Assembly: GCF_000017625.1 (NCBI RefSeq)
Contig: NC_009712.1
Span: 1,674,001-1,738,000 of the forward strand
DNA length: 64,000 nucleotides
Origin: Methanoregula boonei 6A8
GTDB taxonomy: Archaea; Halobacteriota; Methanomicrobia; Methanomicrobiales; Methanospirillaceae
Reading direction: 5' to 3'
Both the position numbers and the translations under genes were made by a program. The first letter of the stretch is position 1; each line of letters opens with the position of its first letter. Positions 1-64,000 of the stretch are shown here, one piece after another. The notes under the pieces are model-generated. The model saw nothing but the letters and a program-made list of their open reading frames with translations, was not told the origin of the DNA and made no database searches.

Positions 1-261
1 CACGCCACCTTCCCCGCTCTCCCCTATAACGACATTCATCAGTGAATTGCTGCAGGATATATTCGGCACAAAGTGACGAGAAAAAAGATTGAGAGCATAT
101 CTCCAAATGAGGGGATGGAAGTCTGTCAGAACTTTATCAAACCGCACGAGGGGTCAGAGGGCAAAACCCTGCCGGAAGCGTGCGGGATTGTGGTTAATGG
201 GAAAATAGGTGGCGGACTTTAATCCGGAATGCAGCTGCGGCAGAAAAATAAAATTATAAAT

Positions 262-429
262 TCAGGTCACACTTTTTAGACACAGCGTTATTACCGCAAT
301 CCCGATGAGCAAACAGATTGCTCCAAGTTGGGAATTTGTTGACATAAGTCCCATGCCTACAAAAAGCAAAACTCCTGCGAGAAGGATAACGGTTATCACA
401 CCGCATAAATTAGCAGCCATACCGGGCAT
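262..429 (-). CDS. Small two-helix membrane protein, unknown function
   Basis: This is a 55-codon reading frame starting at ATG 429-427 (or in-frame ATG 420-418). An AAGGT-like ribosome site lies about seven bases before the upstream ATG. The product is almost entirely hydrophobic: one helix at about residues 10-28, a short polar turn (STNSQ), and a second helix at about 34-50, ending KSVT. It has no charged loop or catalytic motif. Codon composition resembles archaeal membrane genes. I do not recognise the family. It could be a real small membrane protein or an orphan frame; the Shine-Dalgarno-like site and clean two-helix pattern favour a gene. Confidence 0.45.
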   Translation of the reverse strand: MPGMAANLCGVITVILLAGVLLFVGMGLMSTNSQLGAICLLIGIAVITLCLKSVT

Positions 430-1148
430 AGGGATTACCTTCTGTTACTGAAGCATAATTTTTGTGGATGCTACCGGTCCGAAATTTTATCATTATCTCA
501 CCCGGGTTAACACTTGTTTTCACACCTTACGCGAAGTAAACAGAACCGTCGGTGGACAGCAGACTCACCTCCTCCGGGGGTGTATGGTCCGACAGCCCTT
601 CCAGACCTGATCAGACCTGCATTAATCCGGGCCCGTATCGGGCTCCGATTCCCTGTCCCCCATTTTGCCCCCTCTCGGAAACGCCCGTAAATCGCTTCTT
701 TTCGGTTCGCGTAGAAAAGAAGCCCCATAATCGCCCCGTTTGCCGAAATTCGCCCGATTTCGATGTCAGCTATTGGCCACCAAGGGCCCTAGAATCGAGG
801 GTAATTCTGACCCGGACTTTTACCTATCTGACACCCGAAAAGGCAAAAAAGGGCCGAATTTGAGGAACTTTTTTCCGGGGAGGGGATTAAAAAACGGGCA
901 AACTGGGCCCTGTTTGTTTCTTCGGGAATAGGGCGAGTATCCGCCGGGTCTGATTGTTCAAGAGAGCATTTGCCGAAAAGACACGATCTCACGTTTCACT
1001 ACACCTGCCCATCACGCGGATAATCTAAATTAAATTCTATATTTTTTAGATTTTTACTTGCGTGAAAATATACGATCAATTGTTAACGAACCAAACTTAA
1101 TGAAGCGAAAGTAATATCATTTCAACATTTTTTAATCATTAAATATCC
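430..1148. other. Non-coding stretch with repeat island A and AT-rich promoter region
   Basis: No convincing gene is present; short frames here do not resemble proteins. About 550-1000 holds repeat island A (listed separately). From about 1020 to 1148 the base composition turns strongly AT-rich and leads into the nuclease gene; the run near 1037-1053 (TTCTATATTTTTTAG) is a plausible TATA region. Confidence 0.5.
550..1000. repeat. Dispersed intergenic repeat, island A
   Basis: The segment 625-795 matches 18765-18930 in the same orientation. Shared blocks, in the same order, include GCCCGTA/GGGCTCC-type runs, CGCCCGTAAA, TTTGCCGAAATNCGCCCGATTT and ATGTCAGCTATNGGCCACCAA followed by GGCCC. The sequence is degenerate, has no long reading frame, and is related through the CGCCCGTAAA...GGTTCGCGTA block to the islands near 19,500, 42,600 and 59,100. 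It may be the remains of a non-autonomous mobile element or a structured non-coding sequence; the window cannot tell which. Confidence 0.6.
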
Positions 1149-2042
1149 ATGGCAAGAAAAGGTAGATATTTAGAGAAATTTGTTGCTCTATTAGAGAAAA
1201 TTGAAGTCCCAGATGCTATAATTACAACTCCCGATCGTATTGTTGATTCAGTAACTAATCGATCACGTGAAGTTGATGTTTTAGTAAAACTCAAAACAGG
1301 AGATCTAATTTTTTTAGAATGTCGTGATAGAAAATCAAAAGGCGGGGTTGAATGGATTGAGCAAGTTATCCAAAAGGCACGAGATAATAAAGCAGACAAA
1401 GTTATTGTTGTGTCTTCTTCAGGATTTACAAAAAGTGCAATCAAGAAAGCTAAGGTTTACAATATAGGATATAGAACGCTTAGAGAAGTCACCGCGCAAG
1501 AAATCGGTTCTTGGTTACAGTGTCGAGAAGTTCTATGCAGAACCCCCAACGTAAATTTTTTACGAATAGATATAAATTTAGTAAATCCAGTATCTTCCGA
1601 TTTTGTATATGAGGGTATTCCACCAAAATCACACGATATTGTATTTTTGAATAAGAAAGATGGAAAATTATTAAGTTTTTGGAATTTGTGGCAATCTTCA
1701 AATTTCGATTTTGTATATAATTCATTACAACCAAATGGAGAGAGGAGAACACGCCTTGTCAATTTAAATTTAGATCCCAAATTGCATGTAATTGCACTTA
1801 TCGGGAAACAAGGATTGGCTGATGTGGAAAATTTTAAAGCAATTGCAGAATTTTGGATAGAAGAAAAATGGGTACCTCTAACCTATCGGAAATATGAAGG
1901 AGATAACGGGGTGATCAGTGAAATGATCGAAGCCGAATTGCCAATAAATAAGGAGAGAGGAATTGTGACATTTCATAGAAAACCCGAAAAGAACGGAGAG
2001 GCTATTTTTTCAGTCTCCACCAGACCTGTTAAACCGGAATAA
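1149..2042 (+). CDS. Mrr-like restriction endonuclease-fold protein
   Basis: The 297-residue product has an N-terminal PD-(D/E)xK nuclease-like domain (about 1-125): REVDVLVKL with D43, LIFLECRDRK with E57, then a VEWIEQVIQKA helix and VIVVSSSGFTKSAIKKA. This order is typical of Mrr-type nuclease folds in the family where ECRD replaces the usual E-x-K, so catalytic activity is inferred, not certain. The C-terminal 170 residues are not recognised and may bind substrate. The gene is far more AT-rich than its neighbours, stands alone without a methyltransferase, and lies beside a repeat island, all of which suggest horizontal acquisition. A modification-dependent or general defence nuclease is the likeliest role. 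Confidence 0.7.
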   Translation: MARKGRYLEKFVALLEKIEVPDAIITTPDRIVDSVTNRSREVDVLVKLKTGDLIFLECRDRKSKGGVEWIEQVIQKARDNKADKVIVVSSSGFTKSAIKKAKVYNIGYRTLREVTAQEIGSWLQCREVLCRTPNVNFLRIDINLVNPVSSDFVYEGIPPKSHDIVFLNKKDGKLLSFWNLWQSSNFDFVYNSLQPNGERRTRLVNLNLDPKLHVIALIGKQGLADVENFKAIAEFWIEEKWVPLTYRKYEGDNGVISEMIEAELPINKERGIVTFHRKPEKNGEAIFSVSTRPVKPE

Positions 2043-2153
2043 TGCGCACTAAAACATTGTTAGTTATAACGTACGGTAATACCACCTGATTTTTGACAGC
2101 ACTTTTCAACATAACTTACCTCCCGACAACTTGACAGAACCCCCAACACAATA

Positions 2154-2203
2154 TTTTATATACTAAACCAGACTAACTAATGGTTAATCCTCGAAAAGGA
2201 GGC
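2154..2203 (+). promoter_or_regulatory. TATA box and strong Shine-Dalgarno for the small gene at 2206
   Basis: TTTTATATA at 2154-2162 is a good archaeal TATA element. About 40 bases on, AAAAGGAGG (2194-2202) is a near-perfect Shine-Dalgarno sequence four to five bases before ATG 2206. The pair says the following short frame was, or is, expressed. Confidence 0.5.
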
Positions 2204-2205
2204 TT

Positions 2206-2438
2206 ATGATTATGACCGATTCCAACGACGTAAAACTGACCGAACGGGAAGCCGCGAGCAACGACGATGTCAGGCGCAAGAGTGCCATCCTGCCCTGGCG
2301 GGTGATCGACCGGCTCCGCCTGCCCGGCGGGACACGACCGGGATCAATGCGGATGCCACTGGCGCAATCCGTCTGACGGCCACGGGATCATCCCCGGTGT
2401 TTGCCGGACTGAAACTTCCGCATTGCCAAACTATTTGA
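2206..2438 (+). pseudogene. Small gene apparently broken by a frameshift
   Basis: The frame from ATG 2206 runs 56 codons to TGA 2374-2376 (begins MIMTDSNDVKLTEREA, then RRKSAILPWRVIDRLRLPG). Around 2330 a second frame becomes protein-like (GINADATGAIRLTATG, then SSPVFAGLKLPHCQTI) and ends at TGA 2436-2438. One insertion or deletion near 2325-2340 would join them into a protein of about 77 residues. Promoter and ribosome site are intact, so loss is recent or the shift is a sequencing error. Alternatively the 56-residue product is the real one. The family is not recognised. Confidence 0.4.
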
Positions 2439-2452
2439 CAGGAAGAAACGCT

Positions 2453-2502
2453 ATTACGAATTACCGGTAGCGGATTACGAATAACAAGAAAAAATTACGA
2501 TT
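2453..2502 (+). promoter_or_regulatory. Three phased direct repeats upstream of clpB
   Basis: ATTACGAATT (2453-2462), ATTACGAATA (2474-2483) and ATTACGATT (2494-2502) are near-identical and start 21 and 20 bases apart, two helical turns. The last ends three bases before the clpB start at 2506. No clear Shine-Dalgarno sequence precedes clpB. The array is a candidate operator for a heat-shock regulator; this role is inferred from position and phasing only. Confidence 0.5.
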
Positions 2503-2505
2503 GCC

Positions 2506-5097
2506 ATGAACTTCAACAATTTCACCATCAAATCGCAGGAAGCCGTTTCAAAGGCGATAGAATTAGCAACGGCAAAAAAGAACCCGTCTGTCGAGACGTC
2601 GCACCTCCTCAAGGGAATGCTCCTGGTTGACGAGAATGTCATCCCGTACCTCCTCAAGAAACTCAATGTGGACCTCAACGGGTTTACTCCTGCGCTCGAC
2701 CGGATTATCGATGCGTATCCCGAGGTGACCGGCGGGGATCAGCACCTCTCCAGTGATGCCACAAAAGCCCTGCAGAAAGCCACCGCACTTTCCCAGGAGT
2801 CCGGGGATGAATTCGTTTCCCTGGAACAGATCCTCCTTGGGATCCTTTCGGTAGACAACAGCACCTCACGGCTGCTCAAAGAGAACGGGGTAAAGGAAAA
2901 AGATCTCAAGACTGCCATTGGCCAGTTGCGGAAAGGTGAGACCGTGAACAACCAGAATGCCGAAGAGACCTACAATGCCCTGGAAAAATATGCCCGGAAC
3001 CTCAACGATCTTGCCCGCAAGGGAAAACTCGATCCGGTGATTGGCCGTGACGAAGAGATCCGCCGGGTACTGCAGATCCTTTCACGGAGAACAAAGAACA
3101 ACCCGATCCTCATCGGGGAACCCGGGGTGGGAAAGACAGCGATCGCTGAAGGTATCGCCCACCGGATCATCGATGAGGATGTCCCGGATAACCTGAAGAC
3201 CAAGCAGATCTTTTCCCTTGATATGGGAGCCCTGATCGCCGGGGCCAAGTTCAAGGGAGAATTTGAAGAGCGGCTGAAAAGCGTAGTCAAGGAAGTGACC
3301 TCATCTGACGGGGAAATTATCCTCTTCATCGACGAGATCCACACCCTGGTCGGGGCCGGTGGCGGCGAGGGTGCGATGGATGCGGCAAATATCCTCAAGC
3401 CGGCGCTCTCACGCGGAGAACTGCATGTCATCGGCGCAACAACCTTAAAGGAATACCAGAAGTATTTCGAGAAGGACAAGGCGCTTGAGCGACGATTCCA
3501 GCCGGTGATGGTCAACGAACCGGATATGCAGGACGCCATCTCCATCCTCCGGGGCATCAAGGAGAAGTACGAAACCCACCACCATGTGCGGATCAAGGAC
3601 GAGGCGATTATCGCCGCCGTTGAACTGTCGCAGCGGTACATCTCCGACCGGTTCCTCCCCGACAAGGCGATCGACTTAATCGACGAGGCTGCATCAAAAC
3701 TCCGGCTGGAAATTAACTCAAAACCGGAAGAACTCGAAAAAATTGAACGGAAGATCCACCAGCTGGAGATTGAACGGGAAGCGATCAAACGCGAGAAAGA
3801 CCAGCAGAAGCTCAAGGCCTTAAATGAAGAGATCGGGAACCTGACCGAGGAACGCAACCGGCTGAATGCAAAGTGGCGGTCGGAAAAAGAGCTTGTCGAG
3901 CAGATCCAGTCACGGAAGACCGAGATCGAGGACTTAAAGTTCGAGGCCGAACGTGCCGAAAGGAACGGCGACCTCGGGAAAGTTGCCGAGATCCGTTATG
4001 GCCGTATCCCGGATAATGAAAAAAGCATGGTGGCGTTAAAGGAAAAACTCACCGTGCTGCAGAAGGATTCCGCGCTCGTGAACGAAGAGGTGGATGCCGA
4101 AGAGATCGCCGAAGTTGTTTCGCGCTGGACCGGGATTCCCGTAAGCAGGATGCTCCAGAGCGAAAGGGAAAAACTGCTCAGCCTCGAAGCCGAACTCCAC
4201 AAGCGTGTTGTCGGCCAGGATGAGGCCATCGCGGCAGTATCCAATGCGATCCGCCGGAGCCGTGCCGGGCTGCAGGACACAAAACGCCCGATTGGCTCGT
4301 TTATCTTCCTTGGCACAACCGGTGTAGGAAAGACGGAACTCGCCAAAGCGCTCGCAGAATTCCTGTTCAACAACGAGAACAGCATGGTGCGGATCGATAT
4401 GTCGGAGTACCAGGAACGGCATACCGTGTCAAGACTGATCGGCGCACCGCCGGGCTACGTTGGCTATGAAGAGAGCGGGCAGCTGACCGAAGCGGTCCGG
4501 AGAAAGCCCTACTCAGTGGTACTGCTGGACGAGATAGAAAAAGCCCACCCGGATGTCTTTAACATCCTCCTGCAGGTCCTTGACGACGGCCGCCTGACCG
4601 ATAACAAGGGCCGCACGGTGGATTTCAAGAACACCATCATCATCATGACCTCGAACATCGGGTCGCACCTCATCCAGGAGAACATGGAAAAAGCCACCGA
4701 GAAGGACAGGGACGAGCTCTTTGAGCGCACGCGGGAACAGGTCTTTGACCTGCTCAAGAAGACCATCCGTCCTGAATTCCTCAACCGGATCGACGAGATC
4801 ATTATGTTCAAACCGCTCACGGAGGATGAGATCCGGACGGTTGTTGAGATCCAGCTGGAGGGCGTTCAGAAGATGCTTGAAAAGAGCGATGTCCGGCTCA
4901 CGGCCACAAAGAAAGCCATCCGGTTTATCGCCGCCCTGGGCTTTGACCCGCAGTTCGGAGCACGGCCCATCAAACGCGTGATCCAGAAAAACCTGCTCAA
5001 TGAATTGTCAAAGATGATCCTCGAAGGAAAAGTGCAGAAGGACAAGGAGATCGTGGTTGATGAGAAAGGAGGAAAACTGGTGTTCGGGAATGCCTGA
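2506..5097 (+). CDS. clpB: ClpB/Hsp104-type AAA+ disaggregase
   Basis: ClpB is a cytosolic hexameric ATPase that pulls proteins out of aggregates together with DnaK-DnaJ-GrpE. The 863-residue length is normal for the family. Domains in order: Clp N domain (1-145); AAA1 with Walker A GEPGVGKT at about 204-211 and Walker [10 protein letters not shown]; the long coiled-coil M domain (about 400-530), which separates ClpB from ClpA/ClpC; AAA2 with Walker A GTTGVGKT at about 603-610 and Walker [11 protein letters not shown]; and the C-terminal small domain. It leads a co-directional chaperone cluster with grpE 44 bases downstream. ClpB and DnaK in methanogens are generally regarded as acquired from bacteria. 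Confidence 0.97.
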
Positions 5098-5141
5098 AAC
5101 CTGAACGCCCGGGGTAATGCAGTTGTAGGGTAGGGAGTAGC

Positions 5142-5630
5142 ATGGAAGATATTGAAGAGCTCAAAAAGGAACTCGCAGAACAGACCCGGCTTGCTGAGGA
5201 ACGCCTCAATCAGCTGCAATACCTCCAGGCAGATTTCGACAATTTCCGCAGGTGGAGTGCAAAGGAAAAGGAGACGATCACCGCCCTTGCAAACGAGAAA
5301 CTGATCCACGATCTCCTGGTTATCCTCGACGATTTCGAGCTGGCCCTGCCTTCCTTAGAGCAGGAGAAAAACCGGGAAGGAATGACCATGATCTATAAAA
5401 AATTTGCAAAAATCCTGTCCGACTATGGATTGCAACCGATAGAATGCGTGGGAAAAAAATTCGATCCCCATTACCACGAAGTACTTTGTACAGAAAAATG
5501 CCCGCAGGAGCAGAACACGATCCTTGAAGACTTCGGGAAAGGCTACCAGTTGAAATCCAAAGTCATCAGGCCCTCGAAAGTAAAGATTGCAGAACATGTA
5601 ACAGAGAAAGTTGGTGAGAACAATGGCTAA
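5142..5630 (+). CDS. grpE: GrpE nucleotide exchange factor
   Basis: GrpE releases ADP from DnaK. The 162-residue protein has the expected N-terminal coiled coil (from [20 protein letters not shown]) with the [10 protein letters not shown] signature, followed by the head domain ending VRPS-like ([11 protein letters not shown]). AGGGAG precedes ATG 5142 at suitable distance. The stop codon overlaps the dnaK start (ATG 5623), so the two are translationally coupled. Confidence 0.95.
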
Positions 5631-7512
5631 AGAAAAAATCATCGGAATTGACCTTGGTACCTCAAACAGCGAAGCTGCCGTCATGGTCGGCGGTAAACCG
5701 ACTATTGTCCCGTCCGCAGAGGGGGCTACAGTTGCCGGGAAAATGTTTCCCTCCTATGTGGCCTTTACCCCGGATGGCCAGCTTCTCGTAGGGGAACCGG
5801 CACGGCGGCAGGCCGTAAGCAACCCCGAGGGTACCGTTACCGCAGCAAAGAGAAAGATGGGGACAAACCACGTCTATAAGATCTACGGGAAGGAGTACAC
5901 CCCCCAGCAGATCTCGGCGTTCATCCTCCAGAAGATCAAACGCGATGCCGAAGCGTTCCTGGGAGAGAAGATCACAAAGGCCGTCATCACTGTCCCTGCC
6001 TACTTCAACGACAACCAGCGGACCGCAACAAAGGATGCCGGAAAGATCGCCGGCCTCGACGTAGTCAGGCTGGTGAACGAACCCACCGCAGCATCCATGG
6101 CATACGGCCTTGATAAGGGTGGCGAGTTCAAGATCCTGGTCTTTGATCTCGGCGGCGGCACGCTCGATGTCACCATTATGGAGTTCGGCGGCGGCACGTT
6201 TACCGTTCTTGCAACCTCCGGGGACACCCAGCTGGGCGGCACGGACATGGACAATGCCATCTTCGAATGGATCGCAGATGAGTTCAAAAAACAGGAAGGC
6301 ATCGATCTCAGGGCAGATAAGATGGCAGTCAACCGGGTCAGGGAGGCTGCCGAAAAGGCCAAGATTGAACTTTCCACCGTTATGGAAACGGAGATCAACC
6401 TTCCCTATGTATCGGCGACCCAGACCGGCCCCAAGCACCTCAACATCAAGCTCTCGCGGTCAAAACTCGAACAGCTGATCGACCCGATCATAAGAAGGTG
6501 CATCAAACCCTTCGAGCAGGCCCTCAAAGATGCAAAACTCACAAAAGACGATGTCCAGAAAGTGATCCTTGTCGGGGGACCGACCCGGATGCCGGTTGTC
6601 CAGAAATTTATCGAGGACCATGTAGGGAAAAAGATGGAACGCGGTATTGACCCGATGGAGTGCGTGGCCATGGGTGCCGCGATCCAGGGCGGGATCCTTG
6701 GCGGCGAGATCAATGACATGGTGCTGCTCGATGTAACTCCCCTGACACTCGGCCTTGAGACCCTCGGCGGGGTCCGGACTGCGCTCATCGACCGGAATAC
6801 CACGATCCCGACAAAGAAGAGCCAGATATTCTCGACTGCGGCGGATATGCAGACCGAGGTCACGATCCATGTGCTCCAGGGCGAGCGACCCATGGCAGCC
6901 GATAACGTGAGCCTGGGCCAGTTCAACCTTGTCGGCCTTCCCCCGGCGCCCCGGGGTGTCCCACAGGTCGAGGTCACCTTCGATATCGATGCATCGGGTA
7001 TCCTCAATGTCTCTGCAAAGGATCTCGGCACCGGGAAAGTGCAGAAGATGACCATCACGGCTTCCACAAAACTGGGAGAAACGGATGTCAGGAAGATGGT
7101 TGACGAGGCAAAACAGTTTGAAGAGCAGGACCGGCAGAGAAAGGAAGAGGTCGAGGCCAGGAACATCGCGGATTCCCTTGTCTACACGGCAGAGAAAACA
7201 AAAACCGATCTGGCGGATAAACTCAACCCGGATATGGTCGAACGGCTGAATGCTGCGATCACCGGGGTCAAAGCGGCACTGGAGGGTAAGGATACTGCAA
7301 GTGTTAAGACCGAAACAGAAAAACTCCAGAAAGTCTTAAGCGAGGCAGGTTCCGCTGCATACCAAGCGGCAGCCCGGCAGCAGGCGGAACAGCAGGGTGC
7401 TTCACAGAACACACAGCAGCCTTCGCAGGATGCCGGCGGTTCGGGCAATGCCGGTGGCCCCGGCGGCGAGAACGTTGTTGACGCCGACTTCAAAGTAAAG
7501 GATGAAAAATAA
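5623..7512 (+). CDS. dnaK: DnaK (Hsp70) chaperone
   Basis: The 629-residue Hsp70 starts [19 protein letters not shown] 5623 is preferred over an upstream TTG at 5611 because GGTGA precedes it and the family begins here. The nucleotide-binding domain carries [18 protein letters not shown]-like [13 protein letters not shown], the phosphate loop [13 protein letters not shown] and VGGPTRMP; the linker is [11 protein letters not shown]; then the substrate-binding domain and lid follow. The C-terminus is Gln/Gly-rich and ends [10 protein letters not shown], as in bacterial-type DnaK. It overlaps grpE by eight bases and is followed by dnaJ after 21 bases including a run of eight T. Confidence 0.97.
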
Positions 7513-7533
7513 TTTTTTTTATCACAAATACCC

Positions 7534-8601
7534 ATGGCAACACGCGACTATTATGAGATCCTTGGCGTAAAACGGGATGCCTCAGCGGATGATCTCAAAA
7601 AAGCATTCAGGCACCTTGCACGAAAGTATCACCCGGACCTGAACAAGGGCAGTAAAGAAGCGGAAGAAAAATTCAAGGAGATCAATGAGGCATACCAGGT
7701 GCTCGGCGACCCCGCAAAGAAAGCCCAGTACGACCAGGGAGGCAATGTCGAGTTTGCCCCAGGAGAAACGGCGGGATACCGTCCGCCCAGTTACGACGAC
7801 CTGTTCCGGGACTATGGCCTTGGGGATATTTTCAACGCGTTCTCGGGGGGACCCCGGGGGATGCGGCAGCGGGGCGGGGCGGATCTCCGCTATGATATCG
7901 AGATATCCATCGCCGATGCTTTCAGCGGGACGAAGAATACCGTTGCCGTACCGCATGATTACGAATGCGGCACCTGCCATGGAACGGGTGCAGAACCCGG
8001 TCACGTGAAGGACTGTCCAACCTGCCATGGGACGGGTGAGATCCGGAACCCGCGGAAAGTAGGTAACCGCACGATGATGAGCATCGCCCAGTGCCCGGAC
8101 TGTGGCGGAACCGGCAAAATCATTGACAAGCCGTGCAGTACCTGCAAAGGTTCGGGAACTGTGCAGAAGATGCGGCGGATCGAAGTGACGATCCCGCGGG
8201 GCGTTGAGGACGGGCAGTTTTTGCGCATTGCCGGGGAAGGAGAACCCGGGGAGAACCAGGGCCCTCCCGGCGATCTCTATGTTGTGGTTCACGTAAAGAA
8301 GGATGAGATCTTCGAACGGCACGGTGCCGACCTGCAGACCACAGCAGCGGTCGGCCTTGCCACCGCGCTCCTGGGAGGAGAGATCACGGTACCGACGATT
8401 ACCGGGAGTGCGTCCTTAAAAATTCCCCGCGGTACGCAGAGCCATACCCTTTTCCGGCTCCGGGGCCAGGGGATGCCGTCCCTCAGTTCCGGGAACCGCG
8501 GGGATCTCCTTGTCAGGGTGATCGTGAAAATCCCGGCAAACCTGACAAAAAAGCAGGAGGAACTGATGAAGGAAGCGTTCGTGGGTGGGCCTGCAGGGTG
8601 A
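7534..8601 (+). CDS. dnaJ: DnaJ (Hsp40) co-chaperone
   Basis: DnaJ delivers clients to DnaK and stimulates its ATPase. The 355-residue protein is a full type I DnaJ: J domain (about 4-70) with the HPD motif in KYHPDLN, a short Gly/Phe region ([15 protein letters not shown]), four zinc-binding CxxCxGxG-like repeats ([32 protein letters not shown]), and the C-terminal client-binding domains. The order clpB-grpE-dnaK-dnaJ implies one stress operon, although the T-run at 7514-7520 before it could cause partial termination. Confidence 0.97.
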
Positions 8602-8780
8602 GCCATAATGCGGACCACTGAACCGGGGGTTCATTACCGCTGTTTATCCCGGAAGGCTTGCTTCCCGGAGGAGCGGACGGGAAGCCGGGAGAAAGAACAG
8701 TCCGCAGGTCCGGAACGGCAAAAAGGATCAGAACGGGATTTGGGCACTGTTGATTCCCAACCACGTGCGGGGCAAAACAT

Positions 8781-9263
8781 ATGGTAACATGGTATTACCG
8801 CTCTGTCTTTGACGAACTTGAGGACATGAGGAGCTACCTTGAGGCGCTGAACCGGCAGATATACGGGACCACCCCTGCGGCGTTATTGCCCGCTGCCTCC
8901 GGCGGGTCGGCAATAAAAATGCTGCCGGTGCAACCGACAACTCTCCCGACAGATGTTTTTGAGAACGATAATGAAGTGGTGATCGCCACGAGGGTGATCG
9001 CCGGTATCACGAAAAAAGATATTGCACTTGACCTGATCAATCCTCACACGCTGGAAATTTCCTGTGAACAAACGGATGAGACCACAAAGGAGAACGAGGG
9101 ATATTATCAGCGTAAGCATTCGATCAGATCGATGACACGGATCGTCCCCCTCCCGGAACCGGTGACTGATGAGGGATCGTCTGCAACGTTTAAGGACGGC
9201 GTGCTGGAAGTCCATCTCAAAAAGATCACGAAAGGATCACGGGGAAAAATACCCGTGGATTGA
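8781..9263 (+). CDS. hsp20: Small heat-shock protein, Hsp20/alpha-crystallin family
   Basis: Hsp20 proteins hold unfolding proteins in a refoldable state. The 160-residue product has a variable N-terminus (helix FDELEDMRSYLEALNRQIYG), an alpha-crystallin domain from about residue 55 (TDVFENDNEVVIATRVIAGITKKD is its opening strand region) and the conserved A-x-x-x-n-GVL motif as ATFKDGVLEVHLKK near 142-155, followed by a short tail ending IPVD. It lies 179 bases after dnaJ on the same strand, so it probably has its own promoter but belongs to the same stress group. Confidence 0.93.
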   Translation: MVTWYYRSVFDELEDMRSYLEALNRQIYGTTPAALLPAASGGSAIKMLPVQPTTLPTDVFENDNEVVIATRVIAGITKKDIALDLINPHTLEISCEQTDETTKENEGYYQRKHSIRSMTRIVPLPEPVTDEGSSATFKDGVLEVHLKKITKGSRGKIPVD

Positions 9264-9374
9264 TGATGGAGAAGATCCATGAGGGAGTGAAGCATCTGAA
9301 AAGAATCGGTGACCTGCCTCGGGAAAAGGATGGATTCCTGGAACGAACTAAACCGGGTGCCGGCGAAAAATCTC

Positions 9375-10766
9375 TCACCTCAATAATTGTAACGCGACAC
9401 GAAGTTTTGTCTCGTCAAAAGGTTTGAGGATATATCCCTCCGGATGAACATCCTTCGCACGATCAAGGGTATCCTCATCAGAGCTGCCCGTGACAAAAAT
9501 AATCCGTGTATCCAGACTTGCCTTGATTTTGTGTGCCGCTGCAACCCCGTCCAGTTTTCCGGGCATCTTAATGTCCATGAATATAAGATAGGGTCTGGCT
9601 GCCTCGGCAAGCTTCACAGCTTCATCGCCGGATTTTGCCTGGACACAGTTTTCATACCCGAGATCGTTGAGACGCTGTAAGAGCAGGAGCCGGATGATCT
9701 CATTATCATCAACAATGAGAATTTTTTTGTTTTTATTCGGGGTATCCCCGGCGTCGCTCATTGATGACGCGTCTTGCTGACAGATAGTGGATTTGTTGTC
9801 GTTGCCCGGTTCTGCCGGGCTCCCGGTTTCCTCGCCTGCCTGCATATCCTTACCATTCTCATCCGGGACAGGGATATTTTTCGGAGGCCCGACAGCACCC
9901 TTATAGGTTGCATTTGCTTTGTGACAACTGGTGGTAAGCCTTTTGCGTTGGAGAGCCAGTTTCTCCCGCATTTGTGTCGAGATCTCGGTGAATGCTTCGA
10001 GACCGTTTCTTCCCGTCTTTTTTTGGACCATGACCTGGCGGAGATCATCCTTTGAGAAGACCTTCTCTATAGCGTTAATATCATATATGGTGAGATTGCC
10101 CAAACCTAGAATGGTAAAGAAGACGGGCATCCCGTCGCGGTCAAACACACTGGAGAGCAGGTGTTTTCCTGCCTTCTCGATAAGGACAGGACGTATACTT
10201 TTATCGCATGCCCTGGTGAGAAGGTGGATCGCAGGTACTCCATCATGTTCAATTCCCCCCAGGTCCCGTAGGTCTGCAATCAGGATGAGTGCCAACCGGT
10301 CGATTTGCTCGCCTTTTTTTATCACATCAAAAACGAACCTGCCTTGCCGTGCACAGTCTGATTTAATAACTTCACGGAGCATCGCGAGGTTCTCTGTGCT
10401 AATCTTATTCTGGATCTCGCTCTGCATTTCCATGGGGGATAAAAACAGGGAAGAGAACAATATGCCCCAGGCAGAAGTAAGTTTGCGGAAATCCGGTTTT
10501 TTGGGTCCCGCGTTCAGAGAGGATTCGAACAGTTCAAACAGCTGCCGGGGGGTAGCCCTCTCAAGAGAGGAGTCTGTGGACTGCGGCATGAGTGCACTGA
10601 TATGACATCTTGTTGAGGATTTGGGAAGGACCGCATTTTCTATAACCTGAAGCTTGGACTCAAGCGCTGACAGCTTAGCGTTGTAATCTCTTCTGATCTG
10701 CTCCAAATCCTCGGCTGAATAGGTGACAGTTGACGATGTATGCCACTTTTCGTTGGAATCTTCCAT
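9375..10766 (-). CDS. Response regulator with N-terminal unknown domain
   Basis: The 463-residue cytosolic protein has a standard receiver domain at the C-terminus (about 347-463): KKILIVDDNE, phosphoacceptor D398 in IFMDIKMPG, T/S in FVTGSSDE, and the conserved lysine K448 in YILKPFDE. The first 80 residues include a short coiled coil. Residues 85-285 (LFELFESSLNAGPKKPDFRK onwards) form an alpha/beta region I do not recognise; a Pro/Gln-rich linker (about 285-345) joins the two. No kinase gene is adjacent. The output is unknown, since there is no DNA-binding domain visible. Confidence 0.85.
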   Translation of the reverse strand: MEDSNEKWHTSSTVTYSAEDLEQIRRDYNAKLSALESKLQVIENAVLPKSSTRCHISALMPQSTDSSLERATPRQLFELFESSLNAGPKKPDFRKLTSAWGILFSSLFLSPMEMQSEIQNKISTENLAMLREVIKSDCARQGRFVFDVIKKGEQIDRLALILIADLRDLGGIEHDGVPAIHLLTRACDKSIRPVLIEKAGKHLLSSVFDRDGMPVFFTILGLGNLTIYDINAIEKVFSKDDLRQVMVQKKTGRNGLEAFTEISTQMREKLALQRKRLTTSCHKANATYKGAVGPPKNIPVPDENGKDMQAGEETGSPAEPGNDNKSTICQQDASSMSDAGDTPNKNKKILIVDDNEIIRLLLLQRLNDLGYENCVQAKSGDEAVKLAEAARPYLIFMDIKMPGKLDGVAAAHKIKASLDTRIIFVTGSSDEDTLDRAKDVHPEGYILKPFDETKLRVALQLLR

Positions 10767-11029
10767 AATTTTTGCAAGTTATTTTTTCACAATTCTTAAA
10801 TGCAATATTATTTAGGATATGATAATATTTTCTCTTAAATTAAGATTGTAGCTCTTATTTTCTCTTTAATGATCCCTGAAAAAATCCCAAATGATTTTTT
10901 TAACCTACCCTGATCAACAATCCTGATAAAGATCCGGCTCCAACGACTAACCACGAATCCCGCGCCAGTGCAGGTCACATTACCCGGCACCGGGCGGGAT
11001 GTATCCGGCGGTAAATCAGGAGTCGCACT

Positions 11030-11932
11030 ATGATCCTCAGGGAATTTCTTGACAAAGAGGGAACAGAGAAGAACCTCGCAGAGCTCATACTCTTTTTAAG
11101 CGGACAGGCACGCGAGGTCAAAAAAGGATTTCTTTCCACCTGCATGAACACCGGGGCCTGCGGTACCCAAAACATGTTCGGGGAGGACCAGAAGCCCCTG
11201 GACAAGTACGCTGATGATGTATTCATCCACGCGCTCCAGAAATCGCGTCTTGTCCGGTATATTGCGACCGAAGAACAGGACCACGTAATCGAAGTGAGCG
11301 GCGCAAAGAACCAGTTCGGCGTTGTTATCGATCCCCTTGACGGGTCCTCGCTTCTCGATGTCAACCTCTGCGTAGGCTCCATCATCGGCATCTACCCGGG
11401 CCATGTCCTTGAGAAGGGGACAAAAATGATCGCCGCCCTCTATATGCTCTACGGTCCCCTGACGCTGCTCACATTTACCACAAAACATGGTGTCCACGAG
11501 TTTGTCCAGTGCGAAACCGGCGAGTTTGTGCTCCGGCACGAAAACCTGAAGATCCCCGAAGGAAAGATCCAGTCCCCCGGCGCCCTGCGCAGGGACTACC
11601 TCACTGCCCATGCACAATGGATCTCATGCCTGGAAAACGAGGGATACAAACTCCGCTTCTCCGGCTGCTTTGTGGCTGATGTCCACCAGATCCTCCACAA
11701 GGGAGGAGTATTCTCTTATCCCGGCTACAAGGGAAAAGAGTCCGGCAAGCTCCGCCTCCTGTACGAGGCAAACCCCATGGGCATGATCGTTTGCGAAGCC
11801 GGCGGTGCGGCAAGCAACGGGCATACGGATTACCGGGAGATTGTCCCTTCCGCCATCGGCCAGGTCACGCCTCTCTACATCGGCGGCAAAAAAGAGATCG
11901 CAAAGATTGAATCCTGTATGAGAGAAGGATAA
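11030..11932 (+). CDS. fbp: Fructose-1,6-bisphosphatase, class I
   Basis: This enzyme hydrolyses fructose 1,6-bisphosphate to fructose 6-phosphate. The 300-residue sequence has the class I metal site [13 protein letters not shown], the upstream ATEEQDH acid patch, and the substrate site region [15 protein letters not shown] and [19 protein letters not shown]. Class I FBPase is common in bacteria and eukaryotes and rarer in archaea; in Methanospirillum it is linked by published work to the reductive hexulose-phosphate pathway. A class II aldolase follows 18 bases downstream, so the two are probably co-transcribed. Confidence 0.93.
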
Positions 11933-11950
11933 GGTAAGGAAAGACCCACG

Positions 11951-13090
11951 ATGAGCAAACACCGTTACGATCCGATCCCCGGATCAACGATCCTTTCCGG
12001 GGTAACAGGAAAGAAAGCCATTGTCATGGCGGCAAATGTCCGCATCGCCACCGTTGCCGAGGGGATTTTTAAGGCGGCAAAAGATACCGACTCCGCGGTT
12101 TTCATGGAACTGGCCCGGTCCGAATCCGACCTTAAAGGCGGATACACCGGCATGACCCCGCAGATCTTTGGTGATAAGATGCGGGCAGCGGCTGCAGCAA
12201 CAGGCTGCGACATCTGGGCGCTGCACGCGGACCATATCTCTATCAAGAAGGGCGATGCCGCAGAGATCGCCGGGACAAAAGAACTGATCGATGCACAGGT
12301 AAAGGCAGGCTACACCTCCTTTGCCATCGATGCCTCGCATCTCTTCAACTTCGCGGGAAAGAATGTCCGCGAGGAACTGGCCGAAAATATTGCGGCCACC
12401 ACGGATATCGCCCGCTACATCAAACAGCAGATGAAGGGAAAGGAGTTCGGCCTTGAGGTGGAGGTAGGCGAGATCGGGAGAAAGGACACCGAGGGCCTGA
12501 TCCTGACCCGGCCCGAGGAAGCCGTAGGGTTCATCAAGGCACTTAACGAGAACGATGTGTTCCCCCATGTGATCGCAATTGCAAACGGCAGCTCCCACGG
12601 CCATGCCTACGATGCGAACGGGAACGTGGTTGAGCAGCTCTCGATCGATATCAACCGCACAAAAGAGATCGCACAGGCGCTCCGCGATAACCACCTCAAG
12701 GTCGGGATCGCCCAGCACGGGATCACCGGCACTCCCCGGGACCTCATCAACCTGCACTTCCCCAAGGGAGATATCATCAAGGGCAATGTGGGGACCTTCT
12801 GGCAGGACGTGGCATTCGGGGTCCTGAAGATCTACGAGCCCGATCTCTACAAGAGCATCGTAGACTGGACGCTGGAAAAGTACCGCCCTCAGAACCCGGG
12901 CAAGAAAGACCGGCAGGTCTTTGACGGCAACTGCAAGATGGCGATAAAAGAGTTCTATAAAGAGATCTACGCGGTCGATGACACCACAAACAAGGCCATG
13001 CAGGCAATGGCCTATGCAGAAAGCCTGGTCTTCTTTAGGGCGTTTGGCGCGTACGGCACCGCGTCGGCCATCAGGAAATCCCTGCACTGA
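11951..13090 (+). CDS. Class II fructose-bisphosphate aldolase family protein
   Basis: The 379-residue protein belongs to the zinc-dependent class II aldolase family (reversible condensation of dihydroxyacetone phosphate and glyceraldehyde 3-phosphate). Metal ligands are visible as WALHADHISIKKGD, EVEVGEIG, ANGSSHGHAYD and VGIAQHGITGTP. The motif spellings differ from the E. coli enzyme (LHGG is replaced by AQHG), so another bisphosphate sugar could be the substrate. It sits in a gene pair with class I FBPase and is followed by a bifunctional aldolase/phosphatase, giving two potential aldolases in a row. Confidence 0.8.
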   Translation: MSKHRYDPIPGSTILSGVTGKKAIVMAANVRIATVAEGIFKAAKDTDSAVFMELARSESDLKGGYTGMTPQIFGDKMRAAAAATGCDIWALHADHISIKKGDAAEIAGTKELIDAQVKAGYTSFAIDASHLFNFAGKNVREELAENIAATTDIARYIKQQMKGKEFGLEVEVGEIGRKDTEGLILTRPEEAVGFIKALNENDVFPHVIAIANGSSHGHAYDANGNVVEQLSIDINRTKEIAQALRDNHLKVGIAQHGITGTPRDLINLHFPKGDIIKGNVGTFWQDVAFGVLKIYEPDLYKSIVDWTLEKYRPQNPGKKDRQVFDGNCKMAIKEFYKEIYAVDDTTNKAMQAMAYAESLVFFRAFGAYGTASAIRKSLH

Positions 13091-13165
13091 TTCCCGGTGT
13101 GCCTGCAACAAACCAGCCCCAACCATTTTTAGGATCCCCGTGCGATCTCCTAGTTGTGAGTACCC

Positions 13166-14263
13166 ATGCCAAAGACCACCATCTCCGTTATTAAGGCAGA
13201 TGTAGGAAGTTTCCCCGGCCATTCCCGCGCCCATCCCAAGCTGCTTGAAACCGCGGCGCAGATGCTCAGGGCCGAGAGGGGAAAACTCCTCCTTGATTCC
13301 TTTGTCACCCACTGCGGCGATGATCTCGAACTGGTCATGACCCATTCCCATGGGGCCAACAGCGAGGCCGTTCACCGCCTTGCGTGGAATGTTTTTGCCG
13401 AATGCACAAAAGTTGCAAAGAGATTCAAGCTGCACGGTGCCGGCCAGGACCTCCTTGCCGAAGCCTTCACGGGCGATATCCGGGAACTCGGCCCGGGCGT
13501 GGCCGAGATGGAATTCGAGGAACGGGAGTCCGATCCCGTCCTTATCTTCATGGCGGACAAGACAGGGCCCGGGGCATGGAATTTTTACCTGTACAAGATC
13601 TTTGCCGATCCCTTCAACACCCCCGGGCTTGTCCTCGACCCGGCGCTCTCCGGGGGATTTGTCTTCGAGGTGCATGACACCGTGGCAAAACGGATGATCA
13701 CGTTCTCCTGCCCCGAGGAAAGTTACAGCCTGCTTGCCTATATCGGGTCATCATCGCGGTACGTGATCAAGTATGTGTTTAAACGGGATGGGACGATTGT
13801 GGCTTCCACGAGCACCCAGCGCCTCAACCTTACCGCAGGAAAATACGTGGGAAAAGATGATCCCGTTATGATCGTCCGGGCAGAGAGCGGTTTTCCCTCT
13901 ATGGGCGAGGTGCTTGAACCCTTCACGGTCCCGGTGCTTGTGGCCGGCTGGATGCGCGGCTCCCACAATGGCCCGCTCCTGCCGGTCGGACTCTGCGATG
14001 CCAACTGCACCCGGTTTGACGGCCCTCCCCGGGTTGTCTGCTTCGGGTTCCAGGTGGCAAACGGGGCCCTTGTCGGCCCGGCTGACATATTCGATGACCC
14101 CGCGTTTGACCGGGTAAGGGCACGGTGCAACGAACTCGCCGATACGATCCGGGCGCAGGGGCCCTTTGAACCCCACCGCCTTTCTGCCGGGGAGATGGAG
14201 TACACCACGCTTCCCGCAGTTGAAAAGGAGCTGGAAAACCGCTGGAAACTGCTCAAAGAATAA
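13166..14263 (+). CDS. Bifunctional fructose-1,6-bisphosphate aldolase/phosphatase (type V)
   Basis: This archaeal enzyme makes fructose 6-phosphate from triose phosphates in one active site and drives gluconeogenesis. The 365-residue protein has every hallmark: D12 and GHS near the N-terminus, CGDDLELVMTH (D52, D53), GQDLL, MADKTGPGAWN, and Y227-x-x-K230-D231-D232 (KYVGKDDP), which matches the spacing of the Schiff-base lysine and tyrosine described for the Thermoproteus enzyme. It starts 75 bases after the class II aldolase. Its presence beside a separate FBPase and aldolase is redundant for one pathway. Confidence 0.95.
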   Translation: MPKTTISVIKADVGSFPGHSRAHPKLLETAAQMLRAERGKLLLDSFVTHCGDDLELVMTHSHGANSEAVHRLAWNVFAECTKVAKRFKLHGAGQDLLAEAFTGDIRELGPGVAEMEFEERESDPVLIFMADKTGPGAWNFYLYKIFADPFNTPGLVLDPALSGGFVFEVHDTVAKRMITFSCPEESYSLLAYIGSSSRYVIKYVFKRDGTIVASTSTQRLNLTAGKYVGKDDPVMIVRAESGFPSMGEVLEPFTVPVLVAGWMRGSHNGPLLPVGLCDANCTRFDGPPRVVCFGFQVANGALVGPADIFDDPAFDRVRARCNELADTIRAQGPFEPHRLSAGEMEYTTLPAVEKELENRWKLLKE

Positions 14264-14352
14264 GACCTCCGTAAGAAGGGGGACTGGTAATCCGGGTATC
14301 TCTTTTTTCCCCGCGGGAAACTTTAATAATCTTACGACCCAAATCAGGACAG

Positions 14353-14589
14353 ATGGTTAACGGAATTGTTTTGCCCATAAAGAAAGTGTTTGCTCTCGTA
14401 GATTCCAAGATCATAGTCGAGATCAAGGATGAGGGGCGCAAGCTGCAGGGCCGGCTTGTGGCAGTAGACGAATACCTCAATATCCATATGGACGAGACGA
14501 TCGAATTCGTCAACAACGAGCGCGGGCGGAGCCTGGGCACGGTCGTTATCCGGGGCAACAATATTCTTACCATTGCCCCGGTTCTCTAA
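14353..14589 (+). CDS. Archaeal Sm-like RNA-binding protein (LSm)
   Basis: Archaeal Sm proteins form heptameric rings that bind U-rich RNA. The 78-residue protein fits the Sm fold: Sm1 region GRLVAVDEYLNIHMDETIEF with the conserved aspartate and N-I-x-M/L, and Sm2 region GTVVIRGNNILTIAP. The gene is followed after 21 bases by a winged-helix protein, an arrangement that implies co-transcription. Confidence 0.93.
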   Translation: MVNGIVLPIKKVFALVDSKIIVEIKDEGRKLQGRLVAVDEYLNIHMDETIEFVNNERGRSLGTVVIRGNNILTIAPVL

Positions 14590-14610
14590 AAGAAAGGAGC
14601 AGTACCAGCA

Positions 14611-14952
14611 ATGCCTGAACCTGAAGATGAAGCATTTGCCCTGATCCAGTCCCACCCCGAGGGCGTCCTCCAGAGCGAGCTCTGGAAGGAACTGGGTGTG
14701 GACAGCCGGAAATGTTCCCGGATTGTAAAAAAACTTGAAGACGGCGGGCTTATCGAGCGTGTTGAATTCAAAAAGGAGGGGATCAAGACCTACCTCCTCC
14801 GGGCAAAAAGACAGCCGGTCCGGCCTGAAGACCTGCTTGCCGGTGACGAACTTATTCCCTGTATTGCCTGCGACCTTGAGTGCGTGGTCGAGGATTGCCA
14901 CCCCTTAATGGACTGGATGTACCAGCTTGCCATTGTCGGGAACAGTTCTTGA
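14611..14952 (+). CDS. Winged-helix protein with C-terminal cysteine cluster
   Basis: Residues 1-70 form a winged-helix DNA-binding domain of the MarR/Lrp kind (LIQSHPEGVLQSELWKELG, then RIVKKLEDGGLIER and a basic wing). Residues 80-105 carry C-x2-C-x3-C-x5-C (CIACDLECVVEDC), suited to a metal or Fe-S site. The 113-residue protein is therefore a possible metal- or redox-responsive regulator. It follows the Sm gene at 21 bases, linking transcription control with RNA binding. Its target is not known. Confidence 0.75.
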   Translation: MPEPEDEAFALIQSHPEGVLQSELWKELGVDSRKCSRIVKKLEDGGLIERVEFKKEGIKTYLLRAKRQPVRPEDLLAGDELIPCIACDLECVVEDCHPLMDWMYQLAIVGNSS

Positions 14953-14997
14953 GTAACCGGTCCCTTCCCTCACATTTTATCATCTCTTTTTTGTACC

Positions 14998-15528
14998 ATG
15001 ACCCGCCTCACCCTACCCTTTATCTGCGAGTGCCTGCTCCTGTGCATCCCGCTCAACATCTATGTGATCGGAAATAATCTCGCAGAAGGTGTCCAGTGGG
15101 CCCTCTTCCGGTACCAGCAGAGTTCTCTGGGAAACACCCTGATTCTGATCCACAAGGATATCCACTATGTTATTGGCGGGGTTCTGCGGGGTGCCAGCGC
15201 CCTCTCGACCGGTATCTGGGTCACCGGGGCGGTGCTTCTTGTCGCGGCACTTGTTGTGCTTGCCATCGCTGCGGTGCGGGACAAACCCGGCCTGGTCCGG
15301 CCCGCCGGGATACTCACGATTGCCTGCGGGACGCTCTTCCTTTTTGCGGAACTCGTTGAGTACGGGCCAACACTTGCAAACGATCACGGATCCTCTGTCC
15401 CTGTTGGTATCCCGGTCATTATTGTTGTCGGGCTCTGGCTTGCCTGCGGGAATTTCACAACCCCGGAGGAAAATTCCGGGGAGCCGGATGAATGCGCCGG
15501 GCCGGAATCCGACGGGACAAAAGGATAG
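14998..15528 (+). CDS. Predicted multi-pass membrane protein
   Basis: The 176-residue protein has about four hydrophobic helices: residues 5-22 (FICECLLLCIPLNIYVIG), 70-92 (ITGAVLLVAALVVLAIAA type), 103-118 (ILTIACGTLFLFAEL) and 135-152 (VGIPVIIVVGLWLACG), with an acidic C-terminal tail (EENSGEPDECAGPESDG). No family motif is recognised. It stands between the winged-helix gene and the diadenylate cyclase, same direction, but gaps of 45 and 159 bases do not prove an operon. Confidence 0.7.
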   Translation: MTRLTLPFICECLLLCIPLNIYVIGNNLAEGVQWALFRYQQSSLGNTLILIHKDIHYVIGGVLRGASALSTGIWVTGAVLLVAALVVLAIAAVRDKPGLVRPAGILTIACGTLFLFAELVEYGPTLANDHGSSVPVGIPVIIVVGLWLACGNFTTPEENSGEPDECAGPESDGTKG

Positions 15529-15687
15529 CCACGGTAAAACCGGCCTGATGCCGCAAAAAGGTATTCCGGCTGTAAATTGTGCCCCACCGGCAATTTCACC
15601 GCAACAAAAGTCAACTATTTATCCGACCGCCATCCAGATTATAGGTGTACACGCCGGGAAATATTCCCCTCGTTTCGTGAGCCTGTG

Positions 15688-17367
15688 ATGATCTCTGTCC
15701 TGTTTGTCGATGACAATACCGAGTTCCTTGCGCAGTTCCGCCCGGTCCTTGAAAAGACCGGCGAGATGAAGCTTGAGGTGGTGGCCTCCACCAAGCAGGC
15801 AATCGAGAAACTCAAGAACCGGGCCTTTGATGTGATTGTCTGTTACGAGGACATCTCGCCGGTCAACGGCATCGATTTTGTCCCCGACATGGATGGCGTC
15901 GGCTTTTTGCGATACCTCCGCTCCATGGGAAACCCCACACCGGTCCTCCTTTTTCATCGTAAAAGCGAGAGCCGGGTGGCTTTTGCCGAGGTCAGCAACG
16001 GCTCGGAGATCGCCATTCCCCGCGCTGCTGACCTGCGTTCACCGGCAGCAGATCTCCTCACGCTCATCAGGCAGGCTGCGCTAAGAAAGAAAGCCGAGCG
16101 CGACATCAAGGCGCAGAACGATCAGCTCACCGCGATTCTCTCGGCAACGCCTCTTGGAATCTTCAACATGAAGAACGGGATCATCGAATGGGTCAACCAT
16201 CCGCTCACAGCCCTTCTTGGAGTCCCGGAGTCCTCGATCGTGGGAAAACCGGTCCGCTCGCTTTTCGTAACCGAGGAGGAATACGTGCAGGTCTGCCGGG
16301 ACCTCCAGATCCGCCGGGACGTGCTCGGGAACGGGTGTGCTGACTGCGAACTTGTCCGCCCGGGCGGGAGCATCCTTCCTTGCACTCTCCAGGCCAGGCT
16401 TCTTGACCCGCTTGATGCAAAAAAAGGCGGTACCGTTGTCGTCACCGACATCTCCGAGCGGAAAAAGATGCGCGATGCCCTCAAGGAGAGCGAGGCAAAG
16501 TACCGCGAGATGATGCAGAATGCCCAGAGCATCATCGTGCGTATGGACATGCAGGGCACGATCACGTATGTCAACACCTACGCGGCGGCGTTCTTCGATT
16601 ACCCCGAGGCAGGCCTTGTCGGGAAGAACGTGGTCGGGACCATAGCTCCCGAGAAGAACCGGGGCGGCCATGATCTCTCGATGATGGCAAACGATCTCGG
16701 GTTCAATGCCGAGGGGTACGCGATCAACGTCAGCGAGAATATCCGGCGGAACGGGGATATTGTCTGGATCGCGTGGATCAACAAGGCGATCCGCGACCCG
16801 CAGGGCCATATCGTGGAAGTGCTCTGTATAGGTCACGATATCACCGACCGGAAACGGAGCGGGGAAGTACGGATCAGCACCGATACCTGGAAAGACCAGG
16901 TGGTTGCAGATACCGATGTGCGCGAAGAGGTCTTTGATTCCGTCTTCCATATCTGCACCGAGATCTCGATCGAGGGCAGGGAAGGAAAACCGGTGGGCAC
17001 GACCTTTTTGATCGGCGACACCAAAAACGTGCTTGCCAAGTCCCGCCAGATCATGCTCAACGCCTTCGAGGGCCATGTCCCCGAGATGCGCATGGTCACC
17101 AACCCCGACTTAAAGGAGAACATCAAGGAGTTTGCCCAGCTTGACGGGGCATTCGTGGTCTCGGGCGACGGGTTCATCGAGGCTTCGGGACGGTACATCA
17201 CGGTGGATTCAAGCAAGGTGACGCTCCCCAAGGGCATGGGCACCCGCCACAACTCGGTTGCCGCAATAACAAGCGTGACAAGGGCCGTGGGCATCGTGGT
17301 CTCCCAGAGTGGCGGCGGGATCACGATCTTCAAGAACGGGCTGATTTTGAAGAAGATCACGCTATGA
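15688..17367 (+). CDS. Receiver-PAS-PAS-diadenylate cyclase fusion
   Basis: The C-terminal 150 residues (about 410-559) are a DisA_N/DAC domain, which makes cyclic di-AMP from two ATP: it has the DGA motif (486-488, LDGAFVVSGDGF) and GTRHNSVAAIT at 518-527, where RHN replaces the usual RHR. In front are a receiver-like domain (1-130) and two PAS domains (about 140-260 and 265-390, each ending in a D-I-S/T-x-R-K motif). The receiver keeps the VDD acid pair, but Tyr53 stands where the phosphorylated aspartate should be and Arg112 where the lysine should be, so it is probably not phosphorylated. The start at ATG 15688 is chosen because the receiver fold begins there. Soluble; likely a sensory second-messenger synthase. 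Confidence 0.87.
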   Translation: MISVLFVDDNTEFLAQFRPVLEKTGEMKLEVVASTKQAIEKLKNRAFDVIVCYEDISPVNGIDFVPDMDGVGFLRYLRSMGNPTPVLLFHRKSESRVAFAEVSNGSEIAIPRAADLRSPAADLLTLIRQAALRKKAERDIKAQNDQLTAILSATPLGIFNMKNGIIEWVNHPLTALLGVPESSIVGKPVRSLFVTEEEYVQVCRDLQIRRDVLGNGCADCELVRPGGSILPCTLQARLLDPLDAKKGGTVVVTDISERKKMRDALKESEAKYREMMQNAQSIIVRMDMQGTITYVNTYAAAFFDYPEAGLVGKNVVGTIAPEKNRGGHDLSMMANDLGFNAEGYAINVSENIRRNGDIVWIAWINKAIRDPQGHIVEVLCIGHDITDRKRSGEVRISTDTWKDQVVADTDVREEVFDSVFHICTEISIEGREGKPVGTTFLIGDTKNVLAKSRQIMLNAFEGHVPEMRMVTNPDLKENIKEFAQLDGAFVVSGDGFIEASGRYITVDSSKVTLPKGMGTRHNSVAAITSVTRAVGIVVSQSGGGITIFKNGLILKKITL

Positions 17368-17511
17368 GAAATTTTTGAAATGGCGCACGGTTAATTGTGG
17401 CGTCATCTTTGCTATGATTTATTCTATATATTCTCAAAACAGTGCGAGTACGCGCCCCCTCCGCCCCCTCGCGCTCGACGGGTGACACAGCCACACTCGT
17501 CTCGCTAGGAG

Positions 17512-17540
17512 GAACAACCGGGAAAGGTTGTTCTCTTTTT
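17512..17540 (+). terminator. Hairpin followed by T-run
   Basis: GAACAACC (17512-17519) pairs perfectly with GGTTGTTC (17526-17533) around a GGGAAA loop, followed by TCTTTTT. This looks like an intrinsic terminator for a transcript running rightwards, 145 bases after the cyclase stop codon. Archaea mostly rely on T-runs alone, so a small structured RNA ending here is also possible. Confidence 0.5.
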
Positions 17541-17644
17541 CACGGCCGGCAGTTGTTTGAGGAAAAAAGATGGATCTGGAGCAGCTGATTCCGGAAAACA
17601 ATCGCTCAGACACCTAAGTCCGACCAGTCGCTCGCCGTCAAATC

Positions 17645-17726
17645 CCTTGATCAAATCCGGACCCGGTAAGTACGTAGCGGGAAAACCCGACGAGGCGTTT
17701 TCTCGCGTCCGGCATCGCTCCCCATC
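17645..17726 (+). repeat. Degenerate direct repeat, copy 1 (pairs with 18501-18586)
   Basis: Shares with 18501-18586 the ordered blocks CTTGATCAAA-CCGGA, GCGG-AAAACCCG, GGC-TT, and GCATCGCTC-C-TCATCAA, at roughly 70 percent by eye. The two copies flank the DUF2769 gene about 860 bases apart. Confidence 0.4.
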
Positions 17727-17930
17727 AATGCCGGTCTTGGTGCATCTTCGAGACTCTTTACATACAGGGCGTGGCTGATTTTGACGGAGTCATCTTTTTT
17801 GAGTCACGACAACGCAACGGAGCCGATCAGTTCCCGTACTGCCATACCCGTCGCTGCTTTTTTCCAAACCTTATTTCCGCCGGGATAAGTCCCGTATTCA
17901 GCGGGATCTGAAAAAAAGAGAGAAAAACGA

Positions 17931-18275
17931 TTACCGAAGCATCGCGTCGAACCGTTGCGCCTTCTCCCCGTCCATAAGACAGAATGCCTGGTACTGGAGG
18001 CCCATCGATTTTGACACCGGGCAGGTCGTGCAGATACATCCTCCCTTGTCCGCGGTGATGCACTTAAAACTCGTCCCCCGGGCACAGAAAACGCTCTCAC
18101 CGGCCTTACTTGCACAGGTCGCGGTATAGGTCGGGCACGTGCTGCAGACGCATATCTTTTCGAGTTCCCCCACCTTTGCCCTTGCCTGGTTGGCCGGCAT
18201 CTTCGTCATTGACTTCATTGCCTTTGTGAAGGTGTCTTCCGGCATTACGCATGTTGTGCTCGCTGACATTGCCAT
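17931..18275 (-). CDS. DUF2769-family cysteine-rich protein
   Basis: The 114-residue protein carries twelve cysteines in the pattern of DUF2769 proteins of methanogens: a CVCSTCPTY block, C-x-A-rich CASKAGESVFCARG, and CICTTCPVSK with the flanking GLQYQAFCL. Family members are thought to bind metal or Fe-S clusters; the role is unknown. There is no signal peptide or membrane helix. The gene is isolated by non-coding repeats on both sides, so it has its own promoter to the right of 18275. Confidence 0.8.
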   Translation of the reverse strand: MAMSASTTCVMPEDTFTKAMKSMTKMPANQARAKVGELEKICVCSTCPTYTATCASKAGESVFCARGTSFKCITADKGGCICTTCPVSKSMGLQYQAFCLMDGEKAQRFDAMLR

Positions 18276-18500
18276 TTGTTTTCACATCCTGCAGAAAACC
18301 GGATCCATACGTGATCCAGCTTTCCGTTCAGCCTCCCTTTTTCCCACGGTATTTAATAAAATATCCACAGGTGTTGAATTGTGAGACACAATTTGAAAGT
18401 TCCCGGGCACCTGGTATCCGGGCTAACGGGTCAAATCGTCATTCCCGCGAGCGTTTGGTGTTGCCCGGGCTGCCTGACTTGCCCCCTGATTGGGCAATTG

Positions 18501-18586
18501 CCTTGATCAAAACCGGATCCTGCTACGTTCGCAAAGCGGAAAACCCGGCACGGCATTATCTTGCACCTGACATCGCTCTCCTCATC
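18501..18586 (+). repeat. Degenerate direct repeat, copy 2
   Basis: Partner of 17645-17726 in the same orientation; see that entry for the shared blocks. It ends a little before GCATCAGGAAAA at 18592. Confidence 0.4.
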
Positions 18587-18759
18587 AAAAGCATCAGGAA
18601 AAAAATTCTCGTGCAAGTACTTTTTTCTTTTTCTCAATCATGAGATCGTTTGTCCGGCAGAATGCGTAAGATCCTTAATTGTCCTTTTAAGAGTTACAGC
18701 GCATCGCGTATGGGATTACAGGGGTATTAGCACCTTTACTCCCACTATCTGACCTGTAC

Positions 18760-19610
18760 TATTCCGGGCCCGAATTGAGCCCGGACTTCACCTTTCCGAT
18801 CCGGCCCCACTCAAAATTCGCCCGTAAAATGCTCCGTTTCAGGTCGCAAGAGAAATATCCTTAAATTGAGCTCTGTTTGCCGAAATACGCCCGATTTAGA
18901 TGTCAGCTATGGGCCACCAACGGCCCGGGAACCGAAAAAAAATCCCCCGGGAGGCAAATACCTGCCTCCACTCAGTTTTCGCCTCCCAAATGCTGCTAAT
19001 TGTTGCCTCTGGTTCTCCGGCGTAAAAAGGTGGGTTTTCGACCGAATTATTACCGTTTTTTTCGGAATTATTACCTCCCGGTCCGGAAAAGCAAGGAATC
19101 GGAGCCCGTACAGGGCGTATTTTTGAAGTACTGATCTATCCGGGAAAACCGGTGTCTGGTGAACGCTGTACAGAGCAACGTATGTTCCCGTAAGGGAACA
19201 GGAGTTTACCTCCCGGGGTGACAGCACCGGCACCTCCGTTCCTCCAGATTGGACTTAAGCTAATCCGGGCCCAAATTGAGCCCGGATGACCCTTTTTGGA
19301 TCCAATCCGGACCTGTATCGGGCTCCGTTTCCTGGCCGGCAAAAATAAGCCCAAATAGGCCGTATTTTGGCAAACGGACAAAATAAAACGATCTCATAAA
19401 GGCCCTTTCCAGCCCGATCCCGGCTCAAAACGGGCATTCCCCAATCCTAAAAAAAAGAGGCTGCCGGATGGCCGCTATTGCCCGCTAAAGGGCATTATAT
19501 GGGGCTCAATTTGAGCGTATTTTGGCGAATAAATCGATTAAAACGACTATTTTCCACGTGAACCAAAACGGACGGTTTTACGGGCGTATTTTTGGGTATG
19601 GCGACACCCT
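18760..19610. repeat. Dispersed intergenic repeat, island B (two parts)
   Basis: The left part (18765-18930) matches island A in direct orientation. The right part (about 19262-19595) matches island D (59040-59360) in inverted orientation over more than 300 bases. Shared blocks in order are CCGGGCCC-TTGAGCCCGGAT, CCCTTTTTGG, GTATCGGGCTCCGTTT, TTTGCAAACGGACAAA, TAAAGGCCCTTTCC, AGAGGCT-CCGGATGGCCGC, TATTGCCCGCTAAAGGGCAT, and TTTTACGGGCGTATTTTTGG. Several blocks are inverted repeats that could fold (GCCCGCTAAAGGGC, GGGCCCAAATTGAGCCC). No transposase lies inside. Confidence 0.7.
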
Positions 19611-19886
19611 TCGCGTGGGGGGGATGACAGTCCCCACGACATCACCATTATGCAATCATGAGTATACGGCCCGGCCAATATCTTCCGGAAAAGTGCGGAT
19701 CGGGAACCATTGATTCTGGAAAATAATCAACCAAGCTGCGGAACATTTTGGAAAAAATTTGATCCGATTGCTGGCGATTTAAAAAAAGTCCGAGCCACGC
19801 GGGAAGAATCCGGAAAAAACAGTTGGCGCCGGTTCTGAAAATTTCCTGAAAAAAGTAAAATTATTCCCCGGTTTTTCCCGGCTTCG

Positions 19887-20396
19887 TTACCCGGTATTAT
19901 AGGACCGGAACGGCACGTACTGGTCAAGGATCTTTACCGCATCCCCCTGGGGCGTGATAGCCCAGGCCTCGGCCCGGTCCTGGTAGCCGGTGGTTGCCGC
20001 AAAAGTAACGCTCTGGCCCATGGAGAACGGAGGGTCCATCTCCCCGGTCTCGACAACGCCATCCGACCGGGTGACTCTCAGCAGGATCTGCGGGATGAGG
20101 TTCAGGCCCTGGCCGCCCCGGAAGGTCATAATGATCTGCGGGTTAATGGCCATCCCGTTGCTTGCTGCCTGTACGTTCACGCTCCAGTAGGTGGGAAGGG
20201 TCCCGGTGGGTTCCGGAGTAGCGGACTCCGGGGGGAAAGCAGAAGTCGGGGTAGTCGCTACGGTTGTTGCAGCGGTCATCGTTGCCGGCGTAGTATCAGG
20301 AGTACCGGATGATGTTGAGTCCGGCTGGGTGCAGCCGGCAAGAGCAAGCCCCAGCACAAGGAGAAGTGCCGGGACAATGGCCAGTCGGAAGTTCAT
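19887..20396 (-). CDS. Secreted lipoprotein, unknown function
   Basis: The 169-residue protein starts with a lipoprotein signal peptide: hydrophobic LLLVLGLALAGC with lipobox A-G-C at about 20-22. A Thr/Ser/Pro-rich linker (23-68) then leads to a compact domain of about 100 residues (YWSVNVQAASNGMAINPQ onward) of alternating strands. It should be anchored outside the cell membrane. The domain is not identified, though similar Thr-rich-linker lipoproteins are frequent in Methanomicrobiales. It is transcribed alone. Confidence 0.75.
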   Translation of the reverse strand: MNFRLAIVPALLLVLGLALAGCTQPDSTSSGTPDTTPATMTAATTVATTPTSAFPPESATPEPTGTLPTYWSVNVQAASNGMAINPQIIMTFRGGQGLNLIPQILLRVTRSDGVVETGEMDPPFSMGQSVTFAATTGYQDRAEAWAITPQGDAVKILDQYVPFRSYNTG

Positions 20397-20469
20397 GCGG
20401 GAACATGAACCCTGAGGGTATATATGATAATAGGATAGCCGGGGTTAGATAGCGTTAAGGTCCGGTCCT

Positions 20470-22554
20470 TCAGTCACGCGATCCTTTCCGGCACCCGGGA
20501 TGCCCATCCGCACTCCGGCAGGTGTACCGGCAGATGTTTCCCACGGCCCGGAACGCATCTTCGAGATCCGGGAAATTGGGGATCTTTGACTCCCGTAGGA
20601 TCCGTTGCGGTGTCTTCATGGAATCGCCGCCAATCATGCAGCCCACGATCATCTTTTTTGTGTGGGTTGAGAACCGGATCAGCTCGTTTGCCACCCGTAT
20701 GGGATTGGAGATTGCTGTCGGGACCGCGATCACAAACGCGATATCCCAGAGATCCTGATGCCGGATCAGGATATCAAACGTTTTTGCGTACTGCTCGGGA
20801 TGTGAATCCCCCACCATGTCCATGGGATTGGCCCGGTTCCAGGCCGGGGGAAGGACCGCATCCAGTTCCCGGACCAGTTCGTCCGGGAAATGCACAAGAT
20901 CGATCCCGAAACGTTCCGCATAATCCGAGGAGAGCACCGCAAACCCGCCGGCATTGGAGATGACCACGGCCCGGGTACCGGAAGGGTAGCCTTCGGAGGC
21001 AAGAAGTTCTGCGGCCTGGAACGCCTCCCGGATCGAGCGGACCGGGATCATCCCGGCCTCGCGGAACGCTGCCAGGTACACCCCGGCACTCCCTGCAAGG
21101 GATCCGGTATGGGACGATGCGGCCTTCTGCCCAATCTCCGAAGATCCGGATTTTATCACGATCACCGGTTTTGTGGGTGTGATCCGGCTCACCACATCGA
21201 GGAAACGCCGCCCGTCCCGGATCTCCTCCACGTACAGGATGATGGCGTTTGTCGCCGGATCAGAACCGGTCCATGCAACGAAATCCTCGAACGTGAGATC
21301 GAGCTGGTTTCCCACCGATATGACTGCCGAAAACCCGATCTCCTCGGGCAGGCTCCAGTCCACAATCGTGGTAATAATCGCCCCGCTCTGCGAGACAAAC
21401 GCGATGGAACCGGCCCGGGGGGAGACCGGATCAAAGGTAGTATTAATTCCCTGTGCTGGCAGCATGAAACCCAGGCAGTTGGGACCCATCACCCGGATCC
21501 CGTACTTCCGTGCAGCGGCAAGCACCTGGTCCTCAAGCACCTTTCCTGCCGGCCCGATCTCGCGGAAACCTGAAGAAACAATCACGGCAAGCGGGATCTT
21601 CTTTTTCCCCGCTTCCTCGACAATGGCCGGCACTCCCGCCGCAGGAATCGCAATGACCACAGCATCGACGCGGTCCGGGATGGCAGAAAGGGAAGGATAC
21701 GCCGTCTTCCCGAGGATGTCCGCGCTTCCGGGGTTGACCGGGTACAGGGCCCCGGGGAATGCAAGCATGTTCCGGCAGATGGCGTACCCTACCTTATCCG
21801 GGTTCTGGGATGCGCCGACTACGGCAACCGATCCGATCCGGAACAGGTTCCCCGGCGGCGCCACATCGCCTGTATCCTGACGGGCCGGTAACGGCAGATC
21901 ACTCACGTAAATCCGGGCATCGACCGCACACGCACCCTTCCCGTACAGGATCACCGGGTTGATATCGAACTCCGCGATCTCTGCATGTTCAAGGAACATG
22001 CGCCCCAGTGCCCCGATGATTGCACAGAATGCCTCCTCGTCTTTGGGGCCGGCGCCCCGGTACCCGGCGAGAAGCGGGTAACCCCGGAGACTGCGGACCA
22101 TGGCCCGGACAGTCTCGTCGCTTGCCGGGAGGAGACGAAGGGAGATATCCCGGAGCAGTTCCACGAGCGTACCGCCCATGCCCACCGAGAGCACCTTCCC
22201 GAATGCCGGGTCGGTCTTTCCCCCGACGATCAGTTCGAGGCCGGCTTTTTGCTGCTCCTCAAGAATGACTCCCTGGATCCCGGCCTCCGGGTATGCCGCC
22301 TTCACGTTCCCCATGATGGACCGGAATGCTTCCCCGGCCTCCTCAGCAGATGCAATGCCGGTAATGACACCGCCCGCATCGCTCTTATGGATCACGTCGG
22401 ACGAGACTATCTTTGCCACAAGCGGAAAGCCGATCTCTTCAGCTTTTTTTTCGGCTTCCGCCGCCGTCTGCACGATCGCGTACCGGGGCACCGGAATGCC
22501 ATATTTTTCCAGCAGTGCGTAACCTTGTGCCTCGGAGAGCAGGGTGCGGGTCAT
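20470..22554 (-). CDS. Acyl-CoA synthetase (ADP-forming), beta-alpha fusion
   Basis: The family converts acyl-CoA, ADP and phosphate to acid, CoA and ATP, reversibly. Residues 1-225 are an ATP-grasp (beta) domain: FPLVAKIVSSDVIHKSDAGG and EFDINPVILY. Residues 238-690 are the alpha part: a CoA-binding Rossmann domain (VAVVGASQNPDKVGYAICRN) and two succinyl-CoA-ligase-like domains, with the phosphorylated histidine in ASSHTGSLAGS. The beta domain precedes the alpha domain, the reverse of the common alpha-beta fusion. Acetate is the default substrate guess for a methanogen, but branched or aromatic acids are equally possible. The gene is monocistronic. Confidence 0.88.
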   Translation of the reverse strand: MTRTLLSEAQGYALLEKYGIPVPRYAIVQTAAEAEKKAEEIGFPLVAKIVSSDVIHKSDAGGVITGIASAEEAGEAFRSIMGNVKAAYPEAGIQGVILEEQQKAGLELIVGGKTDPAFGKVLSVGMGGTLVELLRDISLRLLPASDETVRAMVRSLRGYPLLAGYRGAGPKDEEAFCAIIGALGRMFLEHAEIAEFDINPVILYGKGACAVDARIYVSDLPLPARQDTGDVAPPGNLFRIGSVAVVGASQNPDKVGYAICRNMLAFPGALYPVNPGSADILGKTAYPSLSAIPDRVDAVVIAIPAAGVPAIVEEAGKKKIPLAVIVSSGFREIGPAGKVLEDQVLAAARKYGIRVMGPNCLGFMLPAQGINTTFDPVSPRAGSIAFVSQSGAIITTIVDWSLPEEIGFSAVISVGNQLDLTFEDFVAWTGSDPATNAIILYVEEIRDGRRFLDVVSRITPTKPVIVIKSGSSEIGQKAASSHTGSLAGSAGVYLAAFREAGMIPVRSIREAFQAAELLASEGYPSGTRAVVISNAGGFAVLSSDYAERFGIDLVHFPDELVRELDAVLPPAWNRANPMDMVGDSHPEQYAKTFDILIRHQDLWDIAFVIAVPTAISNPIRVANELIRFSTHTKKMIVGCMIGGDSMKTPQRILRESKIPNFPDLEDAFRAVGNICRYTCRSADGHPGCRKGSRD

Positions 22555-22925
22555 GGTGGCAACAACTCCTTACCTGATAGTTCCGCCCACCGGGTTAATG
22601 AGGATTGTGCAGATCTCCGGGTAACCTGTTCCTCTAGAGGGATATGCAAGACAGGTAGTTCGCCCGGGGATTTTACGCTCTGGCCCGGTCTGACCGGAGG
22701 CACACAAAAATCCTTTGGAGATCCCTTCCGGGAATTGGTATCATTATTCGATGACCGATGAACGCCGCCGCACAGGATAACCGTTCATTCTTGTGCGGGA
22801 ATTTATCAATGGGTAACGGTGGTGATGAACCTGTATGGAACTGATTGAATATCCGGGCGGGGATCGGATACGTTGTCAGAGGGCAGGGGATAGTAATGGG
22901 ATGAAAATCCGGTTTTGCCCTTTCA
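22555..22925. other. Intergenic region, nothing recognised
   Basis: These 370 bases separate two leftward genes. They contain the promoter of the acyl-CoA synthetase gene and the 3' end of the KaiC-like transcript; no gene or clear repeat was seen. Confidence 0.4.
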
Positions 22926-23510
22926 TTACTCTTTTAGCTCCGACTGCACTGCCCCGGTACCTTCCTCATCCACATCAATAACCCGGTCCACAAAGGTTGT
23001 CAGCTGGAGGAGAAGATTAGGATCAAGTCCCTTCTCCACAGCAAGGAAGATCCCGGAAAATTTCATCAGCCGCAGTTTATTCGTGACAAAATGGATGAAC
23101 TTGGTGATATTCTGGGACGAGATATAGATAAGCATTGCATTGACCGAATCAAAGAGCAGGGAAATTTTCTTCTCCTTGTTACTGCTTAAGATTCCCGTGA
23201 TGGCGATCCCAAGATCGGTAAGATCAGAAGGGTTGCCGACGAACCGGCAGTTTAACACCGGTTCGTGATCGTGCCCTATCGCGTATTTCGTGACAGTATC
23301 GACCACAAATATCTTTTCCATCGGGATCCCTTTCTCCGCATAGTTCTTTTTGAGGATATCATAGGGCAGGTTTACCGTGACTACGAGCACGTAATAATCC
23401 CGCAAAAGCAGCATCCGGATCAGATTAATATTTTCTTCCCTCATTCGTGCAGCAGGGGCGGTAATCAGGTACAGCCCCTCGTCTTTGAGATCAGCCTGGG
23501 TAATTGCCAT
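22926..23510 (-). CDS. KaiC/RecA-fold protein lacking the P-loop
   Basis: The 194-residue protein resembles small RecA-superfamily (KaiC-like) proteins that accompany sensor proteins in methanogens: strand YLITAP at the P-loop position, helix NINLIRMLLLRDY, VLVVTVNLPYDIL, a YAEKGI...IFVVDTVTK segment, and the Walker B-like ISLLFDSVNAMLIY. The Walker A GxxxxGKT is missing (APAARMREEN instead), so ATP hydrolysis is unlikely. It begins 11 bases after the PAS protein gene ends and is surely co-transcribed with it; a protein-protein signalling role is inferred. Confidence 0.7.
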   Translation of the reverse strand: MAITQADLKDEGLYLITAPAARMREENINLIRMLLLRDYYVLVVTVNLPYDILKKNYAEKGIPMEKIFVVDTVTKYAIGHDHEPVLNCRFVGNPSDLTDLGIAITGILSSNKEKKISLLFDSVNAMLIYISSQNITKFIHFVTNKLRLMKFSGIFLAVEKGLDPNLLLQLTTFVDRVIDVDEEGTGAVQSELKE

Positions 23511-23521
23511 ATCTGATCACC

Positions 23522-25219
23522 TTATTCTGTCAGGAATTTTTTCGAGGCATCCGGGATCCCGCCCGAATGATCGACAATTGCCCTGTTCAACTCGTTGATG
23601 TTACTGCGGATCTGCGCGAGGTTCTTTGTCTGCAGCCTGAGCTGGAGGGTAAGATCAGGAATGCTCACTTTGCCCCGGTCGATATCGCTTACCACAGACT
23701 CAAGGTTGTTTTCGATAAGGGTAAGGGGATTTTTCAACCGCATGGCTGCCTCGCTGATAAACGCGAGGAAACGCGCCTCGCTTATTTTGAGCGCGATCTC
23801 TGCCTGTCGTTGTTCGGTAATGTCCCGGCCTACCGACTGGTATCCGGTGATCGTTCCGGAAGAATCGAAGATCGCACGATCGCTCCATCGCTGCCACAGT
23901 ATTGTGCCGTCCGGCATGATGATCCGGTGTTCGATGCTATCGACCGGATGGTCCGGGGTCAGGGATGCAAAGAACTGTTTCACCCGTTCCCGGTCTTCAG
24001 CGGGGATCCGGGGGCGGATGCGGTGTCCGATGATATCTTCGCGCTTCAGCCCGAAATACCGGCAGTAGGCATCGTTGACAAAAACATGCGTGCCATCCGG
24101 TAAGAACCGGGAGATGAATTCCGTCTGGTCCTCGACAACATTCCGGTACCGCGCTTCGCTTTCTTTGAGGGAGATCAGTGCCTGTATCCGTAGGGTAATA
24201 TCCTGGTTTGCCCCATTGGATCGGATCGTGCGACCCGTTTTGTCCCGGGTTGTGCGGATACGCACCTTGATATACCGGATCTCACCATCCCTGCGGATAA
24301 TCCGGTGCTCCAGTTCAGAGGGTGTGTCCGGGCCTTGTGAGGAGAGGGATGCGGCGATCCGTTCCTGAACGAGACCGGCGTCTTCAGGGAGGACGAAATT
24401 TTTCACATAAACATCCGCTGGCATCCGGTACCCCCCTTCGCGCTCTGCGGTTGTACCATAAAGGGCGTAGAACCGGTCGTTAAAGATGAACGTACCCGAT
24501 GGCAAATCAAATTCCCAGTATGCCATGTGCGCCAGTTCCATTGAATCTTCAAGCAGGAGCTTGTTGGCTTTAAGCACCTCTTCGGTACGTTTACTCCTGG
24601 TCACATTAATGAATGATTCGACAGCCCCCAGAAGGACGCCCTTATCGTCACGGACCGGTGATGCGGTAAAATAGAACCATCTGCCATTTTTTCCGATATG
24701 CGGGAAAAAATCCACTGCTTCATACGATCCGTCGATAAGCGGGGACCGGGTGATCCTGCCCGTATACCATTCGGGAAATTTTTCAACATTTCCGTCCACA
24801 AGGAGATCGGCGAGGGTCGGGCGTTGTTCAGTATAAAACGCACGCCAGGGATCCGTGGAGCCGTACATTTCTGCAGCCTTGATCCCGCTCTCGATCTCCA
24901 TGGCCCGGTTCCAGAAAATAACCCGGTGATCCGCGTCGATCACAAACTGCGGGGCCGGGGAACCATTCAGGAGCGTGTCCAGTCGGGCTTCTGCGGTACG
25001 GAGAGACCGTATGGGGAAGAATGCGATGAATGCTCCGCATGCACTCACCACGACCATGGTAAGAAGGGAAACCTCCCACATCCCGGGATACGGATAAAAA
25101 AAGTTATAGCCCGTCTCAAAAATGCCGGTCAGGACAAACATTCCCATAAAAACAAGAATCAGGGAAAAACGGGGATCGAGCCCCGGGATTTTCCTCCACA
25201 TACTGCGACTGTCCATCAT
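23522..25219 (-). CDS. Membrane PAS-domain sensor with kinase-like tail but no ATPase domain
   Basis: From ATG 25219 (GGAAGG lies just before; ATG 25216 is also possible) the product has about 565 residues. Two membrane helices lie at about 15-36 and 47-68, then three PAS domains (about 80-205, 220-345, 355-480; each closes with a DITxx-like motif). The last 85 residues resemble a dimerisation helix pair, with FLAFISEAAMRLKNPL where kinases have a histidine motif; the histidine is missing and no ATP-binding domain follows. It probably signals through the KaiC-like protein encoded immediately downstream. Confidence 0.82.
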   Translation of the reverse strand: MMDSRSMWRKIPGLDPRFSLILVFMGMFVLTGIFETGYNFFYPYPGMWEVSLLTMVVVSACGAFIAFFPIRSLRTAEARLDTLLNGSPAPQFVIDADHRVIFWNRAMEIESGIKAAEMYGSTDPWRAFYTEQRPTLADLLVDGNVEKFPEWYTGRITRSPLIDGSYEAVDFFPHIGKNGRWFYFTASPVRDDKGVLLGAVESFINVTRSKRTEEVLKANKLLLEDSMELAHMAYWEFDLPSGTFIFNDRFYALYGTTAEREGGYRMPADVYVKNFVLPEDAGLVQERIAASLSSQGPDTPSELEHRIIRRDGEIRYIKVRIRTTRDKTGRTIRSNGANQDITLRIQALISLKESEARYRNVVEDQTEFISRFLPDGTHVFVNDAYCRYFGLKREDIIGHRIRPRIPAEDRERVKQFFASLTPDHPVDSIEHRIIMPDGTILWQRWSDRAIFDSSGTITGYQSVGRDITEQRQAEIALKISEARFLAFISEAAMRLKNPLTLIENNLESVVSDIDRGKVSIPDLTLQLRLQTKNLAQIRSNINELNRAIVDHSGGIPDASKKFLTE

Positions 25220-25877
25220 GTACCTTCCCGTTATACCCTGGACCTGGCAGGGCAGGAACCACACCGTGGAGCATTTTTGTATGCCTGCAAGGACCGGAAG
25301 AACGATGGAGGTATCTGGATAACAACGGGTAATATAATGTCGTGTGAAAAATATTTTTTAGAAACCTCTTTTTTTTAGTAAATCGCCATCCAGGAAGCCC
25401 GGTACTTCCCTGAAGTTACTTCCATAACGTGAATCCGGGCCAGAAATGAGAGAAATACGGGGGCTCGTCACACACAATCTGCTTTTGGGGGAGAGTAACA
25501 CCAACCCCTTGGCCCGCCGGCAAACCGGGGAAAACAGGATTTACCGGTAATTACCTTAAAAATCAAAAATTAAGACATATTTTGCAACAACAGGACAGAT
25601 TTATCCTCCATCCAACGATATGGTGTCAGGCTCTTAACAGGAAAAAGGAAAAAATTTAACCGGGGAGCGGAGTTGAAACCATACTACCTGACAATCAGAA
25701 ATGCAGGGCCGGCGATGCCATTGATGACGGTCGCGTGGCTGCATATACAGTACAGGATGCTTTAAAACCTGATTCAAATTCCCCGGTTGCATCCATGCAG
25801 GAGAGTCATGACAATGCCTGGGAATTTCCTTACCAGTCTGTACGGTATTGCGATCTCACCCGGTTCCGCGACAGGTA
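25220..25877. other. Intergenic region before the winged-helix gene
   Basis: The 650 bases between divergent genes show no protein-like frame. GCTTTAAAA near 25760 could be a TATA element for the winged-helix gene, and AT-rich sequence at 25340-25385 could serve the sensor gene. Confidence 0.4.
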
Positions 25878-25883
25878 ATGATC

Positions 25884-26243
25884 ATGAACCCGTTACCCCG
25901 GTCATCAAAAGCCATACTCGATATTCTCGGTACCTGTGGTGCAATGACCCACAAGGATCTCGTGGGCAAATGTGACTACTCCCCAAGAACCATACGCTAC
26001 GCCTTAAAACAGCTCAGGGAAAGAAAACTCCTCATAGAAAAGATGAACATCCATGACATGCGCCAGATCATTTACCAGTACCGTATGGCTCCCGTACAGG
26101 AAAACGGGAATGCTAACCTGCCGGCGCCATCCTCCCGGCCCAACCGCGACTTCTGGAGAGTGCAAATCCCCATCCCGCGCAAAACAGCACCAGGTACAAA
26201 AAACCTGGAGTACAAACAGCATTGCGGGAAATACCGGAACTAA
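25884..26243 (+). CDS. Winged-helix DNA-binding protein
   Basis: From ATG 25884 the 119-residue protein has a winged helix at 5-70: AILDILGTCGAMTHKDLVGK and YSPRTIRYALKQLRERKLLIEK (recognition helix), followed by a wing (DMRQIIYQYRM). An alternative start is ATG 25878. The C-terminal 45 residues are polar and low in complexity (PAPSSRPNRDFWRV). It is probably a transcription regulator; its target is not evident. It is convergent with the amidoligase operon. Confidence 0.72.
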   Translation: MNPLPRSSKAILDILGTCGAMTHKDLVGKCDYSPRTIRYALKQLRERKLLIEKMNIHDMRQIIYQYRMAPVQENGNANLPAPSSRPNRDFWRVQIPIPRKTAPGTKNLEYKQHCGKYRN

Positions 26244-26387
26244 AAATAAAAGAATGATGGTTTGAACGGTCACAACTACCGGGGTGGACCGCCGGGTATC
26301 ATCATCCGGCAGAGGACAATAGGTTCGTCCGAAAGAAACACCGGATCCATTCCTAAAATCCAAAAGAAAAAATCCGTGCCTGTCCTC

Positions 26388-26400
26388 GAATAAAAAAAAA
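26388..26400 (-). terminator. T-run terminator of the amidoligase operon
   Basis: On the minus strand the stop codon of the GCS2 gene is followed directly by a run of about nine T. Such U-tracts are the usual termination signal in euryarchaea. Confidence 0.5.
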
Positions 26401-27513
26401 TTACTCTGCCCCGTACGGGCGGTTTGCCCGCAGGCACTGCGCAAGATCTGCAAGGACAGGCTCGATCGCCTGTTCCTTCCGGTATCGTTCTGCGATCTGC
26501 TCGGCAAGGCTGCCTTTGGCAATCCGCTCTTTGATAACCGGGAGATACTGCCGTTCCTCGGCTGTTGCCTTTCGCCAGGCATGAGAGTACAACGCTTCCA
26601 GTTCGGGCAAGAGGCCGGCCGTACCCTGCCGGATCGCTGTTTCGGTAAGCGCAAGGAGCGAGTCCTGGTCGCTCTCCACCGGAAGGGTTGTACAGCGGAG
26701 AAGGGAGGAGACGAATGCCACAAATGCCATGTCCGAGCGGACGCACTCCTGTTCGTCAAGCGCCTTGATCTCCAGGCACTGCCGGGAGAACCGGATGATA
26801 AGGCCGCTTGAATTGAGCCACTCCTCGCAGAGGATTGCCGCATCCCGTTCCCGGAGCTCTGTATAGATCACTTCCTGCGCAGATTTGTACTCTGCAACAG
26901 ATGAAAGCCGGGCCGGGATGATCCCGCTGCAGATCCCCGGGATCTCTTTCTGGTTCTCGCGGTAAAAGAGGAGCCGGTTGTCCATGGCCCCGGTCAGCCT
27001 TCCCTCGACCATGGGAGAGGAGGCCGAAAGCGCGATAAGGTACGGGAGCAGGGTTCGGATCCGGTTGTACTGCACGAGCAGGTCCTTTTCCCCGGCATAG
27101 GAGAGATTGATCTGGAGCGCCTGGATATTGAGCCACCCGTGCTGGCGGATATTGAAGAGCCGGTCATAGGCCTCGTAGTACTCTCCCTCGTCATGGTCCC
27201 ACACAATAGCCCGGTCAAGGGTAAGTGTTGGGTGCATCCCCAGCCCAAGGAGGTGGTACCGGGCAGGAAAAACCCGGTAAAACTTTTCTATGCCGGAAAA
27301 GATCTGGGCCTCAAGCGCTGCAGGACCGGAGGCCGGCGTGCGCGGGACAAACTCGATCACGCTCTTCTGGAGCTCTTTTCCCAGATTTACTTCACCAAAC
27401 CGGATCTCGCTCTCGAACCGCCCGCAGATCGCCTTTATGATCTGGTCGGAGACCGGGAGCGCTGTAAAGTGCGCATCGTTGATCGAGTACTCGTGCTCTG
27501 TTCCGACAGTCAT
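26401..27513 (-). CDS. GCS2-family glutamate-cysteine-ligase-like enzyme
   Basis: The 370-residue protein belongs to the GCS2 (YbdK-like carboxylate-amine ligase) branch of the glutamine-synthetase fold: GTEHEYSI at the N-terminus (metal and ATP glutamates), LLGLGMHPTLTLD, QALQINLSY (substrate loop), LIALSASSPMVEGRLTGAMDNRLLFYRENQ, and a C-terminal helical region. Members join a carboxylate, often glutamate, to an amine. It is last in a four-gene operon; ATG 27513 overlaps the preceding stop codon (ATGA). With the upstream ATP-grasp ligase it suggests two successive amide-forming steps. Classical glutathione synthesis is unlikely in a strict methanogen. Confidence 0.85.
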   Translation of the reverse strand: MTVGTEHEYSINDAHFTALPVSDQIIKAICGRFESEIRFGEVNLGKELQKSVIEFVPRTPASGPAALEAQIFSGIEKFYRVFPARYHLLGLGMHPTLTLDRAIVWDHDEGEYYEAYDRLFNIRQHGWLNIQALQINLSYAGEKDLLVQYNRIRTLLPYLIALSASSPMVEGRLTGAMDNRLLFYRENQKEIPGICSGIIPARLSSVAEYKSAQEVIYTELRERDAAILCEEWLNSSGLIIRFSRQCLEIKALDEQECVRSDMAFVAFVSSLLRCTTLPVESDQDSLLALTETAIRQGTAGLLPELEALYSHAWRKATAEERQYLPVIKERIAKGSLAEQIAERYRKEQAIEPVLADLAQCLRANRPYGAE

Positions 27514-28007
27514 ACCGGGGGGTGTTCCCGTGGAATAACCGCCACGAGATCGGTCTCGGGTTCCTCGATCCGGTTGATCGCCTCGATCTCTTCTTTGGGG
27601 AGGCCGGAAACAAGCCGGACAATATTCTCTGCCGCCCGTTCGTACTGCTGGTGGTACGCCGCAGGTTGTTCCTTAAGGAGCGGGACAATCGGGCATATGG
27701 ATGCCTGTTTTAAAAAGATCCGGATGGTGTCGTTTACCACATCGAAGGTAAAAGGACCGGCCCGGCAGGTCTCGGGCTTGATCGCATGGCAGGTGCATTT
27801 GTGATCCACCATGAGGATACAGGTATTGTCCTTGTGGGTCCGGAGCCGGAAATAGCCTTCCTTCCGCTCAAACGATGCTGCCGGGATGCCGGCAGCAATC
27901 AGGGCACGGTACCGTTCCTGCGAAACCGGGGGATGTGCCTCATCGCAACAGTGTCCCCCGCAGGCCATACAGATAGCTTCGGCACGAAGCAGCCAGTCTT
28001 CGGTCAT
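27510..28007 (-). CDS. YkgJ-family CxxxxC-cluster protein
   Basis: The 165-residue protein has the eight-cysteine pattern of the YkgJ/PF03692 family, which is predicted to bind zinc or an iron-sulfur cluster: CMACGGHCC at 13-21, then CILMVDHKCTCHAIKPETC near 63-82. It starts seven bases after the ATP-grasp gene and overlaps the GCS2 gene by four bases, so it belongs to the same pathway. Proposed roles for the family include metal delivery and redox chemistry on peptides; none is shown here. Confidence 0.8.
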   Translation of the reverse strand: MTEDWLLRAEAICMACGGHCCDEAHPPVSQERYRALIAAGIPAASFERKEGYFRLRTHKDNTCILMVDHKCTCHAIKPETCRAGPFTFDVVNDTIRIFLKQASICPIVPLLKEQPAAYHQQYERAAENIVRLVSGLPKEEIEAINRIEEPETDLVAVIPREHPPV

Positions 28008-28013
28008 AATAGA

Positions 28014-28886
28014 TCACGCCGCAAAAAGGTGGCCGATGATCTGCTCGTAGATCTGCGGGTAGCAGGCATCCTCGCCGCTCTCAAGCGACGGGTTGTCATT
28101 TACCTCGATCACGCAGGCATCGCCGTTGTTGTTCTTGATATCCACGCCGTACAGGCCGTTCCCTATGGCATTACCCGCCTCAATCCCGAGTTGCACCACG
28201 TGGGGAGGGACAGCTGCTTCGGGCATGCTTTCCACCCCGCAGTACACAATATGGCCGTTGACTGAGGCCTGGATCTTGAAGGTCACCGAGGGGATCGTGT
28301 ACTTGCAGGCATACAGGAGTTTCCCGTCAAGGACTCCCACTCTCCAGTCGTATTTGCTCTCCACGAACTGCTGGACCACGATCCGGTCCGACATCTTGAT
28401 GAAGCGCCGCGCAACCCGGAAGAACTCGGCGATATCGCTCACCTTCTCCACCCGCTGCGAGAACGAGGTCGAGGGTTCCTTGAGGATGAGCGGTGTTCCC
28501 AGTGTATCGAAGAGCTCGGTAACCTTTTCGACCGTGAGATCGGTTTTTGGCAGGAATACCGTTCTTGGGAGCGCGACGTTCATCCTGATGAGATGGGAGT
28601 ACATGTTGATTTTGTCCCCGCAGATCTGGATGGAGTTTGCATCATCTATTACGGGAATCCCGTGGAATTCCGCCATCCGGGCCGCCACGTAGGTGATGTT
28701 CTTGGGATCGGTCCGGGCCCGGATAAAAAGGGCATCCATTTTCGGGATCTTGTTGATATCTACGGGAAAAAGGAACTCCGCGTTGTGCCCCAGGGCTTCC
28801 GCCACGTCCCGGCAGTGGATCAGGGCAGTAAGCTGCTCGGCGTTGGAGAGGGTTTTCCGGTCCACAAAGATGCCAAGCCGGCTCAT
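28014..28886 (-). CDS. RimK-like ATP-grasp ligase
   Basis: RimK-type ATP-grasp ligases attach amino acids, often glutamate, to a carboxyl group using ATP. From ATG 28886 the product has 290 residues: an N-terminal Rossmann-like domain (SRLGIFVDRKTLSNAEQLTA), a central portion with ICGDKINMYSHLIRMNVALP, TPLILKEPSTSFSQRVEKV (nucleotide lysine), VVQQFVESKYDWRVGVLDG, and GIEAGNAIGNGLYGVDIKNN with VIEVNDNPSLESG holding the metal ligands. ATG overlaps the preceding gene's TGA by four bases. Substrate is unknown. Confidence 0.88.
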   Translation of the reverse strand: MSRLGIFVDRKTLSNAEQLTALIHCRDVAEALGHNAEFLFPVDINKIPKMDALFIRARTDPKNITYVAARMAEFHGIPVIDDANSIQICGDKINMYSHLIRMNVALPRTVFLPKTDLTVEKVTELFDTLGTPLILKEPSTSFSQRVEKVSDIAEFFRVARRFIKMSDRIVVQQFVESKYDWRVGVLDGKLLYACKYTIPSVTFKIQASVNGHIVYCGVESMPEAAVPPHVVQLGIEAGNAIGNGLYGVDIKNNNGDACVIEVNDNPSLESGEDACYPQIYEQIIGHLFAA

Positions 28887-29665
28887 AGGAACACCTGGTG
28901 ATCGCGGTACGCCGCAAGGAATGCCCGCTCTCCCGGGGAGAGGCGCGTGTACCGCGTGGGGGCGAGCGAGGAGAGAGCGCAGGTGTCGCCGTTCCGGACA
29001 AAGACCATGTTCACAAGCGGGATGGAGAAGAGCCCGTAGAGTTTCTCCGCATAGCCGGCGATTGTCGCACACCTGTCCGTAGTCTTCCCAAAGACTGCCG
29101 TGCAGGTGCAGATCGCTGCATCATCGTCGATCTTCTGGTAGCAGAAGGGGTACTTGCCCCGGTTGGTGATGTGCTTGATCACATCCTTTGACTGATCGCT
29201 GTCCCGTACCACCGCATAATCGGTAGCCGTGGCAAAGTAGTTGATGCCGTACAGGATGGCCGGCAGGGGAACGTACGCCTGCGAGATCCCCCATTCTGCT
29301 ACCGGGATACCGGCACGTTTTGCGCGCTCAAGGCAGACCGGCACCACGAATGCATCAAGAACATCGCGGCTGGAGGGGCGGGTTGCCTCGCCTGCCTGCT
29401 CGCGGGCAAGAATGGTGTAGTAAGCCTCGGATTTGTATGAGTAGTCCTCGGCAATTACATGACAGGCACTGTCCCGCTGGATCACCGCAAGGGAGTCCCG
29501 CACCATGGCGTGATCCTTCCGGTGCAGGACATGTGCCGCTGCCCGCTTTTTTACCACCGGGCGGGGAAGCGCGCCTGATGCTGTGCCCGCGGTTTTGGAA
29601 AGAATGCTGCCCCCGGATTCAGGCATAGCCCCGGCCTCTGCCGAAGCATCCCACCTATCGTTCAT
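28883..29665 (-). CDS. RLAN-type (RimK-like ATP-grasp N-terminal) protein
   Basis: Residues 65-245 match the RLAN domain that accompanies or is fused to RimK-like ligases: VIAEDYSYKSEAYYTILARE, VLDAFVVPVCLERAKRAGI, LPAILYGINYFATATDYAVV, IKHITNRGKYPFCYQK and a C-terminal part with GNDTC-like RNGDTCALSSLAP. Here RLAN is a separate protein, translationally coupled to the ligase (ATGA). It may hold or present the acceptor. The first 50 residues are Ala/Lys-rich and doubtful; ATG 29506, preceded by GGAAGG, is a strong alternative start that gives 207 residues. First gene of the operon. Confidence 0.72.
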   Translation of the reverse strand: MNDRWDASAEAGAMPESGGSILSKTAGTASGALPRPVVKKRAAAHVLHRKDHAMVRDSLAVIQRDSACHVIAEDYSYKSEAYYTILAREQAGEATRPSSRDVLDAFVVPVCLERAKRAGIPVAEWGISQAYVPLPAILYGINYFATATDYAVVRDSDQSKDVIKHITNRGKYPFCYQKIDDDAAICTCTAVFGKTTDRCATIAGYAEKLYGLFSIPLVNMVFVRNGDTCALSSLAPTRYTRLSPGERAFLAAYRDHQVFL

Positions 29666-30020
29666 CTGCAGATCAGCTCGTTTGTTACCCTCGCTGATCG
29701 TCCCCGGGGGCCGGGTAGTTCCGGTACGGCATGGCAGGACCGGGCAAAAGACAGATTACAAATCATACGCGCCGCGGTTACCCTGCAGCGCTCTATAGAA
29801 AAAGAAGGAGAAAACGAGACCCGTTTATCCTCTTTTTCATCGTCATCGTTGCTGACACAGACGGTCATGTTCAACACTAATCCGGCACACGTGACCGGAT
29901 TTATTCTCTTTTCTTCTATAAGCAGAGGCCGTATAATGTATCTTTGGGTGTTCCACCCTGCATTTATGATTACGGGTCATAGCCCGGGCCGGGACCAGAG
30001 AAGACGCGCAGGTCGCACTG
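29666..30020. other. Intergenic region upstream of the amidoligase operon
   Basis: A 71-codon minus-strand frame at 29662-29877 overlaps the RLAN gene start and is not protein-like. No clear TATA element or repeat was recognised. The promoter of the amidoligase operon must lie here. Confidence 0.35.
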
Positions 30021-30503
30021 TTATTTCCGTACCGTATATCCCCGTTCGGTCAGGACCCGGATCACCAGATCGTCCCACCGGTTATCGTCCGGCTCGTGCA
30101 CCGGATCGATGCATTCTGTAAAGATACGGGTCACAAACGGATCCTCCGAGCAGAGGTAGCGCGAGAACATGATCCGCCCGGCCCTCCTTCCGGTCCGGGA
30201 AAGGATCAGCATCCTCCAGCATCCATAGTCCCGGCAGATATCGGGCCGGGTCAGGTGCACGGTACAGAATGCCTTTTCGGAACCGGGCTGGTGCCGGAAG
30301 AACGGGCATGCCTCGGGGAGTTTGTCAAAGATGGCCCGGTCATCGTACAGGGCCTGCTTATCCGGGTCCACCACAACAACGTTGGACTCGTTTGTGTAAC
30401 GGTTAAAGACCACAAACGTATAGTTTCCGCGATCCTCGGTTATGCTGTGCACCAGCCCAAGGTGGCTGCAGCATTCCCCGCACTGCTGGCAGTCAAAAAC
30501 CAT
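30021..30503 (-). CDS. Second YkgJ-family CxxxxC-cluster protein
   Basis: The 160-residue protein begins MVFDCQQCGECCSHLG, the family's first cysteine cluster, then CPFFRH and CTVHLTRPDICRDYGCW for the second. Between them lies an extra strand-rich segment (NYTFVVFNRYTNESNVVVVD). It is a metal- or Fe-S-binding protein of unknown role. It lies upstream of the amidoligase operon on the same strand, separated by 355 bases, so a functional link is possible but not shown. Confidence 0.8.
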   Translation of the reverse strand: MVFDCQQCGECCSHLGLVHSITEDRGNYTFVVFNRYTNESNVVVVDPDKQALYDDRAIFDKLPEACPFFRHQPGSEKAFCTVHLTRPDICRDYGCWRMLILSRTGRRAGRIMFSRYLCSEDPFVTRIFTECIDPVHEPDDNRWDDLVIRVLTERGYTVRK

Positions 30504-30637
30504 TGTCCCGGTCCTCTACCGGACATAGAACGCCCCGCGTTTTAATGGCACTGGTGCAGGGGAAGGTTAAAAAAAACACTGCTCTTGCCGGAAATTGCCA
30601 AGATTAATACCGGTCCCGCACATATACGTACCATCGC

Positions 30638-31561
30638 ATGGAGATTCTTTCGATTCTCTTAACCATCGCCGGGCTCTGCCTTTTTGAGACGATCACAAGC
30701 ATTGACAATGCCATTATCAATGCCGAGGTTCTCTCCACCATGTCGCAAAAGGCACGACGGTGGTTCCTGATCTGGGGTCTCCTTTTTGCCGTCTTTGTGA
30801 TCCGGGGCGTGCTGCCCTGGCTGATTGTCTGGGCCTCAGCACCCTCGCTTGGGCCGGTTGGCGCACTCACCGCAACCTTTTCTAGCGACCCCGCGGTTGT
30901 TGCCGCAATCGCCCAGGCCGCCCCGATCCTTCTTGTGGGCGGCGGGACATTCCTTATCTTCCTCTTTTTACACTGGATCTTTTTAGAGGAGAAGGAGTAC
31001 GGGATCTGCGGCGAGCGTTATATCGCTACAAAGGGTGTCTGGTTCTTTGCCGTGGTCTCAATCTTCCTTGCCGGCCTTGTCTGGCTTGCCATAAGCAAAA
31101 ATCCCATGATGGCCTTTGGTGCGGTTGTGGGCTCCTCGGCATTTTTCATTGTGCACGGGTTCCGGCAGAATGCAGAGGAGCATGAGAGAAAAATGGTCTC
31201 GGGCGATCTCTCCGATATCAGCAAGATCTTTTACCTGGAGATCATCGATGCCACATTCTCCATCGACGGGGTCATGGGAGCCTTCGCGTTTACCATGGCA
31301 GTCCCGCTCATCATCATAGGTAACGGGATTGGTGCCCTGATTGTCCGGGAACTGACCGTAAGGAACGTGGACACAATCCGGAATTACCGGTACCTGAAAA
31401 ACGGGGCCATGTATTCCATCCTCATTTTGGGCATTATCATGATCCTGGATGGCTTTGGCGCCGGCATCCCTGAGTATGTCTCCCCGATCGCCACTTTTGG
31501 CATTGTCGGGTATTTCCTGTACCGCTCCATCCGGGCAGCCCCGCCGGCCGGTACTACGTAA
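30638..31561 (+). CDS. DUF475/TerC-superfamily integral membrane protein
   Basis: The 307-residue protein has about eight to nine membrane helices and the TerC-type signature ETITSIDNAIINAEVL near residue 18 and again IIDATFSIDGVMGAFAFT near 207. The aspartates in these paired motifs are conserved in TerC-like proteins, which are implicated in metal ion (manganese, tellurite) handling. The intervening loop LEEKEYGICGERY is typical of DUF475. It is convergent with the Fe-S reductase, 33 bases away. Confidence 0.85.
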   Translation: MEILSILLTIAGLCLFETITSIDNAIINAEVLSTMSQKARRWFLIWGLLFAVFVIRGVLPWLIVWASAPSLGPVGALTATFSSDPAVVAAIAQAAPILLVGGGTFLIFLFLHWIFLEEKEYGICGERYIATKGVWFFAVVSIFLAGLVWLAISKNPMMAFGAVVGSSAFFIVHGFRQNAEEHERKMVSGDLSDISKIFYLEIIDATFSIDGVMGAFAFTMAVPLIIIGNGIGALIVRELTVRNVDTIRNYRYLKNGAMYSILILGIIMILDGFGAGIPEYVSPIATFGIVGYFLYRSIRAAPPAGTT

Positions 31562-31594
31562 ACCAAGGATCCTTCTTCATTTTCTTGAGAGGAA

Positions 31595-32401
31595 TCACCG
31601 CGACCCGTAGGATCGGACATGGTCACGGACGCGGCGATAGGGTTCGGAGAGGGGGTTGTGGTCATCGTACATCCGCATGTCGTTGCGGTTGTACTGCTGC
31701 CGGTCGTTTCCCACAGGGCAGACCTTGATGCAGCACCCGCACGGGGACAGGTACCGGTCCCGGAGTTCTTCTGACCGGCATGCACAGGCATGCTTATCGG
31801 TAAGGTGTGCCGGGTAACCGCCGCTTTTTACAGCCGATACGGGGCAGGCGGATACACAACGCCCGCAACGGATGCAGAGGGATTCCTCTAAAACCGGGTC
31901 ACCGGGGATTTCGGCTGAGGTGAGAATGGAAGCAAACCTGACCCGGGGGCCGTACTGGGGGGTAAGGAGCATGTTGTTCTCCCCGAATGTGCCAAGACCC
32001 GCGCAGAAAGCCGCATGCCGGTGGGAAAAGAAAGCTGCCGGGTTCTCCTTTAGGACCGTAATCGACCCGTACCCGTCGCGGGGGACCCAGACCGAGGGGT
32101 AACCTTTCTCAGTCAGGAATGTGGCAAGGCGGTACGCACAGGCATCAAGAGTCTCGTTAACCACATGGTACAGCTCGTGGTACCAGATGGACGGTGCAGT
32201 GTCCACGATCGGGAGGCTGACCGGGAATCCGATCACGATCACACTTTTTGTCCCGGGAACAAGGGATGCCGGCCGGAATGCCTCCGGGACCCAGGGTTCG
32301 AACAGGGGATTGTTCCAGCGCTCTGCCGGGGCAAATCCGACAAGCGGGATATCCATGCCACCGGTTTTCCTGAGGATCTGGCGCCGGAGGAGCGAGCTCA
32401 T
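31595..32401 (-). CDS. Epoxyqueuosine-reductase-like Fe-S protein
   Basis: The 268-residue protein has the flavin/cobalamin-like N-terminal region of QueG relatives (FAPAERWNNPLFEPWVPE, SVIVIGFPV, HAAFCAGLGTFGENNMLLTPQYGPRVRF) and a double [4Fe-4S] domain: CIRCGRCVSACP and CGCCIKVCPVGND. It lacks the C-terminal HEAT domain of true QueG, and the many short archaeal homologues have unknown substrates. It is probably a soluble electron-transfer or reductase protein. The neighbouring YjbQ gene is on the same strand, 146 bases upstream. Confidence 0.83.
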   Translation of the reverse strand: MSSLLRRQILRKTGGMDIPLVGFAPAERWNNPLFEPWVPEAFRPASLVPGTKSVIVIGFPVSLPIVDTAPSIWYHELYHVVNETLDACAYRLATFLTEKGYPSVWVPRDGYGSITVLKENPAAFFSHRHAAFCAGLGTFGENNMLLTPQYGPRVRFASILTSAEIPGDPVLEESLCIRCGRCVSACPVSAVKSGGYPAHLTDKHACACRSEELRDRYLSPCGCCIKVCPVGNDRQQYNRNDMRMYDDHNPLSEPYRRVRDHVRSYGSR

Positions 32402-32547
32402 GGATCACGTGTTGCACGGGGAAGGTAAAGAGAGTTTGTTCCCGGGCAAAGAATATGCCCGGCAAGATCCGGGCAAAAAATCCCGGACATCCCTTTATCA
32501 CGAGAGGGATATATGCCGGGGGACAGGACAAAAAGGGCAAGCGGCAT

Positions 32548-32964
32548 TTATTCGCCGGTGACCGTACACACAATGGTTCGTTTTCTGCCTGAGTTTACAT
32601 CAAGCTCAAGAAGGACAATCTGCTGCCATGTCCCGCAGCAGGGAGCCCCGCCTGAAACCGGGATCGTAAGAGACGGGCCCACAAGCGCGGCTTTTACATG
32701 CGAGCGCCCGTTGCCATCCCCCCACTTCGTGTTATGGGCATAGTCTGCAGTATCGGGCGCAAGAACACAGAGTGCCCGGTCGAGATCCGCTAGCACGCCG
32801 GGCTCGTACTCGATCGTGGTCAGCGCCGCAGTCGAGTGCTGCACGAAAAGATGTACAAGGCCGTCCTGTATCCCGCTCTCACAAACAACAGCAGCTACCT
32901 GCGGCGTGATATTGAGTATCTCTCCTTCACGCCGGGTGGTAACGGATATAATCTTACGGAACAT
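32548..32964 (-). CDS. YjbQ/UPF0047-family protein
   Basis: From ATG 32964, with GGAG before it, the 138-residue protein shows the family signatures LVHLFVQHSTAALTTIEYEP, DYAHNTKWGDGNGRSHVKAAL, LVGPSLTIPVSGG and GTWQQIVLLELD. Family members show thiamine-phosphate synthase activity in vitro; the physiological role is uncertain. The protein is cytosolic and forms trimers in known structures. The pilin-like gene ends 27 bases upstream of this start, so co-transcription is possible. Confidence 0.88.
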   Translation of the reverse strand: MFRKIISVTTRREGEILNITPQVAAVVCESGIQDGLVHLFVQHSTAALTTIEYEPGVLADLDRALCVLAPDTADYAHNTKWGDGNGRSHVKAALVGPSLTIPVSGGAPCCGTWQQIVLLELDVNSGRKRTIVCTVTGE

Positions 32965-32990
32965 GGGGGGCTCCATTTTTTTTAGAACGT

Positions 32991-33536
32991 TCAGGCAGTA
33001 ACCGCAAGCGAGTTAACCACAACCTGGGTCTGCTGGTCGGTGATATAGATGATCCAGATCCCTGGGGGAATGACGGTTATTTCCCCGGTTCCTTTCCCTG
33101 ATATCACAGCACTGAAATTATCCGTGTCCCAGAACTGCGATCCATCGTAATAAATGATCACAGTCCCCCCATCAGCCCATGGCTTTCCGGTCATGACCGG
33201 GGAAGGTGCGACGGGAATCTTTTCACCATCGGGAGACTCAAGGGTAACAAAGACCCCGGGTGATGATGCAGGACCGGATGCGTTGGCCAGAGCAACCGGA
33301 TCGCCCTGCAAATGGTACAGGATGATCACACTTTTGTCGGGAACCGGTGTTGAAACTTTTGCCTGGACGGCAAATACCGGGGGCTTCTGGAGAAAGGTGG
33401 TGACAAATACCCCCGAAACGGCAATGATAAGGACAACCGAAATACCGATCAGAAGGATGAGCAGAAAAATCCCGTATGCTTCAGTCAGGGCGCGGTCACG
33501 GCACGGGAGGGGCAAAGGATCAGATCCGTAAACCAT
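32991..33536 (-). CDS. Archaeal pilin-like secreted protein
   Basis: The 181-residue protein has a polar N-terminus of about 18 residues, then a long hydrophobic helix (AYGIFLLILLIGISVVLIIAV), as in archaeal type IV pilins (class III signal peptide; possible cleavage after R-A near residue 16). The rest is an extracellular strand-rich domain (VIILYHLQGDP, GTVIIYYDGSQFWD, PPGIWIIYITDQQTQ), typical of DUF1628-like pilins. Assembly and motor genes are not nearby. Confidence 0.7.
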   Translation of the reverse strand: MVYGSDPLPLPCRDRALTEAYGIFLLILLIGISVVLIIAVSGVFVTTFLQKPPVFAVQAKVSTPVPDKSVIILYHLQGDPVALANASGPASSPGVFVTLESPDGEKIPVAPSPVMTGKPWADGGTVIIYYDGSQFWDTDNFSAVISGKGTGEITVIPPGIWIIYITDQQTQVVVNSLAVTA

Positions 33537-33587
33537 CCTTGGAAGATCCAGCTCAAAAAGGTTCTCATTGGAATGAGCAGGAGACCA

Positions 33588-33602
33588 GTAAAAAAAAAAA
33601 GA
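33588..33602 (-). terminator. T-run terminator of gyrBA
   Basis: On the minus strand the gyrA stop codon is followed at once by a run of ten T (A-run at 33591-33600 as given). It probably ends the gyrBA transcript. Confidence 0.55.
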
Positions 33603-38229
<4,627 letters not shown>

Positions 38230-38352
38230 TCATTAAAAAAATTCCTTAAGATTATCACAATAATTATTGGTTCTCCGGCATTAAAATCCTGCTTGTCATA
38301 AAATCAGGCGTGGGAACCTGTATAGCCACCAGTTTTTTCTATAAAAAGGTTT

Positions 38353-39477
38353 TTAGGAAAACCGGTACCCCCCTTTGGGTACACGGATCTCAAAACAGAG
38401 CATTGCCGGATCGCCGGTCTCTTTGATCCCTATCCCGGTTATATCAAGAATTTCCCGGATAAAGAAAAGGTTTGGGCCGGTGGTTTTTGCAGGAGCCCAG
38501 ACAAACAGGGATTCCTTCTGGACCGCCGGGATACCGGTTCCCGTTTTCTCCAGGGAAATGACAAGACCTCCTTCGTTTTCCTGAAAAGAGATCCTCACCG
38601 GTTCTGCAATCCCGCCGGAGGCGTAGAGATATTCCATCAGGTGGGTAAGCCCCTTTTCAAGAAGAGGATCCGCAAGGATTTCCAGCCGGTCCATTCCCGT
38701 TGTACGAGTAAGGAGGATCGGGGGAATATGGGAGATGGCATAGAGCAGCACTTCGTTAAAGTTCTGCCATCGCGGTGCATGCAGCCCCAGTTTCTGGTAA
38801 TTCTCTGCAAGTTCGATATGGTTCTGGATCTCCCCGGTTGTATCCCGGAGCTTGTCCAGGATTGCAGTCTCCTCAGGATGTTTTGCGATCTGCCGGAGCA
38901 CATCAAGATATGCCCGGACAATAAAGATCTGGCTCTTGACATCGGTACGGGCCAGGGAGTTTATGAGGTTAAGTTTTTTCTGGGTAGCTACAAGCTCCCG
39001 CTCGTACCGGATCCGCTCGCTGATGTCGCGGGCTACAATGACCCCGTATATCTGCCGGTCAAACGTCACAAAACGTATCAGGATCTCCGCCGGGATCACC
39101 TTATCCTGTGAGGTAAAAAGATCGGTCTCGATCTTTTCCTGGGCACGGGTGGCAGCTGCCTGGGCAAACACCTTCCGGAACTGCTCTCGTTTTGTCAAAG
39201 CAACAAGGGAAAAGATATCCATGTCCTGCAGCTGTGCAATGGTGTAGCCCAGCTGGACAGTACAGGCATGATTGGCATCCACGCACCGGTTCCCGGGGGT
39301 CTGTACTACAAGGATCATCTCATTGGTTTCATCGATTAGGGCCCGGAACCGTTCAAGGTCTGCAAGCCGCTGCTGGAGGAGGGGATAGTAACTTTTGTGA
39401 AGCGAGGTCTCCCCCATCCCGATGATCCGCTCCCGCAGGGCGGTACGATCCCGCCCGGGATCAGAGTGCGGATTCAT
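38353..39477 (-). CDS. PAS-domain histidine-kinase-like protein, catalytically degenerate
   Basis: From ATG 39477 the protein has 374 residues: an N-terminal helix, a PAS domain (about 45-160, ending VARDISERIRYER), a dimerisation helix pair (165-225) and an ATPase-like domain (240-374, ending PKGGYRFS). Methanogen kinases of this type carry RHD in the first helix; here it is SLARTDVKSQ, with Thr178 for His. The N box reads GLTHLMEYL (Asn lost), the G1 box KTGTGIP (Asp lost), and the G2 box GPNLFFIRE (Gly lost). A pseudokinase signalling by conformation is inferred. The start lies inside the dehydrogenase gene, overlapping by 17 bases. Confidence 0.8.
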   Translation of the reverse strand: MNPHSDPGRDRTALRERIIGMGETSLHKSYYPLLQQRLADLERFRALIDETNEMILVVQTPGNRCVDANHACTVQLGYTIAQLQDMDIFSLVALTKREQFRKVFAQAAATRAQEKIETDLFTSQDKVIPAEILIRFVTFDRQIYGVIVARDISERIRYERELVATQKKLNLINSLARTDVKSQIFIVRAYLDVLRQIAKHPEETAILDKLRDTTGEIQNHIELAENYQKLGLHAPRWQNFNEVLLYAISHIPPILLTRTTGMDRLEILADPLLEKGLTHLMEYLYASGGIAEPVRISFQENEGGLVISLEKTGTGIPAVQKESLFVWAPAKTTGPNLFFIREILDITGIGIKETGDPAMLCFEIRVPKGGYRFS

Positions 39478-40618
39478 AGAGCACCCGGATCTCTTCAAGG
39501 GCAGGGTCCCGGGGATTGGTGGCCATACACGCATCTTTTATTGCATTGTCGGCAAGCAGCAGGATCGTGGATTTTGTTACGCCGAGGTCGGCCAGCGTCT
39601 CCGTGATCCCCAGTGCTGCGCGCAACCGGCGGATCTCCCCGGTGATCGCCGGGAGGCGCTTTTCTTCCGGCTGGGAACGAACCGCAATTCCCATAGCCTC
39701 ACCGATATCCAGGTACCGTTCCCGCGCCGATGAGTAGTTATAGGCAATGACCGTGTCGAGCAGCAGTGCATTACATTTTCCATGGGGCAGGTCAAGGTAC
39801 CCGCCCAGGCTGTGCGCCATCGCGTGCACCGCCCCGAGGCTTGCGTTGGAGAAGGCAAGGCCGGCATACATACTCGCAAGCATGGTCTCTTCGCGGAGAG
39901 AGAGATCGCAGGGGGAGGCTACGGCATTTTCAAGACTCCGGCAGATCCTCCGGATCGCCTCAAGCGCGTAAAGATCGGTCAGCGGCGAGCTCGCGTTAGA
40001 GACATAGGCTTCGATGGCATGGACAAGAACATCAAGGCCGGTGTATGCCGTAAGATCCGGGGGAAGGGTGAGCAGGGGTTCAGGATCGATAAGGGCGGCA
40101 TCGGGAACAAGTGCCTTGGAGATAATGGCGATCTTGACCCTGCGTACAGAATCAGAAATAATGGCAAACTGCGAGACATCCGCACTTGAACCTGCGGTTG
40201 TAGGAATACAGATCAGCGGGGGAGGAGGCACGGTAATCAGATCAACGCCTTCGAACTCGGTGATCGGCCGGTTTTCTGAAGAGACAATGCCAATCCCCTT
40301 TGCACAATCGATAACCGATCCTCCTCCTACCGCAATAAGTGCAGAGCACCTTCCTTGCGAAAAAAACTCAGCGCCCCCCATCACATTTTCGACCGTCGGG
40401 TTTGGCTTGATATCCGAGTAGATCTCGTATCCTATCCCTTCCCGCTGGAGATCGGCACCGACCTCATCGACTACCCCGGTTTTCCGGACGCCGGGATCCG
40501 TGACCAGCAGCACGCTTTTTGCACCAAAGTTCCGGATATACCTGCCGGCAAGATGCCGTGCGCCACTCCCAAAAAGCAGTTCGGGAGCAACAAATTTCCG
40601 TAATTCAAGGCGGGTCAT
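39461..40618 (-). CDS. Iron-containing alcohol dehydrogenase family protein
   Basis: Members reduce or oxidise alcohols and aldehydes with NAD(P). From ATG 40618 the protein has 385 residues: Rossmann-like ALIAVGGGSVIDCAKGIG, IPTTAGSSADVSQFAII, and metal ligands in TGLDVLVHAIEAY (Asp, His) and GAVHAMAHSLGGYLDLPHGKCN (two His). All four ligand positions are filled, so it is likely active. The next gene, a sensor, overlaps by 17 bases, which ties them in an operon. Confidence 0.88.
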   Translation of the reverse strand: MTRLELRKFVAPELLFGSGARHLAGRYIRNFGAKSVLLVTDPGVRKTGVVDEVGADLQREGIGYEIYSDIKPNPTVENVMGGAEFFSQGRCSALIAVGGGSVIDCAKGIGIVSSENRPITEFEGVDLITVPPPPLICIPTTAGSSADVSQFAIISDSVRRVKIAIISKALVPDAALIDPEPLLTLPPDLTAYTGLDVLVHAIEAYVSNASSPLTDLYALEAIRRICRSLENAVASPCDLSLREETMLASMYAGLAFSNASLGAVHAMAHSLGGYLDLPHGKCNALLLDTVIAYNYSSARERYLDIGEAMGIAVRSQPEEKRLPAITGEIRRLRAALGITETLADLGVTKSTILLLADNAIKDACMATNPRDPALEEIRVLYESAL

Positions 40619-40931
40619 AGACATGCACACAAGAGGGCCGGGCAGATTGCTCCAGTGGCAGGCCTCCCCTTACCACAAGAGTACTTTTTCCGGACTACAA
40701 CAACATGATAGCAGCCCCGGTATAAAATATTCATCCAGAGATCGTGCCACAGATACCGGTATTTACCTGATTGACGGTAGAACCAGGTGAAGACAGGGCA
40801 TTCAGGTAAACGGGCAAAAACCGGAGAGAGCAACATGAGAGATAGCACTTTTTTTTTATTTTGTAGTAGTCAGTGCTACGAAATCGGCAGTTTTTTATAA
40901 CCTAAAGCGATTATTCTATTCCGGTGAAAAA
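40619..40931. other. Intergenic region with cbiM promoter
   Basis: No gene is seen. A run of nine T with following AT-rich sequence (40851-40862) lies in the middle, and the cbiM promoter with a possible NikR site lies at 40877-40900 (listed). Confidence 0.5.
40877..40900 (+). promoter_or_regulatory. cbiM promoter: TATA box and TACGAAAT motif
   Basis: TTTTTTATAA at 40891-40900 is a TATA element about 31 bases before the cbiM start. TACGAAAT at 40877-40884 abuts its upstream side. The same TACGAA motif is found before cbiQ (45085-45092, reverse) and nikR (46840-46847). A GTAG-N6-CTAC inverted repeat also overlaps it. This may be the NikR operator; known NikR sites vary, so the assignment is tentative. 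Confidence 0.35.
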
Positions 40932-41660
40932 ATGCATATACCTGATGGATACCTGGGTCCAACGACCTTTATCACCATGTACCTGATTATGATCCCAATC
41001 TGGCTATACGCCGGATACTGGGTTCAGAAAAATCTCCGGTCCCGGCAGGTGCCGTACCTTGCGCTGGCAGCTGCATTCTCTTTTGTTATCATGATGTTCA
41101 ATGTACCGGTTCCCGGTGGCAGTTCGGGGCACGCGGTCGGCAGCGCTCTCGTGGCGATCATCCTTGGCCCCTGGGCAGCAGTCGTAACAACATCCGTCGC
41201 GCTCCTCATCCAGTGTCTTGTTTTCGGGGATGGAGGGATTACGGCATTTGGGGCAAACTGTTTCAACATGGGCACGGTCATCCCGTTCGTGGGGTACTTC
41301 CTCTACAAACTGATTGCCGGGAAGTCCGCTATTGCCTCAACCCGGAGGATCATTGCCGCGGCGCTTGGCGGGTACTTCGGACTGGGTATCGCTGCAGGTG
41401 TTGCAGGGTTCGAGATGGGCCTTCAGCCAATTCTCGAACATACGGCATCGGGTACCCCCCTCTACATGCCGTACGGGCTCAACGTTACCGTACCTGCGAT
41501 GCTGATCGATCATTTCGGTTTCTTCTGCTGGGTAGAATTGATTGTAACCGGCCTGGCATTTGCATACATTGCAAGAAACAGTCCGGATGTCATCTTCAAT
41601 TATAAAGAAATTGAAAAGAATTCGAAACCGGAGGCCCGACCGGTGGCAACACCGGCGTAA
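40932..41660 (+). CDS. cbiM: CbiM-like S component of nickel/cobalt ECF transporter
   Basis: CbiM binds and passes Co2+ or Ni2+ through the membrane. The 242-residue protein begins MHIPDGYLGP, where His2 and the conserved N-terminus form the metal site, and has six to seven helices with PVPGGSSGHAVGSALVAIILGPWAA, CLVFGDGGITAFGANCFNMG and MPYGLNVTVPAMLIDHFGF. GGTGA precedes ATG 40932. The gene is followed by a PDGLE protein; the Q and O components lie 1.5 kb away on the opposite strand. Nickel is favoured because nikR is nearby. Confidence 0.93.
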   Translation: MHIPDGYLGPTTFITMYLIMIPIWLYAGYWVQKNLRSRQVPYLALAAAFSFVIMMFNVPVPGGSSGHAVGSALVAIILGPWAAVVTTSVALLIQCLVFGDGGITAFGANCFNMGTVIPFVGYFLYKLIAGKSAIASTRRIIAAALGGYFGLGIAAGVAGFEMGLQPILEHTASGTPLYMPYGLNVTVPAMLIDHFGFFCWVELIVTGLAFAYIARNSPDVIFNYKEIEKNSKPEARPVATPA

Positions 41661-41677
41661 TAATGGTGGTGAATGGT

Positions 41678-42025
41678 ATGAGTATTATGGATTCATTCAA
41701 CAAAATGGACAAAACGTTCAGGACACTGATAATCTGCCTGATCGTCCTCATGCTCCTTGTGCCCATCGGACTTATCGCAAGCGGGACTGCCTTTGGGGAA
41801 TGGGGTCCCGACGAACTCCAGCAGGCGGTAGGATATGTGCCGGCCGGGCTTCAGCAGATGACCGGTCTCTGGAGCGCTCCATTGGACGGCTATGATTTAC
41901 CCGGGGACCACGAAACCATTCCAACCCAGACACCGGGATATTATGTCTCAGCGATCGTTGGTGTTATCGGTGCCGGCCTGATTGCATATGGGGTGGGAAA
42001 AGTCATCATCAAGAGGAATGACTGA
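41678..42025 (+). CDS. PDGLE-domain membrane protein (CbiN/NikN-like)
   Basis: The 115-residue protein has two membrane helices (about 18-37 and 88-107) separated by an extracytoplasmic loop with GEWGPDELQQAVGYVPAGL, a PDGLE-type motif found in accessory subunits of nickel/cobalt ECF transporters. ATG 41678 is preferred over ATG 41663 because GGTGGTGA precedes it. It follows cbiM by 17 bases and probably assists metal loading. Confidence 0.8.
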   Translation: MSIMDSFNKMDKTFRTLIICLIVLMLLVPIGLIASGTAFGEWGPDELQQAVGYVPAGLQQMTGLWSAPLDGYDLPGDHETIPTQTPGYYVSAIVGVIGAGLIAYGVGKVIIKRND

Positions 42026-42171
42026 ATCTCGTAAAAATTACCTTTTTTTATAGCTGGCATACCTGAGTAAAACCGGGAACTGAATGCGGCTTTACCAATG
42101 AGAAGGGAGTCTTCCTGCAGCAGAAGTGATCAGATCAAATATCCAAAATCACCGCCAAAGGTAAGGTTGCC

Positions 42172-42348
42172 ATGTCAAAGAAAAAGCCGCCAGCAGATTC
42201 ACCTGTCCAAAAGATTCAGGCCCGGATCCAATCTATTGCCGCGTGGATGCACAAGAACCAAAACTGGGTGTACATTGCCATTATCGGATTCTGCCTGTCT
42301 GTCACTATCCTGTACAAACTTGGTCAGATCTATGGATGGTGGGTTTGA
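42172..42348 (+). CDS. Small single-helix membrane protein downstream of cbiM
   Basis: The 58-residue frame has AAGGT before ATG 42172. The N-terminus is basic and polar (MSKKKPPADSPVQKIQARIQ), followed by one membrane helix (WVYIAIIGFCLSVTILY) and a short aromatic tail (QIYGWWV). It lies 146 bases after the PDGLE gene in the same direction and is probably transcribed with it. I do not recognise a family; a small transporter subunit is a plausible but unproved role. Confidence 0.55.
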   Translation: MSKKKPPADSPVQKIQARIQSIAAWMHKNQNWVYIAIIGFCLSVTILYKLGQIYGWWV

Positions 42349-43201
42349 TGCGCTGCCTTTAGCTGGAGATCCTTTTTTGCATCGATTGCCACAGAGCAGC
42401 ATATCTCCGGCATTATTGATCTCCGAAAAAATATTTTTGAGTAATGACCTTCGCACTGCCGGCAGATCCGGGGAAACGTGGGTAAACCCAAAGAGAGAGG
42501 TTCACATCTGTTGTGTGCAAACCGGACATAGTGACCTCCCTTGCAGAAGCCAAAAAAAGCCCGTAAAACCGTCCGATTCCCCTGCCCGGAATTCTGTGCC
42601 CATTTGTCGATTTATTCGCCAAAATAAGCCCAAATTAAGCCCCATAAAATGCTCATAATCGGCCTTTAATGGCCTTTTTTCAGCCTTTTTTTCCGGGAAT
42701 GAACAAATGCCCGTTTGAGGTGAGATCGGGGCAGGAAAGGGCCTTTATGAGAACCATTAAAATTGTCCGATTGCCCAAATAAGGCATATTTGGGCTTGGA
42801 TTTAAACGGAGCCCGATACGGGGTTATTTTTTTCTGAAAATGAGTGATCGGAGGCCAGAATGGGGCCGGATTACCTATGCATGATCATCCTGCAGACAGG
42901 ACGGGAGAGGAGATCAGCCGACCCCCCATTGAGAGGGCCATCACCTATACACACAGACGCGGAATACAAAGGACTATTTCATGCGCAATTTTTCTTTGAG
43001 CGCGGGATCTCTTTTTCCTATCCGGGTTTCATAAAAAAAAATCTCGTGTTACATTTTCGTATCCGGTCTCCGCCAAGCCGGGCATCTTAAAAAAAGAAAG
43101 AATCGAAAATCTCAAAAACAAACAGATTTTTCCGGGTTCTCCGGACTTTTTACGGCACAACGGTTCTCTTAAAGTCAATCGGACAAAGACCGTTATGAAG
43201 A
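42349..43201. other. Non-coding region holding repeat island C
   Basis: Between the convergent cbiM and cbiQO units there are 850 bases with no protein-like frame. Island C covers about 42590-42850. The T- and A-rich part at 43030-43110 may provide terminators for both sides. Confidence 0.5.
42590..42850. repeat. Dispersed intergenic repeat, island C
   Basis: It matches island D in the same orientation. Blocks in order: GATTTATTCGCCAAAATAAGCC, AAATTAAGCCCCATA-AATG, GGGCAGGAAAGGGCCTTTA-GAACC, TTAAAATT-GTCCG-TTGC, and AAACGGAGCCCGATACGGG. The central part (42660-42715) is divergent. The frame of the short peptides that the other copies encode is broken here, so the conservation is at DNA or RNA level. 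Confidence 0.65.
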
Positions 43202-44038
43202 TCAGGAAGCATCACTATGCACATGGTCGTGCTCTTTTGAGTGGGCATGCAGGTGCTCGTGAAGAAGTTTGCCGTGCCGGTGCATGTGCCGGTGGATGAG
43301 ATTTGCCGACATCAGCAGCTCAAGATTGTCCATCACACTTGCACAGTCACAATCAACATGTATCGTATGGTCTTCCCCGACCACAATGGCACGGGTGCTG
43401 ATCTGTTCGACAATGTCAAGGTCATGCGTTGCCGTAATAATCGTTTTCCCGGCCTTTGCAAGATCCTGGATGATCTCAATCAGCCAGGCCTGGCTGCGCG
43501 GGTCAAGACCACCGGAGGGCTCATCAAGGAGCAGGACATCGGGATTTGTAGACAGGATCGATGCGATACAAACCTTCTTTTTTTCACCGCCGCTTAGCAT
43601 ATGGGGCGCCCGGTCCCGGAGGTTCTCGATCCCAAGCATCGCGATAACCTCGTCTGTTCTTTTTTGTACTTCATCCGGAGGGAGGTCAAGCTGGAGCGGC
43701 CCAAAGGCAATTTCATCAAAGACCGTTGATGAGAAGAGCTGGATATCCGGGTTCTGGAATAAAAAACCCACCTTTTTCCGGAAGAACCGGGCATATTCAT
43801 TATCTTCGAGAGTGTCAAATACCTCTTCTTTTACCGGGGTTCCAAACGCAGAAAATTCACCTGAAGTCGGGTATGTCAGCGCATTCAGGATCGAAAGGAG
43901 CGTAGATTTACCGCTTCCGTTGGCTCCAAGGATGGCGGTCTGCTCCCCGGCCTTAAAAGACAGAGTCACATTCCTGAGCGCTTCGAACCTTCTCAGGTAG
44001 GTGTAGGATACATCGCGCAGGTCGAATATCGTCTCCAT
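43202..44038 (-). CDS. cbiO: CbiO ATP-binding subunit with histidine-rich tail
   Basis: This is the ATPase of the ECF nickel/cobalt importer. The 278 residues carry Walker A AILGANGSGKSTLL (39-48 region), Q loop FLFQNPDIQLFSST, the ABC signature MLSGGEKKKVCIAS, Walker B VLLLDEPSGGLDP, and the switch histidine in ITATHDLD. The last 32 residues (from LIHRHMHRHGKLLHEH) contain eleven histidines, a probable Ni/Co-binding chaperone tail not found on standard CbiO. It is co-transcribed with cbiQ, 22 bases upstream. Confidence 0.93.
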   Translation of the reverse strand: METIFDLRDVSYTYLRRFEALRNVTLSFKAGEQTAILGANGSGKSTLLSILNALTYPTSGEFSAFGTPVKEEVFDTLEDNEYARFFRKKVGFLFQNPDIQLFSSTVFDEIAFGPLQLDLPPDEVQKRTDEVIAMLGIENLRDRAPHMLSGGEKKKVCIASILSTNPDVLLLDEPSGGLDPRSQAWLIEIIQDLAKAGKTIITATHDLDIVEQISTRAIVVGEDHTIHVDCDCASVMDNLELLMSANLIHRHMHRHGKLLHEHLHAHSKEHDHVHSDAS

Positions 44039-44059
44039 GGTATGCCTCGTGTCTATTCG

Positions 44060-45001
44060 TTAAATTCGTACCAGGTTCTGGGACACCAGTATCAGGAAGA
44101 TGCTGAGCGCAAACATACTCACGCACGCTACGTAATCACGATTATGGATCGAATACCGGTGCATGATCTTGATATCCCCGGTAAATCCCCGCGATATCAT
44201 GGCCTGGTGTACCTTCTCGCTCATGCTGAGGGATTTTACAAGGGTATAGCCGATACGGTTTCCCACCCATTTCTGTTCCTCGATCAACGGTAGCGGTTTG
44301 ATGGATCTGCTCTTCTTTGCCGTGTAAAAACCCCTGATGGTATCGGCAAAAAGGAAAATATACCGGTAGCACATGTCCATCGTAAGCACATACACTTTAG
44401 GTACTTTAAGCGAGCGAAGGGATTTGAAGATGAGATCCCGGGGAGTCGTGAGGAACAGGAGTACCGCCGCAGACACACAGGTTGCCACCCGCAGCACGAA
44501 GGCCAGTGCAAGCATTACTCCCTGGACCGTAATGGTGATAACCGGCGGGAGCGCAAACGGGCCAACATGTGCATTCTGGCCCAGGGTTGCAACGGTTACC
44601 AGCGTATCACCGGGGGTAAAAACATTGAAAAGAATCGGGATCATGATGATGCCGGCAAAGATCGGGATAAATACCCAGACACGCTTAAGGAAAAAACCTA
44701 TTTCGACTTTACTCAGGTATGCCCCGATGAGTGTCAGCAGGTATACGATTGCAAGTAGCCGTATGTCATGGGTCATAGCCACGGCAAAGATAAGGGCAAT
44801 CATCGACACCAGTTTCACCCGGGGATCAAGGCTCTGCAGCAGGCCCTTGCGCCGGGCGATGTTGTCATTTACCAGGCACTCTTCAAAGAACGTGAAGATG
44901 TCAGAGATCGCCTTCTGGACAAAACCCTTTTTCTTGCCGACACTTACCGTGCAGCAGGAACAGGGGCCTGCTTCGATCTTCTGCATCCACTCGGGTATCA
45001 T
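44060..45001 (-). CDS. cbiQ: CbiQ-like T component of nickel/cobalt ECF transporter
   Basis: CbiQ couples the ATPase to the metal-binding subunit. From ATG 45001 the protein has 313 residues; upstream starts at 45022 or 45067 are possible. It opens MIPEWMQKIEAGPCSCCTVS, then has about five to six membrane helices and the cytosolic coupling helices with the A-R-G-like motif SEKVHQAMISRGFTGDI, which contacts CbiO. The pair CCTVS at the N-terminus could bind metal. A TACGAA motif lies upstream at 45085-45092, suggesting NikR control. Confidence 0.85.
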   Translation of the reverse strand: MIPEWMQKIEAGPCSCCTVSVGKKKGFVQKAISDIFTFFEECLVNDNIARRKGLLQSLDPRVKLVSMIALIFAVAMTHDIRLLAIVYLLTLIGAYLSKVEIGFFLKRVWVFIPIFAGIIMIPILFNVFTPGDTLVTVATLGQNAHVGPFALPPVITITVQGVMLALAFVLRVATCVSAAVLLFLTTPRDLIFKSLRSLKVPKVYVLTMDMCYRYIFLFADTIRGFYTAKKSRSIKPLPLIEEQKWVGNRIGYTLVKSLSMSEKVHQAMISRGFTGDIKIMHRYSIHNRDYVACVSMFALSIFLILVSQNLVRI

Positions 45002-45388
45002 GGAACGGACAATCCTGATCATGTGCAACGGATGATTCCCGGGAGGGAAGTCCGGGCAGATGAACACACAATGTTGTTACGATTATTTCGTATAGTGATA
45101 CCTGGTAGTTAAAAAGCATTAGTATTTGCGATTGAGTCTGATCAATCTGTTCTTCGGTAGCGAAAAAAGTGCAATAATTTGGAATCTGGTAAAATAACCC
45201 GACTTCCCGACTATCTTGTCCTGGTAAGCACAGGTTTCCCGGACGATAAAACGAGACAAAAACAAACCGGCATCTGGAAAAGTCATGAATACAGTCCAAT
45301 TAACCAGTGTCGGAAATAATCCTGTAAAAATGTGGAATCATCGTAAGATACTTATAGAGATCGCCACCACTTCCCTGTGGTGAAAGCT
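45002..45388. other. Divergent promoter region between cbiQ and the Mop gene
   Basis: No gene is seen. AT-rich stretches at 45100-45130 fit a promoter for cbiQ (TTTTTAACT on the minus strand near 45108-45116), and 45350-45360 one for the Mop gene. The TACGAAAT motif at 45085-45092 is listed separately. Confidence 0.45.
45085..45092 (-). promoter_or_regulatory. TACGAAAT motif upstream of cbiQ
   Basis: Read on the minus strand the sequence is TACGAAAT, the same as before cbiM and close to that before nikR. It is about 84 bases from the cbiQ start. A GTAT-AGTG-ATAC inverted repeat adjoins it (45091-45102). It is a candidate NikR operator. Confidence 0.3.
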
Positions 45389-45598
45389 ATGAAGATCAGT
45401 GCACGCAACATCCTGAAAGGCACAGTAAAAGCGATCACGGCTGGCAGCGTTAACTCCGAAGTCGTCATCGAGCTTCCCGGAGGACAGGAGATCACCTCCA
45501 TCATCACGAAGAAGTCTGTTGCAGCTCTCGGCCTTGCCCCGGGCAAGCAGGCTTATGCGGTAATCAAATCCAGCGAAGTCATGATCGCGGTAGACTAA
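45389..45598 (+). CDS. Mop-family molybdate/tungstate-binding protein (molbindin)
   Basis: The 69-residue protein is a single TOBE/Mop domain: MKISARNILKGTVKAITAGSVN, EVVIELPGGQEITSIITKKS and AYAVIKSSEVMIAVD. Such proteins bind molybdate or tungstate in oligomers and act as storage or sensing proteins. ATG 45389 is chosen over GTG 45377 because the family begins MKIS(A)RN and GGTGA lies before it. Methanogens need Mo or W for formylmethanofuran dehydrogenase. Confidence 0.93.
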   Translation: MKISARNILKGTVKAITAGSVNSEVVIELPGGQEITSIITKKSVAALGLAPGKQAYAVIKSSEVMIAVD

Positions 45599-46212
45599 TT
45601 CTCCTCTTTTATAGAACTGTGTTTGAGGTCCCGGTCATTTCCGGGTCATTCCGGGAAAAAGTGACAGGTAAATCCTCCATCTCCGGGTGAGTTTAGGTAT
45701 TTTAATTAATATAACTGTAAAGTTAAAAGAAAAATATTATAACACCTGAGGATCAATAGAGATAGTGTCCCTTGGAGGAAGCACAAAAACCCAAGGACAC
45801 ATGCACACAGACACAGGAACAATACAGGGAATATCAGAGCCTCGCTCGAAACGGCAGACTGGTAAAAAAAGTCCCCGGCACCGGAGTCACCGCACACAAT
45901 TATCATGATCATCTCATGAGCACCATCCTCCATTGCGGCCGGTGCCAGCCATCTGCGTTTGGGAACTGTCATTTTTGCCGTTAATCTGATCCTGTTACGT
46001 AAAACATCCCGCTCGTACCAGTCAGTGAGTGCACTCTTCTGCAGCACAGAACGTTTTCGATTTGTTGAAAACATGCCCGGCATCTGCGCAACATGCAAAA
46101 ACCGGTCTGATTCCTGGAAAACCGTATCCCTAAAAAAACCTGAGATAATGCAATTTTAATCATCCGACACAAGACGCAAATATAAAAAAATGTTTTTGAG
46201 TGAACCGCTATC
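45599..46212. other. Largely non-coding AT-rich stretch
   Basis: Only a short cysteine-containing frame (45772-45984, listed separately) and a 28-codon tail at 46074-46159 with MPGICATCKN attract attention. The remainder is AT-rich with no repeat. Other frames on both strands are not protein-like. Confidence 0.4.
45772..45984 (+). CDS. Doubtful small protein with zinc-ribbon-like cysteines
   Basis: The frame could start only at TTG 45772 and gives 70 residues ending ILHCGRCQPSAFGNCHFCR, a C-x2-C-x8-C-x2-C arrangement that would suit zinc. Codon use is passable, and an AATATTATAA run at 45729-45741 could be a TATA element. There is no Shine-Dalgarno sequence. It might equally be a chance frame or the remnant of a gene. 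Confidence 0.25.
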   Translation: MEEAQKPKDTCTQTQEQYREYQSLARNGRLVKKVPGTGVTAHNYHDHLMSTILHCGRCQPSAFGNCHFCR

Positions 46213-46662
46213 TTATGCTGCGTGCGGCTGGCTGGCCGGGGTTGCAGGTTCCGCAGCGGCAGGAACTTCAGCAGCGAGGTACTGTTTTGCATTCTTCTTC
46301 TTGGTGAGCCAGACCAGTCTCTCATCCACGAATCCAAATGAATCCATGAAAAGCACCCGGATATCTCCCGGAAGCGCGGTGACATCTGCCCCCTTTGGGA
46401 CAAGCAGGCACTTTCCGGTCAGTCTCTTTCCTTTCATCGTACCAACCAGATGCTCAAGCGGGAAGAGGGTGGGTTCGTGCTCGTACGAAACCGCAAGGGG
46501 AATGATCTGTTTTTTCCCCCGGATCTCACGGGACAGGACAAAGGTCATGGCGCCGGGAACAGGAGAGGACTCCTGCCGGCATTCCCAGCCATCGCTCTCC
46601 CGGAAACAGGACCGGATCTCTTTTGTGGCAAACGTCTGCATGATATCGGTTGCGACACCCAT
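46213..46662 (-). CDS. Hypothetical protein
   Basis: The 149-residue soluble protein is not recognised. It begins MGVATDIMQTFATKEIRSCF, has a central strand-rich domain (AMTFVLSREIRGKKQIIPLAV and LLVPKGADVTALPGDIRVLFMDS) and an Ala/Pro-rich tail (EVPAAAEPATPASQPHAA). Codon use and length support a real gene. It lies between the Mop and nikR genes but is transcribed alone in the opposite direction. Confidence 0.7.
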   Translation of the reverse strand: MGVATDIMQTFATKEIRSCFRESDGWECRQESSPVPGAMTFVLSREIRGKKQIIPLAVSYEHEPTLFPLEHLVGTMKGKRLTGKCLLVPKGADVTALPGDIRVLFMDSFGFVDERLVWLTKKKNAKQYLAAEVPAAAEPATPASQPHAA

Positions 46663-46839
46663 AGTGATCTTTTTCCCATTGTTCCTGTAAGATTATAAGT
46701 TTTTTTAAAGTGATTTATTTTGCATTTAAGTAAACTAAAAATAGCATACGATTTTTGAATTTAGATGAGGAAGATTAACAAATGTTGATGCGGATGAATG
46801 AAAACCAGGGTTGAAACAGGCGATTTTACTATCGAATCT

Positions 46840-46873
46840 TACGAAGTATTACCCGGAGCTCTTTATTTAAAAA
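46840..46873 (+). promoter_or_regulatory. nikR promoter with TACGAAGT motif
   Basis: TACGAAGT (46840-46847) resembles the motif before cbiM and cbiQ. TTTATTTAAA (46862-46871) is a TATA-like element about 45 bases before the start. Autoregulation of nikR is the likely meaning, but the site is short and unproved. Confidence 0.35.
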
Positions 46874-46915
46874 AGTTAAAAAAGAAGCAGCTATGATATA
46901 CACCTACCTGATTGT

Positions 46916-47338
46916 ATGACACTCGAAAACGATCTCTCCCGCATCGGGATCTCCCTTCCCAAGAACCTGCTTGACCGGTTTGACGAAATTATCAATGCCC
47001 GGGGATACTCCTCCCGGTCTGAGGGTATTCGCGACGCGATCCGTACCTACATCACTTATTACAAGTGGATGGCGGATGTCAAAGGCGAGCGTGAAGGAGT
47101 GATCACGATGGTCTACGATCATGACCAGCGCGGTCTTCTTACCACAATTACGGATATCCAGCACGAATTCCACGAGATTATCAAGGCATCCCTTCATTCG
47201 CATGTGACCCATAACCGGTGCCTGGAAGTAATTCTTGTCCATGGCGATGGAGGACAGCTCAAGGCGCTTGCCGAACGACTGATGTCCCAGAAAGGTGTTG
47301 AGTCCGTGAAACTGACAACTATTCAGATTGAAGAATAA
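46916..47338 (+). CDS. nikR: NikR nickel-responsive transcriptional regulator
   Basis: The 140-residue protein has the ribbon-helix-helix DNA-binding domain (1-50: RIGISLPKNLLDRFDEIINARG, YSSRSEGIRDAIRTYI) and the ACT-like nickel-binding domain. The nickel ligands are complete: H83, H94, H96 and C102, with the same spacing as E. coli H76, H87, H89 and C95. It should repress nickel uptake when nickel is plentiful. The nickel/cobalt transporter genes lie 2 to 6 kb away on both strands. Confidence 0.95.
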   Translation: MTLENDLSRIGISLPKNLLDRFDEIINARGYSSRSEGIRDAIRTYITYYKWMADVKGEREGVITMVYDHDQRGLLTTITDIQHEFHEIIKASLHSHVTHNRCLEVILVHGDGGQLKALAERLMSQKGVESVKLTTIQIEE

Positions 47339-47390
47339 GATTCCGGGATTCTTCCCCGCTTTTTTCGTGCAGTTTCTCTTAAGAGGCAGC

Positions 47391-48011
47391 TCATTTTCGG
47401 ACTGCGTGCAGGATTCCCATTACGCCAAGTGCTGAGTGAACCGGAGTCCGGTCAAGGGAAAACGTGTACTTTTCACCAAGGTATTCGAGCAGCAGGGGAT
47501 CCGGAGGGGGGCCAATGGGAGGAACATGGAGTTCCATTTCTATTCGCCGGATCCCATCCAGATCACAAGGCCGGATCAGCCACTCTGCCCCTTCTGCATC
47601 ACATTTAAGAAAATCACATCCGCCTGCCCGGTCAACAAGCGTCCCAAGCGTGAATGTCGGCGAGACTACACTACAGTCATCCCAGGTGATCTCAGTCGGG
47701 GAGCCGGTGCCAAGCGCCCCTTTAATCACGGTGATGTCAGCATGGTTGAGCTCAATATTATCGGAAAGAAGATCCGCAGTTACCGGTTCGACCGCGGTCA
47801 CGTGCTGCGAGAAACAAGCGGCCCGGATGCAGAACGCACCCACATTAGCCCCGATATCAAGGACATGATCCTCCTCTCGGATGTCTTGAAAATGGTATTC
47901 AGGCACTTCGAAGATTTGCCGGTACGGTGCACTACATACACGAAACTGACATCCCCCATGGTGTTCAATACCAGATGAGAATCCCGGAAAGACCGGCCGG
48001 TCCATTCTCAA
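47391..48011 (-). CDS. FkbM-family methyltransferase
   Basis: The 206-residue SAM-dependent methyltransferase has motif I HVLDIGANVGAFCIRAA, motif II VTAVEPVTADLLSDNIELN, motif IV-like GCDFLKCDAEGAEW (the FkbM D-x-E-G signature) and a C-terminal strand. The family methylates sugars, lipids or secondary metabolites; the substrate here is unknown. It is possibly short at the N-terminus. The dehydrogenase gene upstream is separated by about 60 bases on the same strand. Confidence 0.8.
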   Translation of the reverse strand: MRMDRPVFPGFSSGIEHHGGCQFRVCSAPYRQIFEVPEYHFQDIREEDHVLDIGANVGAFCIRAACFSQHVTAVEPVTADLLSDNIELNHADITVIKGALGTGSPTEITWDDCSVVSPTFTLGTLVDRAGGCDFLKCDAEGAEWLIRPCDLDGIRRIEMELHVPPIGPPPDPLLLEYLGEKYTFSLDRTPVHSALGVMGILHAVRK

Positions 48012-48072
48012 CCCCCCTCACAGATACTGTATATTCATAGTGAAAAAATACGATTGCCGGGCAAATGCAGGA

Positions 48073-48939
48073 TCAGAATTCCCTGAATACCTCATATAGC
48101 ACGGAGAAATCCTGCTCATCGATACCTTTCGAACGTGCAAGGGCAAAGACCTCCTTTACGGTGCTCCCGACAAAGAGAGGTTTTTTGAGCGTGCGGCATA
48201 GGTCCTGGAGATAATGGAGATCCTTATAGATCAGCGCAGAGGAAAAGTGTGGAGAGAATTCCCTGTTTTTGAGTTTATCCTTCTTTGCCGCAAGCACCAT
48301 TGAGTTACCGGCGCCAGAGAGCAGGATATCGATCACTTCTCCGCGGTCAATACCCGCCGCTTCCCCCAGCGCGACTGCCTCGGCACACGTTGCCATAAAT
48401 GAGCCAAGAACCAGGTTGTTGATCAGTTTCATCTTTGTTGCAAGAGCCGGTTCTCCAAGATAGTACAGCGTTGATCCTATCCGTGAAAGCAGCGGTTTTA
48501 CCACTTCATATGTTCCCTCATCCCCGCTGACAAGAACGGTTAGTTTGCCCTGCGAGGCAGGCACCACGCTCCCGAGCACCGGGCATTCGAGATAAGTGGC
48601 ACCATGATCGCGGGCACCGGCATAAAAGTCACTCACGCGGCCAAAGTGGTTGGTTGTTGTATCGATGATAATCTTCCCGGTACAGGGTCCGGAAAGGAGG
48701 CCTTCAGGGCCGGAGAGGACAGATTCGACCGCATCGCTGTCAAAGAGATTGATAAGAACAACATCCACCCGCCCGACAAGGTCCCGGGGTGATGCAGCAA
48801 CAGGTACACCGAGATCGGAGGCTTTTTTAGGGGTCCGGTTCCATACGGCAACCGGTACACCCTGATCTATGAGGCGACGTGCAATAGTATGGCCCAGGTG
48901 ACCAAGACCAATACATCCGACAGTTTGTTCCGGTTTCAT
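48073..48939 (-). CDS. NAD(P)-dependent beta-hydroxyacid dehydrogenase
   Basis: The 288-residue protein belongs to the 3-hydroxyisobutyrate/6-phosphogluconate dehydrogenase superfamily. It has the Rossmann motif VGCIGLGHLGHTIARRL, an arginine after the second strand (AVWNRTP), suggesting NADP, the substrate loop ECPVLGSVVPASQGKLTVLVSG, and the catalytic lysine in TKMKLINNLVLG. In archaea such enzymes may act on glyoxylate, succinic semialdehyde or 3-hydroxyisobutyrate. It is transcribed leftwards, probably with the FkbM gene. Confidence 0.85.
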   Translation of the reverse strand: MKPEQTVGCIGLGHLGHTIARRLIDQGVPVAVWNRTPKKASDLGVPVAASPRDLVGRVDVVLINLFDSDAVESVLSGPEGLLSGPCTGKIIIDTTTNHFGRVSDFYAGARDHGATYLECPVLGSVVPASQGKLTVLVSGDEGTYEVVKPLLSRIGSTLYYLGEPALATKMKLINNLVLGSFMATCAEAVALGEAAGIDRGEVIDILLSGAGNSMVLAAKKDKLKNREFSPHFSSALIYKDLHYLQDLCRTLKKPLFVGSTVKEVFALARSKGIDEQDFSVLYEVFREF

Positions 48940-49096
48940 GAAGAATTCCCGGGTAATGCTTGATCGAATGTGTTCATTAAATTATCAGCCTGAAGAAAAG
49001 ATGCACAGCCCCTCGTAGTCTCGCTAGGCACACCGTTGGGGTATCCCTGCAAAAACAAATCCCAAAATAAAGATCTTTTTTAAGAAAAGAAAAAAA

Positions 49097-50287
49097 TTAA
49101 TCAGCCCGAAGGGCGTCTATCGGGTCCATATTCGAAGCCGCCCACGCGGGATACATACCGGATGCCACGCAGACAACCACACCGATGATCATCCCGTACG
49201 GGATGAAGATCAGGCTGTCCGGGGTAAAGAAGTACTGGGTGGAGCCGATCATGGCACTCACGACCGAGTAGCCGATGATAAAGCTCATGATTCCGCCCAC
49301 CACCGCACCAATGATACCGAGGATTAATGCCTCGTACAGGAACATCCTGCGGACTTCACCTTTCTCCGTTCCGATCGAAAGAAGAATCCCGATCTCCTGG
49401 ACCCGTTCCTTGACCGACATCATCATGACGTTAAAGATACTTACCGCAGCGACCACAAGCGAAATACCGCCGATCGCCATGATAAACGTGGTAATCGTAC
49501 CAAGTGTACTTGAAATGGTCGACAACCGGGAACTGGCATCGGAGACCCTGACCACATCGCTGTTCCGGTTGACCTTTGCGTTGATCGCCGCTTCGGTCTG
49601 GTTGATGGTATCAACATCAGCTACTATCACGTTGACCTGGTCGTACTGGTCCAGGCCTCCGAAGTGATCTGTGTACCAGGTATCGTCTACCACAATCCCA
49701 TTGTCCACGTTTACGCCATCGGCCGCAATGCCCCGGGCCTGGAGAATCCCGGCAACCCTGACCACCGGCCGTGAAACGGTGGCACAATTCTCACCGATCT
49801 TGATCGTGCTTCCAACCACAAGGTTAAAATTGCTGGCAATGGTTGCGCCCACAAGGACATCACTGCCCCGGATATTTGATCCCTGTGCGATGGTAAGGAA
49901 TTTTGGGACATCACTGGGGTCGAGCCCATAGATCGATCCGCGACCATTCTGGTCACCAACGCTAAACTGCGTACTCGTATGATGGATCGGCACTACATCA
50001 TTCTGTCCTGCGGAGCCTTTGATATCATTGAGGGTGCTTTCATCAATTGTACTTGAAACCGGGGCAGCCCCGAGACCACTGCTTACTTTCACGACATCAG
50101 AAGTGAGCATGACCGTATTGACATCTGCCGAGAGCTGGTCTTTTACCGAGAGCTGCATGTTGGTTCCGAGCATCCCCATGGATGAGATGGCAACTACCCC
50201 GATCACGATCCCAATAGAAGCAAGAAGGGAACGCAGGAAGTTGAGCCGGACACTCCGGACCGAAAGATCAAAGAAGATATCCTTCAT
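49097..50287 (-). CDS. MacB/FtsX-type ABC transporter permease
   Basis: The 396-residue membrane protein has one N-terminal helix (FLRSLLASIGIVIGVVAISSMG), a large extracytoplasmic MacB_PCD domain (about 45-240), and three C-terminal helices with the FtsX signature KERVQEIGILLSIGTEKGEVRRMFLYEALILG. This topology belongs to the type VII (MacB/LolCDE) ABC exporters that perform mechanotransmission rather than classical transport. It overlaps the ATPase gene by four bases (ATGA). Confidence 0.92.
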   Translation of the reverse strand: MKDIFFDLSVRSVRLNFLRSLLASIGIVIGVVAISSMGMLGTNMQLSVKDQLSADVNTVMLTSDVVKVSSGLGAAPVSSTIDESTLNDIKGSAGQNDVVPIHHTSTQFSVGDQNGRGSIYGLDPSDVPKFLTIAQGSNIRGSDVLVGATIASNFNLVVGSTIKIGENCATVSRPVVRVAGILQARGIAADGVNVDNGIVVDDTWYTDHFGGLDQYDQVNVIVADVDTINQTEAAINAKVNRNSDVVRVSDASSRLSTISSTLGTITTFIMAIGGISLVVAAVSIFNVMMMSVKERVQEIGILLSIGTEKGEVRRMFLYEALILGIIGAVVGGIMSFIIGYSVVSAMIGSTQYFFTPDSLIFIPYGMIIGVVVCVASGMYPAWAASNMDPIDALRAD

Positions 50288-50964
50288 GAGTCCACGACCC
50301 TGCCGTCAGCGAGCCGGATCGTCCGCTGGGCGTAATCCGCGATCTTCTGGTCGTGCGTCACGATGATCACCGTCTTTCCTTTCCGGTGGAGATCGCAGAG
50401 GATCTCCATAATCTGAAGGCCTGTCTTGCTGTCAAGGTTCCCGGTCGGCTCATCGCAGAGAAGGATCTTGGGATCATTAACCAGTGCCCGCGCTATGGCC
50501 ACACGCTGCTGCTGACCACCTGACAGCTGGTTGGGACGGTGGGCGCTTTTTTCCTCATCAATGCCAACAGCCTTGAGGTATCCGGCAGCCCGGCCGGTGG
50601 TGTCCCGCTTTTTGTACTTGAGGATAAGCGGATATTCTACGTTCTCGTACGCGGAAAGGAGAGGGATCAGGTAAAATTTCTGGAAGATATACCCGATGAT
50701 ATCCCGGCGCATGTGCGTCCGTTCGAGGCTGGACATCTTTGCCACGTTTTCGCCGGCAATAAAAAGTTCCCCGGTGGTCGGGACATCGAGGATCCCCAGC
50801 TGGTTCATCATCGTTGATTTGCCCGACCCTGACGGTCCCATGATCGCCACGAATTCGTTCTCGGCAATATCGAGAGTTACATGATCGAGCGCGGTAAAGT
50901 CACCACTCTCCAGATGGTATATTTTTGAGACATCATTGAGTCGGATAAGTGGCATATCGCTCAT
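50284..50964 (-). CDS. MacB/LolD-type ABC ATPase
   Basis: The 226-residue ATPase partners the permease. It has Walker A AIMGPSGSGKSTMMNQLG, the Q loop YIFQKFYLIP, the signature QLSGGQQQRVAIARALV, Walker B ILLCDEPTGNLD and the switch His in IIVTHDQK. It lies 13 bases after the secreted protein gene and overlaps the permease gene by four bases, so all three form one operon. Confidence 0.94.
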   Translation of the reverse strand: MSDMPLIRLNDVSKIYHLESGDFTALDHVTLDIAENEFVAIMGPSGSGKSTMMNQLGILDVPTTGELFIAGENVAKMSSLERTHMRRDIIGYIFQKFYLIPLLSAYENVEYPLILKYKKRDTTGRAAGYLKAVGIDEEKSAHRPNQLSGGQQQRVAIARALVNDPKILLCDEPTGNLDSKTGLQIMEILCDLHRKGKTVIIVTHDQKIADYAQRTIRLADGRVVDS

Positions 50965-50977
50965 GGCGAATCACCGC

Positions 50978-52345
50978 TCACTGCTTCCTGAATTTGCCAA
51001 GGATCCATTTCCTCTTGACGTAGAGCGCAATTGCCGCGATGATTACGATCGCACCGATAATGACCGGGTAGAAAGATGAGAGGCCACCGCCACGGCCGCC
51101 ACCAATCCCAAACAGGCCGCCGCCACGTGCGGCTCCGCCATACCCGCTTGCAGATGATGAAACACCAGTACTCGATCCTCCGGAGTAACTTCCACTCCGG
51201 GTACCGGATTCTGCAGCACTGGCAAGTGAACGGAGATCGAACGTCTGGGTGGAGGAGAGGGTGTTACCATTTGCGTCCTTCCACTGAGTCGTAATCGGGA
51301 TTGCAGAGAGATCGGATGCAGTAAAGGTGAGGGTGAAGCTGGAGAAATCATTGGACGTCAGCGAACCCACGGCGTAACTTGAATAGGGTTCGACCGGTTG
51401 GGCCGGGGCTCCAGCCGTGACAACAACGCCGTTTGCATCGGTGATACCGGTATTGGTGACATCCCCGGTCAGCTGATACGCGCCATTGCTGACGGTAAGA
51501 GCAAGATCATTGATTACAGTCGTTGCAGCAGTCTTGCTCGGCCCGATATTGAGAGGCAGGACTACGGTGTCCGTATGGGGGTTCTGGATTGTCTGCCCGT
51601 TGCTGTACTGGATCGTGAATGTCACGTTGGACCCTGCCTGATAAGGAGTAATGGCAAAGGGGATATTTACCGATGAATCCCCGGGGATGGACACGATGAA
51701 CGACTGGAGTGGGGAGATTCCAAAACCGGTACCTGAAGGTGTTACCTCAACATTGTCGATAGCACCGTTACGCGGGTTGGTTATCGTGAGATTGACCGTA
51801 TCCGTATTATCAAGGGCAAAATTATCCGGCCGAAGAGTGATGGTTTCCTGAACAGGAGTCGAGTCAACCTGAACCTTGATGGGATAAATGATGCTGGCGG
51901 AATCCCGTGAAGCCACACTGAAATCAGGGTAGTATATTCCCTCAGACCCTTTTGCAACGACATTGAATGTGTAGGTCATCGTATTACCGGGCCCAAGATA
52001 GGTCATGACCTGGTAGGGATTGTGGAGCTCGTCAGGGATATAGACATTCTGGGAATTGAGGATATCTGCATGTTCAAATGCAACTTCCTGAGTACCGCTG
52101 TTTGTCAGCTGAACGGTGATCGTTCCCTGATCGCCAGGATAAAATACCTGCGGATCTACCGTGACCGAACTGACGTACACCTGCGACAACGCCTGTTCGG
52201 CTGAAACAGTAGTCGACGCACTGACAGAACTCGTACTGGACGTTGTACTCCCTGTAGAGGTTGTTGAACTGGTGGAGCCGGCACTGGCGGCGGCAACCAT
52301 CAAAAACACCAGCAGGATTCCAATGCAAGCAGCATGAAACTTCAT
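50978..52345 (-). CDS. Secreted, membrane-anchored S-layer-like protein of the ABC operon
   Basis: The 455-residue protein has a signal peptide (about 1-22, CIGILLVFLMVAAASA), a Ser/Thr-rich stretch, then immunoglobulin-like repeats of the COG1361/NEW3 type (GTITVQLTNSGTQEV, DTVNLTITNPRNGAI, SNVTFTIQYSNGQT). A Gly/Ser-rich linker (about 385-425) leads to a C-terminal helix (VIIGAIVIIAAIALYV) and a basic tail. It is the outside-facing partner of the MacB-like transporter encoded just after it. Its role in export or cell-envelope handling is inferred. Confidence 0.85.
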   Translation of the reverse strand: MKFHAACIGILLVFLMVAAASAGSTSSTTSTGSTTSSTSSVSASTTVSAEQALSQVYVSSVTVDPQVFYPGDQGTITVQLTNSGTQEVAFEHADILNSQNVYIPDELHNPYQVMTYLGPGNTMTYTFNVVAKGSEGIYYPDFSVASRDSASIIYPIKVQVDSTPVQETITLRPDNFALDNTDTVNLTITNPRNGAIDNVEVTPSGTGFGISPLQSFIVSIPGDSSVNIPFAITPYQAGSNVTFTIQYSNGQTIQNPHTDTVVLPLNIGPSKTAATTVINDLALTVSNGAYQLTGDVTNTGITDANGVVVTAGAPAQPVEPYSSYAVGSLTSNDFSSFTLTFTASDLSAIPITTQWKDANGNTLSSTQTFDLRSLASAAESGTRSGSYSGGSSTGVSSSASGYGGAARGGGLFGIGGGRGGGLSSFYPVIIGAIVIIAAIALYVKRKWILGKFRKQ

Positions 52346-52828
52346 AATGACACCATGTTTTCGTTACTCCGGCCCCTGTATAATCGATTATGGAACAGTC
52401 AAGCTTAGACCATACGGTCATTTAAGTCTGTCCACGGATCAGCCCAGGAAACCAAATGTAATGTATATTTTACTTATTGTTCATTATTGGATACTTAAAC
52501 CTATAAATGCATTTCTCATTCGGCAACCCGGGAATAAATCACTACGACGAACAGAATAAAGGATTGTTCCCTACACCAGAGAGGACGATACGATCGCGCA
52601 GTTCCCCAAAAATACATCCGGTATGGTCAGGCAGTCAGTACCGGGGGAAAATTCAGATGATTACGGGCAGTCGCTCTCCATGAACCCGGACAAATCCGAT
52701 AAACAAAAAGTACAGACCCTGTCGTTTCGGGGAAGAGGCCTTTTTGCGGTACATCAAGGCAACGGAGCACCCGGAAAATGGGGTGCCACACATGAGTCCC
52801 GGAAAAAAAGAGATATTGTGGACCAATC
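52346..52828. other. Intergenic region, no gene recognised
   Basis: Between the ABC operon start and the HTH gene end there are 480 bases. AT-rich sequence at 52450-52530 may carry the ABC operon promoter. The 69-codon plus-strand frame near 52623-52832 is not protein-like. Confidence 0.4.
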
Positions 52829-53038
52829 TTAACTTCCGTTTATATTTTCATCATAGAAAAAGATCTCTTCGATATTTACCTTGAAATACCGCGAGATCCT
52901 GAAGGCAAGATCAAGGGAGGGTACATATTTCCCTTTTTCTATAGCAAGGATGGTCTGCCTTGTTACGCCGATTGCACCTGCAAGATCCTCCTGGGTAAGA
53001 TCGTGCATGGCCCGGTATACCTTGATCTTATTCTTCAT
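52829..53038 (-). CDS. Small Cro/XRE-type HTH regulator
   Basis: From ATG 53038 (GGGAG before it) the 69-residue protein is one HTH_3 domain: MKNKIKVYRAMHDLTQEDLA, GVTRQTILAIEKGKYVPS (recognition helix) and LDLAFRISRYFKVNIEEIF. It resembles small YgzD/PhrC-like regulators paired with integral membrane proteins. Its start overlaps the end of the DUF2178 gene by 11 bases. It probably autoregulates the pair. Confidence 0.9.
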   Translation of the reverse strand: MKNKIKVYRAMHDLTQEDLAGAIGVTRQTILAIEKGKYVPSLDLAFRISRYFKVNIEEIFFYDENINGS

Positions 53039-53489
53039 CGGACTCCCAGTCCCCGAACTTTCGTGCGTAGTAGATCCTGAACCCGACATACAGGAAGATC
53101 ATCAGGCAGAGCAATGCCAGCTGGAAGTAGCCAATCAGTTTCAGCGGCAATACTTCCGGAGGAACTACCGCGGTTCCGCGATTCAGCCAGAATGCACGGG
53201 AAAAACGGGGCATGTCAAGCAGGTTCATCACGGCGAGGATTGAAAACGCACAGAAGCAGACCCAGAAAACCTGAAGTGTCCGTGTGGCAGCCTTTTCGGT
53301 GATCCGTGCACTCCGTTCGTCCTCAATAAAATCCTCGACCTTCCGGTAGGCAAGGTAAAGAAGAACGATGCCTGCCACAAAAGCGATCGTAAAAAACAGC
53401 GGGGTAAAATTTTCTACTGAATACCAGAAGATCGCCAGCAGCACAACTGCGACGAGACCGGTCATCAGGTAGAAGATGTTTTTTTTCAT
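53028..53489 (-). CDS. DUF2178-family membrane protein
   Basis: The 153-residue protein has four predicted membrane helices (about 5-23, 30-46, 67-87, 115-135) and the family's cytosolic EDERSARITEKAATRTLQVF segment. DUF2178 proteins are nearly always next to a small XRE-type regulator, as here, and their function is unknown; sensing membrane or environmental stress is a guess. Confidence 0.85.
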   Translation of the reverse strand: MKKNIFYLMTGLVAVVLLAIFWYSVENFTPLFFTIAFVAGIVLLYLAYRKVEDFIEDERSARITEKAATRTLQVFWVCFCAFSILAVMNLLDMPRFSRAFWLNRGTAVVPPEVLPLKLIGYFQLALLCLMIFLYVGFRIYYARKFGDWESDEE

Positions 53490-53628
53490 AGTACTCCTAT
53501 TCTATGCATTTTACACGATGCAAGATATAAATATCTGCTTTGTCCCCGGAAAAGTGCAGATCCGGACACCATTTTTTGATCGGACAAAAGTTAAAAAGAT
53601 TCTTATCGGCAAATTTACCATCAATGGT

Positions 53629-53910
53629 ATGGATAACAAGACGTCAAACCCCGGGATTCTGCGGATTGCAGCGGCTATAATCCTTGGAGCCATCGTGGGT
53701 TTTATTCTCTTCCTGGTTGTCGCTCTGTTTATTGGTGTGTTCAATGACCACATGGGTATGAACATCCCCGTGAGTACTGATGTAGCGGAGAACATTTTCA
53801 GTGCGGTGATCCTGGTCATTTTCGAACTCGGTTCGATCATCGGATTCTGCTGGAAAGTCTGGGTCACACCCCCCACAGAAGAAGCTACTGAAGAAATGGT
53901 GGTGAAATAA
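53629..53910 (+). CDS. Small two-helix membrane protein
   Basis: From ATG 53629 the 93-residue protein has helices at about 13-37 (AAAIILGAIVGFILFLVVALFIGVF) and 56-77 (IFSAVILVIFELGSIIGFCW), joined by an extracytoplasmic loop. The tail is acidic (PPTEEATEEMVVK). The long N-terminal extension to 53476 is not protein-like. No family is recognised. Confidence 0.6.
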   Translation: MDNKTSNPGILRIAAAIILGAIVGFILFLVVALFIGVFNDHMGMNIPVSTDVAENIFSAVILVIFELGSIIGFCWKVWVTPPTEEATEEMVVK

Positions 53911-54088
53911 CCCCTATTTTCCTCGCGTTAAGATCAGTTCCCTGGATTTCGCTCGTTTTTTAACTATTCCAGACGATGATTTTTTGCATAATGGGATATC
54001 CCTGCCGGAAATAATGCCTGCGTTTGCTGCTGTGCTGTAGCAGGGGCGGACATAACCACAATTATTCTGCTCCACTAATTGCCGGGGG

Positions 54089-56230
54089 TTACAGCACCCG
54101 GATCACGACGAGGGTGATATCGTCAGACTGGGGAACCGGGCCGGTAAATGCGCGGATTCCCGCTATGATCCCCTCCCTTACCCGGTCAGCCGGAAGGTTG
54201 CTGCACTCTTTTGCGATTTCTACCAACCGATCCTCGCCAAACGGGGTATACGCAGCATCGAAGGCCTCAGTCACGCCGTCAGTATACAGGATCACGAGAT
54301 CCCCGGATTGGAGCTGCACGCATTCCTGGACGCTTTTGATTTCAGGCTGGACTCCCAGCGCGACGCCACCTTCATGGAAAAACACCGTCTCGCCGCTCTT
54401 ACCCCGGACAAGAAGAGGTGGATTGTGACCGGCATTGATGCAGGTGAACGTTCGGGCAGGAAGATCGAGGAGCGCAGTAAATACTGTTACAAACATACAT
54501 GACGGTGCGTTCCGGGATATGACCTGGTTTGCAGTACCAATAGCACAGGAAAGATCGGATGCATTCTCAAGGCCGGCGCGAAGCAGCGTTCTTGACATGG
54601 CCATGAAGAGTGCGGCGCTGACCCCTTTCCCGGAGACATCTGCAATGACAAACGCCCATTTTCCATCAGCTGCCGGGATAATATCGTAAAAGTCCCCGCC
54701 CACTTCCATCGCCGGTATCATAACTGCCGAAATATCATACCCGGGAATGTCCGGCATTTTTTCAGGGAGGAAACTGGTCTGGATGGAGCGGGCAATCTCC
54801 AGTTCTTTTGCGTACCGCTCCTTTTCCGCGGTAGTCCGCCGGAGATTTTCAATATTTTCCTGGAGCGCACCGGCCATGACATTGAAGGACCGGGCAAGAT
54901 CCTCAAATTCGTCACCCGACTGGATATTCACACGGAACGCGAGGTCCCCTTCACCGATGGCCGCTGCTCCCTCTTTGAGCTGCTCAACGGGCCGGGTAAT
55001 CACCCGGCTGAGTTCAATGGACACAAGCAGGACCACGAGCAGGATAACGACAAAAAGGATCGCAAAAACTTCCTTGAGCCAGTCTGTCTGGGCAGTAATC
55101 TGTGTCCCGGTATCCCGGGTCGCATCTTCAATTTTCCCGGTGAACTCCTGAACCGGTTCAGTGATCTGGCTGACCGGGATCGAGACCGCAAGGCTCCAGT
55201 TCATGGAACGGACCGGTGCATAGGCAACGTATGTCTCTGTCCCGCTGAAGTTTACTGTGCCGATACCGGTCTTTCCGGCGGTCATATTGGTGACCACGGC
55301 ACGGAGATCGGGAGCGCTGCCCGAGAGCACATTTTTCTGGGTGAATGGCTTGTTCCAGGTCTGATTGCCGGCAGACAGCCCGGGCTGGCTGATGATCGTA
55401 CCCTCCTGGTTGATGAGCACGGCATACCCGTTCCCGCCCAGCGTTTTCCCGATAAAATCCTCATTAATCGTATCGGTCTTTACATCAGATCCGATTACCC
55501 AGTTTCCATAGGCCGGACCGGTTATATCCTCCGACGAGGTCATAACAAGACCATTGCCACCAGCATCTACATACGGAGCGTCGGACCAGACAATCTCTGG
55601 CGACGCTTCAGCATCAGTAAACCATTGCCGTGTCCGGGGATCATAGTCTTTGGGGAAATTCCCCTGTCCCGGGTAATAGAGCATCATGCCGGAGGCCGTG
55701 CCAATATAGACACTCGCCATATCCTCATCTGAGTCATATACCCCTTTGAGACTGTCTGCAAGACCGGCAAGCGTTCGCGCCTCCTGTGATTCCGGGGTTA
55801 CAGTTGCATTTTGGGCAAAGACCAGCACCGCCCCGGCCATGGGATCCGATGGAGGTTGCGTTGCCAGATAGGTCGGAGTTATAGCCTTCACCGGGGAATT
55901 ACGCTTGAGCTCCGCGGTCTGTGCTGCAAGGATCTCCATCTCGGTATCGGTATCGGTATCGGCAAAGAGGGTATCTGTGACATTTGCCTGGTCGGCGGTG
56001 ATGCGCTGCAGGTACTCCTCTCCCAGAGACAGAAGCGCTGCCGAGCTCTGGTCTGCCATCCCCATTCCCAGTGCCTCACTGCTCCCCTGTGCATAGGAGC
56101 CCACACGGGTAATGGCAAAAAACGCAAAATACCCGGTAAGAGCAAGCGCCACAAGCGAAAGTACAAGAAACAGGATCAGGATCTTAGCCCGTATAGAAAG
56201 GGCAATGCGTGAGGAGGCGGACGATTTCAT
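54089..56230 (-). CDS. Membrane sensor phosphatase: Cache-HAMP-SpoIIE (PP2C)
   Basis: The 713-residue protein has a signal-anchor helix (17-38), an extracytoplasmic double-Cache ligand domain (about 80-360) with the usual YDPRTRQWF, a second helix (about 395-417), a HAMP linker, a coiled coil, and a C-terminal SpoIIE/PP2C serine phosphatase domain (about 490-713) with VGGDFYDIIP, VIADVSGKGVSAALFMA, NAGHNPPLLV and LYTDGVTEA holding the metal aspartates. No anti-sigma-factor-like kinase is nearby, so the target is unknown. A GGTATC repeat makes DTDTDTE at residues 91-97. Confidence 0.9.
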   Translation of the reverse strand: MKSSASSRIALSIRAKILILFLVLSLVALALTGYFAFFAITRVGSYAQGSSEALGMGMADQSSAALLSLGEEYLQRITADQANVTDTLFADTDTDTEMEILAAQTAELKRNSPVKAITPTYLATQPPSDPMAGAVLVFAQNATVTPESQEARTLAGLADSLKGVYDSDEDMASVYIGTASGMMLYYPGQGNFPKDYDPRTRQWFTDAEASPEIVWSDAPYVDAGGNGLVMTSSEDITGPAYGNWVIGSDVKTDTINEDFIGKTLGGNGYAVLINQEGTIISQPGLSAGNQTWNKPFTQKNVLSGSAPDLRAVVTNMTAGKTGIGTVNFSGTETYVAYAPVRSMNWSLAVSIPVSQITEPVQEFTGKIEDATRDTGTQITAQTDWLKEVFAILFVVILLVVLLVSIELSRVITRPVEQLKEGAAAIGEGDLAFRVNIQSGDEFEDLARSFNVMAGALQENIENLRRTTAEKERYAKELEIARSIQTSFLPEKMPDIPGYDISAVMIPAMEVGGDFYDIIPAADGKWAFVIADVSGKGVSAALFMAMSRTLLRAGLENASDLSCAIGTANQVISRNAPSCMFVTVFTALLDLPARTFTCINAGHNPPLLVRGKSGETVFFHEGGVALGVQPEIKSVQECVQLQSGDLVILYTDGVTEAFDAAYTPFGEDRLVEIAKECSNLPADRVREGIIAGIRAFTGPVPQSDDITLVVIRVL

Positions 56231-56370
56231 AGGGCTGCTCGCGGGCGCAAACGACCGTATGTGTTCATGAATGTCGTGATCAGCAAAAAGCCCATCCCTT
56301 TTTTCTCTCTGTCAATCCGGGGCGGGACCAGAAAAAACGGGAACAGAGGGAACTTAGTGGTACCAGCCCT

Positions 56371-57246
56371 TCATACGTTCACGTTCAGCAGCACCCGGAT
56401 CAGGAGCCCTATGACAAAGGAGATCGCCGCAATCCCCAGGCTGATCGCAGCCATCTCGGCAAAACGCCGCCAAAAGGGGAGATCTTTTGCCACCGCAATA
56501 TAGAAGGTGAACACAAAGATGACCAGCACTGCACCGACAAGAGTGAAGACCAGCGCCACGTATGGGCTTGCAAGAAGGAGGAACGGAAGGATCAGCAGGG
56601 CAACGGTCGCGATATAGGTAATACCGGTATAAAATGCGGCCTTTTTCGGACTGGTCCCGGCTGACTCATCAGACCGCTGCGAGAGATATTCGGATGCAGC
56701 CATGGAGAGGGATGCGGCAACACCGGTAATCAGCCCGGCAACCGCGATAATGCGTGAATCCTGGATCGCAAATGTCAGGCCGGCAAGGGTACCGGTGAAC
56801 TCCACAAGCGCGTCGTTGAGGCCCAGGACCACCGAGCCCACGTACTTCAGTCGTTCCTCATCGATGAGGGCGATAAGTTCCCTCTCGTGCTTTGCCTCAT
56901 CGGCAAGCATCGCCGGTAGTTCGGGTATTGCGGAGAGGAGCGCGGGATCTCCGATCTGCGCTCCCTGCTCCACCCCCTCCATGAGTTTTATGGCAAAGGT
57001 CATCCCGAGCAACCGGGCAATAAGGTAGTAAAACCAGATCCGGAGGAGGTTGGGGGCGATGTCCCGGCCGGTATAGTGCTTCCAGGTGGCATAATGCCGG
57101 ATTTCTTCCCCGGCAATGCGGAGCAGGACCTCACGGTTGTGAGGATCCGGGGTCACCTGCGCGATCCTCTGGTAAATATGGTGTTCGGTAATCTCATTTC
57201 TCTGGAGACGGGCGATCCTTGCAAGAGATGGTGCGGTCAGCGTCAT
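56371..57246 (-). CDS. Ferritin-like/VIT1 (CCC1-type) iron or manganese transporter
   Basis: From ATG 57246, with GGTGAGG before it, the 291-residue protein has an N-terminal ferritin-like helical domain (5-135; NEITEHHIYQRIA, EEIRHYATWKHYTGRD, DEAKHERELIALIDEE supply the E and H metal ligands) fused to a VIT1/CCC1 domain with five helices (GLNDALVEFTGTLAGLTFA, MAASEYLSQRSD). Such fusions export Fe2+ or Mn2+ from the cytosol, with the ferritin-like part as the metal sensor or loader. Confidence 0.88.
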   Translation of the reverse strand: MTLTAPSLARIARLQRNEITEHHIYQRIAQVTPDPHNREVLLRIAGEEIRHYATWKHYTGRDIAPNLLRIWFYYLIARLLGMTFAIKLMEGVEQGAQIGDPALLSAIPELPAMLADEAKHERELIALIDEERLKYVGSVVLGLNDALVEFTGTLAGLTFAIQDSRIIAVAGLITGVAASLSMAASEYLSQRSDESAGTSPKKAAFYTGITYIATVALLILPFLLLASPYVALVFTLVGAVLVIFVFTFYIAVAKDLPFWRRFAEMAAISLGIAAISFVIGLLIRVLLNVNV

Positions 57247-57523
57247 GGTATACCTCACCGTGGTATTCTGTCTGCCCCCTCGGGACTGGATATCCGGTTG
57301 TCCGACAGAGGGGGCAGGCAGGTGATCTCCTGAACTGTATGAAAGAGCCCCTGTATAAGGAGATCGACTGGCATCCCCTGTTGCATAATTTTTCCCGGGG
57401 CCGGGTATTGCGGTGCCTCATAATAGTATATGAACCGCAACAGATCGATCTGTAAAAAAGATTGCCCATAATGGACAGATTCCCCGAAATAATAGAGAAT
57501 AGCGGGTGTATCCACAGGAGCGA

Positions 57524-57865
57524 TTATGATTCCTTATCCAGTTTCTTTTTGATCTCCCGGATACTGTTGAGCATCTCTTCAGAGTACGGGGTGTACCGGT
57601 AACTCATGTTGTTCTCGATCTGCCAGAACCCGATTTTTTCATCGTAGTGCCCGATGATGTAACAGACAAGGATATAGCAGGGAACCGCGAGAGCAATGAC
57701 CATGGGCAGGGTCAGACCAAAGTGGATGTAGAAAAAATCCTCGAAGAGCTTGGCGTTTGCTGTGATGATACCAAAGTTGAGCAGAATCTGGGTCCACGAA
57801 GTCCCCCTTGTGTACCGCTGCTTGAAGAGCGCAAAACTGTAGAGCAGCCCTTTGTGTTCAGTCAT
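57524..57865 (-). CDS. Small membrane protein, unknown function
   Basis: The 113-residue protein has two hydrophobic segments (about 25-42 and 52-72, LPMVIALAVPCYILVCYIIGHY) and a basic C-terminal helix (SEEMLNSIREIKKKLDKE). No family motif is recognised. It lies between the VIT1 gene and the TnpB remnant, transcribed leftwards. Confidence 0.65.
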   Translation of the reverse strand: MTEHKGLLYSFALFKQRYTRGTSWTQILLNFGIITANAKLFEDFFYIHFGLTLPMVIALAVPCYILVCYIIGHYDEKIGFWQIENNMSYRYTPYSEEMLNSIREIKKKLDKES

Positions 57866-57971
57866 GGAAGGATAGTTTCCCCGAAAAGGGGAAATCTTTT
57901 CTCCCCATTCCCGCAGGAATCAGGAAACAGCTGCCTCTCGGGTTACAGAAAAATAAAAGGGAGGGCTTGCG

Positions 57972-58727
57972 CTATTCCAGCACCGCAAGCAGGTTTTCAC
58001 AAGGAGCCTGAACCGTTCCCCCGGGAATAACGGGATGATGGGAAAATATCTCCTCGCGGACGCGCCGGCGCACCTGCTTTTTGGTAAGCCGGACATGTTC
58101 ATCCTGTTCTTCCTCGGTGAAGTTCAGCAGCGATGACCGGCGGGAGGTAAGTGCTATATTAAACGCAGCGTTCACATCCGCGTGGGCGACAAAACCGCAG
58201 TGCGGGCATTCGAACCGTTTTCTGCTTCGTCGGCCCATGCTCCCGCACCGGCTGCACCGTTTGGAGGTATATGCCGGATTCACGTAGATGACAGGAATGC
58301 CCTTTCTCTCTGCCATTTTTTCCACGAGACGCTGGAGCGAGAAGAACGATCCGTTTGCAAACGAGAACTCAACAAAACCCCCGGCATCATGGGAATGCGA
58401 GTAACGGCTGGAGAAGAGTTTTTCAAACTTGATGCCCGTGCCGAGCGATTCCGCAAAGGATACGATCTGCCGGGAGATTTTGCTTAATGCCGCCTTGAAC
58501 GCCTTGCGTTCACGGCTTTTTACTTTTTTTAGTTTCCAGAGTTTTCCTTCCTTGTAGAGTTTCGTGCAGTTTTTGATGGAGTTGCTGCGGACATAGTGTA
58601 CGTTTTTTCCCAGTTTCAGGACTTTCCCGCTGTCCGGTTCGGCGGCTACGGCCGCATGGCCGGTCGTGTTGAGATCTACACCGATCCAGCGGGCAGGTGC
58701 ATGTGCGGTTAAATGAACTTTAATCAC
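57972..58727 (-). pseudogene. TnpB (IS605 OrfB) RuvC-domain protein lacking the N-terminal part
   Basis: TnpB is the RNA-guided nuclease of IS200/IS605 elements. This 251-codon frame keeps the RuvC triad D18 (WIGVDLNTTG), E102 (IKFEKLF) and D184 (HADVNAAFN) and the zinc finger CSRC-x12-CPHC (158-177). Full TnpB has about 370-430 residues; the N-terminal recognition part is absent. It starts at GTG 58727; just upstream, shifted by one base, an open frame reads EPEQHVIVYWQFVPQANLGRG, so a frameshift may have separated the N-terminal half. No TnpA is nearby. A guide RNA, if any, would come from the 3' end around 57900-58000. Confidence 0.7.
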
Positions 58728-58979
58728 CTTCCCCTACCCAAGTTCGCCTGCGGTACAAACTGCCAATACACGATTACGTGCTGCTCTGGTTCTTTGATCC
58801 TCCTGTCCTTACTCGAGTTTAGGCAGGGCTTTCCTTTAAACTTTGTGGTCAAACGGTTGAGGCATTCGGCCCGAATTTGAAAAAGGAATGATAAATCATG
58901 CTGAATTATGTATGCGGGAAATATTCAGGGATGGTTTGGGGCATTTTTCGACGAAAAGACGATCTCTAGAGAATATAGG

Positions 58980-59370
58980 GATCTCCTGAGGAGTAGGGGG
59001 CTGCCCCGGCTCAGTTTGTACAAGTGTCTCCGGATTCACCCCAAAAATACGCCCGTAAAACGCTCCTTTTTGGTCCGCATAAAAAATGCGCATTTTAATC
59101 GTTTTATTTGCCAAAATAAGCCTAAATTGAGCTCCATATAATGCCCTTTAGCGGGCAATAGCGGCCATCCGGGAGCCTCTTTTTCCTGGATCGGATATTT
59201 GCCCATTTTGATCCGGAAACGGGCAGGAAAGGGCCTTTACGCGAACCTTAAAATTTGTCCGTTTGCAAAAATACGGTCCATACGGGCTTATTTTAAAACG
59301 GAGCCCGATACGGGCTTTTCGAGCTCCCAAAAAGGGAAATCCGGGCTCAATACGGGCCCGGATGGGCGTA
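58980..59370. repeat. Dispersed intergenic repeat, island D
   Basis: It matches island B (19262-19595) in inverted orientation and island C in direct orientation over most of its length. Blocks in order: CCAAAAATACGCCCGTAAAA, TTATTTGCCAAAATAAGCCT, AAATTGAGCTCCATATAATG, CCTTTAGCGGGCAATAGCGGCC, CGGGCAGGAAAGGGCCTTTA, TTTGTCCGTTTGCAAAAATACGG and AAAACGGAGCCCGATACGGG. It lies immediately 5' of the TnpB remnant, which might point to a mobile-element origin for the whole family. Confidence 0.7.
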
Positions 59371-59389
59371 AGCCGGATCAGGGGGATTT

Positions 59390-59412
59390 GGGAGGTGTCT
59401 GGCCAGACACCG
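59390..59412. repeat. Inverted repeat GGTGTCTGGCCAGACACC
   Basis: An 18-base perfect palindrome, GGTGTCTGGCCAGACACC, lies at 59394-59411 at the edge of repeat island D. Such sequences bind dimeric proteins or form cruciforms; no regulator is identified. Confidence 0.55.
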
Positions 59413-59637
59413 TCGGAGAGGGGGGAAGTGGGATTCCCGGAAGGCCCGGTTCGCAATCTTTTTTTGGAAATTCTCCGCTGTCGGGTCGAAGATTTTCCGG
59501 AATTCTCCGCTCGTAACCTGTTCTCTTAAGTTAATCTCCGGCAACCGAATCGACTATTTTTTTATTCTCGGCTTGCGGTGCGAACTTTTCCGGAAAAATC
59601 CGGTATGTGTTTCATGATGATGGACGTCGGGTGTCCC

Positions 59638-61374
59638 TCACACCATCAGCACGTACGCCGCAAGCGAAAGGAAAAATGCAAGGAGCAGCATCGCAAGCGA
59701 GAGCGGGGCCACAAAGATCAGCATCGCATTTACCGTGCTTGCAAGCTGCGAGATCCGGTTGGAGCCAAAGACCACCACATGCTCGCACTGGGCCGTGGTT
59801 GCCGCACACTCAGCTGTCCCGAGATCATCGATCGCGGCCTGCACGGTGCGCAGGACCGCAGGAAGGAACACATCCACCGGCACTTCCTGGCCCACCGGAT
59901 TTTTACCGGTCAGGGTATTGACCACGTGCGAATCGGTAGTCATCACTTCCGCGGCATCCACAAGCGTCAGGATCTTTCCGAGCATGACATCCCGGACACC
60001 CGATGCCATGTTATTCCCATCGAAAAGCACGTACGCGGTCTTCTGGCCGCAGGTTTCCACGACCATGACCTGCACGCCAAGGTCACCAAAACCCTGCTCG
60101 CGGGAATAGGGCAGGCGCTCACGGGCGTAACCAACCGAGAATGCATGGAGCTCAGCTGCGTGAGCGGCCTGCATTGCCTGGATCGCTCCATGCTGGTACT
60201 CGGTTGCGGTCAGCGTCGCCGGGAGCACTGCGGAGGAGAGATCGGTCATGCAGTTGTGCGCATCCACAAAGGCCACGTGCGGGAACCAGCGATGGCCTTC
60301 AGCCATGATCGCCAAGCCGATAGAGTAATCGAGATCCTCGGTCATCTGTGGTGAGCGGGTCGAAACCATCAGGATGGAATCGCCAAAGCGCTGGTACAGG
60401 ATCTGAACGGTACCGCATGAGATTCTGGAGGACGGGGTGGCACCCTGCCCGTAGATCCGATCATTCTTCGAGCGTTCGATCGCATCAACCACCTTCCCGA
60501 TCTCACTTTCGGAAACCAGGTTAAAGTCATGGGATGCGCACCCGTGCGGGACAAGAGTCTCCTCTTCCATGTGGTCGTGGATCACCATGGGCAGGTTGCC
60601 ACCCCCAATCTCTCCCATCGGGCCGGGATGGAGATTTGGGACCGTAAAGAGAAGGGGGATCTTCTTTGTGCGACGGAAGAAAAGACAGACCTGCGGGACA
60701 TAGATCTCTTCTCCAATCTCCCTAAAGAAGTTCTCCATGCTCTTGGAGCCGTCAGTCATGTTTGCAATAAAGGCGTTTACAAATGCCAGGCCCCGTATAT
60801 GGAATGCCCGGTAGAGCGGGCGCTCGATGAGCCAGACCAGGATCGCAAAACCCAGGCCAAAGACGATATGGAGGACAATGGCAAAGAGCGCCCACCCGGG
60901 CGAGAAGAGAAAGAACCCGGCAAGAACACCGACACCGCTCTGGGTGATCGCCGGCAGGATCATCCGGGGCAGGCGGTAGTCCGAGATCGCCACCAGCACA
61001 AAGAGGCGCAGTCCGAAAATAAAGCCAAGAGAGATCCCATAGAAAAGCGGGAGGTATTTTATTCCGCCGGCAAGCGAGGCAAACGTGATAATGACCGCAA
61101 AGATCGTGCAGGCAAGTGCGAGGAGTGCCGAGCGGTTCCAGGTCATCGTCTTACCGGAGTACTCGATGATGGGTTTTGTGAGAAGGAACCCGGCTATCGC
61201 CGGGATAGTAAAGGCAAGTGTGCCCGAGAAGGGAAGGTAGACCCAGGCACGGGCGCTCGCACCATCGATAACCAGGCCAAGGATAACAAGGATCAGGAGA
61301 GAGACCGGCCATGAAGGGGCAGTAAACAGGTATTTGGTGAGCTGCCCGAGTTTGACATCACTTGCAATCGCCAT
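59638..61374 (-). CDS. DUF2070-family membrane protein
   Basis: The 578-residue protein fits DUF2070 of euryarchaea: about six membrane helices in the first 195 residues, a long soluble alpha/beta domain (about 200-540; LHPGPMGEIGGGNLP, HVAFVDAHNCMTDLS, TAYVLFDGNNMASGVRD) and a final pair of helices. The soluble part has the PGP and D-x-H features of a hydrolase-like fold, but no activity is known. The gene lies beside the PfkB kinase, 58 bases apart, on the same strand. Confidence 0.88.
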   Translation of the reverse strand: MAIASDVKLGQLTKYLFTAPSWPVSLLILVILGLVIDGASARAWVYLPFSGTLAFTIPAIAGFLLTKPIIEYSGKTMTWNRSALLALACTIFAVIITFASLAGGIKYLPLFYGISLGFIFGLRLFVLVAISDYRLPRMILPAITQSGVGVLAGFFLFSPGWALFAIVLHIVFGLGFAILVWLIERPLYRAFHIRGLAFVNAFIANMTDGSKSMENFFREIGEEIYVPQVCLFFRRTKKIPLLFTVPNLHPGPMGEIGGGNLPMVIHDHMEEETLVPHGCASHDFNLVSESEIGKVVDAIERSKNDRIYGQGATPSSRISCGTVQILYQRFGDSILMVSTRSPQMTEDLDYSIGLAIMAEGHRWFPHVAFVDAHNCMTDLSSAVLPATLTATEYQHGAIQAMQAAHAAELHAFSVGYARERLPYSREQGFGDLGVQVMVVETCGQKTAYVLFDGNNMASGVRDVMLGKILTLVDAAEVMTTDSHVVNTLTGKNPVGQEVPVDVFLPAVLRTVQAAIDDLGTAECAATTAQCEHVVVFGSNRISQLASTVNAMLIFVAPLSLAMLLLAFFLSLAAYVLMV

Positions 61375-61431
61375 CAGGTCCGACCCCCGTTAAAAGATCG
61401 AAAACTGCCAGTACCCGCCATATTCATGATC

Positions 61432-62328
61432 TTATCCCTGTGCCGGCACAGGTTCAAGAGTGCCGAAGTGTTTCCGGTAGCGTTCGAGCATCTGCGTCCA
61501 GGTGGGCAGATGGGTCTGGCAGCCGGCGTGCTCGACTACGTAGGACGCGGTCACGGTCCCAACCCGGCAGCAGTCCAGCGGGGAATGCCCCCTCACATAT
61601 GCGGACAGGAAGCCGGAGCGGTATGCATCTCCTGCGCCCGTCGGGTCACAGAGCGTGACCGGGACTGCCGGGACAAAATGCTCTTTACCGTCAGCGTACA
61701 GGCGACTTCCATCCCCGCTCATGGTAAAGACCGCCAGTGTGACACTATCGACGAGTGCCTCTTTTGTCACCCCGAGCGTGGCACACATCTGCTTTACCTC
61801 GTGCTGGTTGGCAAAAAGGAGATCGGTGTTTGCCAGGATTGAATCAAGTTGTTCTTTTGTGTACCAGAAAACATCCTGTCCCGGATCAAACGAGACAAAT
61901 TCGCTCTTTTCTGCCACCCGGCAGTTGAACTCGGGATCAGCAGTTGCCATGTGGACTAAAGGGAGCGCCGGGGCCTCCGCGGTCGCAAATGCCGCTGATG
62001 CCCCCCATTCAAAGAAGGTCATCTGGCTGCCCGCATCGTCAGTAAACATAAAGGCTGTCGGCGTATGCGTGCCGGGGACCTCGAAAAACTGCCGGCGGAT
62101 ACCCAGCCCGTCCATCCATTTTTCATAAGCACTGCCGGAAAAGTCGTCACCGACACAGGAATGAAGCGTCACCTGTTCACCAAGGGTAGCGATCCCTGCC
62201 GCAATATTGGCTGCACCGCCACCGAAAAAAACCTGACGGTCTGTGATATGGGTGGACTTGTTGGGCTCCGGGAGGTGATGTACCTTTGAGATATGATCGA
62301 CCGCGGTGTGGCCTACTACATGGATCAT
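61432..62328 (-). CDS. PfkB-family carbohydrate/nucleoside kinase
   Basis: Members phosphorylate sugars or nucleosides using ATP. The 298-residue protein has the N-terminal GGG motif region ([18 protein letters not shown]), [10 protein letters not shown], and the C-terminal signature [15 protein letters not shown] with the catalytic aspartate. It resembles archaeal nucleoside or ribokinase-type enzymes; the substrate cannot be read off. ATG 62328 overlaps the DUF555 stop codon by four bases, so the two are co-translated. Confidence 0.88.
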
Positions 62329-62663
62329 AGTTCCTGCACATCCAGCAGCTTCAACGGGATCTCGTGAAGGGCTTTCCCGATCACCGATTTTGCAATCCGG
62401 CTGGCGTGCTCCTTTGACTCGGCACGGAACACTTTCATCTCCAGGATAAGGCCCACGAGCGCGGTATCGGCAACAACAATGGCGCTGGAGAGTTCCCGCT
62501 CGCAGAACGGGCAGGCAAGCATACCTGCCTCGACCTCGACAAACTTCGCCGAGGGATTAAGGCGTTTTCCCGCCTCACTGATCGCGATCCCGATTGCATC
62601 GTCAAGCGTCTTTGCTTCCTTGATATACCACGCTGATTCAAGAGTTACCAGATAGTCAGGCAT
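62325..62663 (-). CDS. DUF555 protein
   Basis: The 112-residue protein is characteristic of methanogens and relatives: [37 protein letters not shown], a zinc-ribbon half [29 protein letters not shown] and a C-terminal helix ([19 protein letters not shown]). The function is unknown. It is followed by the PfkB kinase with a four-base overlap. Confidence 0.93.
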
Positions 62664-62687
62664 AATGTTCTCCCCTGCTCTTTTCCA

Positions 62688-63215
62688 TTACCATGTCTCA
62701 TAATGGAGGTGCTCCCCGATCTCCATGCGCCCGGCACGCCGGGACGGCTCACGGCCGTACCCGGTTGCAAGGAGCGCAAGCGGCCGCACGTGCGGGGGAA
62801 GATCAAGGATCTCCCGCACGTCATCCTCCTCAAATGCGCCGGTCCAGCAGGAGGACAGGCCATGGGAATGGGCTGCAAGCATCATGTATGTGCAGGCAAT
62901 CGTAGCGTCCTGCACCGCGTACAGGATACCCCGTTCCCCGTACTGGGACATCGAACGCACGTAATTGGCACATACTACAAAAAGGGCCGGGGCAGCGCCC
63001 ACATGCTCCTGCCCGAATGCCGCTTTTGCAAGCGCAAACCGGGCCTCGGCATCGGTCACCACCACAACATCCCATGCTTCAAGATTGCCGGCACTGGGAG
63101 CTGTACCGGCACAGGAAACAATATACGAGATCTCATCTTCACAAAGCGCGGTCTCCTGGAAGTCGCGCACCGAAACCCGGCCGGAAACAAATTTTTTGAA
63201 ATCAGAGGAGTCCAT
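62688..63215 (-). CDS. Nitroreductase-family flavoprotein
   Basis: From ATG 63215 the 175-residue protein belongs to the FMN-dependent nitroreductase family: FVSGRVSVRDF binds FMN, then SCAGTAPSAGNLEAWDVVVV, DATIACTYMMLAAHSHGLSSCWTGAF and RPLALLATGYGREPS. It probably uses FMN with NAD(P)H or F420-type donors for substrates unknown. The preceding 121-codon gene overlaps it by 14 bases, so they are co-translated. Confidence 0.9.
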   Translation of the reverse strand: MDSSDFKKFVSGRVSVRDFQETALCEDEISYIVSCAGTAPSAGNLEAWDVVVVTDAEARFALAKAAFGQEHVGAAPALFVVCANYVRSMSQYGERGILYAVQDATIACTYMMLAAHSHGLSSCWTGAFEEDDVREILDLPPHVRPLALLATGYGREPSRRAGRMEIGEHLHYETW

Positions 63216-63558
63216 GAAGAGAGAGCACCTGCCATGCATTCTGCGCCGGGGTGGTCGTAGCGCTGATGGCCTGAGCAAGTTTCTCTGTGGCCTGCTCAGG
63301 GCGATCCCCTTCCACAAGCGAGATCGCCTCGTTTATGGCATTGACCGCCTTTCCAAAATCTGCAAGTCCCGTGCTCTTCTCGGCAAATGCCACCTCTGTC
63401 CTTACCTGTTCCATGAGGAGGAGGAGCATCTTTTTGCCGCCGCTCTTCTGGGTATCAGGAAAACCGGTAAGTGCGACGCAAAGCTGGGAGACTACGATCA
63501 GTTCGGATTTTGCCCGCTCACCGAACTGGAAACTGTTCACTGCGGTCGGAAGATCCAT
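63202..63558 (-). CDS. Hypothetical helical protein
   Basis: From ATG 63558 (GGTGAG before it) the 118-residue protein is almost all helical: PTAVNSFQFGERAKSELIVVS, then KKMLLLLMEQVRTEVAFAEK and KAVNAINEAISLVEGDRPEQ. No family is recognised. It overlaps the nitroreductase gene by 14 bases and may form a complex with it or regulate it. Confidence 0.75.
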   Translation of the reverse strand: MDLPTAVNSFQFGERAKSELIVVSQLCVALTGFPDTQKSGGKKMLLLLMEQVRTEVAFAEKSTGLADFGKAVNAINEAISLVEGDRPEQATEKLAQAISATTTPAQNAWQVLSLHGLL

Positions 63559-63720
63559 ACTCACCATGGTTTCTGGAGATAAATGATAATTATGATTCGG
63601 ATGTTTCCGGCCAGACCCCGGATATAATACCCGGCCGCATAAAACACAAAAAAATGTCCATGACGGGGCGTTGCCCCGTTATTTGCCGCCGGTCATGCAC
63701 AATCCCGGCTGCAGTTCACC

Positions 63721-64000
63721 TTATTTTCCGGATTTTGCCTTTGCGCCCAGGGCGGAGACTTTTGCCCTGCGCATGCGCCGGCGGATGAGCGGGCTTGCCG
63801 TGGATTCGTTCATGCCTGAGCCACCGGACCGGTCGCCTCCGCGCCTTCCGCCGCGGCCGCCGCGCCGTGCCCCGCCACCCCGGCCACCGCGCTGCTCTTC
63901 GGCTGCGGCCTGATCGATCTTCTTTAAGTTGATACTGGACTTGAACCGCTGGTTGGGTCCCGGGCTCTTGCGCTCCCCTTCCTTTTTGGGAACGAGCCGG
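63721..64000 (-). CDS. C-terminal part of an RGG-rich protein (runs past the window end)
   Basis: Reading leftwards, the last 93 codons begin RLVPKKEGERKSPGPNQRFK, with a strongly basic RG-rich stretch (about GGRGGGARRGGRGGRRGG) in the middle, and end VSALGAKAKSGK before TAA 63723-63721. The start lies beyond 64000. The RGG stretch suggests an RNA- or DNA-binding protein; the PGPNQRFKSS segment recalls the small methanogen DUF5350 proteins, but this is from memory and unverified. Confidence 0.6.
   Translation of the reverse strand, partial: RLVPKKEGERKSPGPNQRFKSSINLKKIDQAAAEEQRGGRGGGARRGGRGGRRGGDRSGGSGMNESTASPLIRRRMRRAKVSALGAKAKSGK

What the first reader, a model, noticed from the sequence alone, without database searches (positions are those of the whole stretch)
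26401..29665. Candidate peptide- or amide-ligation operon: RLAN, RimK-like ATP-grasp, CxxxxC protein and GCS2
Four leftward genes are joined by ATGA overlaps or short gaps (28883/28886, 28014/28007, 27510/27513). Two encode independent amide-forming enzymes (RimK-like ATP-grasp and GCS2) and one is the RLAN domain, here separate and coupled to its ligase. Families of this kind are predicted by comparative genomics to make small peptides or amino-acid-tagged metabolites, but few products are known. The built-in CxxxxC metal/Fe-S protein, and a second one at 30021-30503, suggest a redox or metal-linked thiol or peptide compound in a methanogen.
Basis: partly seen in the sequence, partly recalled or inferred. 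Interest (0 to 1): 0.7.

Follow-up and report, generated by a model that had tools for sequence, protein, structure and literature searches.

The report
Conserved two-ligase operon in methanogens
Four overlapping genes in a methanogen, kept together across many archaea and partly in bacteria, look like a small assembly line that joins amino acids by two different ligases; such systems were predicted before, but its product is unknown, and one of its 'mystery' domains turns out to look like a dead copy of its partner enzyme.

Summary
The four leftward genes encode RLAN (PF14401), a RimK-like ATP-grasp ligase, a CxxCxxCC protein (PF03692) and a GCS2 ligase. In 31 related Methanomicrobiales genomes the genes that are present keep this order and strand, usually with overlapping ends. 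Of 150 genomes in the order, 32 have GCS2, and all 32 also have the ATP-grasp. The same four genes occur in Methanotrichaceae, and rearranged but mostly linked in Archaeoglobi and Bathyarchaeota. Some bacteria have RLAN and ATP-grasp fused, followed by GCS2. Ligase active-site residues are conserved, except for a decayed GCS2 in one genus.
New here: (1) the predicted RLAN fold matches ATP-grasp enzymes but lacks their catalytic residues, so the pair looks like a dead plus a live ATP-grasp; (2) across 115 loci the core is linked either to GCS2 (68) or to a RimI-like GNAT acetyltransferase (35), never both. GCS2 therefore probably does the amino-end capping that GNAT does elsewhere, giving a capped small peptide or amide.
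The thiol/redox idea has no specific support, and the second CxxCxxCC gene is not part of the module. The general class was predicted in 2009, so this is a new variant of a known kind. The product is unknown.

The parts
28883..29665 (-). RLAN protein (PF14401), 260 aa; residues 1-55 low-confidence, core 56-255 predicted as an ATP-grasp-like fold without ATP-grasp catalytic residues
   Evidence: Pfam 32.5 bits; AF2 model pLDDT 82, pTM 0.73; Foldseek to ArgX/LysX/RimK/Ddl E 1e-8, prob 1.00; weak profile match to the operon's own ATP-grasp
28014..28886 (-). RimK-like ATP-grasp ligase, 290 aa, probably the active partner of RLAN
   Evidence: PF08443 and PF02655 above cut-off; TIGR00768 75.3 bits, below its 143.4 cut-off; ATP-grasp residues 98-100% conserved in 117 homologues
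27510..28007 (-). CxxCxxCC protein (PF03692), 165 aa, eight conserved cysteines, putative Fe-S or Zn protein
   Evidence: Pfam 36.8 bits; C13, C16, C20, C21, C63, C71, C81, C105 at 96-100% in 54 homologues; no PDB fold match
26401..27513 (-). GCS2 (YbdK-like carboxylate-amine ligase), 370 aa
   Evidence: PF04107 123.6 bits; profile matches plant glutamate-cysteine ligase and YbdK structures; E6, E8, E47, E54, H94, N129, Q131, R180, R241, E248, D253, Q255 conserved in archaeal and bacterial copies

Best explanation
The four genes form a conserved, translationally coupled amidoligase module. Shown by sequence comparison: RLAN and the ATP-grasp are an inseparable pair, and GCS2 plus the CxxCxxCC protein are a second, linked sub-module. 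Predicted from structure: RLAN is a degenerate ATP-grasp, so the pair would work as a dead plus live ATP-grasp heterodimer (one chain in most bacteria). Inferred: the live ATP-grasp activates a carboxylate with ATP and joins it to an amino acid, probably an acidic one, on a small acceptor or short peptide. GCS2 then makes a second amide at the amino end, most likely a gamma-glutamyl-type cap, the job that a RimI-like GNAT acetyltransferase does in the alternative version of the system. The CxxCxxCC protein is an accessory metal protein whose exact role is open. The output is probably a small amino-end-capped peptide or amide rather than glutathione or another known cofactor.
For: Gene order conserved in 31 of 31 relatives of the order for the genes present, with ATGA-type overlaps. 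Co-occurrence in 150 genomes: 32 with both ATP-grasp and GCS2, 2 ATP-grasp only (one of them an incomplete genome with a fragment), 0 GCS2 only, 116 neither. The same module in Methanotrichaceae, and rearranged but mostly linked in Archaeoglobi and Bathyarchaeota; two Archaeoglobi with GCS2 away from the locus still have it elsewhere. Bacterial fused RLAN-ATP-grasp followed by GCS2, with C39 peptidase and FGase or AstE. Partner swap: after correcting L057 and L157, 68 loci with GCS2, 35 with GNAT, 0 with both, 12 with neither, including a GNAT-RLAN-ATP-grasp fusion (L157). RLAN fold. Active sites intact.
Against: No substrate or product is known, and 'capping' is inferred from partner swapping alone. 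The strict phylogenetic pair test has too few independent contrasts to be significant (5 on well-supported branches; b never goes the same way, p range 0.125-1). The RLAN/ATP-grasp sequence match is weak: score 34 against a best of 32 in block shuffles, and none in the C-terminal half. In Methanocellales and one Methanomicrobiales genome RLAN-ATP-grasp occurs without GCS2 anywhere, so GCS2 is not always required.
Confidence: 0.55

Rival explanations
1. Protein modification: the RLAN-ATP-grasp pair adds amino acids to the end of a protein, perhaps a part of the translation machinery, as RimK does to ribosomal protein S6, and GCS2 or GNAT modifies or caps the tail.
For: Closest characterised relatives are RimK, LysX and ArgX, which act on protein carboxylates. 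The partner GNAT resembles RimI, 81.7 bits against a cut-off of 86.4. RLAN-ATP-grasp sits near ribosomal protein S19e in Methanocella and beside deoxyhypusine synthase in Bathyarchaeota and Archaeoglobus. RimK-type poly-glutamylation of S6 and its reversal by a protease are reported (PMC12239564).
Against: Patchy distribution does not fit a universal translation target; FGase and AstE partners act on small N-acyl amino acids; translation genes are common neighbours in archaeal genomes anyway; no conserved target protein lies in the window operon.
Confidence: 0.22
2. One reading: a low-molecular-weight thiol such as gamma-glutamylcysteine or a longer thiol peptide, with the CxxCxxCC protein for redox or metal handling.
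For: GCS2 relatives with solved structures include plant glutamate-cysteine ligase; haloarchaea are thought to make gamma-glutamylcysteine with a GshA ligase (PMC7278568).
Against: The protein falls far below every NCBIfam glutamate-cysteine ligase cut-off (best TIGR02050 40.6 versus 176.4). An early survey found no gamma-glutamylcysteine or glutathione in five unidentified methanogens (PMC7278568). The CxxCxxCC gene is dispensable and was not found beside the bacterial copies. GCS2 is replaced by an acetyltransferase elsewhere, which does not suit a cysteine ligase.
Confidence: 0.1
3. The module decorates a known methanogen cofactor (glutamate tails of F420, methanopterin or methanofuran).
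For: The ATP-grasp has remote similarity to MptN and CofF, and these coenzymes carry glutamate tails (established knowledge).
Against: Scores are far below the equivalog cut-offs (MptN 59.9 versus 350, CofF 23.2 versus 300); related RLAN systems occur in bacteria such as Bartonella, Brucella and Legionella relatives, which are not known to need these coenzymes; most Methanomicrobiales lack the operon.
Confidence: 0.07

Closest known systems
RLAN / RimK-like ATP-grasp amidoligase systems predicted by Iyer et al. 2009 (Mol Biosyst 5:1636; PMC3268129, not held here, recalled from memory and from later citations)
   Same: RLAN domain with RimK-like ATP-grasp and linked GCS2 or GNAT-papain partners; DUF3335-GNAT fusions as possible peptide ligases are cited to that paper in PMC10318531; linked ligases making successive peptide bonds or GNAT caps in PMC4431377
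RimK / LysX / ArgX / MptN ATP-grasp ligases
   Same: ATP-grasp fold and catalytic residues; best PDB matches ArgX 3vpb and RimK 7qyr, 7qys
   Different: Below all equivalog cut-offs; obligatory RLAN partner; strongly conserved family motifs FIRxxTDP, VIDDxxSIxxCxxK and DWRxGxL
YbdK-type carboxylate-amine ligases / plant glutamate-cysteine ligase (GCS2)
   Same: PF04107 at 123.6 bits; aligned core to 6gmo, 2gwc and 1r8g
   Different: Own subfamily, far below NCBIfam cut-offs; always with an RLAN-ATP-grasp in the genomes sampled
N-acetylglutaminylglutamine amide (NAGGN) pathway (from memory, not tested)
   Same: Precedent for a GNAT plus RimK-like ATP-grasp making an N-capped dipeptide
   Different: No RLAN, no GCS2 and no CxxCxxCC protein in that pathway as I recall it

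Membership tests
RLAN amidoligase systems (Iyer 2009 type) | RLAN domain above Pfam cut-off | tested here: met
   32.5 bits versus 25; 23 of 23 archaeal homologues match
RLAN amidoligase systems (Iyer 2009 type) | RimK-like ATP-grasp fused to or beside RLAN, catalytic residues intact | tested here: met
   Beside it in all archaeal loci, fused in 33 bacterial loci; residues 98-100% conserved
RLAN amidoligase systems (Iyer 2009 type) | Linked GNAT-papain protein (as recalled from the Pfam text: 'almost always') | tested here: not met
   None beside the window operon; replaced by GCS2. The same replacement occurs in 68 of 115 loci, so it is a variant of the class rather than an exclusion
RLAN amidoligase systems (Iyer 2009 type) | Linked GCS2 (as recalled: an additional neighbour) | tested here: met
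ATP-grasp superfamily (for RLAN) | ATP-grasp fold | tested here: met
   Predicted model only: Foldseek E 1e-8, prob 1.00, TM about 0.5 to ArgX, LysX, RimK, Ddl
ATP-grasp superfamily (for RLAN) | Sequence-profile relationship to ATP-grasp | tested here: inconclusive
   hhalign E 4e-4, score 34 versus column-shuffle maximum 21.5 and block-shuffle maximum 32.4; none in the C-terminal half; no match with the smaller alignments
ATP-grasp superfamily (for RLAN) | Catalytic lysine(s) and the metal-binding E-x-N motif | tested here: not met
   RLAN's conserved residues are Y75, Y77, Y82, Y83, E89, G92, P97, D104, F192, G193, F213, P216; no conserved Lys, and no conserved acid or Asn in the C-terminal half
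Glutamate-cysteine ligase / YbdK equivalogs | Score above NCBIfam cut-offs | tested here: not met
   TIGR02050 40.6 versus 176.4; all others lower
GCS2 (PF04107) | Pfam cut-off and conserved charged residues | tested here: met
   123.6 versus 21; conserved set
RimK, LysX, MptN, CofF equivalogs | Score above NCBIfam cut-offs | tested here: not met
   75.3/143.4, 57.4/275.6, 59.9/350, 23.2/300
PF03692 CxxCxxCC | Pfam cut-off and the cysteine motif | tested here: met
   36.8 versus 23; eight conserved cysteines
PF03692 CxxCxxCC | Bound metal or Fe-S cluster | not testable with these tools
   Sequence only

The most novel reading that the evidence does not exclude
A previously unrecognised enzyme architecture, an obligate catalytically dead plus live ATP-grasp pair, serves as a common peptide-bond-forming core in archaea and bacteria. 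Its amino-end capping enzyme is exchanged between lineages: a gamma-glutamyl-type ligase (GCS2) in one, an acetyltransferase (GNAT) in the other. It makes a so far undetected family of capped peptides or amides in methanogens.
Probability: 0.35. Interest if true: 0.75.

Novelty: new variant of a known kind. Interest (0 to 1): 0.52.

Why it matters
RLAN-type ligase systems are widespread (Methanomicrobiales, Methanothrix, Archaeoglobus, Bathyarchaeota, Planctomycetes, Proteobacteria), yet I know of no product for any of them. Placing RLAN as a probable dead ATP-grasp and showing that GCS2 and GNAT take each other's place turns a vague 'amide-ligation operon' into a testable scheme, with A. fulgidus and M. 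boonei as sources of protein for in vitro work.

Tried and rejected
Thiol product: considered and marked low (family scores, dispensable CxxCxxCC, early thiol survey). Second CxxCxxCC gene at 30021-30503 as part of the unit: rejected, never beside the operon in relatives. PAS-domain gene downstream: its relatives lie near several of the loci but at varying distance and mostly on the opposite strand, as expected of a common gene; ignored. A first wide RLAN-versus-ATP-grasp profile comparison gave E 1e-99 because the fused bacterial proteins had contaminated both alignments; discarded and redone with trimmed domains. CxxCxxCC fold search: no meaningful match. PDB sequence searches with RLAN and CxxCxxCC: nothing. 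The first automatic partner labels mis-filed L057 (GCS2 lies 3.8 kb away, beyond a 3.3-kb gap) and L157 (GNAT fused in the same chain); corrected. The Iyer 2009 paper is not held, so its exact content could not be checked.
Full report
WHAT IS THERE. The window lies in a complete 2,542,943-bp genome, the size I remember for Methanoregula boonei 6A8. Four minus-strand genes run from 29665 to 26401: RLAN (260 aa), RimK-like ATP-grasp (290 aa), CxxCxxCC protein (165 aa) and GCS2 (370 aa). RLAN/ATP-grasp and CxxCxxCC/GCS2 overlap by ATGA; ATP-grasp and CxxCxxCC are 6 bases apart. NCBIfam names none of the four: every score is well below the curated cut-off, so neither ligase is an ordinary RimK, LysX, MptN, CofF or GshA.

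CONSERVATION IN THE ORDER. In 150 genomes of the order GCS2 occurs in 32 and the ATP-grasp in 34 (strong matches). All 32 GCS2 genomes have the ATP-grasp. The two without GCS2 are G002 and an incomplete genome with only a fragment, G044. I fetched up to 20 kb around 31 of them. RLAN, ATP-grasp, CxxCxxCC and GCS2 stand in this order on one strand in all 31, except that CxxCxxCC is missing in L039 and L060-L062 and decayed in L058; L057 has about 3.3 kb between ATP-grasp and CxxCxxCC. In 36 loci (these plus five Methanotrichaceae) an in-frame start lies at a 4-nt overlap of RLAN and ATP-grasp in 29, and at a slightly longer overlap in the other 7 (the script prefers starts near the overlap, so the exact count is generous).

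WIDER DISTRIBUTION. Methanotrichaceae carry the identical four-gene operon. Archaeoglobi carry RLAN-ATP-grasp and GCS2-CxxCxxCC as two facing pairs, or all four in a row but reordered. In the two Archaeoglobi (G204, G228) whose locus lacks GCS2, it lies elsewhere in the genome. Bathyarchaeota have the two pairs back to back. Rearranged but linked gene order is good evidence of functional connection. Methanocella and G002 have RLAN-ATP-grasp with no GCS2 in the genome.

BACTERIAL VERSIONS AND THE PARTNER SWAP. A scan of genome contigs brought 80 loci. In 33 bacterial loci RLAN and ATP-grasp are one chain. Eleven of these are followed by GCS2 and preceded by a stand-alone C39/papain-like protease; most have an N-formylglutamate amidohydrolase downstream, or in L155 an AstE-type gene. 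Most of the others have a GNAT fused to a C39-like domain (DUF3335), and one is a single GNAT-RLAN-ATP-grasp chain (L157). Some bacterial and archaeal lineages with separate RLAN (Calditrichota, Thermoplasmata, Methanoperedens, Methanomassiliicoccales) also have GNAT or GNAT-papain beside it. Over 115 loci the first labelling gave 67 GCS2, 34 GNAT, 14 neither and 0 both. A more sensitive profile check moved L057 to GCS2 and L157 to GNAT, giving 68/35/12/0; the remaining weak GNAT-profile hits in GCS2 loci are the C39 proteins themselves or one distant opposite-strand ORF. The ATP-grasp tree needs several changes of partner (GCS2 14, GNAT 9; at least 5 each forced by starred branches). With strictly independent pairs there are only 5 contrasts; GNAT never changes the same way as GCS2, but this cannot reach significance. 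I read this as GCS2 and GNAT filling the same slot: acylation of an amino group, that is, capping.

ACTIVE SITES. ATP-grasp: K92, K136, Q172, D180, R182, D249, K251, E261, N263, N265 are 98-100% conserved in 117 homologues. GCS2: E6, E8, D23, E47, E54, H94, N129, Q131, R180, R241, E248, D253, Q255 and D261 are shared by archaeal and bacterial copies. In one genus (g23: L060-L062) GCS2 has lost E6, E47, E54, H125 and W127 plus a segment, and the same genomes have lost CxxCxxCC: decay of the sub-module while RLAN-ATP-grasp stays. The CxxCxxCC gene is also absent from G011 and decayed in G017, which keep a good GCS2, so it is accessory.

RLAN LOOKS LIKE A DEAD ATP-GRASP. The AlphaFold2 model of the window RLAN (23 sequences, pLDDT above 90 in most of the core, pTM 0.73) has its listed best PDB matches among ATP-grasp ligases only: ArgX 3vpb E 1e-8, LysX/ArgX 5k2m, RimK 7qys, PsnB, Ddl; probability 1.00, TM about 0.5; 421 chains at E <= 1e-3. 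The CxxCxxCC model serves as a contrast: no match better than 0.36. Profile comparison of trimmed RLAN against the ATP-grasp gives E 4e-4 and places RLAN 'YYTILAREQAGEATRPSSRDVLDAFVVPVCLERAKRAGIPVAEW' on ATP-grasp 'YVAARMAEFHGIPVIDDANSIQICGDKINMYSHLIRMNVALPRT'. The score beats column shuffles clearly (34 versus at most 21.5) but block shuffles only narrowly (at most 32.4), and the C-terminal halves do not align by sequence. So the fold claim rests mainly on the predicted structure; I put it at about 0.75. RLAN has no conserved lysine, and its conserved positions in the C-terminal half are F, G and P, so it is unlikely to be catalytic. A dead partner could shape the acceptor site or hold the live subunit.

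MECHANISM, WITH STATUS. Shown: a conserved, coupled operon; two intact ligase families; obligatory RLAN-ATP-grasp pairing; no co-linkage of GCS2 and GNAT in this sample. Predicted: RLAN ATP-grasp-like fold. Inferred from family knowledge: ATP-grasp activates an acceptor carboxylate as acyl-phosphate and couples an amino acid; GCS2 activates the side-chain carboxylate of glutamate (or a similar acid) and couples an amine; together they would give a capped peptide or amide. Unknown: substrates, product, and what the CxxCxxCC protein does.

RELATION TO WHAT IS KNOWN. Amidoligase systems with RLAN, GNAT-papain and GCS2 were predicted by Iyer et al. 2009; I recall this from the Pfam text for PF14401, which also mentions a metal-sulfur protein, but the paper is not held. 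Later papers cite it for GNAT-DUF3335 fusions as possible peptide ligases (PMC10318531) and for linked ligases making successive bonds or GNAT caps (PMC4431377). I found no experimental study of any RLAN system in the held library. RimK itself modifies ribosomal protein S6 and makes poly-glutamate (PMC12239564), which keeps protein modification as the main rival; RLAN-ATP-grasp near S19e in Methanocella and near deoxyhypusine synthase in Bathyarchaeota and Archaeoglobus points weakly the same way. The archaeal thiol review notes scattered GshA-family hits in methanogens and Archaeoglobi but no gamma-glutamylcysteine or glutathione in five methanogens tested early (PMC7278568).

VERDICT. Real and conserved; a new archaeal variant of a predicted class; product unknown.

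Noticed in passing
window 30021-30503 (-): Second PF03692 CxxCxxCC protein upstream of the operon; not conserved beside it in any of 31 relatives.
   Followed up: yes
L060, L061, L062 (genus g23): GCS2 with lost catalytic residues and a deletion, and no CxxCxxCC gene in the genome, while RLAN and ATP-grasp stay intact: parallel decay of the sub-module.
   Followed up: partly
L139, L140, L141, L143, L149 and L098:6052-7569: Deoxyhypusine synthase genes directly beside RLAN-ATP-grasp in Bathyarchaeota, and deoxyhypusine synthase plus pyruvoyl arginine decarboxylase beside it in a genome of A. fulgidus size; possible link to polyamine or translation-factor modification.
   Followed up: partly
L157:6843-8900 (+): Single chain GNAT-RLAN-ATP-grasp in an alphaproteobacterial contig.
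   Followed up: yes
L057:2340-5629: About 3.3 kb lies between ATP-grasp and CxxCxxCC in this genome only; possible insertion, content not examined.
   Followed up: no
L056:6931-8725: RLAN and ATP-grasp each split into two ORFs in one Methanoregula genome (G109); sequencing error or pseudogenes.
   Followed up: no
window 31595-32401 (-): 4Fe-4S protein resembling epoxyqueuosine-reductase-type enzymes by eye (Pfam gives only Fer4 domains); upstream of the operon, relation to it unknown.
   Followed up: no
L096:13383-14297 (-): A second, RimK-like ATP-grasp gene close to the GCS2-CxxCxxCC pair in an Archaeoglobales genome.
   Followed up: no
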